Source: a virus. From it: 39,849 nucleotides of DNA. The stretch is taken from positions 1-39,849 of IMG/VR virus record IMGVR_UViG_3300044962_000013; one strand, written 5' to 3'. The position numbers and the translations under genes are program-made. Below, piece after piece: positions 1-39,849 of this stretch; position 1 is the first letter of the stretch, and each line of letters opens with the position of its first letter. The notes below the pieces were generated by a model, which ran no database searches, was not told the DNA's origin, and was given only the letters and a program-made list of their open reading frames with translations.

Positions 1-127
1 CTGAAGATCTTCGGTACCGACAAGCGCAAGGACGCCGAGCAGTTGCGTGGCTACCAGTGCCATACCGCGTGGTTCGAGGAGCTGGGCACGCAGGTGTACG
101 GCGAGGTGGCGTGGGACATGCTCACGT
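1..127 (+). repeat. Terminal repeat, identical to 39723-39849
   Basis: Bases 1-127 recur exactly at the window end, inside the large terminase gene. The length of 127 equals a common assembly k-mer, so it is most simply the overlap left when a circular or circularly permuted genome is assembled. Confidence 0.95.
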
Positions 128-951
128 TCGCGCTCCGGCTCGGTGACGACCCGCGCGTGGTCATCACCACCACACCCCGTCCCACCAAGCTGATCCGCCA
201 GCTCGCGGCCGACGACGCCGTGCGCCTGGTGGGCGGCTCGACCTACGACAACGCGGCCAACCTGGCACCGGCCATGCTGGCGCGGATCAAGGCGCGGTAC
301 GAGGGCACCACCCTCGGTGAGCAGGAGATCGCGGGCGTGCTGCTCGATGGCGCCAAGGGCGCGCTGTGGACGTACGACATGATCCGCAAGGACTTCGACG
401 TGCCGCGCCTGGTGCGCATCGTGGTGGCCATCGACCCGGCCGGCACGGCCCACCGCACCTCGGACCTCACCGGCATCGTGGTGGTGGGCCTCGATGAGAT
501 CGGGCGGTGCTGGGTGCTGGCCGACAAGAGCGGCCGCTACAGCCCCGAGGAGTGGCGGCGTGTCGCGGTCGAGCAGTTCGACGAGTGGCAGGCGGACGCC
601 GTGGTGGCGGAAGTCAACTTCGGCGCGGATATGGTGGCCTCGAACCTGCGCGCCGATACCACGCGGCGGGTGCCGTTCATCGCCGTGCACGCCAGCCGGG
701 GCAAGGACGTGCGCGCCTCGCCGGTGGTGACGCTGTACGAGCGCGCTCAGGTGGTGCACGCCGGCACGTTCGCGGACCTGGAACAGCAGATGACGTCGTG
801 GGTGCCGCCGGGCAGGTTCGACGAGGAAGGCGACGCCATCCCGGCGTCCGACGAGTCCCCCGACCGCGTGGACGCCATGGTCTGGGCGGTGACCGAACTC
901 GCCCTGAAGCCTGCGCGCCGACGTACCCGTGCCGTGTTCGAGGAGGTCTGA
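1..951 (+). CDS. terL: Terminase large subunit, C-terminal part (continues from 39849)
   Basis: ATPase-nuclease motor that packages DNA into proheads. This is the part of the gene after the circular junction; the start is GTG at 39282, giving 463 residues in all. The frame is open from base 1. The Walker B-like segment TAWFEEL lies near residues 169-175, followed by a coupling motif TTTPRPT. The RNase H-like nuclease carboxylates are visible as AIDPAG (D292), AEVNFGAD (E351) and SPDRVDA (D435/D438). The gene ends 3 bases before the next start and its last codons supply that gene's ribosome binding site GAGGAGG. Family assignment is firm from motif order and neighbours (small terminase before, portal after). 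Confidence 0.95.
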   Translation: MKIFGTDKRKDAEQLRGYQCHTAWFEELGTQVYGEVAWDMLTFALRLGDDPRVVITTTPRPTKLIRQLAADDAVRLVGGSTYDNAANLAPAMLARIKARYEGTTLGEQEIAGVLLDGAKGALWTYDMIRKDFDVPRLVRIVVAIDPAGTAHRTSDLTGIVVVGLDEIGRCWVLADKSGRYSPEEWRRVAVEQFDEWQADAVVAEVNFGADMVASNLRADTTRRVPFIAVHASRGKDVRASPVVTLYERAQVVHAGTFADLEQQMTSWVPPGRFDEEGDAIPASDESPDRVDAMVWAVTELALKPARRRTRAVFEEV

Positions 952-954
952 CCA

Positions 955-1122
955 GTGACCATCGTGTGGACCCTGCTCGTGTGCGTGTCGTGCGCCGCGG
1001 GTGTCGTGGGCGGAAGCGTGGTAACGCTACGTCGTCTTCCGGTTATCATCAGCCGGATGAGCAGCACGGACCGTGAACGACTGCTCGACCAGGTGGAGGC
1101 GGCGGAACGTGGCACTGACTGA
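955..1122 (+). CDS. Small single-helix membrane protein between terminase and portal
   Basis: A 55-residue frame starting at GTG 955, 8 bases after a GAGGAGG ribosome binding site. Residues about 4-24 (WTLLVCVSCAAGVVGGSVV) form one hydrophobic helix. A short basic stretch and an acidic amphipathic tail follow. It overlaps the portal start by 14 bases, so translation may be coupled. No family is recognised. Small membrane proteins in this position are not a standard head component; it could be a lysis or membrane accessory protein. The strong ribosome binding site and exact fit of the gap between two large genes support it. Confidence 0.6.
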   Translation: MTIVWTLLVCVSCAAGVVGGSVVTLRRLPVIISRMSSTDRERLLDQVEAAERGTD

Positions 1123-2932
1123 CTGGGCGTTGCGCGCCGCGGGCTACCGCGCCCGGCCGCCCGCGCTCGCATCGAGCCGCCCGCCGCTCGGCGCGCTGGC
1201 CAACCCGTCGTTCAACGGCCTGCCCCACCAGCCCATGTGGCCCGCGTACGAGGGCCCTCAGGCCATCCGCGTGGGCAACCGCAACGTCTACGCCGCGCGC
1301 TGCATCGAGCGCATCGCCAACGACATCAGTGGCCTGCCGTTCTACGCGGGCAACATGAAGAGCAAGACGCCCCGCCCGACCACGGCGATGCAGCAGCTCC
1401 TCGGCCCGGCACCAGGTTCGCCAAACCCGCAGTGGAGCGCGGCGAAGCTGTGGAACTACACGGTCCGGCAGTGGCTCATCCTCGGCAAGTTCGCGTGGCT
1501 GCACGAGTATGACGCCAACGGCCGGATCGTGGCGCTGTGGCCGCTGATGGCGCAGTACGTGGTGCCGGTGGTGGCGCCCATCGGCGCGGGCGGCTACTTC
1601 GAAGAGTTCCGCTACGGCACGGCGGGCAGCCCCGGCTACCGCGTGTTCAAGCCCAGCGACATCACGTACGTGTGGAATCCCAGCGACGAGGACGTGCGCC
1701 TGCCACGGGCACCGCTCGCGCTCGCGAACTGGGGCATCAAGATCAGCCAGCTGCTCGATGCGTACGACGACGCGTTTCTCTCGAACGGCGGCGTGCCGGC
1801 CTACCTGGTGGTGACGCCCAGCTTCGCGGACAGCAAGTCACGCCGCTCGTTCCGGGACCAGTTCCGTAGCCGCTTCGGCGGGCCCAAGAACGTGAACAAG
1901 GCGCTGTTCGCCGAGACCGATGTCGAGCCCGGCGAGGTGGGCACGGTGCCGGCGGCATCGCAGAGCGTGAGCGTGCAGGTCATCGGCACGTCGCAGAAGG
2001 ACGCCCAGCTGGACGTCCTGCGCACCAACCGGATATCCGACATGTGCGTCGCGTTCGGCGTGCCGCTGTCCGTGCTCGGCGACAGTTCCGCGGCGAAGTT
2101 CACGAACATGGGCACGGACCGCACCAACTACTGGCGCGACACGGTGGGCGGCCACATCCGCGGGCTGGCCGATGGCGTGAACACCTCCTTCGGCAAGCTG
2201 GTGGACGGGCCGCTGGACATCGGGTGGTTCGACACGTCCAACGTGCCGGAGATGCGGCGTCCGCCCGTGTTCGACGCGCACGAGGGTCTGGCCGCCGTGG
2301 CCGCCGGCACCATCACGCTGAACGAGTACCGCGCCGATCGCGGGCTCGACAAGCTCACGGACCCGGATGCCGACGTGGCCAAGCCCCGCCCGACCGCGGT
2401 GCTCCGCCTGTCCGACGTGCTCAGCAACGGCGCCGACCCTTCGGCCGCGCTCGCCGCTGCCGATGCCGCTGCTGCCGGGACGGACAATGCGCCGGCTCCC
2501 GCCACGACGCCGGCCAAGACGGCACCCCCGCCCGCGCCGACGCCGAAGCGGGCCGATGCCGTGCGCACCGACCTGCTCGGCGTAGTGCGTGGTCAGCTGG
2601 CCGTGGAGCTGGCAGACCAGGCGGCCGAACTGCGCGCCCGCATCGAGGGCAAGCGCGGAGGCCGCAAGCGCGCCCACGCCGGGCTCGACCTCGGCTTGGC
2701 GTACGAGGCAGACCACTGGCGTGAGCGCATGGCCCGCAACCTCGGGCCCGCGCTGCGTGCGGCGGGTGTGCGCGAGCCGGACGGCTGGTCCGAAGACATC
2801 ACCTCGGCGGTGTTCGAGTCGATCAGCGGCCTGACGCCGGACGACCCGTGGCAGGCCAGCTTCGGCGTGGACGAAGTGCTCGGCCGCCTGCGTCCGCTCG
2901 CACCGGCCACGCTGCTGCTGGACGGGGCGTGA
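1109..2932 (+). CDS. Portal protein (HK97-like)
   Basis: Forms the dodecameric ring at the capsid vertex through which DNA passes. The 607-residue product has the typical start AIRVGNRNVYAARCIERIAND, then W-rich and P-rich core segments and the clip/stem region around LSVLGDSSAAKFTNMGTDRT. After about residue 440 it carries an Ala/Pro-rich linker and a helical C-terminal domain. GTG at 1109 was preferred over GTG at 1073 because GGAGG lies 9 bases upstream of 1109 and the first 12 residues from 1073 are Arg-rich and unlike portal N-termini. It overlaps the next gene by GTGA. Confidence 0.92.
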   Translation: MALTDWALRAAGYRARPPALASSRPPLGALANPSFNGLPHQPMWPAYEGPQAIRVGNRNVYAARCIERIANDISGLPFYAGNMKSKTPRPTTAMQQLLGPAPGSPNPQWSAAKLWNYTVRQWLILGKFAWLHEYDANGRIVALWPLMAQYVVPVVAPIGAGGYFEEFRYGTAGSPGYRVFKPSDITYVWNPSDEDVRLPRAPLALANWGIKISQLLDAYDDAFLSNGGVPAYLVVTPSFADSKSRRSFRDQFRSRFGGPKNVNKALFAETDVEPGEVGTVPAASQSVSVQVIGTSQKDAQLDVLRTNRISDMCVAFGVPLSVLGDSSAAKFTNMGTDRTNYWRDTVGGHIRGLADGVNTSFGKLVDGPLDIGWFDTSNVPEMRRPPVFDAHEGLAAVAAGTITLNEYRADRGLDKLTDPDADVAKPRPTAVLRLSDVLSNGADPSAALAAADAAAAGTDNAPAPATTPAKTAPPPAPTPKRADAVRTDLLGVVRGQLAVELADQAAELRARIEGKRGGRKRAHAGLDLGLAYEADHWRERMARNLGPALRAAGVREPDGWSEDITSAVFESISGLTPDDPWQASFGVDEVLGRLRPLAPATLLLDGA

Positions 2933-4851
2933 CCGCGCCCAAGCCGCCGCCCCCGGTGGGCGCCAACGCGGCCGACGTGACGATCGAGGTGACGGCGGCG
3001 TTGCTCGCGGCCGGTGCGGCGGCCACCGTCTCGGCGGCGCTGGCCGGTATCACCGGCGTGACGTCCGCGGTCATGAAGAAGATCTTCACCGAGCGCAAGT
3101 TCGGGGCGTTCATCTCCGGCGCGCTCAAGGCGGTACCCGCGCCTGCTCCCGAGGGGGACGCCGCCGAGGGGGTCAGCGAGAGCGTCCAGCGCCTCGCGGG
3201 GGAAGAACAAGCGCGGGCACGGGCAGCGTACCTCGTGACGGCCACGATCCGGCTCGCCAAGGCGTACGCCACGGGCGACCTGGACACCGTCACCAAGGCC
3301 AAGGCGCGCGAGGACAAGCTGCTCACCGCGCACAAGGACGCCGTCGCGCACCGCGACGAACAGCTCAAGCAGCTGGCAGACGCCGTGGCCGGCACCGAGC
3401 CCGACGCCGATGGCCGCGTGCTGATGGGCTGGTACGGCGACGACAACCCGAACCAGTGCGCGCGCTGCGCGGCGGCCGACGGCCGGAACTTCGATGCGCT
3501 CGCGCCGCCGCCGATCGGCTGGCCGGGTTGGGTGCACCCGCACTGCTTCTGCGAAGCGGGTCCGCCGCACAAGTCTGCCAAACTGGTAGACGACATTGAC
3601 CCGAAGCTGCGTACTCAGCTGGACGGACGGAGCACCATGAAGGTTGAGACCAGGGCCGCCAAGATCATCGAGATCCGCGGGCCCGGCACCGAGCAGCCGA
3701 CGGCCAAGCCAGGGTTCACCGCCAAGCTCGTGAGCTACGGCGTGCCCGACTCCTACCGCACGAGCTGGACCAAGGGCGTGTTCACTCGCGCGCTCGAGGC
3801 CCGCGCCGGCGACGGCCACGCGATCCCCGTGGTGTGGAACCACGACTGGGCGGACCCCGTCGGACAGGTGGTGTCCTACCGCGACGAGTCGGACGGCTTC
3901 TACGGCGATGTCGAGTTCGACGACTTCGATGCCGTGCCGCGCGCTCGGCAGGCCCACGCTCAGCTCCGCTCGGGCACGATGGGGCAGTTCAGCTTCGCGT
4001 TCGGGCGCGGCGAGGAGGAGGAAGACGGCGAGCACCGCGGCGTCATGAAGCAGACTAGCGTGGCCGCCGTGCAGGAGTTCTCCATCGTGCTCAACGGCGC
4101 GGTCCCGGGCACCGGCGTGCAGTCGGTCCGCTCGGCACAGATCGACCTGGACGCCGTGACCGACGTGTTCGCCCGGCACGCCAAGGGCGAGCTGGACACC
4201 GTGCACGCGCTGGCCGAGATCCGCAGTGCCGAGACGCGCAGCGCGGCCACGTTCGAGATCCGCGCCCTGGACGGCACGCAGACCGACGGCGTCGACCCGC
4301 TCGGCGTGCTGGCTGCCGTGGATGCGGCGATGTCCGGGGTGGCCGATCAGCTGGCGAAGGAAGACGTGGAGGCCGCGCGGCGCTACTTCAGCCAGGCCGC
4401 GAGCCGGCTCTCCGAGCTTCAGTACCTCCTCGGCATGGTCCCCACCGTGGACAGCGGCCCGTTCGGCGACTGGCGCGGCGCGGGCAAGCCGTCCGACCCG
4501 GACCCGGCGCTGAACACCGAGCTGCGCGAAGACGAGGCCGTGCTGCGCATGAGTGACGAGGCCGAGATCGCGGACGCCGGGCGCTACGCCGGGTTCGTCT
4601 CGCAGCGCTCGAGCGTTCGGCACCTTCGCACAGGCACGGCGAAGAAGCCGTACGGCGACGTGAAGTACGCCGACACCGGCTACCAGAAGGACAAGAAGAA
4701 GCGTTACCCGCTCGACACCAAAGAGCACGTCCAGGCCGCGCTGAGCTACATCGGCAAGGCGTCCAACGCCGGGCAGTACAGCTCGGGCGATCTGGCCAAG
4801 GTCAAGGCCGCGATCAACGCGGCGGCGAAGAAGTTCGGCATCGGGCAGTGA
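2929..4851 (+). CDS. MuF-like head protein fused to prohead protease and a C-terminal scaffold-like domain
   Basis: A 640-residue head assembly protein. Residues 1-235 resemble a MuF-type minor head protein, including the CARC motif at 177-180 and HPHCFC at 203-208. Residues about 237-390 resemble the HK97 prohead protease (U35), with candidate catalytic His305 in WNHDWADP and Ser355 in GQFSFAFG. The end (KYADTGYQKD to AAAKKFGIGQ) looks like the DUF6582-type tail found on related proteins. The start GTG overlaps the portal stop (GTGA). An internal in-frame ATG at 3637, after GGACGGAG, could yield a separate 404-residue protease. Cleavage of capsid and scaffold at the domain joins is inferred. 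Confidence 0.85.
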   Translation: MTAPKPPPPVGANAADVTIEVTAALLAAGAAATVSAALAGITGVTSAVMKKIFTERKFGAFISGALKAVPAPAPEGDAAEGVSESVQRLAGEEQARARAAYLVTATIRLAKAYATGDLDTVTKAKAREDKLLTAHKDAVAHRDEQLKQLADAVAGTEPDADGRVLMGWYGDDNPNQCARCAAADGRNFDALAPPPIGWPGWVHPHCFCEAGPPHKSAKLVDDIDPKLRTQLDGRSTMKVETRAAKIIEIRGPGTEQPTAKPGFTAKLVSYGVPDSYRTSWTKGVFTRALEARAGDGHAIPVVWNHDWADPVGQVVSYRDESDGFYGDVEFDDFDAVPRARQAHAQLRSGTMGQFSFAFGRGEEEEDGEHRGVMKQTSVAAVQEFSIVLNGAVPGTGVQSVRSAQIDLDAVTDVFARHAKGELDTVHALAEIRSAETRSAATFEIRALDGTQTDGVDPLGVLAAVDAAMSGVADQLAKEDVEAARRYFSQAASRLSELQYLLGMVPTVDSGPFGDWRGAGKPSDPDPALNTELREDEAVLRMSDEAEIADAGRYAGFVSQRSSVRHLRTGTAKKPYGDVKYADTGYQKDKKKRYPLDTKEHVQAALSYIGKASNAGQYSSGDLAKVKAAINAAAKKFGIGQ

Positions 4852-5798
4852 GCGCGGTCGTCTACGCGCCGTACGCGGACGCGTCGGCGTTCTACCGGCT
4901 GCTCGAACCCGCGCGCGTGCTGGGCGTGCCTGTGGTCGAGCACCTGCCTCAGGTGGGTGACGCCGAGACGGTGATCCTCAACCGGCCGTTCGACGGCGGC
5001 ATCGCCGAGCAGATCCGGTTGTGGGTGGCCGAGGGGCGCCGCGTGGTGGTGGACCAGGATGACTGTTTCGACACGGTCTCGCCCAACCACGCTGTGTACG
5101 GCCGGTACACCACCGAGCACATGCACCTCGCCTGCAAGTACGCCACCGTGGTCACGACCAGCACGCCCGCGCTCGCGCACCGGTACGGCTACGGCCACGG
5201 CGTCGTGCTGCGCAACCGCGTGCCGGCGTGGCGCCTGTCCGTGGAGCGCGATGCCCGCGGGCCCGAGGCGCCGCTGTGGGTGGGCTGGTACGGCTCGCTG
5301 TGGTCGCACCCGGACGACCCCGCTCAGGTGGGCGGCGGGCTCGGCGCGCCGATGCGTGACACCGGCGCCGAGTTCGCCATGTTCGGGCCGGAGAAGGACG
5401 TGCCGATCGTGGCCGCCCACCTCGGCCACGACGGCGTGACGCACCCGTTCGGCTACTACTCGATGGATGGCGTCATGCGCGCCATCGCCGAGTGGGACCT
5501 TGGCATCGTGCCGTTGGAGCTGAGCGCGTTCAACGAGGCGAAGAGCGGGCTCAAGGGCCTGGAGCTGGCCGCCGCCGGCGTGGCCGTCATCGCCTCGCCC
5601 ACGTCCGAGTACAAGCGCATGGCCGAGTTCGGCGCGTGCGTGACGGCCCGGACGCCGCGCGATTGGGAGAATTGGGCTCGTCTGCTGCTCCGTGATGCAG
5701 AGGCACGGCGCGCGCAGGCCGAGCGCGGGAAGCGGTGGGCGGCCACGCAGACGTACGAGCTGCACGCGGCCGACTGGCGCTCAGTGTGGTTCGCCTGA
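4848..5798 (+). CDS. GT4-like glycosyltransferase in the head operon
   Basis: A 316-residue protein resembling retaining GT-B glycosyltransferases. The N-terminal half has the nucleotide-fold pattern of such enzymes (VVVDQDDCFD, then TSTPALAHRYG). The C-terminal half has the donor-binding segment WDLGIVPLELSAFNEAKSGLK followed by LELAAAGVAVIAS. GTG overlaps the previous stop by GTGA, and the major capsid gene follows after 99 bases. Actinophages are known to glycosylate virion proteins with enzymes encoded beside structural genes, so capsid or tail glycosylation is the likeliest role. The donor sugar cannot be read from sequence. No membrane segment is visible. Confidence 0.82.
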   Translation: MSAVVYAPYADASAFYRLLEPARVLGVPVVEHLPQVGDAETVILNRPFDGGIAEQIRLWVAEGRRVVVDQDDCFDTVSPNHAVYGRYTTEHMHLACKYATVVTTSTPALAHRYGYGHGVVLRNRVPAWRLSVERDARGPEAPLWVGWYGSLWSHPDDPAQVGGGLGAPMRDTGAEFAMFGPEKDVPIVAAHLGHDGVTHPFGYYSMDGVMRAIAEWDLGIVPLELSAFNEAKSGLKGLELAAAGVAVIASPTSEYKRMAEFGACVTARTPRDWENWARLLLRDAEARRAQAERGKRWAATQTYELHAADWRSVWFA

Positions 5799-5803
5799 GA
5801 AAC

Positions 5804-5815
5804 GGCGTTATGATC
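5804..5815 (+). promoter_or_regulatory. Candidate promoter -10 (GCGTTATGAT) before the capsid gene
   Basis: The segment GGCGTTATGATC has a TANNNT -10 (TATGAT, 5809-5814) in the 99-base gap before the capsid gene. Nearly the same words occur at 33819 (GGCGTTATGCTC) and, on the other strand, at 22576-22586 (GCGTTATAAAA). No convincing -35 is seen. A separate capsid promoter would suit a highly expressed gene. Confidence 0.4.
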
Positions 5816-5897
5816 CGCTGTAGCCACTCGTGACGGGCTGTTGTGACTGCCGAGGGCGGATGCTGTACCAGTGACATCCTGACTACTAGGAGTAGCA

Positions 5898-7124
5898 ATG
5901 CCCCAGACCACAGCACAGTGGCGCGCGGAAGCGAGCGCCGAGGAGCTGGCCACCCGAGCCGCAGAGATGCGCTCCGAGTGGGCCACCACGTCCGAGAGCC
6001 TGCGCAACGGCGACTCTGCCGCGTTCGAGACCGCCCGCTCGGCATTCCTCGCCGAGGTCGAGGAGATCGACATCAACATGTCGCTCCGCGGCATCGAGGC
6101 CATGCCGGTCGCGTTGCGCGGCCAGACCCGCGGCGGCGACAACGGCACCATCGGCTCCGGCGACGCGCGCGAGCTGCGTTCGCCCGGCCAGATCGTCATC
6201 GAAGACGAGGCGTTCAAGGCGTGGGCCGCCGGTGGCGCCCGTGGCGAGTCGCCGGGTGTCGAGCTGCGCGCCCTCGTAGCCGAGAACGACTCGAACGGCT
6301 CCTCGGGCCTGCTCCCTGTCGGCCAGCCGTTCCTGGTCAACCAGCAGCGCCGGCGCCTGTTCATCCGCGACCTGATCGGCGTGCAGCAGACCGGCCTCTC
6401 GGCCATCCCGTACGTCCGGGAGCTCAACGCCGTGGCCAACCAGATGGGCGCGAACGTCGTCTCCGAGGGTGGCACCAAGCCTGAGGCCACGATCCAGCTG
6501 ACCCCGGACCTGGCGCCCGTGCAGGTTGTCGCCGTCACGCTGCCCGTCACCACGCAGATCGTGGAAGACGGTCTCACGCTGATGGGCTACATCAACGGCC
6601 GCCTGACCTACATGCTCAAGATCCGCGAGGAAGACCAGATCCTCCGCGGCTCTGGCACCAGCCCGAACCTCAAGGGCATCCTCTCGTACGCGGGAATCCA
6701 GACGCAGACGGGCACCACCACGGACCCAGTCATCGCGATCGGGAACAGCATCTCCCTGATCGAACTGGTGGACGGCTACGCCGACGGCGTGGCCATGAAC
6801 CCGGCCGACTACTGGGCCATGGTCACCAAGCGCAACAGCGCGGGCAACTTCGATGTCGGTGTCAACGGCGAGTGGAGCGCGAGCCCCACGCAGTACATCT
6901 GGGGTCTGCCGGCCGTTCGGGCCAACAGCCTGAACAGCAAGCAGCTCCTGGTGGGCAACTTCGGCATGGGTGCGACGCTGTTCGACCGCTCGCAGTCCGG
7001 CGTCCGGGTGTTCGAGCAGCACGGCACCTTCGCGGCGGAGAACAAGGTTCTGCTCCGGGCGGAGGAGCGCGTGGCGCTCGCCGTCAACCGGCCCGACTTC
7101 TTCGTCAAGACCACCCTCACCTGA
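5898..7124 (+). CDS. Major capsid protein (HK97 fold)
   Basis: The 408-residue shell protein. The first about 100 residues are charged and helical (scaffold or delta-domain type). The Phage_capsid domain follows, with SGLLPVGQPFLVN, an E-loop and spine-helix region, and the P-domain segments VVAVTLPVTTQIVEDG and LRAEERVALAVNRPDFFV at the end. ATG 5898 follows TAGGAG. The upstream fused protease could remove the N-terminal region. It is followed directly by a small gene overlapping by ATGA and then by a methyltransferase, with a glycosyltransferase before it. Confidence 0.95.
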   Translation: MPQTTAQWRAEASAEELATRAAEMRSEWATTSESLRNGDSAAFETARSAFLAEVEEIDINMSLRGIEAMPVALRGQTRGGDNGTIGSGDARELRSPGQIVIEDEAFKAWAAGGARGESPGVELRALVAENDSNGSSGLLPVGQPFLVNQQRRRLFIRDLIGVQQTGLSAIPYVRELNAVANQMGANVVSEGGTKPEATIQLTPDLAPVQVVAVTLPVTTQIVEDGLTLMGYINGRLTYMLKIREEDQILRGSGTSPNLKGILSYAGIQTQTGTTTDPVIAIGNSISLIELVDGYADGVAMNPADYWAMVTKRNSAGNFDVGVNGEWSASPTQYIWGLPAVRANSLNSKQLLVGNFGMGATLFDRSQSGVRVFEQHGTFAAENKVLLRAEERVALAVNRPDFFVKTTLT

Positions 7125-7354
7125 TGAGCGACGGGCCGACGTTCGTCCGGTTTACGCCGGACGGTAAGTGGTACCGAGCCTCCGGTATCACGAACATCAA
7201 TGTCCAGGTGGTCGAGTCGGGCGGTACGACGCACTACTACCTGGTGGGCGAGGGGTTCGGTACGAGCGGTATCGAGTACCCGAGCCGGGAAGCCGTTGAC
7301 GCGGTTCTCCGGGACTTCCTGGAGACGTACGGCGGCTTGGACCTGACGGACTGA
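7124..7354 (+). CDS. Small protein after the capsid gene, function unknown
   Basis: A 76-residue product whose ATG overlaps the capsid stop (ATGA). It reads as a compact beta-rich domain: FVRFTPDGKWYRASG, then an alternating polar/hydrophobic stretch and a helix SREAVDAVLRDFLETYGG. No family is recognised. Its coupled translation with the capsid gene suggests a virion role such as decoration or head completion, but that rests on position only. Confidence 0.6.
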   Translation: MSDGPTFVRFTPDGKWYRASGITNINVQVVESGGTTHYYLVGEGFGTSGIEYPSREAVDAVLRDFLETYGGLDLTD

Positions 7355-7368
7355 GGAGGGGGACGGCC

Positions 7369-7575
7369 ATGGAGTTCGTACCGGATGACGTGGCCGTCTC
7401 CCCGCAGGCCGAGTGGCTGGCGCGCGTGACGCCCTTCCTGACTGCGGACGACCCGCACCAGGCATGCAACGCGCGCGCTCGGGCCGCGGGCTCGGAGTCG
7501 GTCAACGCGTACTGCACATGCGAGCATGGGCCCTGCACGAAATCGTGTTGTGTTCCAGGTGGGGAGGACGATTGA
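7369..7575 (+). CDS. Small cysteine-rich protein
   Basis: A 68-residue product with a good ribosome binding site (GAGGAGGG) before ATG 7369. The N-terminal half is acidic and ordinary. The end contains YCTCEHGPCTKSCC, six cysteines or metal-ligand-like residues in 14 positions, consistent with a small zinc or iron-sulphur site. Its stop overlaps the methyltransferase TTG start. No family is recognised. Confidence 0.6.
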   Translation: MEFVPDDVAVSPQAEWLARVTPFLTADDPHQACNARARAAGSESVNAYCTCEHGPCTKSCCVPGGEDD

Positions 7576-8180
7576 CCGAGCACCGGCTGTTTGACCCGGC
7601 CGCCCCGCCTGCGTGGCTCGACTCGCGGTGGTGGACGGAGACGCCGAACTGCAATCACCTGGACGGCGAGACTGCGTTCGCGCACCGCCCCCGGTTGGAA
7701 GCGGCGGCGAAATCGGCAGTCCGGTGCGCAGAGCTGGCAGGAACACAGCAGATCGTCGATGTGGGCGCGGGTGACGGCGGACTCCTCTCGCTGCTGCCCG
7801 AGCCCTACCGGTCACTGTCGTACGGGTACGAGATCATCACCGACTCGGTCCGGCACGCCGGCGAGGTGCGCGGGGTGGAGGTGCGCCGCGCGGACGTCCT
7901 GCGCGACGAATTGGCGCTCGGGCCTGTGGTCACGGCCACGGAGATGCTGGAACACCTGGACGATCCGCACGGCTTCGTGAAGCGGCTGTACGAGAGCCCG
8001 GACACGCGGTTCATGGTGGCGTCCTCACCGCAGTTCGAGACGCCCGAGGTGCACTGCGACAACCACGCGTGGGCATGGGACATGGCCGGGTACGAAGCCA
8101 TGTTCGTCGCTGCTGGCTGGAACGTGGTGGAGAATTCCACTGTGGATTGGTACCAGGTACTCACAGTTACTAAGGAGTAA
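7572..8180 (+). CDS. SAM-dependent methyltransferase
   Basis: A 202-residue class I methyltransferase. Motif I is VDVGAGDGGLLSLL; a post-motif acidic residue and TATEMLEHLDDP (motif IV region) follow, as in UbiG/Methyltransf_23 type enzymes acting on small molecules or sugars. TTG 7572 overlaps the previous stop and is preceded by GGGGAGG. Longer open sequence upstream is in another gene. It sits three genes after the capsid gene, with a glycosyltransferase before the capsid, so O-methylation of a virion glycan is a reasonable inference. The protein does not look like a DNA methyltransferase, as no DPPY or PCQ motif is present. Confidence 0.78.
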   Translation: MTEHRLFDPAAPPAWLDSRWWTETPNCNHLDGETAFAHRPRLEAAAKSAVRCAELAGTQQIVDVGAGDGGLLSLLPEPYRSLSYGYEIITDSVRHAGEVRGVEVRRADVLRDELALGPVVTATEMLEHLDDPHGFVKRLYESPDTRFMVASSPQFETPEVHCDNHAWAWDMAGYEAMFVAAGWNVVENSTVDWYQVLTVTKE

Positions 8181-8184
8181 CGCC

Positions 8185-8355
8185 ATGCACTTCCATCACG
8201 GCGTGTGGGTTGACCACGACGGCGAGCCCATCGACATGAGCGAAGCTCCGACCGCGGGTGAGCCGCAAGTGCCCGAGCAGGATGACGGCACGGACAAGAC
8301 CAAGCGCACCCGCTCGGCGAAGAAGGACCCGCGAGAGGGCAAGGGCGACGCATGA
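8185..8355 (+). CDS. Small charged protein before the head-tail connector
   Basis: A 56-residue product with ATG 8185 after TAAGGAG. The start is histidine-rich (MHFHHGVWVDHDGEP) and the end is strongly charged and disordered (KTKRTRSAKKDPREGKGDA). It overlaps the connector start by ATGA. Short His-start charged proteins in this position occur in other actinophage head cassettes; no function is known. Confidence 0.6.
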   Translation: MHFHHGVWVDHDGEPIDMSEAPTAGEPQVPEQDDGTDKTKRTRSAKKDPREGKGDA

Positions 8356-8969
8356 TCGCCACCGTGGCGGATTACCGCCTGGTCACCGGCGACACCGTCA
8401 CGTTGGATCCTGACGTGACGGTGGCGCTGGGGCGCGCGCAGGCTCGAGCCGAGGAGCTGTGCGAGCGCCAGTTTGACCTCTCGGCGCGAACCGAGACGGC
8501 GCCGATCGACAAGGACGGCCACATCTGGCCGCTGGCCTACCCCATCACCGCGGTCACCGTGCCCGCGGGCTCGACCATCGCCGATGACGGGCTCTCCATC
8601 CTCAGCCCGGGCGCGGTCACCTCGACCGGGTTCGCGGACCTGTTCGAGGACGTGTGGGGCTTCCCGGTGGACCAGCTTCCCGGCTCCCACTTCACGCCCG
8701 CGCGCACGGTGCTGACCAGCTACACAGGCGGCTACGCGCCCGGCACCGCGCCGCAGGGACTTGTGGACGCCATCTGCGAGCTGGCCTCGCGCTACGCCGC
8801 GCCGGCTGACACGCGCGGCGTCCCCGCGGGCGTCACGTCCGTCACGACCGGCGGCGCCGCCACGCAGAGCTTTTCCGGGCGCGCGCTCGGCGGCTCCTCG
8901 GGCATCCCGGCCAGCCTGCGCGCGGCGATTCGCGCCTATCGCCACGTGCAGGCCCGGAGCGCCGACTAA
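8352..8969 (+). CDS. Head-tail connector protein (HK97 gp6/adaptor-like)
   Basis: A 205-residue protein matching the adaptor that extends the portal. The N-terminal helical segment (TVADYRLVTGDTVTLD, ALGRAQARAEELCERQFD) is typical of gp6-like connectors. A beta-rich insertion follows, and the C-terminal helix ends in AAIRAYRHVQ. It is followed by the stopper gene with a TAATG overlap. Assignment rests on this helix pattern, size and order between capsid and tail genes. Confidence 0.8.
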   Translation: MIATVADYRLVTGDTVTLDPDVTVALGRAQARAEELCERQFDLSARTETAPIDKDGHIWPLAYPITAVTVPAGSTIADDGLSILSPGAVTSTGFADLFEDVWGFPVDQLPGSHFTPARTVLTSYTGGYAPGTAPQGLVDAICELASRYAAPADTRGVPAGVTSVTTGGAATQSFSGRALGGSSGIPASLRAAIRAYRHVQARSAD

Positions 8970-9310
8970 TGATCATCCCCACCACCACCGTGAAGGTGCT
9001 CCGAGGCGACGAGGACAACCCTGCCGTGGACGCGTGGGGCGACCCGATCGACTCGGACACCGTGGTCAAGAGCGGGCTGCCCGCGTCGATCCGCGCCGTG
9101 AACAGCACCACGTTCGACCCCGGCTCGGGGCAGCGCATCAGCCGCCAGAGCTGGGCCATCTCGTTCCGGCCGAGGGCTTTCACCTTCGCCGTGACCGACC
9201 GCGTGGTGGATGAGACGACTGGCGCCGTCTACCAGGTGGAGACAGTCGACCAGAGCCCCGCTCGGCTGATGCAGGGTGTCATCCACCTGTACTGCACACA
9301 GGTCAGTTGA
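8969..9310 (+). CDS. Head closure (stopper) protein
   Basis: A 113-residue beta-rich protein in the standard stopper slot after the adaptor. It begins MIIPTTTVKVLRGDEDN and holds the pattern of small head-tail joining proteins: a short strand, a polar loop, and a final VYQVETVDQ strand pair. The start overlaps the previous stop (TAATG). It likely seals the portal channel before tail joining. Confidence 0.72.
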   Translation: MIIPTTTVKVLRGDEDNPAVDAWGDPIDSDTVVKSGLPASIRAVNSTTFDPGSGQRISRQSWAISFRPRAFTFAVTDRVVDETTGAVYQVETVDQSPARLMQGVIHLYCTQVS

Positions 9311-9325
9311 TCCCGTAACGCACGG

Positions 9326-9331
9326 TAGTAT
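9326..9331 (+). promoter_or_regulatory. Possible -10 element and leader hairpin before the neck gene
   Basis: The 86-base gap 9311-9396 holds TAGTAT (TANNNT) followed by ATCCGCT, a word also found just after the capsid promoter -10. Downstream, GCCCCGCGG and the CCGC/GGGGC segments around 9341-9367 can fold. The only -35-like word (TTGATC, 9307-9312) is too close, so support is weak. Confidence 0.25.
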
Positions 9332-9396
9332 CCGCTCAAGCCCCGCGGGAAAACCGCGCGAGGGGCGCCCGATCCGGCCGAAGAGGTGGGGTGACC

Positions 9397-9756
9397 ATGT
9401 CGAGCATCGAGATCGATCAGACCGGCATGGACGCTCTCCGCAGCTTCGCGCAGGACAAGATCGGGCGCATCGCCGGCCAGATGGTGGACGACGCCCGGCG
9501 CTACGCCCCGGTGGAGTCCGGCGCGCTGAAGGCCAGTGGTCGCGTGATCCGGATGGGCCCCGAGCTGTGGCGCATCTCCTTCGGCGAGGGCCTGCCCGAC
9601 GCCCGCGCCGTCTACCAGGAGGTGGGCACCGGCGCCGGCTTCTACCAGCCGACCTTTGTCGACACCGATTTCAGCCCGCTCAAGGGCCACCGTCCCGGCC
9701 ACATCGAGCCGCGCGCCTACATCCGGAACGCCGTCTACCGGGAGCGCACGTTGTGA
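9397..9756 (+). CDS. HK97 gp10-like neck/tail completion protein
   Basis: A 119-residue protein of the HK97-gp10 family, found between stopper and tail terminator genes. The family hallmark is visible: VDDARRYAPVESGALKAS near the N-terminus, then YQEVGTGAGFYQP and a C-terminal RPGHIEPRAYIRNAVYRER. ATG 9397 was preferred over GTG 9391 because the GAGG site lies at a normal distance. It overlaps the next gene by GTGA. Confidence 0.85.
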   Translation: MSSIEIDQTGMDALRSFAQDKIGRIAGQMVDDARRYAPVESGALKASGRVIRMGPELWRISFGEGLPDARAVYQEVGTGAGFYQPTFVDTDFSPLKGHRPGHIEPRAYIRNAVYRERTL

Positions 9757-10217
9757 GCCACCACCCGAGCAGCACCCTCGTGATGACCGCGTGGCTGAGC
9801 CAGATCGCGGGCGTCCCGGCGGCCACCGTGCTGGCGCCGCCCGCGGGCTGGCTCGCCACCGGCATGACCACGGTGACGCCGGTGGGCGGTAACCCGGACA
9901 TCTACAACCCCGAGCGCGCCCCCGTGTTTCAGGTGGACTGCTGGGCGGCGAACCCCGCGGCGGCCGGCGCGAAGACGACGTCACGCAAGACGCCGCGCCA
10001 GAAAGCGAACGAGCTGGCCGACGTCATCGTGCTGGCCACGTACGCGCTGAACGGCCCGCGGGTGACGCTGCCTGCCCAGTTCTTGCCGGTCTGGATCGAG
10101 TCCGTGGTGCCCATCTCGGAGGTCCGGTGGGTTCCTGAGCCAGCGAACAGCTACGCGCACTTCTCAGTGGACATTCAACTTCGCTGGGCGGAACAGGCTC
10201 CGGCCGTCAACCTGTAG
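9753..10217 (+). CDS. Tail terminator/tail completion protein
   Basis: A 154-residue protein in the tail terminator slot directly before the tail tube gene. The first half (VMTAWLSQIAGVPAATVL) is helical and the centre has FQVDCWAANP with a helical PRQKANELADVIVLATYA, followed by strands ending in AHFSVDIQLRWAE, a layout shared by minor tail terminators. GTG 9753 overlaps the preceding stop. It likely caps the tail tube at its head-proximal end. Confidence 0.75.
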   Translation: MSHHPSSTLVMTAWLSQIAGVPAATVLAPPAGWLATGMTTVTPVGGNPDIYNPERAPVFQVDCWAANPAAAGAKTTSRKTPRQKANELADVIVLATYALNGPRVTLPAQFLPVWIESVVPISEVRWVPEPANSYAHFSVDIQLRWAEQAPAVNL

Positions 10218-10235
10218 TAACGGAAAGGTAACAAC

Positions 10236-10796
10236 ATGCCCATCACCACGGCGAAACTGATGGTTGGCCCGGGAAAGCTCCGCTGGGCCCCCGTCGGCAC
10301 CGACGACTCCCTGATCATCGCCGGCGCGGTCCCGAGCTGGACGAACTGGACGGATGTCGGCCTGACCGACGGCGGGCTGGGGATGTCCATCGCGAAGAAC
10401 TACGCCAACCACACGGTCGACCAGACCGCCGATTGGGTGGCCAGCACCATCACCGAGCGGCACTTCACGATCCAGACGTCCGTGGTCGAGTCCGGCAACC
10501 TGGCCAAGCTGTCCCTCGTCAACAACGGCGGCGTGACCGCGTCCCCCAACGCGTCGTGGCAGAAGTACGAGCCGACCACCGACCTCATCGCCACGCAGGA
10601 GACGTACATCGCCGTGGCCGCCGAGGGCAAGTCGCTCGACGGCAAGTCCGTGATCGTGGTCGTCCGGAAGGTGCTGAACGTCGACTCGGTCGCGTTCGAC
10701 ATGAAGAAGGACGCCAAGACCATGTACTCCCTGTCCTTCGCCGGTCACTTCGTGTCGGACACCTCCGCACCGTTCGTGATGTACACGCAGAACTGA
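10236..10796 (+). CDS. Major tail tube protein
   Basis: A 186-residue, beta-rich protein placed between tail terminator and tail chaperones, as the tube protein always is in siphoviruses. Features such as GPGKLRWAPVGTD, WTDVGLTDGGLGMSI and the late LSFAGHFVSDTSAPFVMYT fit the tube fold. GGAAAGG precedes ATG 10236. It is expected to polymerise around the tape measure protein. Confidence 0.85.
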   Translation: MPITTAKLMVGPGKLRWAPVGTDDSLIIAGAVPSWTNWTDVGLTDGGLGMSIAKNYANHTVDQTADWVASTITERHFTIQTSVVESGNLAKLSLVNNGGVTASPNASWQKYEPTTDLIATQETYIAVAAEGKSLDGKSVIVVVRKVLNVDSVAFDMKKDAKTMYSLSFAGHFVSDTSAPFVMYTQN

Positions 10797-10807
10797 GGTA
10801 ACGCACC

Positions 10808-11164
10808 GTGTTCGAACTGACCAGTAGGCCGGGCGGTCTCGCCGGCATCCTTCAGGACGGCCCCCGCGAGGTGCTGTTCTCCATCGACGACACTGAGTAC
10901 ACGATCCCGGTCGAGTTCCCTCCGACGGCGGCCATGCTCTACGCGAACGTGCTGGGCACGGGCGGCGCGGAATATGCCACGACGTGGGCGATGCAGCTGG
11001 CTCTCGGTGTCGATGGGTTCGCGGCGCTCTGCGCGGTGGACGTCCCGAAGGAGGAGTTCGTCAAGATGCTGGCTGTGGTGATCGGCAAGATCCAGGGCTT
11101 CACCATCTCCGCGCCTGGGGCGACCGACCCAAAACCGACGGCGGCGAAGCGCCGCAAACGCTGA
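10808..11164 (+). CDS. Tail assembly chaperone, upstream (G-like) product
   Basis: A 118-residue protein between tail tube and tape measure genes. It starts with beta segments (FELTSRPGGLAGIL, VLFSIDDTEYTIPVEF), followed by helices. It is the zero-frame product of the usual pair of chaperones that bind the tape measure during tail assembly. Near its end the codons C CCA AAA (11128-11134) form a -1 slippery heptamer; the normal product reads on for 10 codons to TGA at 11162-11164. Confidence 0.85.
   Translation: MFELTSRPGGLAGILQDGPREVLFSIDDTEYTIPVEFPPTAAMLYANVLGTGGAEYATTWAMQLALGVDGFAALCAVDVPKEEFVKMLAVVIGKIQGFTISAPGATDPKPTAAKRRKR
11128..11134 (+). promoter_or_regulatory. Programmed -1 frameshift site CCCAAAA
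   Basis: CCCAAAA is placed with zero-frame codons CCA (11129-11131) and AAA (11132-11134), the X_XXY_YYZ layout. A -1 slip re-pairs on CCC and AAA and enters the long downstream frame that lacks a strong start of its own. This is the expected place for the tail chaperone frameshift. Confidence 0.85.
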
Positions 11165-11541
11165 TCGAGAGGGTGGCCGAGGTGAGAGCAGCCGCGGAGA
11201 ACCTGCCGTGGATCGTCCCCCACTTCGGCGCCATCTCGTCGGACCTGTCCGTCTACCACCGGATCGATGATGTGGACGCCATCGGCATGCCGCGGTTCGT
11301 GCGCCTCCTGGAGCACCTGCACGCCTACGGCGGCGCGTACGTCCAGTCGATCCAGCGGGCCCAGACGCAGCGCTCAGCGGCCACCACAGCCGCCGAGCCG
11401 GGCGGTGCCGAAGGGGACACGCCGGATGAAGAGGTGGCCCGGCAGTGGGAGGCCGTGCTCGCGCGCGAGTTCCCGGACCACATCGCCGGCGGCATCGAGA
11501 CCGTGAGCGCAGAAGAGATGGCGAGGTTGGCCGGTGGCTGA
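11134..11541 (+). CDS. Tail assembly chaperone, frameshifted (T-like) extension
   Basis: Translation after the -1 slip at CCCAAAA adds 135 residues (beginning TDGGEAPQTLIERV), giving a fusion of about 244 residues with the upstream chaperone. The extension is helical and has the Gln/Trp segments common in these proteins (VARQWEAVLAREFPDHI). A weak independent start at GTG 11173 exists, but the slippery site and the -1 relation make frameshifting the better reading. The frame overlaps the tape measure gene start by 8 bases. Confidence 0.82.
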   Translation, partial: TDGGEAPQTLIERVAEVRAAAENLPWIVPHFGAISSDLSVYHRIDDVDAIGMPRFVRLLEHLHAYGGAYVQSIQRAQTQRSAATTAAEPGGAEGDTPDEEVARQWEAVLAREFPDHIAGGIETVSAEEMARLAGG

Positions 11542-14500
11542 GTTCAAGGTCGCGTCGGCGTACGCCGATTTCGTAGTCAAGGTTGACGAGGGCATCGACG
11601 CCGCCATCGCCAAGATCAAGGCGCGCGGCAAGGAACTCGACACCGAGGCAAAGGTGGTGCTGGACGCCGACACCACGGCGGCCAAGGCGAAGATCAAGGG
11701 CCTGGGCGACTCGAACGAGAAGGCCACCGTCCAGGTGGACGCGGACACCGCGCTCGCCCGGGCGAAGCTCAAGGGGTTGGGCGACGACAAAGTCACCGTC
11801 CCCAAGATCAAGCCTGAGGTGGACCAGGGCGCCGCGCGCAAGGCCGAGGAGGACATCGCCGCGCCGATGGCCCGCGCGGCGGCCCGCACCAACGCCCAGT
11901 TCAGCGCCCTGACCTTCGGCGCCCTGTCCGTCGGGCTGCCCGCTGCTGCTGCCGTGGGCGCCGCCGGAGTCGGTCTCTCGATGGCCGCTGCCGGTGCCGC
12001 GTTCATCGGCGCCCAGTACGCCGCGCAGGGCGCGAACGACCAGATCAACCGCTCGTTCGCGGCGCTGAGCACCAACGTCACCGCGTCCACCGAGGCCATG
12101 TCCAGCCAGTTCGGCGGCTACCTCGCGCCCGCGGTGGACAGCCTCGGCACCGCGTTCAACCGGCTCAAGCCGCAGATCCAGACCGCGTTCCAGAACTCGG
12201 ACCAGGCCATCGCGCCGCTGGCCGGCGCCGTCACCGACCTGGCCGAGAACGCCATGCCGGGGCTGGTCACCGCCACCGAGCACATGCAGGCGCCGCTCCA
12301 AGGGATCCGCTCGCTGGCCGCGCAGACCGGCTCGGGCCTGACGGACTTCTTCACCAACGCGTCCGCCGGCGCCGGCTCGGCCGGCCAGAACCTCTCCACC
12401 CTCGGCGGCATCGCGCAGCAAGCGCTGGGCTTCCTCGGCACCCTGTTCGCGAATCTCTCGAACAGCGGCGTGCCGGCCGTGTACCAGCTCCAGGCCATGC
12501 TGCATCAGGCCGAGTCGGCGCTGGCCGCGCTCACGGCCACCGGCTCGGGCGCGATCGGCTTTCTCCAAGGCTTCACGGGGAGCGCCACCGGCATGCTGAC
12601 CGTGGCCAGCTTGCTCGCCCAGGGGATCTCGCTGCTCCCCCCACAGTTGACGCAGTTCGCGGGCTCTCTCACGGCATCTGGGCTCGTGCTGAGCAAGCTC
12701 GGTATCGACGGCACGGCGGCGTTCGACGGTCTGAGCGAGCGGATGAAGACGGCCCGGGCGTCGGCCACGCCGCTGAAGTCCAGCATCGTTGAGCTGGCCA
12801 CCACGGCGTTCAACCCGGCCATGCTCGCCACCGCCGCGTTCGCCATCGGGCTCCAGTTCCTCGGCGACAAGCAGAAGGAAGCCGCCGCCGCCGCGCAGGC
12901 CCAGACCGAGCGCGTCCAGACCCTCTCGCAGGCGTTGCGCGAGTCGAACGGCGCGATCGACGACAACGTGCGCGCCGCCGCCGCGCAGTCCTTGCAGAAC
13001 ACCAAGGTGGGCGATTCTCAAGACAACATGCTCACCACGGCGCGCGAGCTGGGCCTGTCGCTGCCCGGGCTCTCCTCGGCCTACCTCGGTAGCACCACGG
13101 CACTGGACGGGCTGAACCAGCAACTCCCGCAGGCCACCAGGCACGCGCTGGAACTGGCGTCGTCTCAGGGCAAAACCGGCTCCGAGATGCAGGACTTGAT
13201 CAAGAAATACCAGGCGTTCAGCACCACGTTGAACGGCGGCGACTTCGCCAAGGCCGCGCAGCAGAACAAGGATCTGGCCAGCGCCACCGGGCAGGCGGTC
13301 AAGCCGACCACCGAACTCGGCTCGGCCATGGACACGCTGAAGGGCCACGCGGCGCAGACGGCCGACCGGATCACGGCGCTCAAGACGGCGCTCGACATCC
13401 TGTCGGGCCGGACGCCGGTGTTCGAGGACGCGATCAAGCAGGGCAACGACGCGCTGCGTGGCATGGAAGACGGGCTGAAGAAGGGCACCACCGCGGCCGA
13501 CGGTCTGGGCAAGTCGTTGATCAACGCCGACGGCACGATCAACACCGTGAGCAAGAACGGCTCCGGGCTCCAGACCTTGGCCGAGGGGCTGCAAGGCTCG
13601 TTCGTCAACGCGGCGTCCGGGATCGACCAGATGGTGCGGCGCGGGGTGCCGTTCGCCGAGGCCACCAAGACGGTGAACGACTCGCTCCAGACGCAGCGTG
13701 ACCGGTTCGTGGACGTGGCGCAGAAGATGGGGCTCTCCTCGAAAGAGGCGCAGGCGCTCGCGGACAAGTACGGGCTCATCCCCAAGACGATCACCACGGA
13801 CATCACGGCCAACGTGAAACAGGCCAAGGAAGCCGTGGACGCGCTGCCCGCGTACGCCGCCGGCGTGCAGGGCGCGATCATCCTCTCGGCGAAGACGGAC
13901 CCGGCCACCGGCAAGATCCAGGAGACCGTGCAGTACGCCGACGGATCCACCGGCTACATCACGCTGGACGGGCTCAAGGACCCCGTGACCGGGAAGACCA
14001 TCGAGGCCGTGCAGTTCGCCAACGGCTCGCGCGGCTACATGACCATCGACGGTATCAACCAGGCGGCCAAGGACGGCACGCTCTCGGCGGTGCGCTACGC
14101 CAACGGCTCGGTGGGCACCATCGACATCCGGGCGAACGCCAGCTCGGCGTACGGCACCGTGAACGGCTTCCTGGACAGCTACCTGCACAGCGTCATCACG
14201 ATCCCGGTGCGCACGAGCACGCCGCCCGGCGGCATCCTCCCGCTCGGCTCGAACAGCGTGGGTGGGCTTGTGGGCGGCGGCAGTATCCAGCGGTTCGCGA
14301 CGGGCGGGCTGGCTGCGTCGCTGGGCGCCGTGGACGTGGCGGCCGGCGGGAAGCTGAGCGGCCCCGGCACCGGCACCTCGGACAGCATGCTCGCGCTCGT
14401 CTCGAACACCGAAGCGGTGATCAACGCCAAGGACACCGCGAGGAACGTCACCGAGCTGGCCGCCATCAACAACGGCCAGCGCGACTACTCGAAATACCCC

Positions 14501-14638
14501 GACACAGGTCGGCCGAGCGCGCCGGTTGCCCCGGCGGCGCCCATTACGATCAACGTCTACCAGTCGCCCGGGCAGGACCCGTACGTGCTGGCCACGATGG
14601 TGTCCCGTGAGCTTGAGCTGAGGAGGAAGGTCGCGTGA
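11534..14638 (+). CDS. Tape measure protein
   Basis: A 1034-residue protein that sets tail length and lines the tail tube. The N-terminus carries tandem charged repeats (LDADTTAAKAKIKGLGD, VDADTALARAKLKGLGD). Hydrophobic segments follow around residues 125-165 (GALSVGLPAAAAVG, GVGLSMAAAGAAFIG), then long helical regions. Near residues 800-870 there are three beta repeats: QYADGSTGYITLDG, QFANGSRGYMTIDG and RYANGSVGTIDIRA. No peptidoglycan hydrolase motif was seen. GTG 11534 overlaps the chaperone frame and its stop overlaps the next start. From length alone, the tail should be roughly 150 nm. Confidence 0.93.
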   Translation: MAEFKVASAYADFVVKVDEGIDAAIAKIKARGKELDTEAKVVLDADTTAAKAKIKGLGDSNEKATVQVDADTALARAKLKGLGDDKVTVPKIKPEVDQGAARKAEEDIAAPMARAAARTNAQFSALTFGALSVGLPAAAAVGAAGVGLSMAAAGAAFIGAQYAAQGANDQINRSFAALSTNVTASTEAMSSQFGGYLAPAVDSLGTAFNRLKPQIQTAFQNSDQAIAPLAGAVTDLAENAMPGLVTATEHMQAPLQGIRSLAAQTGSGLTDFFTNASAGAGSAGQNLSTLGGIAQQALGFLGTLFANLSNSGVPAVYQLQAMLHQAESALAALTATGSGAIGFLQGFTGSATGMLTVASLLAQGISLLPPQLTQFAGSLTASGLVLSKLGIDGTAAFDGLSERMKTARASATPLKSSIVELATTAFNPAMLATAAFAIGLQFLGDKQKEAAAAAQAQTERVQTLSQALRESNGAIDDNVRAAAAQSLQNTKVGDSQDNMLTTARELGLSLPGLSSAYLGSTTALDGLNQQLPQATRHALELASSQGKTGSEMQDLIKKYQAFSTTLNGGDFAKAAQQNKDLASATGQAVKPTTELGSAMDTLKGHAAQTADRITALKTALDILSGRTPVFEDAIKQGNDALRGMEDGLKKGTTAADGLGKSLINADGTINTVSKNGSGLQTLAEGLQGSFVNAASGIDQMVRRGVPFAEATKTVNDSLQTQRDRFVDVAQKMGLSSKEAQALADKYGLIPKTITTDITANVKQAKEAVDALPAYAAGVQGAIILSAKTDPATGKIQETVQYADGSTGYITLDGLKDPVTGKTIEAVQFANGSRGYMTIDGINQAAKDGTLSAVRYANGSVGTIDIRANASSAYGTVNGFLDSYLHSVITIPVRTSTPPGGILPLGSNSVGGLVGGGSIQRFATGGLAASLGAVDVAAGGKLSGPGTGTSDSMLALVSNTEAVINAKDTARNVTELAAINNGQRDYSKYPDTGRPSAPVAPAAPITINVYQSPGQDPYVLATMVSRELELRRKVA

Positions 14639-15561
14639 GCTTCCCCGCGTTCTCGGTCAACACGTGGTCCCTGGACGGGGTCTCGTTCAACACAGGCCCC
14701 GACGGGCTGGGGCACTCGTTCCTGGTCAAGGCGTCCAAGGGGTGGAAAGGCTCCGCGCCGCCCCGCCCGGACCTGACCGTGCGGCCGAACTCGAACGGCG
14801 CGTACCGCGGGCCGAACTACACGGCGCCGCGTGTGGTCGAGCTGGACGGCGTCGCGCAGTGCTCGAACCGCGCCGACCGCGACGCGCTGTGCGATCGACT
14901 GGAGGGGCTGTGCGTCGACCCCGACGCCCTCTACGATCTGGTACGAAACGAGTACTCTCGGTCACTGAAGTGCCGGGTGGAGCGGCAGGCCCGCATCGAC
15001 GTCGTGGAGCTGCCCGACGGCGTCACCGTCGCGTTCAATATCCAGGTGATCGCGACGGACCCGCGCAAGTTCAGCACCACGCAGCAGTTCGCGCAGACCA
15101 CGCTGGCGCAGGACCCGGCCGACGGTGTGCTGTGGGAGGGCGCGGCCGGCGGCACCGGCACCGAGTGGCAGGGCCCGACGGCGGCGCCGAACACGGGCCT
15201 CGTCTACCAGTCCACGGCCGGCAGCCCCGGCATCATGGTGATCACGAACAACGGCACCGCCAGTACGCCCGTACGGTTCACCATCACGACGCCGCCGGGG
15301 CAGTCCATGAACATGCCCCAGCTCATCGTGGCCGCCACCGGAGACACCATCTCCTACAACGGCACCATGGCCGCGGGGAGCACGCTCACGGTGGACACCG
15401 GCACCGGCCTGGTCCTGCTCAACGGCGCCACCGGCTCGGGCCAGCTCGCGCGCGCCGACTTCTTCGAGGTGCCGCCCAAGACCACGTACATCGTCCAGTT
15501 CACTGCCGGGGGTCCGGCACCCGGAGCTACCGCGTCGGCCGTGTGGTCCGACGCCTACTGA
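14635..15561 (+). CDS. Distal tail (Dit-like) protein
   Basis: A 308-residue protein immediately after the tape measure, the Dit position. The N-terminal domain (WSLDGVSFNTGPDG, LTVRPNSNGAYRGPNY, ELDGVAQCSNRADRDALCDRL) fits the siphovirus Dit/Sipho_tail fold. The C-terminal half is beta-rich and glycine-rich (ITTPPGQSMNMPQLIV), consistent with a jelly-roll or carbohydrate-binding-like domain. GTG 14635 overlaps the previous stop. It should form the hub joining tail tube and tip. Confidence 0.8.
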   Translation: MSFPAFSVNTWSLDGVSFNTGPDGLGHSFLVKASKGWKGSAPPRPDLTVRPNSNGAYRGPNYTAPRVVELDGVAQCSNRADRDALCDRLEGLCVDPDALYDLVRNEYSRSLKCRVERQARIDVVELPDGVTVAFNIQVIATDPRKFSTTQQFAQTTLAQDPADGVLWEGAAGGTGTEWQGPTAAPNTGLVYQSTAGSPGIMVITNNGTASTPVRFTITTPPGQSMNMPQLIVAATGDTISYNGTMAAGSTLTVDTGTGLVLLNGATGSGQLARADFFEVPPKTTYIVQFTAGGPAPGATASAVWSDAY

Positions 15562-15570
15562 GGAGAGTCC

Positions 15571-16764
15571 ATGGCCGGAACCGCTGTTGCGATCACCGTA
15601 GGCGACGCGACCCCACTACTCGATGACAACGGCTCGGGCGTCTACGTCAAGGGCCGGAACACCGCGCACGACATCCGCTTGGGCCTGCTCGGCTCGCTGT
15701 TCCAGCAGTCCTCGGACGGCATCACCCCGCGCGCGGGCGTGCTGCTGACCTTCTGGGACGGCGCCAACTACGACTTCGCCGCGGTGCCGGCCGGCACGCC
15801 CGACCAGACCTTGACGATGAAGCGCGGCCACGCGATCGTGCCGCGCGCAGGCCAGGGCGCCTACTTGATCAACATGGAAACCGATCAGGTCATCACCATG
15901 CCCGCGGCCAGCGCGAGCAACAGCCGCGTGGACCTGGTCTGCCTGGCTGCGTTCGACAAGGGCAACTTCGTGGGGGACGCCGCGCACGGCCCGAACTTCT
16001 GGATTGAGCAGGGCGCGCTCGGCGGCGGCGCCCCGGCCACGCCCACCGGCATGCTCAAGCTGTTCGAGGTGGCCCGCGCGGTCAACGACAACGCCATCAG
16101 CGCCGGAGAGATCACCGACCGGCGTTACGTGACCGGGGTCAACCAGGGCATCCGCCCCTACGTCGGCTCCGAGGTCAACGGCTCGGGCATCATCGGCGCG
16201 GCCGGGGTCTACCCGAACGAAGTCCGCTTCGGCCCAACGATGCTGGAACGCTGGAACATCTCCACCAACCTGTGGGACCCGCTCACGTTCCCGCTCGGTC
16301 AGGGCTACGCCGAGTACAGCCTGGTGGGGGCGCAGACCATCGCCACATCCACCGACCAGCGGCACCTGTTCGACACCACCGTGGTGGCCACAAGCGACGT
16401 CACCACGGCCACCGTGGCGGGCGGCACCGAGTTCACGATCAACCGCGCGGGCGTGTGGCTCATCGAGGCGCGCACCATCCTGAACGGCGCCGCGGGCTCG
16501 GGCGACTACCTCCGCGCCGCCGTCCTGTCCACCACCTCGGCCATCGCCAACCGGTTCGGCGGGAACAACACCTGGGCCGGGCACAGCGCGCCCGGTGCAC
16601 CCGCCATCGCCCCGTACAACACGTGGGAGACCAACCCCGTCGGGCAGAAGCGCTTCGCCGTCGGTGACAAGTTCTCGCTGTGGCTGTGGCAGCAGTCCGG
16701 CGGTGGCCTCGCGGTCAACGTCACGTGGCCGCCGCGCATCTCGATGACCTGGCTCCGCCCGTAA
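15571..16764 (+). CDS. Minor tail/receptor-binding protein with a C1q-like C-terminal domain
   Basis: A 397-residue tail tip protein. The N-terminal 200 residues contain the segment DRRYVTGVNQGIRPYVG often found where a baseplate domain joins a fibre. The last 130 residues (FTINRAGVWLIEARTILNG, then KRFAVGDKFSLWLWQQSGG) follow the strand pattern of C1q/TNF-like trimeric jelly rolls, frequent receptor-binding heads. GAGGAG lies before ATG 15571. The receptor is not predictable. Confidence 0.75.
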   Translation: MAGTAVAITVGDATPLLDDNGSGVYVKGRNTAHDIRLGLLGSLFQQSSDGITPRAGVLLTFWDGANYDFAAVPAGTPDQTLTMKRGHAIVPRAGQGAYLINMETDQVITMPAASASNSRVDLVCLAAFDKGNFVGDAAHGPNFWIEQGALGGGAPATPTGMLKLFEVARAVNDNAISAGEITDRRYVTGVNQGIRPYVGSEVNGSGIIGAAGVYPNEVRFGPTMLERWNISTNLWDPLTFPLGQGYAEYSLVGAQTIATSTDQRHLFDTTVVATSDVTTATVAGGTEFTINRAGVWLIEARTILNGAAGSGDYLRAAVLSTTSAIANRFGGNNTWAGHSAPGAPAIAPYNTWETNPVGQKRFAVGDKFSLWLWQQSGGGLAVNVTWPPRISMTWLRP

Positions 16765-16783
16765 CCCTGAGAGGATGACCGGT

Positions 16784-17125
16784 ATGACGATCACTCCGCA
16801 GTACTTCACGCCCCGACCGGGCGTCACCGCATCGGTGCAGCTGACGGCCGACAACGCCGCCGAGCTGGCCACGTACCTGAACGGCATCTTCGCCACGTGG
16901 AACGTGGCCACCACCGACACGGGTATCCAGTGGCTCGACTCGAACTACCCCGGGGGCCGCACGCTCACGGCCTCCTACGGGCAGTTCATCATCTTCACGC
17001 CCGCGGTCTACTCGGGCAGCGGGGTCAACCTCGGCGCCAACGCCGATGATCCGCTGGCGCAGGCGTGGAACCAGGCCGCTCCGGCCTCCCCCGCGAACTT
17101 CACGCTGACCGCTCCGCCGGCCTGA
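16784..17125 (+). CDS. Small minor tail protein
   Basis: A 113-residue protein between two tail tip genes. ATG 16784 was chosen over ATG 16775 because GAGAGG lies 9 bases before it and would overlap the other. The sequence is beta-rich with a short helix AAELATYLNGIFATWNV; no family is recognised. Position suggests a tail tip component or fibre chaperone. Confidence 0.6.
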   Translation: MTITPQYFTPRPGVTASVQLTADNAAELATYLNGIFATWNVATTDTGIQWLDSNYPGGRTLTASYGQFIIFTPAVYSGSGVNLGANADDPLAQAWNQAAPASPANFTLTAPPA

Positions 17126-17129
17126 CCCC

Positions 17130-18419
17130 GTGGCCACCCCTCGGCTCGCCGCGCACGCGCTCGCCGTGCGTTCCTCCTCGGTGCCTCAGGTCACATACGA
17201 GCCCACCGAGGTGCTGGCGTTCGCCACCCGGACCGGGCGCGTCATCGCCTCGGTGCCGTTCGTCGGCGTGCCGAGGTGGGGCAACGGCGTGAACCAGCTC
17301 GGCACCTGGCAGGCCACGTTGGCGCTGCGTGGCTCGGCGGTGTCCGCGGGGCTCACGCCGGCCGACCTGGACGGGCTGGCGGTGCCGTGGCGCATCTCCT
17401 ACGCCATCGTGTCCGGCACGAAGATCTGGGAGGCCGGTCCGCTCATCACCGAGCAGTACCAGCGCGGCGCCAGCTCGACCACGTTGTCCGGCGGCGGGCT
17501 GTGGAAGTTCCTCACGGACAAGCGGCTGCTGCTCAACGCCGGCCGCGCGAGCCTAGGCAAGATCACCGGCACCGACGCCGACACGGTGTTCGGCCCGACC
17601 GGCTACACGCCCGTGATCGGCGGCACCGTGCCGGCGGGCAACCGGGATCTCGACCTCGGCACCATCGCCAAGCGGATCGTGCAGGGCATCGAGAACGCGG
17701 CCGGTGGCGACCTCCCCATCGTCTACCCGGCCGACGCCACCGGCACGGCCATCCGGGAGTACCCGGGCTATGACCTGGCGTCCCCCGGCCAGCGGCTCAC
17801 CGACCTCACTCAGGTGGACAACGGCCCGGAGATCCAGTTCCAGCCCGAGTTCGTGGACCCGCTCACCCGGGCGTTCATCCAATGGCGCATGCGGATCGGG
17901 ACACCGAACCTCGGCACCCTCACGTTCCCGCACGCGTGGGACAGCGGTCGCGCCCTCATCGACGTCGACTACGGCATCGACGGCACGGTCATGGCCACGC
18001 GCGATTTCGAGCGCGGCAACGGCATGAACCGAGACCTGATCGTGGGGTTCGCGGACAACCCGATCCCGGCCAACGACCCGGAAGCGCTGCTCATCGAAGA
18101 CTCGGGCGGCGCGCACACCTCGGCCACCGTGGTGAGCACGCTCAACGCCTGGGCGACGGCGGCTGTTGCCGCGGGCGGTCTGCCGGTGCCCGGGCTGAAC
18201 GCCGTCGTGCGCACCGCGGGCGGCGATGGCAACGGCAACCTGACCCGCTCGCCGCACCAGGCCGGCGTGTTCGTGGGCGACACCGGCATCCTCCACATCC
18301 GCCGCCACCCTCGGTTCCAGGACGGTGACTACGCGGTACGGGTGATCGGGCGTGGGAACGGCGATACCGTTCAGGAGACCGCTCTCACGCTTCAGCTCCT
18401 CGGAAGGACGCTGCGATGA
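17130..18419 (+). CDS. Minor tail protein (tail-associated, Gp37-like)
   Basis: A 429-residue protein resembling the tail proteins of actinophages annotated as siphovirus ReqiPepy6 Gp37-like. It begins with strands around VIASVPFVGVPRWGNGVNQLGTW and a WRISYAIVSGTKIWEAGPL segment, both common in this group. LTDLTQVDNGPEIQFQPEFV follows in the middle and a beta domain at the end (FQDGDYAVRVIGRGNGDTVQE). The start overlaps nothing and lies 4 bases after the previous gene; the end overlaps the next gene by ATGA. Confidence 0.75.
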   Translation: MATPRLAAHALAVRSSSVPQVTYEPTEVLAFATRTGRVIASVPFVGVPRWGNGVNQLGTWQATLALRGSAVSAGLTPADLDGLAVPWRISYAIVSGTKIWEAGPLITEQYQRGASSTTLSGGGLWKFLTDKRLLLNAGRASLGKITGTDADTVFGPTGYTPVIGGTVPAGNRDLDLGTIAKRIVQGIENAAGGDLPIVYPADATGTAIREYPGYDLASPGQRLTDLTQVDNGPEIQFQPEFVDPLTRAFIQWRMRIGTPNLGTLTFPHAWDSGRALIDVDYGIDGTVMATRDFERGNGMNRDLIVGFADNPIPANDPEALLIEDSGGAHTSATVVSTLNAWATAAVAAGGLPVPGLNAVVRTAGGDGNGNLTRSPHQAGVFVGDTGILHIRRHPRFQDGDYAVRVIGRGNGDTVQETALTLQLLGRTLR

Positions 18420-19177
18420 CCAACCCCATCGCCCCCGGCCAAGTCTCCTCGCCCGTCACGGCGCTGGAACAGGAAGTGCGCGACCTCCGCCGAATGGTGG
18501 AAGAATTGTCGCGGAAAGACCTGTCGAATGCGAACGTCGGGCAGGGTGGCCGTCTGCGCGGAATGTACGCGAATGGGCAGGAAGCATTCCAGTTCGGTAA
18601 AGACCCGGTGGACGGGAACAACAAAGCGCGTATCGGTTACAGCGACGGCACTCCCGCTATCGGCATCGGCCCGGGCGGCGCTTTCTACGGCGGCCAGGAA
18701 ACGCTGGTGGTCCGGGACCTCGCTGGCTCCCCCATCCTCGGCACCGATGAGCTGGCCGGGTTCGGCCTGTCGCACCCTGGCCTGGCCTACCCCATCGCAT
18801 CGGTGTTCGAGGCCACCTACGCGAACGGCGCCACGATCAGCGGGGAGTTCGCTGTGGCCGTTGGTGGATTCATGTTCTATCACCCGGTGCTGTGGTTCAA
18901 GGGGCTCATCCGAGCATCGGTGAACTGGACCCTGCGGTGCGTTGTCACGGACCCGAGCGGCGCGATTGTGGCGTCCTCATCGTCCACCCCCACGCAGGCG
19001 AATAACCAGTATTACGAGCGTATGGTACAGCTCCCGCAATCGGCAGTGTGCGCACAGAATTACAGCGCCTCGGTGCTGATTACGCCGGCGGCAGCCACCA
19101 CCACGATTTCCTGTTGGCCGCAACCGACAATGGGCACCACCTTGGGGTACTACAACGTGCGGACGGACACGCACTGA
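18416..19177 (+). CDS. Minor tail protein/short fibre with N-terminal coiled coil
   Basis: A 253-residue protein. Residues about 12-40 (VTALEQEVRDLRRMVEELSR) form a trimer-type coiled coil. A glycine-rich beta region follows (GGRLRGMYANGQEAFQFG, RIGYSDGTPAIGIGPGG), as in phage fibres. The C-terminal 120 residues are a beta domain. Codons in 18500-18620 and 18990-19100 use more A and T than neighbours, which suggests recent acquisition of host-range sequence. ATG overlaps the previous stop. Confidence 0.7.
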   Translation: MTNPIAPGQVSSPVTALEQEVRDLRRMVEELSRKDLSNANVGQGGRLRGMYANGQEAFQFGKDPVDGNNKARIGYSDGTPAIGIGPGGAFYGGQETLVVRDLAGSPILGTDELAGFGLSHPGLAYPIASVFEATYANGATISGEFAVAVGGFMFYHPVLWFKGLIRASVNWTLRCVVTDPSGAIVASSSSTPTQANNQYYERMVQLPQSAVCAQNYSASVLITPAAATTTISCWPQPTMGTTLGYYNVRTDTH

Positions 19178-19193
19178 CGGGCTCTCCGGATGA

Positions 19194-19221
19194 TCGACGT
19201 TCCCGGCACACCGGTTACACT
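19194..19221 (+). promoter_or_regulatory. Candidate promoter for the lysis cassette
   Basis: TCGACG (19194-19199), 16 bases, then TACACT (19216-19221) in the 93-base gap between the last tail gene and the lysis genes. The -10 fits TANNNT and is preceded by GGT, like other candidate sites here. A leader of about 43 bases would precede the TTG start at 19271. Confidence 0.45.
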
Positions 19222-19270
19222 CTGCACCGTAGGTAACTGCGAGGGGTGACCACGTCGATAGGAGTCCGGA

Positions 19271-19528
19271 TTGAGCACGTCGGATTGGGTGGCCCTGCTT
19301 GGCGTGGCCGTTGCCCTACTCATGGGTACCCTGTCCGTGGTGGTGCCGGTGTTTGTGCGCAAAGCGGACAAGAGAGACAGAACCATCGAGCGTCTGGAAG
19401 TGGCGAACGATACGCTCCGAGACGCCAACGTGGATCTGAAGATCCAGCTCTCCCGCTTGCAGAGCACAGCCGTGATCGTCGACCGGACGTTCACACAGCT
19501 GGCACCCGCGGAAGGGACTCCCTCGTGA
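19271..19528 (+). CDS. Single-helix membrane protein with coiled-coil tail, lysis candidate
   Basis: An 85-residue product starting at TTG 19271, 7 bases after AGGAG. Residues about 7-29 (VALLGVAVALLMGTLSVVVPV) span the membrane. Residues 33-65 are a charged helix (RKADKRDRTIERLEVANDTL) likely to be a coiled coil. It opens the lysis cassette and overlaps the next gene by GTGA. It could be a holin partner, antiholin or spanin-like factor; single-helix membrane proteins of this kind are common beside actinophage endolysins. The exact role is unknown. Confidence 0.6.
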   Translation: MSTSDWVALLGVAVALLMGTLSVVVPVFVRKADKRDRTIERLEVANDTLRDANVDLKIQLSRLQSTAVIVDRTFTQLAPAEGTPS

Positions 19529-19740
19529 CCTGGTGGTGGAAGCGCACGCAGCGCCCTGATCGACTGGAGCGTGCTACCGAACAGCTCGCCGAGGCGCAGC
19601 AGCAGCGTGACGAGATCGCCGCCATGCGCCCGGAGACCGAGCGGCTGGCCAAACGCAACGCCGAGCACCTGCGAGACAATCACTTCGCCGAGCGCTTCGC
19701 CGCCGGCGTGCTGGCCACACAGAGAGGCAGACACGCGTGA
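19525..19740 (+). CDS. Small charged helical protein (DUF7620-like)
   Basis: A 71-residue product beginning VTWWWKR, then an alpha-helical Glu/Arg/Gln-rich stretch (ERATEQLAEAQQQRDEIAAM) and a conserved-looking end (HLRDNHFAERF). Proteins with this WWWKR start and NHFAE end are frequent in actinophage lysis cassettes. The aromatic start could touch the membrane. GTG 19525 overlaps the previous stop, and its stop overlaps the next start. Function unknown. Confidence 0.6.
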   Translation: MTWWWKRTQRPDRLERATEQLAEAQQQRDEIAAMRPETERLAKRNAEHLRDNHFAERFAAGVLATQRGRHA

Positions 19741-20099
19741 ACGCGCTCGGCTGGATCAACCTGCTCGAACTGATCATCGGGACCGTGGCCGGTGGCGGCT
19801 TCCTGATCATGTACACCGTCCGGTTCCGGTGGTGGGGCAACACCTTCGGGCAGCACCTCTTCGCCTTCAGCGGCGTGGCGTGGCTGTTCTACGTCTTCTA
19901 CCTGTACATCACGGCCAAGGCCATCGCGGACGGCGTCCCCGGCACCGCGCCCGGCAACTCGGGCAGCGCTTCGGCGATCGGCCGGCTCGTGCTGTTCAGC
20001 CTCATCACGGCCGTGATCGTCTGGCGTTTCGCGCTGTTCCTGCGGTTCGGTGCCCAGCCGTCGGATAACGAGGACACCCGCCGGACCGTGCGACACTAG
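19737..20099 (+). CDS. Three-helix membrane protein before the endolysin
   Basis: A 120-residue product with membrane helices at about 8-28, 43-64 and 82-103, separated by RFRWWGNTFGQH (a recurrent actinophage motif after the first helix). It overlaps the preceding gene by GTGA and lies 17 bases before the endolysin. It could be a holin, but related proteins are usually annotated only as membrane proteins, and another two-helix candidate follows the endolysin. Confidence 0.62.
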   Translation: MNALGWINLLELIIGTVAGGGFLIMYTVRFRWWGNTFGQHLFAFSGVAWLFYVFYLYITAKAIADGVPGTAPGNSGSASAIGRLVLFSLITAVIVWRFALFLRFGAQPSDNEDTRRTVRH

Positions 20100-20116
20100 G
20101 CCGAGGAGGTAGACCA

Positions 20117-21061
20117 GTGGCCAACGGCATCGACGTATACACCAAGTATCAGAGCGTCACGGACTGGAACCGCGTCCGCGCGGCCGGTGTCGAGTTCGCC
20201 TACGTCAAGGCGGCCGACGGGTTGATCATGAAGGACACGCAAGGCTGGGGCGTCAAGGGGCGCCGCGCCGGCGTGAAGATGGGCGCGTACCTCTACGCCC
20301 AGCCCGGCACGCCCGTGTCGCAGGCGAACCTGCTGTGCGACCAGGCGTTCATGCAGGGGCTCTCGGACCTCGCGCCCGCGCTCGACATCGAGAGCAACGC
20401 GGCGATCTACACGTGGGGCGCGCAGGAAGCGATCGCCTTCAGCATCGCGTTCCTCAACCAGGTGAAGGCGCGTGGCTACCGTCCGTGCCTGTACGCCAAC
20501 AACTCGATGCTCTCGGCCATCCGCGCCGACGTGCTCAAGGCCGTGCCCGAGACGGTGATCTGGGCGGCGCGCTACGGCGCCCAGCCGACCGTGCCCTACG
20601 ACGTGTGGCAGCACGATGACAAGGGCGTCGTGCCCGGCATCGGCGGCGCCGTCGACCTGAACGTGGGCGTCGTCCCGCTCAACACCCCCGCGGCCCCGGC
20701 CGTCGACCAGGAGGAAGACATGGCAGACCGAGAACTGTTCCCCACCGACGGCGCGCGAGCCCGCTCGGTCACCCTCGCCGTCCCGAAGTCCGCCACTGAG
20801 GTGGTGGTGGCGCTCGGGTGGGTGCCGCTGTTCGTGACCAAGCTGGCCGTCTACGGCCCGTCGCCGGCCACGGGCACCAACACCCTGTACGTGGAGGATC
20901 ACGCCGCCGCGCCCAAGCGGATCGATGGCGGCCGGCCGTGGCAGGTGGCCCTGGACGCCGCGCGCGCCAAGGGCGACGCCGTCACGGTCGAGCTGACCTA
21001 CTCGCTCGCGGCGGCCCCGACTGACAAGCCTGACGCCCGCGCGACCATCGGTTTCCGGTGA
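20117..21061 (+). CDS. Endolysin, GH25 muramidase
   Basis: A 314-residue lysin. Residues 1-195 form a GH25 (Chalaropsis-type) N-acetylmuramidase, with Asp6 in NGIDVY and the catalytic pair Asp90/Glu92 in ALDIES. YDVWQHDDKGVVPGI and AVDLNVG close the barrel. After a short Pro/Ala linker, residues 202-314 form a separate beta-rich domain (ARSVTLAVPKSATEVVVALG) likely to bind the cell wall. GAGGAGG precedes GTG 20117. A second perfect ribosome binding site (AGGAGG) and ATG at 20720 lie exactly at the domain boundary. No signal peptide is seen, so release depends on a holin. Confidence 0.9.
   Translation: MANGIDVYTKYQSVTDWNRVRAAGVEFAYVKAADGLIMKDTQGWGVKGRRAGVKMGAYLYAQPGTPVSQANLLCDQAFMQGLSDLAPALDIESNAAIYTWGAQEAIAFSIAFLNQVKARGYRPCLYANNSMLSAIRADVLKAVPETVIWAARYGAQPTVPYDVWQHDDKGVVPGIGGAVDLNVGVVPLNTPAAPAVDQEEDMADRELFPTDGARARSVTLAVPKSATEVVVALGWVPLFVTKLAVYGPSPATGTNTLYVEDHAAAPKRIDGGRPWQVALDAARAKGDAVTVELTYSLAAAPTDKPDARATIGFR
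20709..20722 (+). promoter_or_regulatory. Internal ribosome binding site and start within the endolysin gene
   Basis: AGGAGG is followed after 5 bases by ATG 20720, in frame with the endolysin. Starting here gives a 113-residue product made only of the C-terminal domain. Comparable internal starts are known in several Gram-positive phage endolysins, where the free binding domain joins the full enzyme. Confidence 0.6.
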
Positions 21062-21294
21062 CCGCGCCCGAGCCGGTGCCGGCCGCCGAGCCCGCACACG
21101 CCGCCCCCGTGGCCGCTCCCTGGTACGCCCGGTACGCCAAGGCGCTGGGCGCTCTCGTCGGAACCCTCACTCCCGGGGCCGTGTTCGCCATCCTGGAGGG
21201 TGCAGGCGTGTCCTCGCCCCCGTGGCTGGTGGCCGTGGTTCCGCTCCTCCTGGGCACGCTGGGCGCCGCGTTGGCCCCGAAGAACGCGGCGTAG
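21058..21294 (+). CDS. Two-helix holin candidate
   Basis: A 78-residue product starting at GTG 21058, overlapping the endolysin stop. A proline-rich N-terminus is followed by hydrophobic helices at about 27-47 (KALGALVGTLTPGAVFAIL) and 56-73 (WLVAVVPLLLGTLGAALA). Size, two membrane helices and placement directly after the endolysin fit a class II-type holin. It is the last gene of the rightward block, followed by a strong hairpin. Confidence 0.7.
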   Translation: MTAPEPVPAAEPAHAAPVAAPWYARYAKALGALVGTLTPGAVFAILEGAGVSSPPWLVAVVPLLLGTLGAALAPKNAA

Positions 21295-21342
21295 CCCCCT
21301 GACCTGTCCTGGGCTTCTTTGGTCGGGGCCCCCGGACAGCAC

Positions 21343-21379
21343 AGAGCCCCCACCGCAACCCCGAAGCGGTGGGGGCTCT
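21343..21379. terminator. Bidirectional terminator hairpin between convergent blocks
   Basis: A perfect 14-bp stem (AGAGCCCCCACCGC, 21343-21356, with 21366-21379) and a 9-base loop lie between the last rightward and last leftward genes. No clear U run follows on either strand, but the stem is the strongest in the window. A second inverted pair, CTGTCC/GGACAG, lies just before it at 21304-21339. Confidence 0.8.
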
Positions 21380-21387
21380 CGTGTGCG

Positions 21388-21654
21388 TCAGGGCAGGGTG
21401 CCCTCGGCGCGGTTGGCCATTTCGTGGATGAGGGAAATCATGATCAACGACTTCCCTTGCACCTCGTCGATCAGGTTGTGCAGCTCGTCGATCATGGCGC
21501 CGACCTCCATCGAGTCCGAGGAGATCCCGGCGGCGTGCTGCACCATGGCCAGCACTTCATCCAGGACGATGTCCGACCCGGACACCTGCTCCGGCACCTC
21601 GGCAGCCTTCGCGGCGGCGGCGCGCAGCACGGCGATCTCATCAGCGACGCTCAT
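21388..21654 (-). CDS. Small helical protein, ESX-like paralogue 1
   Basis: An 88-residue, almost wholly helical product, last gene of the leftward block. It starts MSVADEIAVLRAAAAKA and ends with a helical LIMISLIHEMANRAEG. GGAGG lies 7 bases before its ATG. It shares length, start and layout with the three upstream genes, though its sequence is the most divergent. Two helices around a central acidic turn recall WXG100/ESX-type substrates, but no WXG motif is present. Confidence 0.6.
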   Translation of the reverse strand: MSVADEIAVLRAAAAKAAEVPEQVSGSDIVLDEVLAMVQHAAGISSDSMEVGAMIDELHNLIDEVQGKSLIMISLIHEMANRAEGTLP

Positions 21655-21923
21655 GGGGTACCTCCTCGGAGAAGTCGGTTGGCCACGGCCTCGAGAATCT
21701 GCGCCATGACGTCGATCAAGTTGTCGATGTGGCCCATGGACGTCCCGATCTGGTTGACGCACATGGCGAACTCGTCGCCGATCGGGTCGTGGCCGAGGAT
21801 GCCGCGCACCACCATCAGGTGATCGGCGGCCACGGCGGTGACGTTCTGCGTGGCGGCGTGGCCGTCGCGGGAGAGCGCGGCGGCGATCTCCTTCAGCGCG
21901 GCGGCGTCATCGGTGACGCTCAT
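21651..21923 (-). CDS. Small helical protein, ESX-like paralogue 2
   Basis: A 90-residue helical product overlapping the next gene by ATGA. It aligns well with paralogue 3: LSRDGHAATQNV against LLDEGHAAVNAV, LGHDPIGDEF against LGNSPAATDF, and the endings AVANRLLRGG against TAARLLQDG. The predicted fold is a helical hairpin or short bundle. No signal peptide or membrane helix is seen. An ESX-like or small adaptor role is suggested only by overall form. Confidence 0.65.
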   Translation of the reverse strand: MSVTDDAAALKEIAAALSRDGHAATQNVTAVAADHLMVVRGILGHDPIGDEFAMCVNQIGTSMGHIDNLIDVMAQILEAVANRLLRGGTP

Positions 21924-22219
21924 CGGGGGCCGTCCTGGAGCAGCCGCGCCGCCGTCTCGGCCAGCACCTCGGCCAGGGCGTTGATCCGGTGCTCCAGTTC
22001 GGTGACCACCGAGCCCGCATCGGCGACGCCGCGCGCGAAGTCGGTGGCCGCCGGGGAGTTGCCGAGGGTGTCGCGCAGGCTGTCCCGCTTGGTCTCCATG
22101 ATCAGGCTCACCGCGTTGACGGCGGCGTGCCCCTCATCGAGCAGTTCGGCGGCCAGCGCGTTCACGCGGGCGGCGTGCTCGGCGGCACTGACGGGCACCT
22201 CCCGCCACCGGGCGGTCAT
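21920..22219 (-). CDS. Small helical protein, ESX-like paralogue 3
   Basis: A 99-residue helical product, clearly related to the following gene (see that entry). It begins MTARWREVPVSAAEHAARVNA, adding about ten residues before the shared region. It overlaps neighbours on both sides by ATGA, so the four genes are translated as one unit. Confidence 0.65.
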   Translation of the reverse strand: MTARWREVPVSAAEHAARVNALAAELLDEGHAAVNAVSLIMETKRDSLRDTLGNSPAATDFARGVADAGSVVTELEHRINALAEVLAETAARLLQDGPR

Positions 22220-22554
22220 GACATGAACGACCGGGCGACATCACGCAACTGCTCGGCCAGCTGGTTCAGCTCGCCGCCGAGGACGGCGGAGTCCGATTCC
22301 AGCTGGGTGACGCGGGCAGCGATGCTCTCGGCGTCGGTGCTCAACCGCTGCGCGTGGCCGGTCAGCTCGGGCGTGGCGCCGTGCGACTCGCCGAGCACGT
22401 CGACGATCATGGCCGGGATGCTGGCCATCGCGTGGAACACCCCCTGCGCCGCGGGCTCCATCTCGGCCGCGTGGCCGTGCGACGCGTCCGCCAGTCCGAC
22501 GGGCAGGGCGTCCGCGATGCCGAACAACCGTTCGGCGTTCTCCTGGATCGACAT
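22216..22554 (-). CDS. Small helical protein, ESX-like paralogue 4
   Basis: A 112-residue helical product from ATG 22554 (ATG 22563 is an alternative but leaves only 2 bases after the AAAGGA site). It starts MSIQENAERLFGIADAL, contains GHAAEMEP like the HAA word of paralogues 2 and 3, and ends in a long heptad-like helix (VTQLESDSAVLGGELNQL). It heads the four-gene set and has its own candidate promoter upstream. Confidence 0.62.
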   Translation of the reverse strand: MSIQENAERLFGIADALPVGLADASHGHAAEMEPAAQGVFHAMASIPAMIVDVLGESHGATPELTGHAQRLSTDAESIAARVTQLESDSAVLGGELNQLAEQLRDVARSFMS

Positions 22555-22575
22555 ACTGGTCATGATCCTTTCGGG

Positions 22576-22586
22576 TTTTATAACGC
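22576..22586 (-). promoter_or_regulatory. Candidate promoter for the ESX-like cluster
   Basis: On the minus strand the gap holds GCGTTATAAAA, matching the GCGTTAT element before the capsid gene and before the polymerase gene. A similar word (CCGTTACAAAT) lies about 25 bases upstream, so the pair forms an imperfect direct repeat with period about 25. A -35 is not clear. Confidence 0.4.
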
Positions 22587-22590
22587 TGTT

Positions 22591-22737
22591 TCAGGGTTCG
22601 ATTTGTAACGGTGTTTCGGGCACCCGCTCGGCCGTGGCCTGCACGGGAGCCGGTCCGCCGAGGATCGCGGCGATCTCGCGCACGGCCTCGGTCAGCTTCA
22701 CCAGCCCGCTCACGCGGGGCTCCAGTTCCTTGCTCAC
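22591..22737 (-). CDS. Short helical protein, function unknown
   Basis: A 48-residue product starting at GTG 22737 with AGGAG five bases before. It reads MSKELEPRVSGLVKLTEAV, a single amphipathic helix, then a Pro/Glu tail. The frame has no competitor in this gap and keeps the spacing of neighbouring genes. No family is recognised. Confidence 0.5.
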   Translation of the reverse strand: MSKELEPRVSGLVKLTEAVREIAAILGGPAPVQATAERVPETPLQIEP

Positions 22738-22758
22738 GAGACTCCTCTCCGCGCGACG

Positions 22759-22786
22759 GCGGGGGCGACCGGGTGGCCGCCCCCGC
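22759..22786 (-). terminator. Hairpin between two leftward genes
   Basis: A 9-bp G/C stem (GCGGGGGCG, 22759-22767, with 22778-22786) and a 10-base loop lie in the 55-base gap between the genes at 22737 and 22793. No U run follows, so it may slow or reduce rather than end transcription. Confidence 0.4.
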
Positions 22787-22792
22787 TGGGGC

Positions 22793-22975
22793 TCAGGACT
22801 TGCGGCTGTTCAGTTCCTTGCGGAGCTGGCCGAGGACGCCCATCCGGTCCTGCTGGCTGCCCTTGGTGTATCCGTGGTCGAAGGCGTTCTGGATCTTCTG
22901 CTCGTAACCCTTGACCGTCTCGCGCAGCTCCGGGGTGCTCTGCTCGGTGAGCGGGTGGCGGTTGGTGTTCGACAT
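22793..22975 (-). CDS. Small charged helical protein
   Basis: A 60-residue product, ATG 22975 with GGAGG 6 bases before. It starts MSNTNRHPLTEQSTPELRET and has a charged helix with GYEQKIQNAFDHGYTKGS. No family is recognised. It is the first gene after promoter copy 5 at 23015-23043, with a leader of about 33 bases. Confidence 0.6.
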   Translation of the reverse strand: MSNTNRHPLTEQSTPELRETVKGYEQKIQNAFDHGYTKGSQQDRMGVLGQLRKELNSRKS

Positions 22976-23014
22976 CTGGGCCTCCGTGGCGGCTTCGTTC
23001 TTGCTGATAAAGCA

Positions 23015-23043
23015 AGACTACGCGGCCGTGCCAGGTATGTCAA
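23015..23043 (-). promoter_or_regulatory. Leftward promoter/operator copy 5 (TTGACA-17-TAGTCT)
   Basis: On the minus strand TTGACA (23043-23038) is followed at 17 bases by TAGTCT (23020-23015), a near-ideal actinobacterial promoter. The flanking TAGGCACAC before the -35 and GGCA in the spacer recur in the other copies. It overlaps the end of the gene at 23018-23209. Confidence 0.8.
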
Positions 23044-23209
23044 GTGTGCCTACTTCTGCACCACCCGGATGGACGAACGTGGAGCAGAGCCAGTGCACGG
23101 CGACGTACCGGACCGAGGGGTCGATCAGCGGCTCCACGTTCACGGGATCGTCCTCGGCCAGCTCGCCGCCGCACGCCGCGCACGTCCGCTGTCTGTGGGC
23201 GGCGCTCAC
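23018..23209 (-). CDS. Small zinc-binding protein
   Basis: A 63-residue product with CAACGGELAEDDPV near the start and HWLC later, giving a four-ligand C-x2-C...H-x2-C zinc site. GTG 23209 overlaps the preceding gene's stop. Its stop codon lies within the -10 of promoter copy 5. Small zinc proteins like this are common in actinophage early regions; no function is known. Confidence 0.62.
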   Translation of the reverse strand: MSAAHRQRTCAACGGELAEDDPVNVEPLIDPSVRYVAVHWLCSTFVHPGGAEVGTLDIPGTAA

Positions 23210-23436
23210 CAGACGTCAATCGGCGGACCCGCGATCACCTGAGTGAGACGCCCCACGCCACGGCGGGGGCGCGGCGCCGCCATGACCTGCGACCAGACGA
23301 CGCCCGGCGCGCCGGCGTGGCCGCACGTGCCCCACTCGCACTCGCGCTGGCTGGCCAGGTGGTACCGCCGCATCAGCTCGTCGTGGCTGATGGCACCCGT
23401 CTGGAACAGGATCCGCAAGTCGTCCGGGAGCGTCAC
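23206..23436 (-). CDS. Small protein with a zinc-like CxnC motif
   Basis: A 76-residue product. The frame is open further upstream, but GTG 23436 overlaps the previous stop (GTGA) and the sequence before it lies in the glycosyltransferase. It reads MTLPDDLRILFQTGAISHDE, with CEWGTCGH in the middle and a basic end (PRPRRGVGRLTQ). No family is recognised. Confidence 0.55.
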   Translation of the reverse strand: MTLPDDLRILFQTGAISHDELMRRYHLASQRECEWGTCGHAGAPGVVWSQVMAAPRPRRGVGRLTQVIAGPPIDVW

Positions 23437-24248
23437 GACGCCTGCCCCGTGTAGTCCTGCGCGGTGCCGAACAGGTGGGGGGCCGGGTGGTCGTTGTCCC
23501 GCGAGCCGTCGGGCAGCGGCATGGCGGCGCACTTCGCCCGCCACAGCCGGATGTTCGGGTTCGCCTCGGTGCCGTCGTGGTGATCGACCGGGTGATCGAA
23601 CTGGAGCAGCGGGTACGGCGACGTGCGCGCCTCGATGACCTGACGCGTCGCGGGGTGCGTCCTCAGCCGGCTCCAGAAGTCGACGTCTTCGTAGGCCCAG
23701 CCCTCGAATCGCTCATCGAAGCCGCGCACGGCCATGAACGCCTCACGGGTGAAGGCGATCGGCCCGACGGTGGGGGTCTGGTGCTCGTGCATGTCGACCT
23801 CATGCCACGTCGTCGCGTCCGCCGGGATCGTGCCACCGTGGTTGAACAGCAGCGTCCACGGCCGGGTCTCCAGCTGCTCGGCCGCCCAGTCCACCACGCG
23901 CCAGTCCGGCAGGGCATCGGCGCCGATGCACACGAAGCTGTCCACCTCGGGCGGGGCCAGGCGCACGGCCCGGTTGATCGCGCGGGCCACGCTGAAGGGG
24001 ACGGGCGTGTTCGTCACGCGCGTCTCGCCGAAGCTCTGGCCGTAGACGCTGCGCGTGGTGCCGAACAGGGGGTCGCTGGCGATGATCAGGCGGCGGTGCG
24101 GGAGCGCTTCCTTGCGGGTCAATCCGGCGTGGAGGTCTTGCAGTGCGGTGTCCGTCCAGAGCGCCGACGTGCGGGCCCAGATGGCGGCGCGCGCTCGGCC
24201 GGTCTCGGTGTCGTCCGCCCCGAGGGGGATGATCAATGCTGTGGTCAC
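23433..24248 (-). CDS. GT2-like glycosyltransferase in the early block
   Basis: A 271-residue protein resembling GT-A glycosyltransferases. It has the opening VTTALIIPLG, CIGADALPDWRVVDWA where a DxD-type metal motif is expected, and GPIAFTREAFMAVRGFDERF followed by GWAYEDVDFWSRL, the galactosyltransferase-like C-terminal signature whose acidic residues act in catalysis. GTG 24248 overlaps the previous stop; earlier in-frame residues belong to the upstream gene's DNA. Being early rather than late, it may act on host surface sugars, phage DNA or a nucleotide-sugar product rather than on virions. The acceptor is unknown. Confidence 0.75.
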   Translation of the reverse strand: MTTALIIPLGADDTETGRARAAIWARTSALWTDTALQDLHAGLTRKEALPHRRLIIASDPLFGTTRSVYGQSFGETRVTNTPVPFSVARAINRAVRLAPPEVDSFVCIGADALPDWRVVDWAAEQLETRPWTLLFNHGGTIPADATTWHEVDMHEHQTPTVGPIAFTREAFMAVRGFDERFEGWAYEDVDFWSRLRTHPATRQVIEARTSPYPLLQFDHPVDHHDGTEANPNIRLWRAKCAAMPLPDGSRDNDHPAPHLFGTAQDYTGQAS

Positions 24249-24418
24249 TGGTCCTTCACTCTCTGTGATGTGAGGTGGTGGTAGCCGCAGGAGTCGCATC
24301 TGTAGCAGCGGAGCGGGGCCTTACGGGCGGCGCGGCTGGTCCGCGCGTCGTGCGCCGACAGGTACTTGATCTTCTGCGGCGTGTGCTCGCAGACCGGCCG
24401 CCGCTCCACGGTGGTCAT
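24245..24418 (-). CDS. Zinc-ribbon protein common in actinophages
   Basis: A 57-residue basic product with CEHTPQKIKYLS and CYRCDSCGYHHLTSQ, giving a CxnC plus CxxC zinc ribbon. The CDSCGYHHLT-type ending is a recurring actinophage and actinobacterial motif. ATG 24418 overlaps the preceding stop (ATGA). Likely a small nucleic-acid- or protein-binding factor. Confidence 0.7.
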   Translation of the reverse strand: MTTVERRPVCEHTPQKIKYLSAHDARTSRAARKAPLRCYRCDSCGYHHLTSQRVKDQ

Positions 24419-24885
24419 TCGCCGTCGGGGAACAGGCGGCCGGGAAACGCCTCGGTCATGTCGTGGTAGGCGAGCGTGCCGTCGCCGAACAGCTGCTCGT
24501 GCGTGAACAGCTCTTGCGTGTCGTCCATCAGCGCGTGGCGGCCGGGGCGCCGTTCGGTGAGCACGTCCGCGACCTTGCGGCCGTCCGCCCAGATCTCGGC
24601 CGTGTGTTCGGCGAGCACGTCCGCGGTGAGCGAGTCCGCCAGCGCGTCGATGTCGTCGCGATGCAGCTCCTCCCGGGCGATGCGCGCCATGGCCTCGCGG
24701 GCGTCCTTGATGGCCTGCTCGGCCACCCACAGCCACAGCACGACCAGGACGCCCACGCCGAGCCCGACGGCCGCCTGAGCGACGGCCCCCCAGCGCAGCG
24801 CTTGCGAGACGCCCGTGGCGACCCACAGGACGAACACGATGGTCACGAGCTTGGTGGCGGCGTAGAGGTAACGATGGAGTTTCAC
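24415..24885 (-). CDS. Two-helix membrane protein with cytoplasmic domain
   Basis: A 156-residue product. Two membrane helices lie at about 11-30 (KLVTIVFVLWVATGVSQAL) and 36-54. An acidic helical soluble domain of about 95 residues follows (AREELHRDDIDALADSL) with the end AYHDMTEAFPGRLFPDGE. GTG 24885 follows AAAGG and the recurrent GACCAGTG word. A membrane-linked host-takeover or exclusion role is possible, but nothing specific is recognised. Confidence 0.6.
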   Translation of the reverse strand: MKLHRYLYAATKLVTIVFVLWVATGVSQALRWGAVAQAAVGLGVGVLVVLWLWVAEQAIKDAREAMARIAREELHRDDIDALADSLTADVLAEHTAEIWADGRKVADVLTERRPGRHALMDDTQELFTHEQLFGDGTLAYHDMTEAFPGRLFPDGE

Positions 24886-24898
24886 TGGTCTGAACCTT

Positions 24899-25336
24899 TC
24901 AGTTGTACGGGTAGAACCCGGTGGCGGAGTAGGTCACGTTCGCGTTGTACTGCGGGCAGAGCATCCCCGTGGCCGAGGACATGATCGTGTGGCTTTCGAG
25001 CGGGGAGAAGCCGCTGGACACGCCCGCCAGCAGCACGGCGTGCGGGTCGGCGCCGCGGGCCCACGCGGCACAGGTGGAGTCGGCCAGCCCGAGCAGCGTC
25101 GCGTCATCCACGCTGAACAGGCGCGGCACCACCGAGCGCAGCATCTCCGGGACGGCGGCGCGGCTCACGCCCGAGGGGGCGGTACCGGCCATCGGCCCGG
25201 CCCGGCCCGGCGCCGTGACGCTCGACCAGGTGGTGGGCGGGGCGGCCACGGGGGCCGAGGCGCTGGAGCAGCCGGTGAGCACGACGGCGAGAACCAGCGC
25301 GGCCCCGGCCCACCAGGCGTAATAACCTCTGAACAT
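24899..25336 (-). CDS. Lipoprotein with DUF732-like domain
   Basis: A 145-residue secreted lipoprotein. A signal peptide (AALVLAVVLTGC) ends at a lipobox cysteine, Cys23. A Pro/Ala-rich linker follows, then a domain from about residue 75 (DDATLLGLADSTCAAW, FSPLESHTIMSSATGMLCPQ) with the two cysteines and layout of DUF732, a mycobacterial-type secreted domain. ATG 25336 was preferred over TTG 25342 because AAGGG is at better distance. Phage lipoproteins made early often block superinfection; that role is inferred. Confidence 0.75.
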   Translation of the reverse strand: MFRGYYAWWAGAALVLAVVLTGCSSASAPVAAPPTTWSSVTAPGRAGPMAGTAPSGVSRAAVPEMLRSVVPRLFSVDDATLLGLADSTCAAWARGADPHAVLLAGVSSGFSPLESHTIMSSATGMLCPQYNANVTYSATGFYPYN

Positions 25337-25338
25337 GA

Positions 25339-25455
25339 TCAACCCTTCTCGAGACTTCGGTGCCAGCGCACCAAGGCGGTGATGACGGTGGCCGCGAGCA
25401 CGGTCTCCGGGCGGAGCAGCAGCAGATACAGGATGAACCCGGCGGCGCCGATCAC
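25339..25455 (-). CDS. Very small single-helix membrane protein
   Basis: A 38-residue product starting GTG 25455 (GTGA overlap with the previous gene). Residues about 3-24 (GAAGFILYLLLLRPETVLAA) form a helix and the end is basic (VRWHRSLEKG). Supported by the overlap pattern of its neighbours; function unknown. Confidence 0.5.
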   Translation of the reverse strand: MIGAAGFILYLLLLRPETVLAATVITALVRWHRSLEKG

Positions 25456-25613
25456 GAGCCCTCTTCGGGTTCGTACAGCGGCTCCCAGCCGATCGGGACC
25501 ATGTCGAGATCGCCGAGCTGTTCGAACCGGGCGTCGACTTCGGTCAGGACGTCCCCCTCGAACTGGACGGCCATGCGGCGCCGGTCCGGCGAGATCCAGA
25601 CTCCGGTGATCAT
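25452..25613 (-). CDS. Small acidic protein
   Basis: A 53-residue product beginning MITGVWISPDRRRMAVQF and ending with an acidic tail (YEPEEGS). Beta-rich with a short helix; no family is recognised. ATG 25613 overlaps the preceding stop (ATGA) and its stop overlaps the next start (GTGA). Confidence 0.55.
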   Translation of the reverse strand: MITGVWISPDRRRMAVQFEGDVLTEVDARFEQLGDLDMVPIGWEPLYEPEEGS

Positions 25614-25708
25614 CGGTGAGACCTCCAGACGACGGTGGCGAGGTGGCCGACCAGCCAGACGGCCGTGACGGCGGCGGAGAAGAAACAGGCAACGGCCAGG
25701 TTGGTCAC
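25610..25708 (-). CDS. Very small membrane protein (32 residues)
   Basis: A product of 32 residues, mostly one helix (AVACFFSAAVTAVWLVGHLA) with a basic end. GTG 25708 overlaps the previous stop and its stop overlaps the next ATG. The exact overlaps on both sides are the main support. Confidence 0.45.
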   Translation of the reverse strand: MTNLAVACFFSAAVTAVWLVGHLATVVWRSHR

Positions 25709-26091
25709 TTGTACTCCCGCTTGAACTTCTCGATGACCAGCTCGGCCATGCCGTCCTCGTCGTCGACCAGCGCGGTGACCTCGGCAACGGCGCTCGCCAT
25801 GGCCTGGCGGTGGTTGCAGTCGGCGCGGCGGGCAGCCTCGTAACGCTCGGCCAGCGCCTCGCGGACCGCGGCCATGAACCCCTTCACCGAGAACGCCTCG
25901 ATCGGCCACGGGTTGACCGTGCCGTGCTCGGCGCAGACCACTTTGTGGTAGGCCGCGCGCTGGCCGTTGATCGTGGCCCACTCGTCGGAGAACCCGGTCA
26001 CCGCGCCCTTGCAGACGTAGCAGGTCCAGCTGGCCACGGTGGCCATGTCGTCGGTGGTCATCTGGCGGAGGGAGATGCGCGTTTCGTTCAT
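25705..26091 (-). CDS. Zinc-motif protein at promoter copy 4
   Basis: A 128-residue product. CYVCKGAVTG and CAEHGTVNPW form a C-x2-C...C-x2-H zinc site near residues 27-62; a helical C-terminal half ends in EKFKREYK. ATG 26091 was chosen because the preceding residues would lie across promoter copy 4. GAGGGA lies about 10 bases upstream, but a transcript could also start at or very near the ATG. Confidence 0.6.
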   Translation of the reverse strand: MNETRISLRQMTTDDMATVASWTCYVCKGAVTGFSDEWATINGQRAAYHKVVCAEHGTVNPWPIEAFSVKGFMAAVREALAERYEAARRADCNHRQAMASAVAEVTALVDDEDGMAELVIEKFKREYK

Positions 26092-26097
26092 GGGAGT

Positions 26098-26127
26098 AGC
26101 TTCCCTCATGAATGCCGGGTGTGTCAA
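26098..26127 (-). promoter_or_regulatory. Leftward promoter/operator copy 4
   Basis: On the minus strand TAGGCACACTTGACACACCCGGCA matches copies 3 and 5 closely. TTGACA covers 26127-26122. The best -10 is only GAAGCT at 18 bases (26103-26098), so this copy may act as an operator or a weak promoter. Confidence 0.6.
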
Positions 26128-26157
26128 GTGTGCCTACTTATAGGTCACCCGGATGGG

Positions 26158-26802
26158 CTACCCGGCGTCCGGTAGAGCGGCTAGCGCCTCGGCCGCCCTG
26201 GTCGGGCTGGCGCGCACGAGATCCCGCGTGCGCTGGGGCGGCGGCGCGGTGCCGTTGCGCAGGGCCGAGCGGTACGCCTGGTGCCAGCGCTTGGTGAAGT
26301 AGGCGCCGCCGTACACGCCTTCCCGGCGCCACCGGAGCGCGTCCTCCAAGCAGGCCGTGCGTACCGGGCACTCCGCGCAGATCTCCATCGCCCGGGTCGT
26401 CTCGCGGCTGAGCTGCCCCGTGGTCGCGCCGCCGACCAGCCGGCCGCCGCGCTCCATCGGGTCGAACCAGTCGGCCATCTCCGGCGAGCACGCGGCGGCG
26501 TTCAGCACGTCCACCGGCGGCAGCCCGACGAACAGGTAGCTCATGTCCTTGGGGCCCTCGTGCGTCTCGGCGGCGCACGCTCCGCACGCCCGGACGCCGG
26601 GGCTCTTCGGGTGCAGCCCGGCCTTGCACAGCTCGGGCCCGCGCACCGCCGCCCAGCACGCCCGGCACCGGTGCACGCCTTGGGTGCGGGAGACGGAGTC
26701 TGGGAGCGTGAGGTCATGGCCGAACGGGCAGAGCCCCGAGCGGACGACGGCGATGCCGATCGTGGGCATGTCGACGAGCTTGATCGCGTATCTGGTGGTC
26801 AC
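26158..26802 (-). CDS. WhiB-family regulator with N-terminal zinc knuckles
   Basis: A 214-residue protein. The C-terminal half has the WhiB iron-sulphur pattern Cys105, Cys142, Cys145, Cys151 (AACSPEMADWF, ICAECPVRTAC) followed by GVYGGAYF, the variant of the usual glycine-rich turn, and a basic tail likely to touch DNA. The N-terminal 100 residues hold two zinc-ribbon-like units: CPFGH...CRAC and CKAGLH...CGAC. Most phage WhiB proteins lack such an extension. GTG 26802 overlaps the previous stop. It probably adjusts host sigma-factor activity. Confidence 0.85.
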   Translation of the reverse strand: MTTRYAIKLVDMPTIGIAVVRSGLCPFGHDLTLPDSVSRTQGVHRCRACWAAVRGPELCKAGLHPKSPGVRACGACAAETHEGPKDMSYLFVGLPPVDVLNAAACSPEMADWFDPMERGGRLVGGATTGQLSRETTRAMEICAECPVRTACLEDALRWRREGVYGGAYFTKRWHQAYRSALRNGTAPPPQRTRDLVRASPTRAAEALAALPDAG

Positions 26803-27257
26803 TGGTCTGCCTCCTGGTACCGGCGGCCCAACGGGTCGGGACAGCCGTAGTGCTTGACGAGGGTGTAGAGCGCGTGGCGGCACGCGTCACGGGTGTGCGG
26901 AAGGCCGCGGGTGGGCGCGAGGCCGGCGGCGGCGAGCCGCTTGTTGGTGGCCCAGCGCTTCACCTCGCTGGCCGTGGCGCGGTTCGTGCGAACGCCCAGG
27001 ACCGCCAAGGCGCCGATGATGCTGCGGGCCTTCTCCCCCGCGGTGGCCGAGGAGCTGCGCCCGGCCCGTCGGCTCACCACGAACCGCTCCACGGCCAGCG
27101 ACACGCCCGTCGGGCACAGGGCGTCCACCTGGGCCACCACCACGTCGGCCGCGCCGGTGAGCCCGGCATGCTCGACCAGCCGGTAGCGGCCGTCCTCGAA
27201 CCGCACGAGCGCCACGCCGGTGGTGCCACCGGGGTCGACCCCGAGCACGGCGGTCAC
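26799..27257 (-). CDS. RuvC-like Holliday junction resolvase
   Basis: A 152-residue RNase H-fold nuclease. VLGVDPGGTTG supplies the first catalytic Asp (residue 8), LAVERFV the Glu, and HTRDACRHALY the last Asp, with a helical segment in between. Such phage resolvases clear branched DNA before packaging or recombination. It overlaps its neighbours by GTGA and ATGA, within the replication-linked part of the block. Confidence 0.85.
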   Translation of the reverse strand: MTAVLGVDPGGTTGVALVRFEDGRYRLVEHAGLTGAADVVVAQVDALCPTGVSLAVERFVVSRRAGRSSSATAGEKARSIIGALAVLGVRTNRATASEVKRWATNKRLAAAGLAPTRGLPHTRDACRHALYTLVKHYGCPDPLGRRYQEADQ

Positions 27258-27625
27258 GATCGGCCCCGGTGCGCGTGGTTCCCGTAGTGGCCGATCGGTT
27301 TCGTGCAGTGGTATCGGGCCAGGTCATTCCAGAACATGTGGCCGCACTGCTCCACCGTCGGATCGGGCACTCGCGCCGTGCGGGTCACCGGCGCGTTGAG
27401 GTCGTACGTGGCGTGGGCCGTGCGCAGCATCCGCGGTGCGTCCTGGAGCGGGTCCGCGGGGGCGGCCGGGCGGTTGGCGAACGGCTGCTCATCCGGGAGC
27501 GACCACACCACCAGACCGCCATCGGTGACGTCGACGTGCACGCGGCCGGGGTGCCCCTTGATCATGTAGCAGACCCGGCCCGCGTTGCCGGTGAGCTGGC
27601 ACGCGTGCTTGCTGTGGCCGGTCAT
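27254..27625 (-). CDS. Protein with two Cys/His knuckle motifs
   Basis: A 123-residue product. HACQLTGNAGRVCYMIKGHPG near the start and CGHMFWNDLARYHCTKPIGH at the end are similar C-xn-C-xn-H units, suggesting two zinc sites. The middle is Pro/Ala-rich. ATG 27625 overlaps the methyltransferase stop. No family is recognised. Confidence 0.6.
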   Translation of the reverse strand: MTGHSKHACQLTGNAGRVCYMIKGHPGRVHVDVTDGGLVVWSLPDEQPFANRPAAPADPLQDAPRMLRTAHATYDLNAPVTRTARVPDPTVEQCGHMFWNDLARYHCTKPIGHYGNHAHRGRS

Positions 27626-28311
27626 GCCGCGCACTCCACGCCGAGGTGGGCGAGCATCTGAGCGCCGAGCAGTTCACCGTAGGCGGGGGGCACGCACTCG
27701 CGGATGCCGTCCCGGCTCATCCACGGCACGCCCAAGTCCTCGCGCGCGGCGGCCGGACCGTGGAAGTTGCCCACGTACTGACGTAGCTCGCCATCCACGA
27801 ACGGACGGCCCATCTTGGTCTTCGGCATGTCGCGGTGGTCCTCGCGCGCCTGAGACCCCGGGGTCGGGTGCTGCGGAGCGGCGAGCGTGAAGCCGTCTGT
27901 CTCGAACAGCCGGTGGCGGTCCGTCTTCAGCCCGAACATCAGGCCACAGAGCAGCACCGGATCGTCCAGTTCGGCACGAGCGCCTTCTACGTTCTCGATC
28001 CACCACGGCAGCTCGGACGTGGCCAGCAGCTCACGAAACGGGGCGATGAGCTTCGGGTGCTCGCGTCCCTGGATCACCTGGGCAGCGCTGTAGCCCTGGC
28101 ACGGCGGCGAGCCGCCCACGACGTCCGGATCGACCTCGGCCATCACGGCGGCGAAGTCTGCGATGGCGTCCGCCTGCACGAACTCGAACGGGTAGTTCGG
28201 CTGGGGGTCGATGTCCGACCCGATCACCCGGAACCCCGCGGCGGCGAGCCCAGCCGAGAGACCGCCCTGGCAGCAGAAGAAGTCCAGGGCGACCGGTCGC
28301 GTGTCTGTCAT
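27622..28311 (-). CDS. DNA (cytosine-5)-methyltransferase
   Basis: A 229-residue enzyme that transfers a methyl group from SAM to C5 of cytosine in DNA. Motif I is DFFCCQGGLSAGL; motif IV is SPPCQGYS with nucleophile Cys71; motif VI is WWIENVEG; motif VIII region TDRHRLFET; the end PAYGELLGAQML corresponds to motif X. The target-recognition region is short, as in compact phage enzymes. No restriction enzyme gene is adjacent, so it is likely an orphan that protects phage DNA. ATG 28311 overlaps the previous stop. Confidence 0.88.
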   Translation of the reverse strand: MTDTRPVALDFFCCQGGLSAGLAAAGFRVIGSDIDPQPNYPFEFVQADAIADFAAVMAEVDPDVVGGSPPCQGYSAAQVIQGREHPKLIAPFRELLATSELPWWIENVEGARAELDDPVLLCGLMFGLKTDRHRLFETDGFTLAAPQHPTPGSQAREDHRDMPKTKMGRPFVDGELRQYVGNFHGPAAAREDLGVPWMSRDGIRECVPPAYGELLGAQMLAHLGVECAA

Positions 28312-28505
28312 CGGGTTACCTGACTGATCGGGCAACGGGTCGGCAGACCCGCGCAATCGGGGGAGCAGGAGCGAACGACGGAAGCGATCAGGCCCAGCAC
28401 GAACAGCACCGTCACGACGGCGACGCGGAGGGAGTAGTTCGGGCCGCGGTAGGGCTTGCGCCCCACCACGATGCGGTGCTTGTGCGGGGTACCGTCTCTG
28501 GTCAT
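28308..28505 (-). CDS. Single-helix membrane protein, probably leaderless
   Basis: A 65-residue product with a basic N-terminus (RKPYRGPNYSLR), a membrane helix at about 25-45 (VAVVTVLFVLGLIASVV) and a cysteine-containing end (RSCSPDCAGLPTRC). The -10 of promoter copy 3 ends 7 bases before the ATG, so the transcript is expected to begin at the start codon. No ribosome binding site is visible, which agrees. Confidence 0.6.
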   Translation of the reverse strand: MTRDGTPHKHRIVVGRKPYRGPNYSLRVAVVTVLFVLGLIASVVRSCSPDCAGLPTRCPISQVTR

Positions 28506-28511
28506 ACCGCG

Positions 28512-28541
28512 ACGGTACGCGTGATCTTCCTAGTGTGTCAA
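28512..28541 (-). promoter_or_regulatory. Leftward promoter/operator copy 3 (TTGACA-18-TACCGT)
   Basis: TTGACA (28541-28536 on the minus strand), 18 bases, TACCGT (28517-28512). The words TTAGGCACAC and CACACTAGG flank the -35 as in copies 1 and 4; 18 bases are identical with copy 1. It begins 7 bases after the helicase stop. Confidence 0.75.
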
Positions 28542-28547
28542 GTGTGC

Positions 28548-30323
28548 CTAAGTCACAGGCTCATCACTGCCGCGCCCGCCGAGGCACTGCGCCGCGATCC
28601 GCGGGTCTTGCAGCAGCTCGGCCAGCGCCTCGGACTTCCCGCGCAGCACCGAACGCACCTGCGAGTCGATGGTGTCGACGGCGACGATGTCCACGATCTC
28701 GATGGACTCGTGAATCTCCGAGCCAATGCGGTGCGCGCGGTCCTCGGCCTGGCTGGCCTCCACGAACGACCACGGCCGCTGCACGAAGCACACCGTGGAC
28801 GCCGCGGTGAGCGTCAGGCCCACGCCGCCGGCCTGCGTGGTGGCGCACAGCACGTCCAGCTCGCCGGCCTGGAACGCGTCCACGGCCGCGGTGCGCTCGG
28901 CCGGGCTCTGGCCGCCGATGACGTAGCCGACGCGGTAGCCCTCCTTTGCCGCCCGCTCCCCGCACAACACCATCAGCTGACGCGACGGCGCGAACGCGAG
29001 CACTTGCGTGCCCGGCCGTTCGTCCAGCACGTCCATGAACTCGTCGACTTTCCAGCTCGGCTCACGCAGATGCACGTGCACCCGCTCGCGCTCCTCCGGG
29101 CCGTACTCGGTGTCCACCATCTCCGTGGTGGTCGTGACGTCGGCCGACGCGCACGCCAGCTGGAGCAGCCGGAGGAGCTGCGTCATGACGTTCATGGCGG
29201 GCATCTCGTCGCCGTTGTCCATCTCGGCGATCATGTCGTCACGCATCGAGTTGTACGCCTTGCGCGCGCCCGCGGGCAGCGTCACGCGGCGCACCGAGTA
29301 GACCTTCGGGGGCAGCTCGGCGAGCACGTCCGCCTTGGCCAGGTGCCGGTACTGCCCGGCCAGGCTCGCGCGGAACTCGGGCTCGGCGTCGACGTTGATC
29401 CCGAGCACGGTGTCCGAGTAGTCGCCCGGTACCGAGTCGAGGTAGCGCGCGAGGAACCGTTCCCGGCTCGGGTACGCCGCCGGGCTCATCGCGCGCAGGA
29501 TCGGATGCAGGTCACCGGTGTGGTGGGTGATGGGTGTCCCGGACAGCGGGATCACCACGTCCGCCTTGTGGCACAGCTTGGTCACGGCCTTGGTGCGGAC
29601 GGCGTTCGGGTTCTTCACCCAGTGGCACTCGTCCACCACCACGGCGCCGGGGTCCAGGCCGAACAGCGGCGCGTGCTTGTCGTGCGGGTCGGCGTCCTTC
29701 GCTACGGTGCCGTAGCCCACCACGTAGACGTCCCAATGCCCGCGGGTCTGGAGCAGCCGGCGGCGCGCTATCGCCGACCCGCGCCACGCCTTGGCCCGGA
29801 AGTCCGTCCAGGTGTGCGCCTCCCGCACCCAGTTGTCCACCACGCTGTTCGGCGCGATCACCAGGATCGGGCGGTCCGCGGGCAGCGTGCCGTCCGCGCG
29901 CAGCTGCATCAGGCCGAGCAGGGTGGTGAGGGTCTTGCCGGTGCCGGGGTCGTCGCAGATCAGGGCCGAGCCGACGGCGGCGATCATCCGGGCGCCGTCC
30001 TCCTGGTAGCTCCGGGGGCGGCCGGGCGCGCCGGCGTTGGCCTCCACCGTGAGCGGCGCCAGGTCGATCCGGCGCCGTGTCTGCGCGAGCATCCACGCTT
30101 GCAGCCGCGGGCCTGGTACCCACGCCGGTCCGAGGCTGGCGAGCTGCACGACCGTGGCCCAGTGCACGGGCGCCTGGAGCCCGCCCGGCGGATCGGTGGG
30201 GCCGAAGTGCGGCGTCATCAGCTGCAAGTAGCCGATGGCCTTCTCGATGTTGCCCGCGCCGAACAGGATCAACGTCGCGCCGTCGGCGTGCAGCTCCCCG
30301 TGGATGGCGAAGTCGAGCGCCAC
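28548..30323 (-). CDS. SNF2/DEAD-box type helicase
   Basis: A 591-residue superfamily 2 helicase/translocase. Walker A is DDPGTGKT (residues 124-131), Walker B VVVDECHW, motif III SGTPITHH. In the second half LCATTQAGGVGLTLT and EDRAHRIG (motifs V and VI) show the SNF2-like type. The first about 100 residues form an accessory domain. GTG 30323 has AGGAGG 6 bases upstream. It likely remodels or unwinds replication intermediates together with the Cas4-like nuclease and SSB-like protein encoded before it. Confidence 0.9.
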   Translation of the reverse strand: MALDFAIHGELHADGATLILFGAGNIEKAIGYLQLMTPHFGPTDPPGGLQAPVHWATVVQLASLGPAWVPGPRLQAWMLAQTRRRIDLAPLTVEANAGAPGRPRSYQEDGARMIAAVGSALICDDPGTGKTLTTLLGLMQLRADGTLPADRPILVIAPNSVVDNWVREAHTWTDFRAKAWRGSAIARRRLLQTRGHWDVYVVGYGTVAKDADPHDKHAPLFGLDPGAVVVDECHWVKNPNAVRTKAVTKLCHKADVVIPLSGTPITHHTGDLHPILRAMSPAAYPSRERFLARYLDSVPGDYSDTVLGINVDAEPEFRASLAGQYRHLAKADVLAELPPKVYSVRRVTLPAGARKAYNSMRDDMIAEMDNGDEMPAMNVMTQLLRLLQLACASADVTTTTEMVDTEYGPEERERVHVHLREPSWKVDEFMDVLDERPGTQVLAFAPSRQLMVLCGERAAKEGYRVGYVIGGQSPAERTAAVDAFQAGELDVLCATTQAGGVGLTLTAASTVCFVQRPWSFVEASQAEDRAHRIGSEIHESIEIVDIVAVDTIDSQVRSVLRGKSEALAELLQDPRIAAQCLGGRGSDEPVT

Positions 30324-30346
30324 TGTTCCTCCTGGTCAAAGGGAAA

Positions 30347-30384
30347 CGGGCGGCCCGACGGGTGTTCCCGCGCCGAGCCGCCCG
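30347..30384 (-). terminator. Attenuator-like hairpin before the helicase gene
   Basis: CGGGCGGC (30347-30354) and GCCGCCCG (30377-30384) pair around an inner GGG/CCC stem in the 71-base gap. Read leftward it is followed by TTTCCCTTT, a partial U run. It could reduce transcription past the SSB-like gene. Confidence 0.55.
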
Positions 30385-30394
30385 CGTCACGGGG

Positions 30395-31222
30395 TTACTG
30401 CTGTGCGCCACCGAGCATGTTCTGGAACTGCGCGGCGGCTTCGGGGGACAGGCCGGGAGCGGCCACGGGCGCGGGGGCCGACTGGATCGGCGCCGCCTGC
30501 GCGACGGGCTGAACCGGGGCCTGCGGCTGAGGGACAGGCGCCTGCGCCACCGGCGCCGCGGGGGCGGCCGGAGCGGTGGGCTGGGGCACTACCGCGCCCT
30601 GCGGACGGGCGTACTGGACGTCCAGGACGTTGCGCACGGCCGAGGAGCTCGGCACCTGCTCCCGGCGGACGAACTGCACGCGCAGCATGCCGCCGCCTTC
30701 CGGGAAGCCGCTGGCCACGCCCGCCGCCTGCACGGCCGCGGTGAGCACGTCGCGGTTCTTGCCCTTGACCTCCCATACCGCGTCGGAGCCATCGGCGTTG
30801 ACCAGCGGGATGGTGAGCGCCTTCTCCTGGGAGATGGAGCCGTCCTGGCGGCGGATCGGCTGACCCTTGAACGTCACCTGGGCGACGTCGGTGTCCCGGA
30901 GGTCACGCGCCACCATGCCGATGTTGACGTGCCCCTCCTGCGGGAACTTCCAGTACGCGGTCCCGGCCGAGCGCTGCGCCAGGTAGCCGTCCAGCGTGCC
31001 GCCCGCGGGGGTGAACTGGGGTTCGGCCGGAGGCGCGTACTGCGGCTGGGCGTACGCCTGCATCGGCGGGGCGTAGGCGGGTGCCGGGGGCGCGTACTGC
31101 TGGGGCGGGAGCTGGCCCGGGGGGAACTGCGGCGCGTACGCGGGGTTCGGGTACTGGGCCGGAGGCTGGGGGGCAGGCGCGGGGGCCTGGCCCCACCCGG
31201 CCGGGAACTGGGGTGCGGTCAT
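30395..31222 (-). CDS. Probable ssDNA-binding protein with disordered flanks
   Basis: A 275-residue protein. A central domain of about 130 residues (HVNIGMVARDLRDTDVAQV, QEKALTIPLVNADGS, NVLDVQYARPQGA) has the strand pattern of OB-like domains found in actinophage proteins near replication genes. The N-terminal 75 residues are Pro/Gln/Ala/Tyr-rich and the C-terminal 75 are Pro/Ala/Val/Gln-rich, both disordered. It lies between a helicase and a Cas4-like nuclease. A single-strand binding role is inferred from context, not from a specific motif. Confidence 0.6.
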   Translation of the reverse strand: MTAPQFPAGWGQAPAPAPQPPAQYPNPAYAPQFPPGQLPPQQYAPPAPAYAPPMQAYAQPQYAPPAEPQFTPAGGTLDGYLAQRSAGTAYWKFPQEGHVNIGMVARDLRDTDVAQVTFKGQPIRRQDGSISQEKALTIPLVNADGSDAVWEVKGKNRDVLTAAVQAAGVASGFPEGGGMLRVQFVRREQVPSSSAVRNVLDVQYARPQGAVVPQPTAPAAPAAPVAQAPVPQPQAPVQPVAQAAPIQSAPAPVAAPGLSPEAAAQFQNMLGGAQQ

Positions 31223-31410
31223 GGTGAGCGTGTCCTGTCTGTGAGCGAATCGTTGCGTTCTGCGTGTGCGTTGAGCGGGCGGAGCTACAGGCGTCCGGCC
31301 TGCCCGGTTTTGGAATGGGCCTCGCGGCCAGCCCCGCCCTGTGCCCCACTCGCTTACCCATCAGCACGCGACCGTGAATCGAGGCCCGAGTTGACCGGGG
31401 GTCTGTGGGA
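31223..31410 (-). other. Untranslated leader from promoter copy 2
   Basis: About 190 bases between the likely transcription start near 31411 and the ATG at 31222. No open frame with a ribosome binding site is seen. The plus strand has alternating GCGTT words (31250-31275). The leader is unusually long for this compact block, so it may hold a regulatory RNA structure, but none is recognised. Confidence 0.4.
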
Positions 31411-31417
31411 CGTGTCC

Positions 31418-31445
31418 AGTATGACAGGTGTGCCAGCTATGTCAA
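31418..31445 (-). promoter_or_regulatory. Leftward promoter/operator copy 2 (TTGACA-16-CATACT)
   Basis: TTGACA (31445-31440), 16 bases, CATACT (31423-31418). It overlaps the stop codon of the Cas4-like gene. The spacer word TAGCTGGCAC resembles the others, but the upstream AGGCACAC is missing here. Confidence 0.65.
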
Positions 31446-32294
31446 GCCGCCGCGCACGTCGTCTTTCACCGGTCCCGGGCAGCCCACGCCGTCCTTGGCG
31501 TTCGGCCGATAAAACGGACAGAAAAAGCACTCTTCGTGATCGGGTGCCCGCGGAACCTGGCGCATGAACTCCTCGGCCACGGCCGGCGCCCACTGATCGT
31601 ACGAGCCGAGCTGCGCGGCGAACGCCTTCCGGCGCTCGGTGTCGGCCGCCACCTCGGTCAGCAGCGCCACGGCGGCGTCGCCAAAGGGCTCCTCCCACAC
31701 GTACACGTCGTGGATCGACGAGGACGTGCGCGGCCACGCCACCAGCGCCGCGCGCTCGATGGTGTAGCCCATGCTCATCAGCGCCACGGCATAGATCCAC
31801 ACCTGCCCGCGGTACTTCCGGGGCGGTCCCGCCGGCTTCTGGAGCTTGGCCATGCTCGACTTGCCGAGGAACTTCCAATCGAGCAGGGCCTTGTCCTCCA
31901 GGTCGACGCAGTCCGCGGTGCCGGGATGGGCGATGAACGGGCCGGGCGGCTGGACGCGCTGCTCGGCCTCGTACCGCGCGAACCCGAGCCGGGCGTTCTC
32001 CCACGCGAGCACGTTCTCCATCTCGGCGTGCCCCGCGGTGCCCATGAACGACGGCCAGGGGTCCGTGACGTGGTTGGTGGTGGGCTCGCCAACCAGCTTG
32101 CCCACCACCTGGCGGTCGCACTCCACGGCCAGCTCGGACGGGCCGAGGTGGCGCTGCATCGAGCGGGGCCGCCGCGCGGAGTACCGCGTCACCAGGTCGG
32201 CCAGTTCTCGAGCCTTGGCCACGGCCCACGGCGAGTTGCCCTGCGTGGCCACCGGCACCGGCCGCGCGCCGGATGCCCACTCGGCGAGGCTCAC
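31437..32294 (-). CDS. Cas4/RecB-like PD-(D/E)XK nuclease
   Basis: A 285-residue exonuclease. The core GTADCVDLEDKALLDWKFLG gives catalytic Asp128 and the Asp139-x-Lys141 motif. Cysteine 59 and the C-terminal group CFFC...GCPG match the iron-sulphur cluster pattern of Cas4/AddB-like nucleases. GTG 32294 overlaps the previous stop. It probably resects phage DNA ends for recombination and works with the SSB-like protein and helicase. No CRISPR array is nearby. Confidence 0.85.
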   Translation of the reverse strand: MSLAEWASGARPVPVATQGNSPWAVAKARELADLVTRYSARRPRSMQRHLGPSELAVECDRQVVGKLVGEPTTNHVTDPWPSFMGTAGHAEMENVLAWENARLGFARYEAEQRVQPPGPFIAHPGTADCVDLEDKALLDWKFLGKSSMAKLQKPAGPPRKYRGQVWIYAVALMSMGYTIERAALVAWPRTSSSIHDVYVWEEPFGDAAVALLTEVAADTERRKAFAAQLGSYDQWAPAVAEEFMRQVPRAPDHEECFFCPFYRPNAKDGVGCPGPVKDDVRGGLT

Positions 32295-32860
32295 TGGCCG
32301 CGATCCATGGCGTCGTGGATGCGCTGCACAGCGTTCGCGAGGCCACGGCCGTACGCCAGATCCTCGGCGCTTGTCCGCTGGGCGTACACGTTGACGATCC
32401 TGTCCAGCTCGCGCAGCGTGCCGTTGATCTTCGTGACGGTCTGCTCGGCGCGGCGATCGGCGGGCACGTAGCGGACGCCCGGCTCGTCGAACGTGCCCGG
32501 CCCGTCGGGCTGGCCGTCGATGATGGCGCGCACGGCGTCGAACGCGTCCAGCTTGTCGTCGTACTGACCCTTGGCCCAGCCCACCGTGACCGCCTTGACG
32601 GCGTCCAGCGCCCGCGCGGTGCGGCGCTCGGCGTTCATCGCGGCAAGATCGGCGATGTCCAGCGGCCTCTCTGCCACGCGCGGCAGCTCGTCGTGGCCCC
32701 AGCGCTCGCGCAGCGCGCTGCCCACCTCGGCGGCGCGGAACTCGGCGTGGGCCAGGCGCAGAGCCTCGGCCTCGGTGGTCACCGCAGGCAAGGACGGGTC
32801 CATGGTCTGCGCGTGGCCGAGCAGCTGTTCGCCTGCGCGGTAGTGCTCCTCGGGGGTCAT
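32291..32860 (-). CDS. Helical protein of the replication block, function unknown
   Basis: A 189-residue, mostly helical, charged product. It begins MTPEEHYRAGEQLLGHAQTM; further in are HAEFRAAEVGSALRERWGHD and a helical end (RGLANAVQRIHDAMDRGQ). ATG 32860 overlaps the preceding stop (ATGA). The first stretch resembles short actinophage proteins that begin MTPEEHYREAERLL and are listed as hypothetical. Confidence 0.7.
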   Translation of the reverse strand: MTPEEHYRAGEQLLGHAQTMDPSLPAVTTEAEALRLAHAEFRAAEVGSALRERWGHDELPRVAERPLDIADLAAMNAERRTARALDAVKAVTVGWAKGQYDDKLDAFDAVRAIIDGQPDGPGTFDEPGVRYVPADRRAEQTVTKINGTLRELDRIVNVYAQRTSAEDLAYGRGLANAVQRIHDAMDRGQ

Positions 32861-33156
32861 GACTGGTCTGCCTTTCGTTTGGCGATCTCGCGACCCAGGC
32901 ACCAGCGCGCCTTACGCAGGTCTTCCACGCCGTTCTTGCCGTCCGCGCGCCACACGTACTTGATCACGTTGCCGATCAGGAACGACATGTGCTCGGTGAT
33001 CGTGATGCATTCCACGCCCGACGGGTGGCTCGTGTAGTGGGCCGGGTGGTCCACGGGGTCGTTCAGCGCGGGCACCGTGCTGATCGGCGGCCCTGGCAGG
33101 TCGCTGGCGTCGATGATCTCGTGCCCCAGTGCTGTCACCCGTACGCGATTCGTCAC
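32857..33156 (-). CDS. DUF3310 protein
   Basis: A 99-residue protein with the DUF3310 signature: VDHPAHYTSHPSGVECI, then FLIGNVIKYVWRADGKNG and DLRKARWCLGREI. The family is common in phage nucleotide and replication regions and has been labelled a putative nucleotide kinase, without a clear P-loop. GTG 33156 overlaps the previous stop. Confidence 0.85.
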   Translation of the reverse strand: MTNRVRVTALGHEIIDASDLPGPPISTVPALNDPVDHPAHYTSHPSGVECITITEHMSFLIGNVIKYVWRADGKNGVEDLRKARWCLGREIAKRKADQS

Positions 33157-33524
33157 TTGCGGTCACGAGCGAGGACCCACGTGCCCTTCTGCACGGTGAA
33201 GCGGTCGGCGATCTCCGGGAAGGCAGCGCGGAGGTCTTTGGTGTCCAGGCGCCCGCTCACCGTCCAGCGCAGGTGCAGCGGCTTGGCCAGCGCGGGGCTG
33301 GCGAGGTGGTAGGCGGCGTAGGGCGTGCCGTCGGGGCGGACGTGGCCGCCGGTGAGCTCGGCCTTGATCGCGGCGGAGACGGCGTCCAGGCGGGCCTTGG
33401 CCTCGTCTGCGGCGTCCTTGGCGGCGTCGTACTGCAAGAGCAGCGCATCCAACGTGCTCTCGCCGGTCACGGCGGCGCCCGTGTAGCTGAACTCGTTCAC
33501 GGCCTGCGGTTCCAGGGTGGTCAT
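33153..33524 (-). CDS. First gene of the leftward block, helical-beta protein
   Basis: A 123-residue product. Residues about 20-60 form a helix (LLLQYDAAKDAADEAKARL) and the rest is beta-rich, ending FTVQKGTWVLARDRK. Similar proteins open early operons of several actinophages; no function is established. ACGAGG precedes ATG 33524, about 29 bases after the likely start of transcript from promoter copy 1. Confidence 0.7.
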   Translation of the reverse strand: MTTLEPQAVNEFSYTGAAVTGESTLDALLLQYDAAKDAADEAKARLDAVSAAIKAELTGGHVRPDGTPYAAYHLASPALAKPLHLRWTVSGRLDTKDLRAAFPEIADRFTVQKGTWVLARDRK

Positions 33525-33559
33525 CGGGCCTCGTTCTCTGTGCGTTTGGTGTGGCGCCG

Positions 33560-33588
33560 ACCGTACGCGCTTGTGCCTAGTGTGTCAA
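33560..33588 (-). promoter_or_regulatory. Leftward promoter/operator copy 1 (TTGACA-17-TACGGT)
   Basis: TTGACA (33588-33583), 17 bases, TACGGT (33565-33560). It is the first and probably main leftward promoter. Its spacer CACACTAGGCACA matches copy 3, and it overlaps the divergent promoter for the HTH gene. Confidence 0.8.
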
Positions 33589-33599
33589 GTGTGTACGGT
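33571..33599 (+). promoter_or_regulatory. Divergent promoter for the HTH gene
   Basis: TTGTGC (33571-33576), 17 bases, TACGGT (33594-33599). The predicted start of transcript coincides with ATG 33607, so a leaderless message is likely. The two opposing promoters share most of their bases, so binding at one would exclude the other. Confidence 0.5.
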
Positions 33600-33606
33600 T
33601 ATCCGC

Positions 33607-33816
33607 ATGACTACCTGGATCACGCCCGCGCGCGCCGCCGAGATCGCCGGCGTCGCCCCGCGCACCCTGCGATCGTGGCTCACCAAGGGCCGTCTCACCC
33701 GGCACCGCGCCAAGGACGGCTACCACGTCCTGATCGACCTCGATGAGCTGTCCGCGCTGATGTCCGAGCGGGTGGAGCGCTACGGCGCGCCCGTGGACGC
33801 GGTTCCGCCCGGCTGA
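33607..33816 (+). CDS. Small HTH DNA-binding protein (excisionase/MerR-like)
   Basis: A 69-residue product with the HTH_17-type winged helix: TPARAAEIAGVAPRTLRSWL, then GRLTRHRAKDGYHVLIDLD. Such proteins act as excisionases or small regulators. No integrase gene is present in the window, and the gene is transcribed divergently from the early block with overlapping promoters. It is therefore a good candidate regulator of the early-promoter series. The family cannot distinguish repressor from activator. Confidence 0.8.
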   Translation: MTTWITPARAAEIAGVAPRTLRSWLTKGRLTRHRAKDGYHVLIDLDELSALMSERVERYGAPVDAVPPG

Positions 33817-33818
33817 TC

Positions 33819-33830
33819 GGCGTTATGCTC
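33819..33830 (+). promoter_or_regulatory. Candidate promoter before the polymerase gene
   Basis: GGCGTTATGCTC with TATGCT (33824-33829) as a TANNNT -10, the same GCGTTATG word as before the capsid gene. A shared GGTTC lies 10-12 bases upstream in both. It starts a leader of about 150 bases. Confidence 0.45.
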
Positions 33831-33853
33831 TCAGACCCGGGCGGCCGCGGGCA

Positions 33854-33899
33854 GAGAGAAGCCCCCGCCGGACAGACACCAACGGGGGCCCAGACTCTC
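33854..33899 (+). other. Leader hairpin upstream of the polymerase gene
   Basis: GCCCCCG (33861-33867) pairs with CGGGGGC (33883-33889), and outer GAGAG (33854-33858) with CTCTC (33895-33899). It lies in the 171-base gene-free stretch 33817-33987, in which no reading frame is supported. It could act as an attenuator or protect the message. Confidence 0.45.
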
Positions 33900-33987
33900 C
33901 ATCGCTCCCACACGACCCGGAAAGACGCGCCAACCACTACGGCCTGAATGCACGACCAGACACAACATGTAGTAGAGAGCGGGACCA

Positions 33988-36900
33988 GTGTACCCACAGA
34001 ACCCCAGCACGCTCGACTCCGAGACCGCGGAAGCCCTCCAGGTGGCCCGCGGTCTCATCGCGTCGGGGGTGCCCCTATTCCTCGCCCGGCCCGTGCAGCC
34101 CGACGATGACGCCCACTGGCACAAGGTCGGGTTCGTCCTCCCGAAGGGTTGGCAGGCCACGGAACCCGACCCCTCGGTAGTCGACAGGTGGCAGCCCGGA
34201 TACGCGCTCTGCGCTGTGATGGGGCACACCCTGGACTGCCTGGACGTCGACCCCCGCTCGGGCGGCACGCTCACGGCCGAGCTGATGGACGATGTCAACC
34301 CCTCGGTGCTCGGCGGTCAGACCACACCGTCCGGCGGATTCCACCTGTTCGTGCAGCCGCTCGGCGAGGGCTCCCGGGACGGCGTGCTGCCCGGCGTCGA
34401 CGTCAAGGGCGGCATGCCCGACGGCTCGGGCCGGGGCTTCGCGTTCATCGCTCCCACCGTCAAGATCAGCAAGGCCAGCGGCGAGCCGGCATCGTACCGC
34501 TGGCAACGGGTGCCGGACTTCACGCCGCGCCCGCGGTCCGAGGCGCTGGCGGCGCTCGTGCTCGAGGCCAAGGCAGCGTCCGCCGGAGGCAAGGCCAAAG
34601 CATCGTCCACAATGGACACGTCCGGCATGTCGCCCGAGCTGGCCGCCTACCTCACGCAGGGCGTGCCCGTGTCGCCCCGGCGCGCGGACCAGGCCATCGC
34701 CGCCAAGCTGGCCGAGGTGCGCGACCACGGCGCCGTCACGGGCGCGGGGTTCCGCACGACGCTGATGGCCGCCGCGATGACGCTCGGCGGCTACGTCGGC
34801 GCCGGGCACCTCGATGAGGCGTCGGCCGGCGAGGCGCTGGCGGCGGCTGTGGCGGACGTCTGGGGGCAGCCCGACTCGGACGACATGCTGTGGATCGAAC
34901 AGGGTCTCCGGGACGGCGCCGAGCGCCCGTTCAGCGTCGCCGAGCCCACGTTCGCGCCCCCGCCCCCGCCGGCCGTGCCGTACGACCCCCGCCGGCCGTT
35001 CGGCGCCGAGCCGTTCGTCTTCCACGGCGCCTCGGATGACCAGGACATCGCCGATGCCGCGCTCGCCCGCGCCGTCCGCGGCGCCCGGGTGCTGTGGGCG
35101 AAGGTGAGCACCGGCCAGCCGCCGTGGATCGTGCGCGAGACGGACCACTGGCACTACGTCGCCGAGGGGTCCAAGGGCATCCTCCAGTCCCTGCGCGACA
35201 CCATGCCGCTGGGCTCGGTGCCGCTGGGCAAGGACAAGTCCGAGTGGACTGAGGAGCAGTGGCAGCACCACGCCCGGGCCCGCGTGCTCAAGGCGCTGCC
35301 CACCATCGCCGGCCTGATGGACGCCCGCGTGCGCCGCCCCGGCCACTTCGTGGTCGTGCGCCCCGAGCAGGTGGACGCCAACCCCTCGGTGATCTGGGCG
35401 GCCGGGCGGTCCTTCGCGATCGACGGGCTGTTCCCGGACGTCGAGCCCGAGGGGACGCCGCACTTCCACTCCACGAAGTACGTGCCCGCGGGCGGCCCCA
35501 CGCCGGCGTGGGACGCGTTCGTGACGGCCATGTGGCCGGAGCCCGAGGTGGCCGAGTGGGCGCTGCGCGTGCTCGCGGTCGGGTTCACCGGCCACTCGGA
35601 CGCCGTCATGCCGGTGCTCTACGGCGACCCCGGCAAGGGCAAGAGCAAGTTCATGGGGCGGCTGCTGGACCTCCTCGGCGGCTACGGGTCCAAGGCCAGC
35701 ACCGCCCTGATCCAGCCGAACGTCGGGAACGCGGACGTCGCCAAGGCCGAGCTGCAAGGCGTGCGGCTGGCGTGGCTGGATGAAGGGCTCGGCACCGGCA
35801 AGGCGTCGGTGGAAGCGGTCAAGGACATCACCGGCGGCGGCGCGGTCTACGCGGCGGCCAAGTACCGGGCGCCCGTCCAGTTCAACCCCACGCACACGCT
35901 CGTGCTCACCACCAACAACGAGCCCGAGATCCATGACGAGGGGCTGGCGCGCCGGGCCCGGATCATCCCGTGCGACGGCGACGCCGAGCGGATCGGGCGC
36001 ACGTTCGACGTGCTTCTGCTGGCGTGGGTGGATGAGGCGCCGGCCGTGCTGGCGCGAATGCTCGGCTACGCCGCGGACTACCTCCGCGACTGGCGCACGG
36101 TCGCGCACAGCGCCGCGCCGACGGCCGTTCAGAAGGTCACCTCGGACCTCGCACAGGAACAGGACATCGTCGGACTGTGGCTGGCGGAGCGCACTCGGCC
36201 GGATGAGCAGGGCACCCGTGGTAGCTCTCTGTACGCAGATTTCCGGGAATTCTCCCGCCTGTTCCCGGCCTGGGAACGCCGTCCGATGGCCCTCAACACG
36301 TGGGCAAAGCGGTTAGGTGAGGGCGGTTACCCCGTCCACCGGCGCCCGCACAATGTGGCCTACCGCGCGCTGGCCCTCACATCCGGCGATTACTCACCGT
36401 TCTCTCCGTTAACGCAGGGTGCGGGTGAGGTGAGGCCAGTTAGGGGCGGGGGTGAGGTGCCGAGTGGGGGGCCCTCACACGCATCTACCAGCGATAATGG
36501 CCCCATTGTTAGTAGTGTTAGCCCCCAATATCCTTCCAGTAGAAAAGTAGAAGAAAAGGGGGGTAAAACAGTAATGGGGGTAAACAATGGGACCCCTGCC
36601 CTCACCTCCTACCCCTCGGACCCTGCGGTGAGGGCATCCGAGATCGCGTTCATGGGGCGGTGTCCCGTGTGCAACGGCGAACCGGGGGTGACTACACAGG
36701 GTAAGCACCGGAGTCACAAGGTCAACGGCGTCAAGTGCGAGGGCTCGGGCCGCGTGGTCCCCGGCTTCGTCACCCCGGCACAGGCCGCGCGGAAGGTCAA
36801 GGTGGCCGAGCTGGCCGGCGCGGTGCTCACGCTCCCCGCGGCCATGCGCCGGGGCGAGGAGCCCCGCTCGGTCACGCTGGAAGAGGCGCCGTTGATCCTG

Positions 36901-38634
36901 GACGCGTGCCTGGCCCGCAACGGCGGCGTGCTCGGGGTGGACATCGAGACGAACGCGCTGCCGCAGTGGGATCCGCGGTATGCCGTGACGTCGATCCAGC
37001 TCGGTGACTGGTCCGAGGCAGTCGACCTGGACGCCGACGATCCGGCGCAGCGGCGCATCGCCGAGGTGTACCTGCGCGAGGCCACCGAGCTGAACGCCCA
37101 GTCGTACACGGCCGACCTCGCGCCGCTCGTGCGGCTCGGCGTGATCGCCAAGGGCGAGTACTCGGCGATGTGCGCGAAGACCGTGGACACTGCCACGCGG
37201 GCGAAGCTGGCCGACCCGCACCTGACCGGCAACGGCGACGGGCTGAAGGAGCTGAGCGGCACCCTGCTCGGTGACCGCGCGGTGAGCCCGGCGGCCGAAG
37301 CGGCCAAGGACGAACTCGGCAAGGCGGCCGGATGGGTGTGGAAGCTCAAGCCCGAGACCCCCGAATCGAAGAACGGGTGGCTTCAGATCGACAAGCGGTG
37401 CGCGACGATGGTGCGGTACGCGATTTCGGACGTGCTCGACTGCACGGCGATCCGGCGCGTGCTGCCCGAGCCGGCACCGGCCGTGGATGAGCGTGAACGG
37501 CTCGCTCAGCGCGTCACGGCTGTGGTCCCCCTGCTCGGCATCAAACTGGACGGCGAGGCCGTGAGCGAGCAGCTGAGCACCCGGGAACCGCGTGCTGCGG
37601 AGAAGCTGGCCCGGATCAACGCGCTCGGGGTGGACAATCCGGACAGCCCGAAGCAGGTGACCGAGCGCCTGACCGCGCTGGGCGCGACCCTGCCGCGCAC
37701 CGAGAGCGGCAACGCCAGCGGTGCCGGCGACATCCTGGAGAAGCTGACCGCGGCGCCCGGAGAGCTGGGCGAGCTGGCTCAGACGATCCTGGACTACCGC
37801 GGGGACGCCACGGTGCTGAAGAACATGATCAGGCCATGGGCACGCAGCACGCAGGGCGGCGACAGCCGGACGTACCCGACGATCTACACGCTCGGCGCGG
37901 ACACCGGCCGCATGTCCTGCGTCCGGCCGAACCTTCAGCAGGTGGCGCGCGAGGGCGGCATGCGGGAGTGCCTGGCGGCCGATCCCGGATTCAAGATCAT
38001 CGCGGCCGACTTCAGCTCGGTGGAGGTGCGCGTGGCCGCCGCGCTCAGCCAGGACCCGACGCTCATGCAGTTCGTGCACGAGGGCCGGGACCTGCACGGC
38101 GAGATTGCCGCGCTCGTGTTCGGTGAGGGCTGGACCAAGGCCCAGCGCTACTCGGTCAAGCGGATCGTGTTCGGGCGCCTCTACGGCGGCGGGCTCGAGA
38201 CCCTGGCGCGGCAGGCCGGGCTGAGCGACGAGGTCACGCAGCGGTGCCTGGACGTGCTCGACCGCATGACGCCGGGGCTCAAGGCGTGGAGCGAGGGGCT
38301 GAAGGCCGCGATCAAGGGCGGCATGAACCAGTTCCCGACCTACGCCGGGCGCGTGATCCACCTGGACACGGCGCTGCCGCACAAGGGCCCGAACTTCGCG
38401 ATCCAGGGCACCGCGCGAGAGCTGTTGATCGACGCGCTGGTGCGGTGGGACGCGGGCCCGTACGCCGGCGGCGTGATCCTGCCGGTGCACGACGAGGTGG
38501 TGGCGATGGTGCCCGAGGCCGTGGCTGATGAGGCCGCCGCCTACCTCGGTGAGTGCATGACCACCAGCCTCTACGGTGTGGCCATCACGGCCGAGGTGGA
38601 CGCTCCGGTGGATCGCTGGGCGAGTGCCGCGTGA
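33988..38634 (+). CDS. Primase-helicase-exonuclease-DNA polymerase A fusion
   Basis: A 1548-residue replication protein. Residues 1-180 are a primase-polymerase domain with Asp86/Asp88 (LDVDPR), His119 and Asp138. Residues about 500-730 form a D5-like SF3-type helicase: Walker A GDPGKGKS (546-553), Walker B WLDEG (596-600), TTNNE (641-645). An AT-rich linker occupies about 810-875. A zinc motif begins at CPVC (892). The exonuclease (DEDDy) shows Asp985/Glu987, Asp1043 and Tyr1144/Asp1148. The family A polymerase has motif A Asp1341, motif B Arg1387/Lys1391/Phe1395/Tyr1399 and motif C HDE (1501-1503). It can prime, unwind, proofread and copy. GTG 33988 follows a weak AGAGAG site and GACCAG. 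Each domain call is firm; a constant single-chain form is less certain (see the linker). Confidence 0.9.
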   Translation: MYPQNPSTLDSETAEALQVARGLIASGVPLFLARPVQPDDDAHWHKVGFVLPKGWQATEPDPSVVDRWQPGYALCAVMGHTLDCLDVDPRSGGTLTAELMDDVNPSVLGGQTTPSGGFHLFVQPLGEGSRDGVLPGVDVKGGMPDGSGRGFAFIAPTVKISKASGEPASYRWQRVPDFTPRPRSEALAALVLEAKAASAGGKAKASSTMDTSGMSPELAAYLTQGVPVSPRRADQAIAAKLAEVRDHGAVTGAGFRTTLMAAAMTLGGYVGAGHLDEASAGEALAAAVADVWGQPDSDDMLWIEQGLRDGAERPFSVAEPTFAPPPPPAVPYDPRRPFGAEPFVFHGASDDQDIADAALARAVRGARVLWAKVSTGQPPWIVRETDHWHYVAEGSKGILQSLRDTMPLGSVPLGKDKSEWTEEQWQHHARARVLKALPTIAGLMDARVRRPGHFVVVRPEQVDANPSVIWAAGRSFAIDGLFPDVEPEGTPHFHSTKYVPAGGPTPAWDAFVTAMWPEPEVAEWALRVLAVGFTGHSDAVMPVLYGDPGKGKSKFMGRLLDLLGGYGSKASTALIQPNVGNADVAKAELQGVRLAWLDEGLGTGKASVEAVKDITGGGAVYAAAKYRAPVQFNPTHTLVLTTNNEPEIHDEGLARRARIIPCDGDAERIGRTFDVLLLAWVDEAPAVLARMLGYAADYLRDWRTVAHSAAPTAVQKVTSDLAQEQDIVGLWLAERTRPDEQGTRGSSLYADFREFSRLFPAWERRPMALNTWAKRLGEGGYPVHRRPHNVAYRALALTSGDYSPFSPLTQGAGEVRPVRGGGEVPSGGPSHASTSDNGPIVSSVSPQYPSSRKVEEKGGKTVMGVNNGTPALTSYPSDPAVRASEIAFMGRCPVCNGEPGVTTQGKHRSHKVNGVKCEGSGRVVPGFVTPAQAARKVKVAELAGAVLTLPAAMRRGEEPRSVTLEEAPLILDACLARNGGVLGVDIETNALPQWDPRYAVTSIQLGDWSEAVDLDADDPAQRRIAEVYLREATELNAQSYTADLAPLVRLGVIAKGEYSAMCAKTVDTATRAKLADPHLTGNGDGLKELSGTLLGDRAVSPAAEAAKDELGKAAGWVWKLKPETPESKNGWLQIDKRCATMVRYAISDVLDCTAIRRVLPEPAPAVDERERLAQRVTAVVPLLGIKLDGEAVSEQLSTREPRAAEKLARINALGVDNPDSPKQVTERLTALGATLPRTESGNASGAGDILEKLTAAPGELGELAQTILDYRGDATVLKNMIRPWARSTQGGDSRTYPTIYTLGADTGRMSCVRPNLQQVAREGGMRECLAADPGFKIIAADFSSVEVRVAAALSQDPTLMQFVHEGRDLHGEIAALVFGEGWTKAQRYSVKRIVFGRLYGGGLETLARQAGLSDEVTQRCLDVLDRMTPGLKAWSEGLKAAIKGGMNQFPTYAGRVIHLDTALPHKGPNFAIQGTARELLIDALVRWDAGPYAGGVILPVHDEVVAMVPEAVADEAAAYLGECMTTSLYGVAITAEVDAPVDRWASAA
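36427..36608 (+). other. AT-rich linker with G6 run and internal start
   Basis: GAGGTGAGG (36427-36435) and its complement CCTCACCTC (36600-36608) flank the segment joining helicase and polymerase. It is markedly AT-rich and low in the codon preferences of the rest. A_AAG_GGG (36555-36561) is a -1 slippery heptamer followed immediately by TAA (36564-36566). An in-frame ATG at 36574 follows the G run by 10 bases. With five Gs, the upstream frame would stop at TAATG, overlapping this ATG. Confidence 0.6.
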
Positions 38635-38640
38635 TCAGGC

Positions 38641-38698
38641 CGTAAGCTGAGGGCGCCGGGGTGGGCGTTTACTGGTCCGTCCACCCTGGCCCCTTACG
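38641..38698. terminator. Long imperfect hairpin between polymerase and terminase genes
   Basis: CGTAAG (38641-38646) pairs with CTTACG (38693-38698), and 38658-38667 with 38678-38687 (one G-T pair and a 10-base loop), with short bulges between. It fills most of the 105-base gap. Functions could be a terminator after the polymerase gene or a packaging-related structure, as it lies just before the small terminase gene. Confidence 0.6.
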
Positions 38699-38739
38699 CT
38701 TAGTGACATCCAGTATCAACGAGTGACCAAGGGGGCGAG

Positions 38740-39285
38740 ATGGCGTACCCACCAGGACCGCAGGGCGGACGACGCAGCAGCGAGGCTGAGGCAGCGCTCC
38801 GCCGCCGTCTCGCGTTCGAGAAGTCGTGCATGGGCTGGCCACAGCAGCGGATCGCAGACCACCTCGGCGTGTCGCAGCAGCAGATCAGCACGGACCTGGC
38901 CGACTACCGCAAGGGCCTCACGCCGCTCGACCGCGAGGAGATGCGCCGCGAGCACCACGAACGCGCTCGGATGATGCGGGTCAAGCTGGAAGAGCTGATC
39001 TCCCTGGCCGGCGCGCCGGTCACCGCGGGCAAGGACGGGTTCGTGGTCCGCGACCCCGACACCGAAGAGGTGGTGCGGGACTACGGCGGTCAGGTAGCGG
39101 CCATCCGGGAGCTGCGCGCATGGGATGAGCGCACCGCCAAGCTGGCAGACCTGGACGAGAAGGTCAGCCGCACCGAGCAGCACGTGGACGTCACGGTGCA
39201 CGGCTCGGTCGACGATGAGCTGAACGCGCTGGCCGCCGAGCTGCGCCTGAACGACCCGGCCGAGGCGCCCGCGGACCAGGCGTGA
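38740..39285 (+). CDS. terS: Terminase small subunit
   Basis: A 181-residue DNA-binding protein that recognises the packaging site. The N-terminal helix-turn-helix (AADQ-type region: MGWPQQRIADHLGVSQQQIS) is followed by a helical oligomerisation segment (REEMRREHHERARMMRVKLEE), a beta hairpin (DGFVVRDPDTEEVVRDY) and a charged end. It lies directly before the large terminase, overlapping it by GTGA. Assignment rests on this fold order and position. Confidence 0.85.
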   Translation: MAYPPGPQGGRRSSEAEAALRRRLAFEKSCMGWPQQRIADHLGVSQQQISTDLADYRKGLTPLDREEMRREHHERARMMRVKLEELISLAGAPVTAGKDGFVVRDPDTEEVVRDYGGQVAAIRELRAWDERTAKLADLDEKVSRTEQHVDVTVHGSVDDELNALAAELRLNDPAEAPADQA

Positions 39286-39849
39286 CGGCCACGCTCAGCC
39301 CGGCCGAGAAGCTGGCTCGGCTCAAGCGGGTCAAGGCGATCAAGCCCTACCAGTGGGATTGCCACGTCCCCGGCTGTGACGGCACGCCGCACGACGGCGA
39401 CATCCTCACCGCCATGCCGCACCCGCACGCCCGTGCCGGCCAGCTACCGCCCGAGGGTGACTGGTGGGCGTGGCTGCTGATGACCGGCCGCGGGTACGGC
39501 AAGACGCGCTCGGGCGGCGAGTACGTCAAGCGCCGCATGATGGCCGAGGACGGGCACCGCGTGGCCTGCATCGTGCCGACGTTCGCCGTCGGGCGCGACG
39601 TGTGCATGGAGGGCGAGAGCGGCCTCGTCGGGGGCGGCGCCGAGCCCGGCCTGTTCCCGCCCGGCACGGTCAAGAACTGGAACCGCTCCATTGGTGAGCT
39701 CACACTCCACAATGGATCAATGCTGAAGATCTTCGGTACCGACAAGCGCAAGGACGCCGAGCAGTTGCGTGGCTACCAGTGCCATACCGCGTGGTTCGAG
39801 GAGCTGGGCACGCAGGTGTACGGCGAGGTGGCGTGGGACATGCTCACGT
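39282..39849 (+). CDS. terL: Terminase large subunit, N-terminal part (continues at base 1)
   Basis: GTG 39282 overlaps the small terminase stop. The first 189 residues are visible here, of which 147 lie before the terminal repeat. The Walker A motif GRGYGKT is at residues 69-75. The frame continues without a break into base 1 (position 39723 corresponds to base 1). Near residues 27-33 there is a CHVPGC element, which may bind zinc. Confidence 0.93.
   Translation, partial: MTATLSPAEKLARLKRVKAIKPYQWDCHVPGCDGTPHDGDILTAMPHPHARAGQLPPEGDWWAWLLMTGRGYGKTRSGGEYVKRRMMAEDGHRVACIVPTFAVGRDVCMEGESGLVGGGAEPGLFPPGTVKNWNRSIGELTLHNGSMLKIFGTDKRKDAEQLRGYQCHTAWFEELGTQVYGEVAWDMLT
39723..39849 (+). repeat. Terminal repeat, second copy
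   Basis: Second copy of the 127-base repeat. Removing one copy closes the genome at 39,722 bp with the terminase frame intact. Confidence 0.95.

What the first reader, a model, noticed from the sequence alone, without database searches (positions are those of the whole stretch)
21388..22554. Four tandem small helical paralogues resembling ESX-type proteins
Four adjacent genes of 88-112 residues overlap by ATGA and share length, helical form and, for two, clear sequence identity (DGHAA, LG..P...DF, final A.RLL..G). Two-helix proteins of about 100 residues are the form of type VII secretion substrates in actinobacteria. A phage-encoded set could interfere with or use the host system. No WXG motif is present, so the link is tentative.
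Basis: partly seen in the sequence, partly recalled or inferred. Interest (0 to 1): 0.66.

Follow-up and report, generated by a model that had tools for sequence, protein, structure and literature searches.

The report
Phage array of toxin-partner-like hairpin proteins
An actinobacterial phage carries four small look-alike helical proteins that turn out to be relatives of the escort proteins bacteria place in front of DNA-damaging toxins, but without any toxin attached, so the phage may be using or jamming its host's toxin machinery.

Summary
In detail: four minus-strand genes (112, 99, 90, 88 aa) overlap by four bases at 21388-22554, keep their order in one sister phage, and evolve under purifying selection. 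P0002 is a confident helical hairpin; P0001 is one at lower confidence.

ESX membership fails: no WxG, no C-terminal YxxxD/E, no profile match, no profile-profile similarity to WXG100 above reversed controls. The analogy gains support, though. The genes belong to a hairpin family without a Pfam or NCBIfam match, found in 27 of 297 Pseudonocardiaceae genomes. There the ~84-aa gene often overlaps a gene whose N-terminus is a second such hairpin fused to a toxin domain, mostly DddA-like DNA deaminase, followed by Imm1. One complete cassette sits at the edge of a prophage, like mycobacterial PEST cassettes.

So the phage carries an orphan, four-copy, toxin-less array of toxin-partner-type hairpins. 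Homology is well supported for P0001-P0003 and fair for P0004. Function is inferred: the hairpins pair with each other and/or with host toxin hairpins, as partners or decoys. No binding, export or toxin effect was tested, and the type VII route is open.

The parts
22216..22554 (-). P0001, 112-aa long helical hairpin; start MSIQENAERL and turn LGESHGAT match the bacterial family
   Evidence: start fixed by sister alignment
21920..22219 (-). P0002, 99-aa helical hairpin; turn LGNSPAAT
21651..21923 (-). P0003, 90-aa paralogue of P0002; turn LGHDPIGD
21388..21654 (-). P0004, 88-aa most diverged paralogue
   Evidence: its sister copy P0009
21343..21379 (-). 14-bp GC-rich hairpin shortly after the P0004 stop, between convergent gene blocks; no U-run; the stem keeps pairing in the sister through a change on both sides
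   Evidence: z -5.1 for 21330-21395; not listed by the U-run based scan
22577..22592 (-). proximal copy of a 16-nt direct repeat GAAACANCGTTAYAAA just upstream of P0001; operator or promoter candidate
22602..22617 (-). distal copy of the same repeat; overlaps the end of a 48-aa ORF, so coding constraint may explain its conservation
22591..22737 (-). 48-aa ORF immediately upstream, with a counterpart in the sister, no Pfam match; possible co-transcribed neighbour

Best explanation
A co-oriented, overlapping array of four paralogous small helical-hairpin proteins of a toxin-partner family, carried by a Pseudonocardiaceae-type siphophage without a toxin or immunity gene. SHOWN by sequence: the gene array, its conservation in a sister phage, mutual homology, and homology to a Pseudonocardiaceae family of ~84-aa proteins. 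That family is often encoded with a four-base overlap in front of toxins (DddA-like DNA deaminase with Imm1; an AHH-like nuclease) whose N-terminus is a second copy of the same hairpin. INFERRED from architecture and from the Lap/Esx partner proteins of type VII toxins: the hairpins pair side by side into helical bundles; in bacteria the small protein pairs with the toxin's N-terminal hairpin to stabilise it and address it for export; in the phage the four pair with each other and/or with host or prophage toxin hairpins. INFERRED, most likely purpose: during infection they engage host hairpin-toxin complexes, sequestering or redirecting the toxin (decoy, or partner in trans). The lack of a toxin, and of any integrase seen in the gene list, argues against a lysogen-fitness toxin cassette.
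For: Order kept in the sister and dN/dS 0.23-0.52. Hairpin models. Bacterial-family profile vs P0002/P0003: score 37.0, max 17.1 in 100 column shuffles, reversed control 10.7; vs P0001: 39.1, max 18.0, reversed 14.1 (searches agree). Bacterial HMM: P0001 30.7 bits vs at most 11.0 in 5000 shuffles; P0001 was not in the profile that found the family. Among 602 ORFs of the window and the sister locus the top 6 are cassette genes. P0004/P0009: combined profile 28.2 vs max 16.7 in 200 shuffles; P0009, not in training, 17.1 bits, E 9e-4 among 2630 ORFs. Second hairpin ORF next to the partner in 10 of 30 bacterial loci and 9 of 20 extended loci. DddA-like in 5 of 7 such ORFs scanned, Imm1 in 3 of 3 downstream genes scanned. 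Full cassette at the end of prophage record G392.
Against: No toxin or immunity gene found in the window. P0004 alone is not distinguishable from shuffles with the bacterial HMM, nor by bacterial profile vs A3. P0002 and P0007 each have 1 of 5000 shuffles scoring higher. The family was found through a weak hit (E 0.0077 in one genome of 390, where about 4 chance hits are expected). The reverse search with the P0001 profile gave hits in 9 of 297 genomes, of which only one, fourth by E-value, is a family member. Two-helix hairpins are common, and ATP-synthase c subunits and designed hairpins tie with ESX proteins in the structural comparison. No export motif is present. The decoy role has no direct evidence. 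Integrase absence was judged by reading ORFs; only part of the proteome was scanned in Pfam.
Confidence: 0.5

Rival explanations
1. Remnant or donor part of a PEST-like prophage cassette: the array once served (or serves in trans) a polymorphic toxin exported by a host type VII system, and the toxin and immunity genes have been lost.
For: Prophage G392 carries partner, hairpin-DddA toxin and Imm1 at its edge next to a serine recombinase. Incomplete ESX-type sets in mycobacteriophages Dori, Che9c and Sbash are reported (PMC10654092, passages). Partner genes without a second hairpin ORF are common: 20 of 30 bacterial loci.
Against: Four copies kept in two phages at dN/dS 0.23-0.52 is not decay. 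None of the 20 extended bacterial loci examined has more than two hairpin ORFs.
Confidence: 0.2
2. The four hairpins form their own heteromeric helical bundle with a role in infection (structural, regulatory or envelope-related) that has nothing to do with toxins, whatever their ancestry.
For: Four co-conserved copies suggest a self-contained complex. Lone bacterial copies also suggest a toxin-independent role. Generic coiled coils dominate the structural hits of P0001.
Against: Sequence homology to proteins whose genes overlap toxin genes bearing the same hairpin.
Confidence: 0.25
3. True but divergent WXG100/ESX substrates that lost the motif, exported by the host ESX system.
For: Top Foldseek hits of P0002 are WXG100 proteins (4i0x, 3gvm). 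TIGR03930 is touched below its cut-off by 4 of 16 bacterial members, best E 0.017. WXG100 genes in 8 of 8 family genomes examined.
Against: Bacterial profile vs WXG100 scores 14.7, reversed controls 17.3 and 15.6. Foldseek E-values are all above 0.1 and unrelated hairpins tie. WxG in 0 of 8 phage and 0 of 16 bacterial proteins. P0001's Pfam WXG100 touch is below cut-off and aligns its second helix to the first half of the profile.
Confidence: 0.05

Closest known systems
PEST cassettes of Mycobacterium prophages (PMC10654092, passages read; PMC9434293, passages)
   Same: Phage-borne small helical partner genes; partner, toxin, immunity logic as in prophage G392, at the prophage edge; incomplete sets known in a few mycobacteriophages
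   Different: The partner is not WXG100; the window has four partners and no toxin or immunity gene; the host family differs
Lap1/Lap2 (DUF3130/DUF3958) targeting factors of LXG toxins (PMC9600955, passages) and EsxB/C/D partners of EsaD (PMC10653861, passages)
   Same: Small WXG100-like hairpins, several per toxin, that bind the toxin's N-terminal helical domain
   Different: No sequence match in the Pfam scan; no FxxxD/YxxxE export arm at the C-terminus; those belong to Bacillota T7SSb and have a toxin beside them
WXG100/ESAT-6 family (PF06013, TIGR03930)
   Same: About 100-residue antiparallel helical hairpin
   Different: No WxG, no C-terminal YxxxD/E, no significant profile or profile-profile match
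DddA-like deaminase toxins with Imm1 (PF14428, PF14430)
   Same: The bacterial relatives are encoded directly before them, and the toxin N-terminus is a related hairpin
   Different: The phage has neither the deaminase nor the immunity gene beside the array

Membership tests
WXG100/ESX | about 100-aa two-helix hairpin | tested here: met
   P0002 pLDDT 90.6; P0001 at pLDDT 75; P0003 and P0004 not modelled alone
WXG100/ESX | WxG motif in the turn | tested here: not met
   present in 0 of 8 phage proteins
WXG100/ESX | C-terminal YxxxD/E | tested here: not met
   present in 0 of 8 phage proteins at the C-terminus; only FxxxD at residue 11 of P0001 and P0006
WXG100/ESX | match over the Pfam or NCBIfam cut-off | tested here: not met
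   P0001 14.0 bits vs 27.3 and 12.8 vs 44.85; the other three none
WXG100/ESX | export by a type VII system | not testable with these tools
   needs an eccC mutant and a secretion assay
Pseudonocardiaceae toxin-partner hairpin family (alignment A8, defined here) | profile homology over the hairpin | tested here: met
   P0001 and P0002/P0003 far above shuffles; P0004 only through the combined profile
Pseudonocardiaceae toxin-partner hairpin family (alignment A8, defined here) | LGx[ST] turn | tested here: inconclusive
   16 of 16 bacterial proteins; 5 of 8 phage proteins strictly (P0003 has LGHD, P0004 AGIS, P0009 SGIT)
Pseudonocardiaceae toxin-partner hairpin family (alignment A8, defined here) | adjacent hairpin-toxin gene | tested here: not met
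   none beside the array; in bacteria itself present in only 10 of 30 loci, so not strictly defining
PEST cassette | WXG100 partner + polymorphic toxin + immunity gene | tested here: not met
   no WxG and no toxin or immunity gene beside the array
Lap1/Lap2 (DUF3130, DUF3958), DUF6244 | Pfam profile match | tested here: not met
   no such row at E up to 10 in the Pfam scan of P0001-P0004; that these models are in the library was not checked

The most novel reading that the evidence does not exclude
The array is a phage counter-measure built from toxin-partner hairpins: four decoys that occupy the N-terminal hairpins of host or prophage DddA-like and nuclease toxins, or their export machinery, during infection. 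It would be a phage-encoded inhibitor or hijacker of a hairpin-addressed polymorphic toxin system.
Probability: 0.2. Interest if true: 0.8.

Novelty: new variant of a known kind. Interest (0 to 1): 0.6.

Why it matters
It links an orphan phage operon to an uncatalogued, apparently Pseudonocardiaceae-centred partner family for DNA-deaminase toxins, and it shows such partners multiplied without a toxin in a phage. If the pairing is confirmed, it gives a small, expressible set of proteins for asking how toxin N-terminal hairpins are recognised without a WXG motif, and whether phages interfere with that recognition. DddA-type deaminases are also base-editing tools, so partners of their natural N-termini are of practical interest.

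Tried and rejected
Rejected: WXG100 membership. Rejected as chance: sub-threshold Pfam, PHROG, NCBIfam and PDB-sequence touches of the phage proteins; the A1-profile hit L098 and the fragment hits L099, L100, L102, L103; eight of nine A2-profile hits, all in long frames.

Led nowhere: phage and plasmid tblastn with P0001-P0004 (P0001, P0003 and P0004 were not run against plasmids) and with the bacterial partner; near-identity search of window 1-25000 against phages; A1 against genome contigs; BFVD structures; promoter scan. Foldseek and VIA cannot separate ESX from other hairpins. Phages sharing the endolysin (L008-L010) show no array in the stretch held. Papers: listings, and passages of PMC3482391. 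No paper holds prophage, DddA and Pseudonocardi together, and none holds phage-encoded, inhibitor, type VII secretion system and decoy. Any claim that the array is unreported rests only on these searches.

Data handling: the bacterial HMM used 16 non-redundant of 23 members that I picked from 33 phmmer hits. The WXG100 alignment had 15 of 18 attempted proteins and includes one wrong-frame row, L174. The genome searches scored only about 12-18 candidates per genome.

Full report
WHAT IS THERE. The window is a virus record of 39,849 bases with a 127-base terminal repeat, so probably a complete circular or circularly permuted genome. It encodes head, tail and lysis genes on the plus strand and a minus-strand block with a helicase-like gene, a cytosine methylase, WhiB and others (names from Pfam where one search covers them, otherwise from reading the sequence). 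The four genes of the finding end the minus-strand block. They lie at 22216-22554, 21920-22219, 21651-21923 and 21388-21654 and overlap by four bases each. A 14-bp hairpin lies just past the last stop codon (21343-21379), between the convergent blocks. Its stem keeps pairing in the sister phage despite a changed base pair. Upstream of the first gene lie two copies of a 16-nt repeat, both fitting GAAACANCGTTAYAAA exactly in each phage; the only other match with up to three mismatches in the window is one at 5799. The distal copy overlaps a small ORF, so only the proximal copy is mostly non-coding.

CONSERVATION. One sister phage, IMGVR_UViG_3300036795_000114, carries all four genes in order at 63, 81, 67 and 53% identity. 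Nei-Gojobori dN/dS is 0.52, 0.23, 0.48 and 0.29, against 0.37 for the endolysin and 0.14 for a holin-like gene. The genes are therefore real and constrained. P0002 and P0003 are clear paralogues. P0001 and P0004 join them at the profile level, above every one of 200 column-shuffled controls.

FOLD. AlphaFold2 gives P0002 as a two-helix hairpin at mean pLDDT 90.6, and P0001 as a longer hairpin at 75.2. Foldseek ranks WXG100 proteins first for P0002, yet no E-value is below 0.1. In the second look, ATP-synthase c subunits and designed hairpins score like the ESX proteins (Z about 9-10). P0001 matches coiled coils of many kinds, with CFP10-ESAT6 and TelA-LXG/LapA3/LapA4 chains among them. Shape alone therefore does not assign a family.

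THE BACTERIAL FAMILY. A profile of P0002, P0003 and their sister copies was searched in 390 genomes of the family of Amycolatopsis anabasis (Pseudonocardiaceae). This family was chosen because the phage endolysin's best bacterial relatives are in Amycolatopsis anabasis and Sciscionella marina (53-54%). It gave only weak hits (7 of 390 genomes at E up to 0.01, close to chance). One of them spans the whole hairpin in an 84-aa gene that begins MSIQEQA, like P0001's MSIQENA. That protein has relatives in 27 of 297 genomes of the family, but its profile (A8) hits only 2 of 394 genomes drawn across the class, both already in the family set. Aligned (A8, 16 proteins), they show an invariant LGx[ST] at the turn, where WXG100 proteins carry WxG (that position is recalled).

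TESTS OF THE LINK. Bacterial profile against P0002/P0003: score 37.0, best of 100 column shuffles 17.1, reversed 10.7. Against P0001: 39.1, 18.0 and 14.1 (searches agree). P0001 was not part of the profile that found the family, so this is an independent check. With the bacterial HMM, P0001 scores 30.7 bits and P0006 23.2, against best shuffles of 11.0 and 13.1 (5000 shuffles made per protein). P0008 (17.1 vs 10.8) and P0003 (11.1 vs 10.9) lead their shuffles. P0007 and P0002 are each beaten by one shuffle. P0004 and P0009 are not distinguished. Among 602 stop-to-stop ORFs of the window and the sister locus, the six best are cassette genes. P0004/P0009 join through the combined profile (28.2 vs 16.7 in 200 shuffles), and P0009 scores 17.1 bits (E 9e-4) among 2630 ORFs without having been in the model. 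Against the reading: the P0001 profile run over 297 genomes gave hits in nine, and only one, fourth by E-value, is a family member.

WHAT THE BACTERIAL RELATIVES ARE LINKED TO. In 10 of 30 loci, and 9 of 20 extended loci, the small gene is next to an ORF with a second, related hairpin, overlapping by four bases in the loci read for this (L134, L135, L136, L142, L152). Seven such ORFs were scanned. Five carry a DddA-like DNA deaminase domain (E 2e-16 to 2e-18), one an AHH nuclease match just below its cut-off, one nothing. All three downstream genes scanned are Imm1. The other loci show no second hairpin ORF. One cassette lies at the end of virus record G392. That record has a terminase, an SU10-type capsid protein, a peptidoglycan-binding protein and a repressor-like gene; in the genome a serine recombinase stands just beyond the immunity gene. 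Three of its tail-region genes are about 29-30% identical to the window's. This is a prophage cassette laid out like the PEST cassettes of mycobacterial prophages (PMC10654092, passages).

MECHANISM. In T7SSb toxins, two or three small hairpin partners bind the toxin's N-terminal helical domain and promote its stability and export (PMC9600955 and PMC10653861, passages). The bacterial family here has the same gene logic, so the same role is the natural inference. It is not shown, and the type VII route is open: there is no export motif and no profile link to WXG100, although WXG100 genes occur in 8 of 8 family genomes examined. The phage keeps four hairpins and no toxin. No integrase was seen among the ORFs read (not every protein was scanned). 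A toxin cassette for lysogens therefore seems unlikely, and I favour pairing with host or prophage toxin hairpins, as decoy or partner in trans. A toxin-independent four-hairpin bundle is the main rival.

COMPARISON AND NOVELTY. They may work like Lap/Esx partners, but they are not members of WXG100, Lap1, Lap2 or DUF6244 by the tests run. I rate them a new variant of a known kind: an orphan, multiplied, phage-borne set of non-WXG toxin-partner hairpins. Phage-encoded incomplete ESX-type sets are already reported, which limits the surprise.

Noticed in passing
L134 (G391) 2493-6011; L157 1-1426 (record G392): A Pseudonocardiaceae prophage carries a complete hairpin partner, hairpin-DddA toxin and Imm1 cassette at its edge next to a serine recombinase.
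   Followed up: partly
L139, L140, L141, L149: Copies of the bacterial partner gene without a second hairpin recur beside the same genes (dxr, rseP, ispG by reading), suggesting a toxin-independent role or domesticated orphans.
   Followed up: no
window 24899-25336 (-): Predicted lipoprotein with a DUF732 match (Pfam E 5.5e-7); a candidate envelope or superinfection-exclusion protein.
   Followed up: partly
window 26158-26883 (-): Phage-encoded WhiB-like regulator behind an extra cysteine-containing stretch (Pfam WhiB E 3e-9).
   Followed up: partly
window 23433-24299 (-) and 4848-5798 (+): One glycosyltransferase (Glyco_transf_7C, E 7e-8) and one further glycosyltransferase-like gene by reading, so the phage may modify virion or host surface sugars.
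   Followed up: partly
window 22577-22617 (-): Two 16-nt direct repeats 25 bases apart upstream of the array, kept in the sister phage; possible operator or unusual promoter.
   Followed up: partly
L012 9736-10020 (-): A 94-aa helical-looking ORF downstream of a prophage-type endolysin in Sciscionella marina; the combined family model found nothing in L012.
   Followed up: partly

What the first reader, a model, noticed from the sequence alone, without database searches (positions are those of the whole stretch)
33988..38634. One protein joining primase-polymerase, D5-like helicase, proofreading exonuclease and family A DNA polymerase
All catalytic motifs of the four parts are present in one open frame of 1548 codons. 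These functions are usually separate phage genes; a chain carrying the primer-making, unwinding, proofreading and copying activities would be close to a one-protein replisome. The motifs are seen directly; constant single-chain function is inference.
Basis: partly seen in the sequence, partly recalled or inferred. Interest (0 to 1): 0.82.

Follow-up and report, generated by a model that had tools for sequence, protein, structure and literature searches.

The report
One-chain phage replicase with built-in origin
This actinobacterial phage encodes primer-making, DNA-unwinding, proofreading and DNA-copying parts as one protein, an arrangement shared by about fifty relatives, and the DNA that encodes the joint between its two halves looks like the phage's own replication start site.

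Summary
ORF 33988-38634 (1548 aa) joins a Prim-Pol-type primase, a D5/SF3 helicase, a DEDDy proofreading exonuclease and a family A polymerase. It is not a sequencing error: about 50 other uncultured phages and Actinomycetota prophages carry the same fusion, with different linkers. In eight cultured relatives primase/helicase and Pol I are separate genes in the same order. Single-chain replicases are already known (GP55 of phage 1706, with PolB; Pyrovirus 3173; PREX), so this is a new PolA-based variant. No activity has been shown. Two further results: (1) the helicase half has been exchanged in frame among relatives with nearly identical polymerases. (2) The linker DNA is GC3-poor (61% against 91% in the flanks, 40 of 40 members) and carries a phage-specific array of about 10 short repeats spaced 8-12 or 18-22 bp apart, nearly absent elsewhere in the locus. 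In this window the array (GGTGAGGGC, 36316-36635) is the strongest repeat cluster of the complete genome. Exchange breakpoints fall just downstream of the array. Best reading: the linker is also the replication origin, inherited with the primase-helicase as one cassette. The origin role is inferred, not shown.

The parts
33988..38634 (+). Fused replicase ORF, 1548 aa: AEP/Prim-Pol - D5/SF3 helicase - linker - Zn motif - DEDDy exonuclease - family A polymerase
   Evidence: family members
33988..34977 (+). N-terminal primase (archaeo-eukaryotic primase / Prim-Pol type), residues 1-330; DxD at 86-88, SGGxH 115-119, D138
   Evidence: motifs conserved in aligned relatives; homologous N-domains hit Pfam Prim-Pol; PHROG primase hits
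35440..36387 (+). D5/SF3-type helicase, residues 485-800; Walker A 35623-35646, Walker B about 35767-35784, motif C about 35908-35925
   Evidence: Pfam DUF5906; TIGR01613 P4 primase C-terminus E 1e-26, below its cut-off; ASFV C962R E 1e-12
36388..36882 (+). Interdomain linker (P/G/S/T-rich, unalignable between members); its DNA is the putative replication origin
   Evidence: GC3 60% against 89-91% in the flanks; repeat cluster
36316..36635 (.). Iteron-like array, consensus GGTGAGGGC: sites at 36316(+), 36373(-), 36424(+), 36429(+), 36451(+), 36471(-), 36598(-), 36627(+)
   Evidence: top k-mer cluster of the whole genome at k=6, 7 and 8; p 1.6e-10 against 2e-6 for the next best 6-mer cluster; sites also
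36481..36597 (.). AT-richer stretch between the repeats (GC 46%, minimum 30% over 30 bp): candidate DNA unwinding element
36617..36617 (.). Approximate breakpoint of the module exchange with relative L003: 91% DNA identity from here to the window end
36661..36738 (+). Zinc-finger-like motif C892-x2-C895...H910...C917 at the start of the polymerase half, present only in the nearest subgroup
   Evidence: invariant in 5 of 5 near relatives, absent from the other aligned members
36937..37431 (+). 3'-5' exonuclease motifs: Exo I 36937-36954, Exo II D at 37114, Exo III 37417-37431
   Evidence: conserved in 10 of 10 aligned members
37564..38598 (+). Family A polymerase; motif A 38005-38031, B 38158-38190, C 38482-38499; Phe at the E. 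coli 762 position
   Evidence: Pfam PF00476 E 3e-46
33517..33816 (+). Small MerR/excisionase-like HTH protein directly upstream; possible regulator or repeat-binding protein
   Evidence: PHROG hits E 5e-7; role is inference

Best explanation
The gene makes one long replicase chain. Its N-terminal half is a D5/C962R-like primase-helicase that unwinds DNA and makes primers. Its C-terminal half is a proofreading family A polymerase that extends them. A flexible Pro/Gly/Ser/Thr-rich linker joins the halves. The DNA encoding that linker carries an iteron-like array and an AT-rich stretch, and most likely serves as the phage's replication origin. A cognate initiator, either the N-terminal half itself or a small upstream HTH protein, would bind the repeats, melt the AT-rich stretch and load the helicase in place, with the polymerase already attached. 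Shown here: the fusion, its conservation, the intact motifs, the repeat array, its helical spacing, and the joint inheritance of array and primase-helicase. Inferred: the enzymatic activities, that the chain works uncut, and that the array is the origin.
For: Fusion in 53 of 67 scorable loci, 14 split, including prophages in Actinomycetota genome assemblies. Motifs intact across aligned members. Full-length Foldseek alignment with ASFV PrimPol C962R, from a low-confidence model. Linker GC3 61% against 91%, 40 of 40. Repeated 9-mers in the linker average 34.8, against 5.3 in synonymous-codon shuffles and 8.2 in control windows; 38 of 40 at p<=0.05. Spacings: 112 at 8-12 bp and 59 at 18-22, against 15 at 13-17 and 3 at 23-27. 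Strongest repeat window of the locus lies in the linker in 31 of 43. Window array is the top genome-wide cluster. Four exchanges break within about 75 bp beyond the array, and helicase data reject the polymerase groupings.
Against: No biochemistry. The AlphaFold models are poor (mean pLDDT 59 and 52), so the AEP fold is inconclusive. The window's repeats are shorter and sparser than in most members: by repeated 9-mers its linker does not exceed control windows. L003, L019 and L076 gave no clear motif. GC skew shows no clear inflection at 36.5 kb. Eight cultured split relatives lack a comparable array at this junction. Nothing identifies which protein reads the repeats.
Confidence: 0.65

Rival explanations
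1. The single chain is translated but is cut in the linker, or a separate polymerase is also made by internal initiation, so that the working enzymes are two proteins, as reported for apicoplast PREX.
For: The linker is long (median 184 aa between HMM domains) and P/G/S/T-rich, hence probably flexible and protease-exposed. The window has a G-rich stretch shortly before an in-frame ATG near 36574. PREX is described as proteolytically processed (PMC7689252).
Against: No in-frame ATG with a good Shine-Dalgarno is conserved: 0 of 40 members by the strict test. The window's candidate ATG is absent in L003. Independent exchanges all preserve the frame across the linker, which suggests the joined chain matters.
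Confidence: 0.2
2. The linker repeats are not an origin but operator, packaging or recombination sites, or a recombination hotspot that merely promotes module exchange.
For: Breakpoints lie beside the array. Linkers tolerate DNA change because the peptide is not conserved.
Against: Helical spacing in both orientations plus an AT-rich gap match iteron origins (PMC5043065). The array sits inside the replicase gene and varies in sequence between phages while keeping its layout. Breakpoints fall beyond, not within, the array.
Confidence: 0.28
3. The repeats are only a by-product of low-complexity peptide repeats.
For: Several linkers have repeated peptide units.
Against: Synonymous shuffles that keep the peptide lose the excess; many spacings (8, 10, 11, 19, 20 bp) do not preserve the reading frame, and copies occur on both strands.
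Confidence: 0.03
4. The fusion is a sequencing or assembly error joining two genes.
For: A run of six G lies in the junction.
Against: About 50 independent contigs, including isolate genomes, have the same fusion with different linkers.
Confidence: 0.01

Closest known systems
GP55 of lactococcal phage 1706 (four-in-one replicase, PMC12205980)
   Same: [quoted passage not shown] shown active in vitro; more than 1000 homologues reported
   Different: Order helicase-AEP-alphaHD-PolB with a phi29-like family B polymerase; here AEP-helicase-PolA. No linker origin is mentioned in the passages read
Pyrovirus 3173 PolA polyprotein, 1606 aa (PMC7689252)
   Same: Phage-encoded helicase/primase-like N-terminus fused to 3'-5' exonuclease and PolA; fused in some species, split in others
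   Different: N-terminal DUF927 and COG5519 region; the window gives DUF5906 and no DUF927 hit; thermophilic Aquificae hosts
PREX (Plasmodium apicoplast replicase)
   Same: Polyprotein with PolA at the C-terminus; Prex polymerase chains match the polymerase profile
   Different: T7 gp4-like primase-helicase (from general knowledge), organelle enzyme, processed by proteolysis
D5/C962R-type primase-helicases (ASFV C962R, poxvirus D5/E5) and phage/plasmid P4-family primases
   Same: AEP plus SF3 AAA+ helicase in one protein; full-length Foldseek match, sequence match E 1e-12
   Different: Not fused to a DNA polymerase
Split actinophage modules (Kieran, Olliecat, Rowa, TG1 and others)
   Same: Primase/helicase followed by Pol I in the same order, adjacent or separated by a few small genes
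   Different: Two genes; no comparable repeat array at the junction
Lambda ori
   Same: Initiator-bound iterons (PMC3985674) with strand opening (PMC5043065); lambda ori lies inside the initiator gene O (general knowledge)
   Different: Four 19-bp iterons bound by a separate initiator; here about 10 sites of about 9 bp in a primase-helicase-polymerase gene

Membership tests
Family A DNA polymerase | Motifs A, B and C with catalytic Asp, Lys and Asp-Glu | tested here: met
   PF00476 E 3e-46; D1341, K1391, H1501-D1502-E1503; invariant in 10 members
DEDDy 3'-5' exonuclease | DxE, D and YxxxD motifs | tested here: met
   D985/E987, D1043, Y1144/D1148; all five invariant in A4
SF3/D5 helicase | Walker A, Walker B and SF3 motif C | tested here: met
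AEP / Prim-Pol primase | DxD, sGxxH and third Asp motifs | tested here: met
   D86xD88, SGGxH, D138 in the window and most aligned members; L018 lacks the third in this alignment
AEP / Prim-Pol primase | Hit to the Prim-Pol model | tested here: inconclusive
   None for the window; 3 of 7 homologous domains hit, best 8e-12
AEP / Prim-Pol primase | AEP fold | tested here: inconclusive
   Model of the N-domain mostly under pLDDT 50; Foldseek hits ASFV PrimPol over most of the chain
GP55-type replicase | Family B polymerase domain | tested here: not met
   Polymerase is family A
Pyrovirus 3173-type polyprotein | DUF927 N-terminal domain | tested here: not met
   Pfam scan gives DUF5906, no DUF927 at E<=0.1
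Iteron-type replication origin | Clustered short repeats with helical spacing beside an AT-rich stretch | tested here: met
   strong in most members, weaker in the window
Iteron-type replication origin | Initiator binds and replication starts there | not testable with these tools
   Needs experiment

The most novel reading that the evidence does not exclude
A family of actinophage replicases in which one gene encodes primase, helicase, proofreading and polymerase and also holds its own replication origin in the DNA for the interdomain linker. The primase-helicase and its matching origin move between phages as one in-frame cassette in front of a constant polymerase.
Probability: 0.55. Interest if true: 0.78.

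Novelty: new variant of a known kind. Interest (0 to 1): 0.64.

Why it matters
It adds a PolA-based lineage of single-chain replicases, about 50 members here, to the PolB-based GP55 type. Different primases and even different helicase folds have been joined to the same polymerase, which gives natural chimaeras for testing how helicase and polymerase are coupled. If the linker is the origin, one gene is enzyme and start site together, and the compact region could be tested as a minimal self-replicating unit for Actinomycetota.

Tried and rejected
Frameshift or assembly error: rejected (about 50 independent fused loci). Conserved internal start for a separate polymerase: no conserved ATG with Shine-Dalgarno. 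GC skew as an origin marker: no clear inflection at the linker. AlphaFold of the two halves: shallow alignments gave low-confidence models, so the polymerase model was not used and the primase-helicase model only for Foldseek. First genome-contig scan with a narrow alignment found nothing; the wider one found 9 loci. Viral scans with the N-terminal part alone found only the L003 contig. No place covers 80% or more of the query in 50,697 phage records or 72,556 plasmid records. Literature searches found no report of this PolA arrangement in the held library; that library is incomplete. Kazlauskas 2016 was not held.

Full report
Check of the observation. The ORF 33988-38634 exists as described: GTG start, 1548 codons, no stop. 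Pfam gives DNA_pol_A at residues 1193-1537 (E 3e-46) and DUF5906 at 544-656. PHROGs give DNA polymerase over 975-1546 and DNA primase over 52-787. The catalytic motifs of all four parts are present. Pfam does not recognise the window's own N-terminal primase, but 3 of 7 aligned homologous N-domains hit Prim-Pol (best 8e-12). The window ends carry an exact 127-bp terminal repeat, so it is a complete, circularly assembled phage genome of 39,722 unique bases.

The fusion is not an artefact. An IMG/VR relative, L003, has the same single ORF, 1567 aa, with an unrelated linker. Successive searches gave 69 viral loci and 9 loci in Actinomycetota genomes, among them Micromonospora, Jatrophihabitans, Haloactinopolyspora, Labedaea and Nocardioides; some are the same element seen in both collections. 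Scoring with HMMs gave 53 fused, 14 split and 7 cut loci, 51 fused after removing near-duplicates. In eight cultured actinophages the same modules are two genes in the same order: overlapping by 4-8 bases in Kieran and Olliecat, and separated by a gap or one to two small genes in the others. So split and fused versions exist, and fused is the rule in this uncultured lineage.

Modules are exchanged in frame. The window and L003 share 91% identity in the polymerase half but 42% in the helicase; the window and L007 share 62% and 64%; L007 and L008 share 94% and 45%. In L053 and L055 the polymerases are 98% identical while the N-halves are about 27% identical locally. The helicase data reject the polymerase groupings: AU p 7e-12 for window+L003, 4e-64 for L007+L008, 3e-49 for the L021 group. 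These groups were chosen after seeing the identities, so the p-values are descriptive, but the effect is large. Some members carry other parts in front of the same polymerase: L067 has Prim-Pol plus a RecA-like AAA_25 domain, and L059 a DUF3854 domain.

The linker DNA is unusual. In 40 of 40 fused members with a well-matched helicase its GC3 is lower than in both flanks (mean 61% against 91%), and the peptide is rich in P, G, S and T. It carries repeated 9-mers: mean 34.8, against 5.3 in synonymous-codon shuffles and 8.2 in control windows of the same locus; 38 of 40 reach p<=0.05 and 31 of 40 exceed every control window. Many members share a motif family ACCC[GT][CT]CA, 237 sites in 25 kb of linker against 71 in 580 kb elsewhere; this motif was derived from the linkers themselves, so the 77-fold ratio is descriptive. 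Spacings cluster at 8-12 and 18-22 bp (112 and 59) with few at 13-17 and 23-27 (15 and 3), consistent with helical phasing, and many spacings do not preserve the reading frame. The strongest repeat window of the whole locus lies in the linker in 31 of 43 fused loci.

In the window itself the array is weaker but specific. A scan of all 6-, 7- and 8-mers over the whole genome puts the top cluster at 36301-36620 each time (p 1.6e-10 for GTGAGG, next best 2e-6). The sites flank an AT-richer stretch of 46% GC. By the repeated-9-mer count the window's linker does not stand out from control windows, so the claim for this window rests on the k-mer scan and on the family.

Breakpoints. DNA identity resumes at 36617 in the window against L003, at 932 in L008 where the last repeat ends near 927, at 6839 in L053 and L055 where the last repeats end near 6817, and at 6956 in L044 where the last repeat ends near 6884. 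The window's 36627 site lies just past its breakpoint. The pattern is that primase-helicase and repeats are inherited together while the polymerase stays. Four events are few, and BLAST ends are approximate.

Mechanism. The N-half aligns over most of its length with the ASFV PrimPol C962R and with poxvirus E5 by Foldseek, from a low-confidence model, and by sequence with C962R at E 1e-12. From these families the expected action is hexameric unwinding with primer synthesis; the polymerase half is a proofreading PolA. The most economical reading of the linker is an iteron-type origin inside the gene, comparable to lambda ori (that lambda ori lies in gene O is general knowledge). Which protein reads the repeats is unknown; the upstream MerR-like HTH protein and the N-half are candidates.

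Comparison with the known. GP55 of phage 1706 already shows helicase, primase, polymerase and exonuclease activities in one chain, with a family B polymerase. Pyrovirus 3173 is a 1606-aa helicase/primase-like fusion to exonuclease and PolA, fused in some species and split in others. The present family differs in domain order, helicase type or polymerase family from each, so it is filed as a new variant. The single-chain idea is known; the linker array and the in-frame cassette exchange were not found in the papers searched.

Noticed in passing
L029 residues about 530-920 of the fused ORF; L089 and L088 polymerase: Probable inteins: LAGLIDADG_3 and terminase PHROG hits (likely through a shared intein) inside the L029 helicase; the polymerase HMM match is interrupted by about 250-340 aa in L089 and L088.
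   Followed up: partly
L067:4490-8821: Fused ORF with Prim-Pol and a RecA-like AAA_25 helicase in place of the SF3/D5 helicase, in front of the same PolA.
   Followed up: partly
L059:4343-8797: Fused ORF whose N-half has a DUF3854 domain and no recognised SF3 helicase.
   Followed up: no
L014:4453-7107 and L015:4453-6825: Separate PolA with an N-terminal domain resembling a family 4 uracil-DNA glycosylase by eye.
   Followed up: no
L006, L007, L008 polymerase: Extra CPTC...C...HD insertion between polymerase motif A and motif B, possibly a second zinc site.
   Followed up: no
window 30951-31158; L003 2342-2483: Clustered GTACTG/AGTACGCG repeats inside a minus-strand ORF, with a similar cluster in L003.
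   Followed up: no
window 1-127 and 39723-39849: Exact 127-bp terminal repeat: the window is a complete, circularly assembled genome.
   Followed up: yes
L070, L096, L100: A group with separate polymerase genes lies among fused members in the polymerase tree, possible re-splitting.
   Followed up: no
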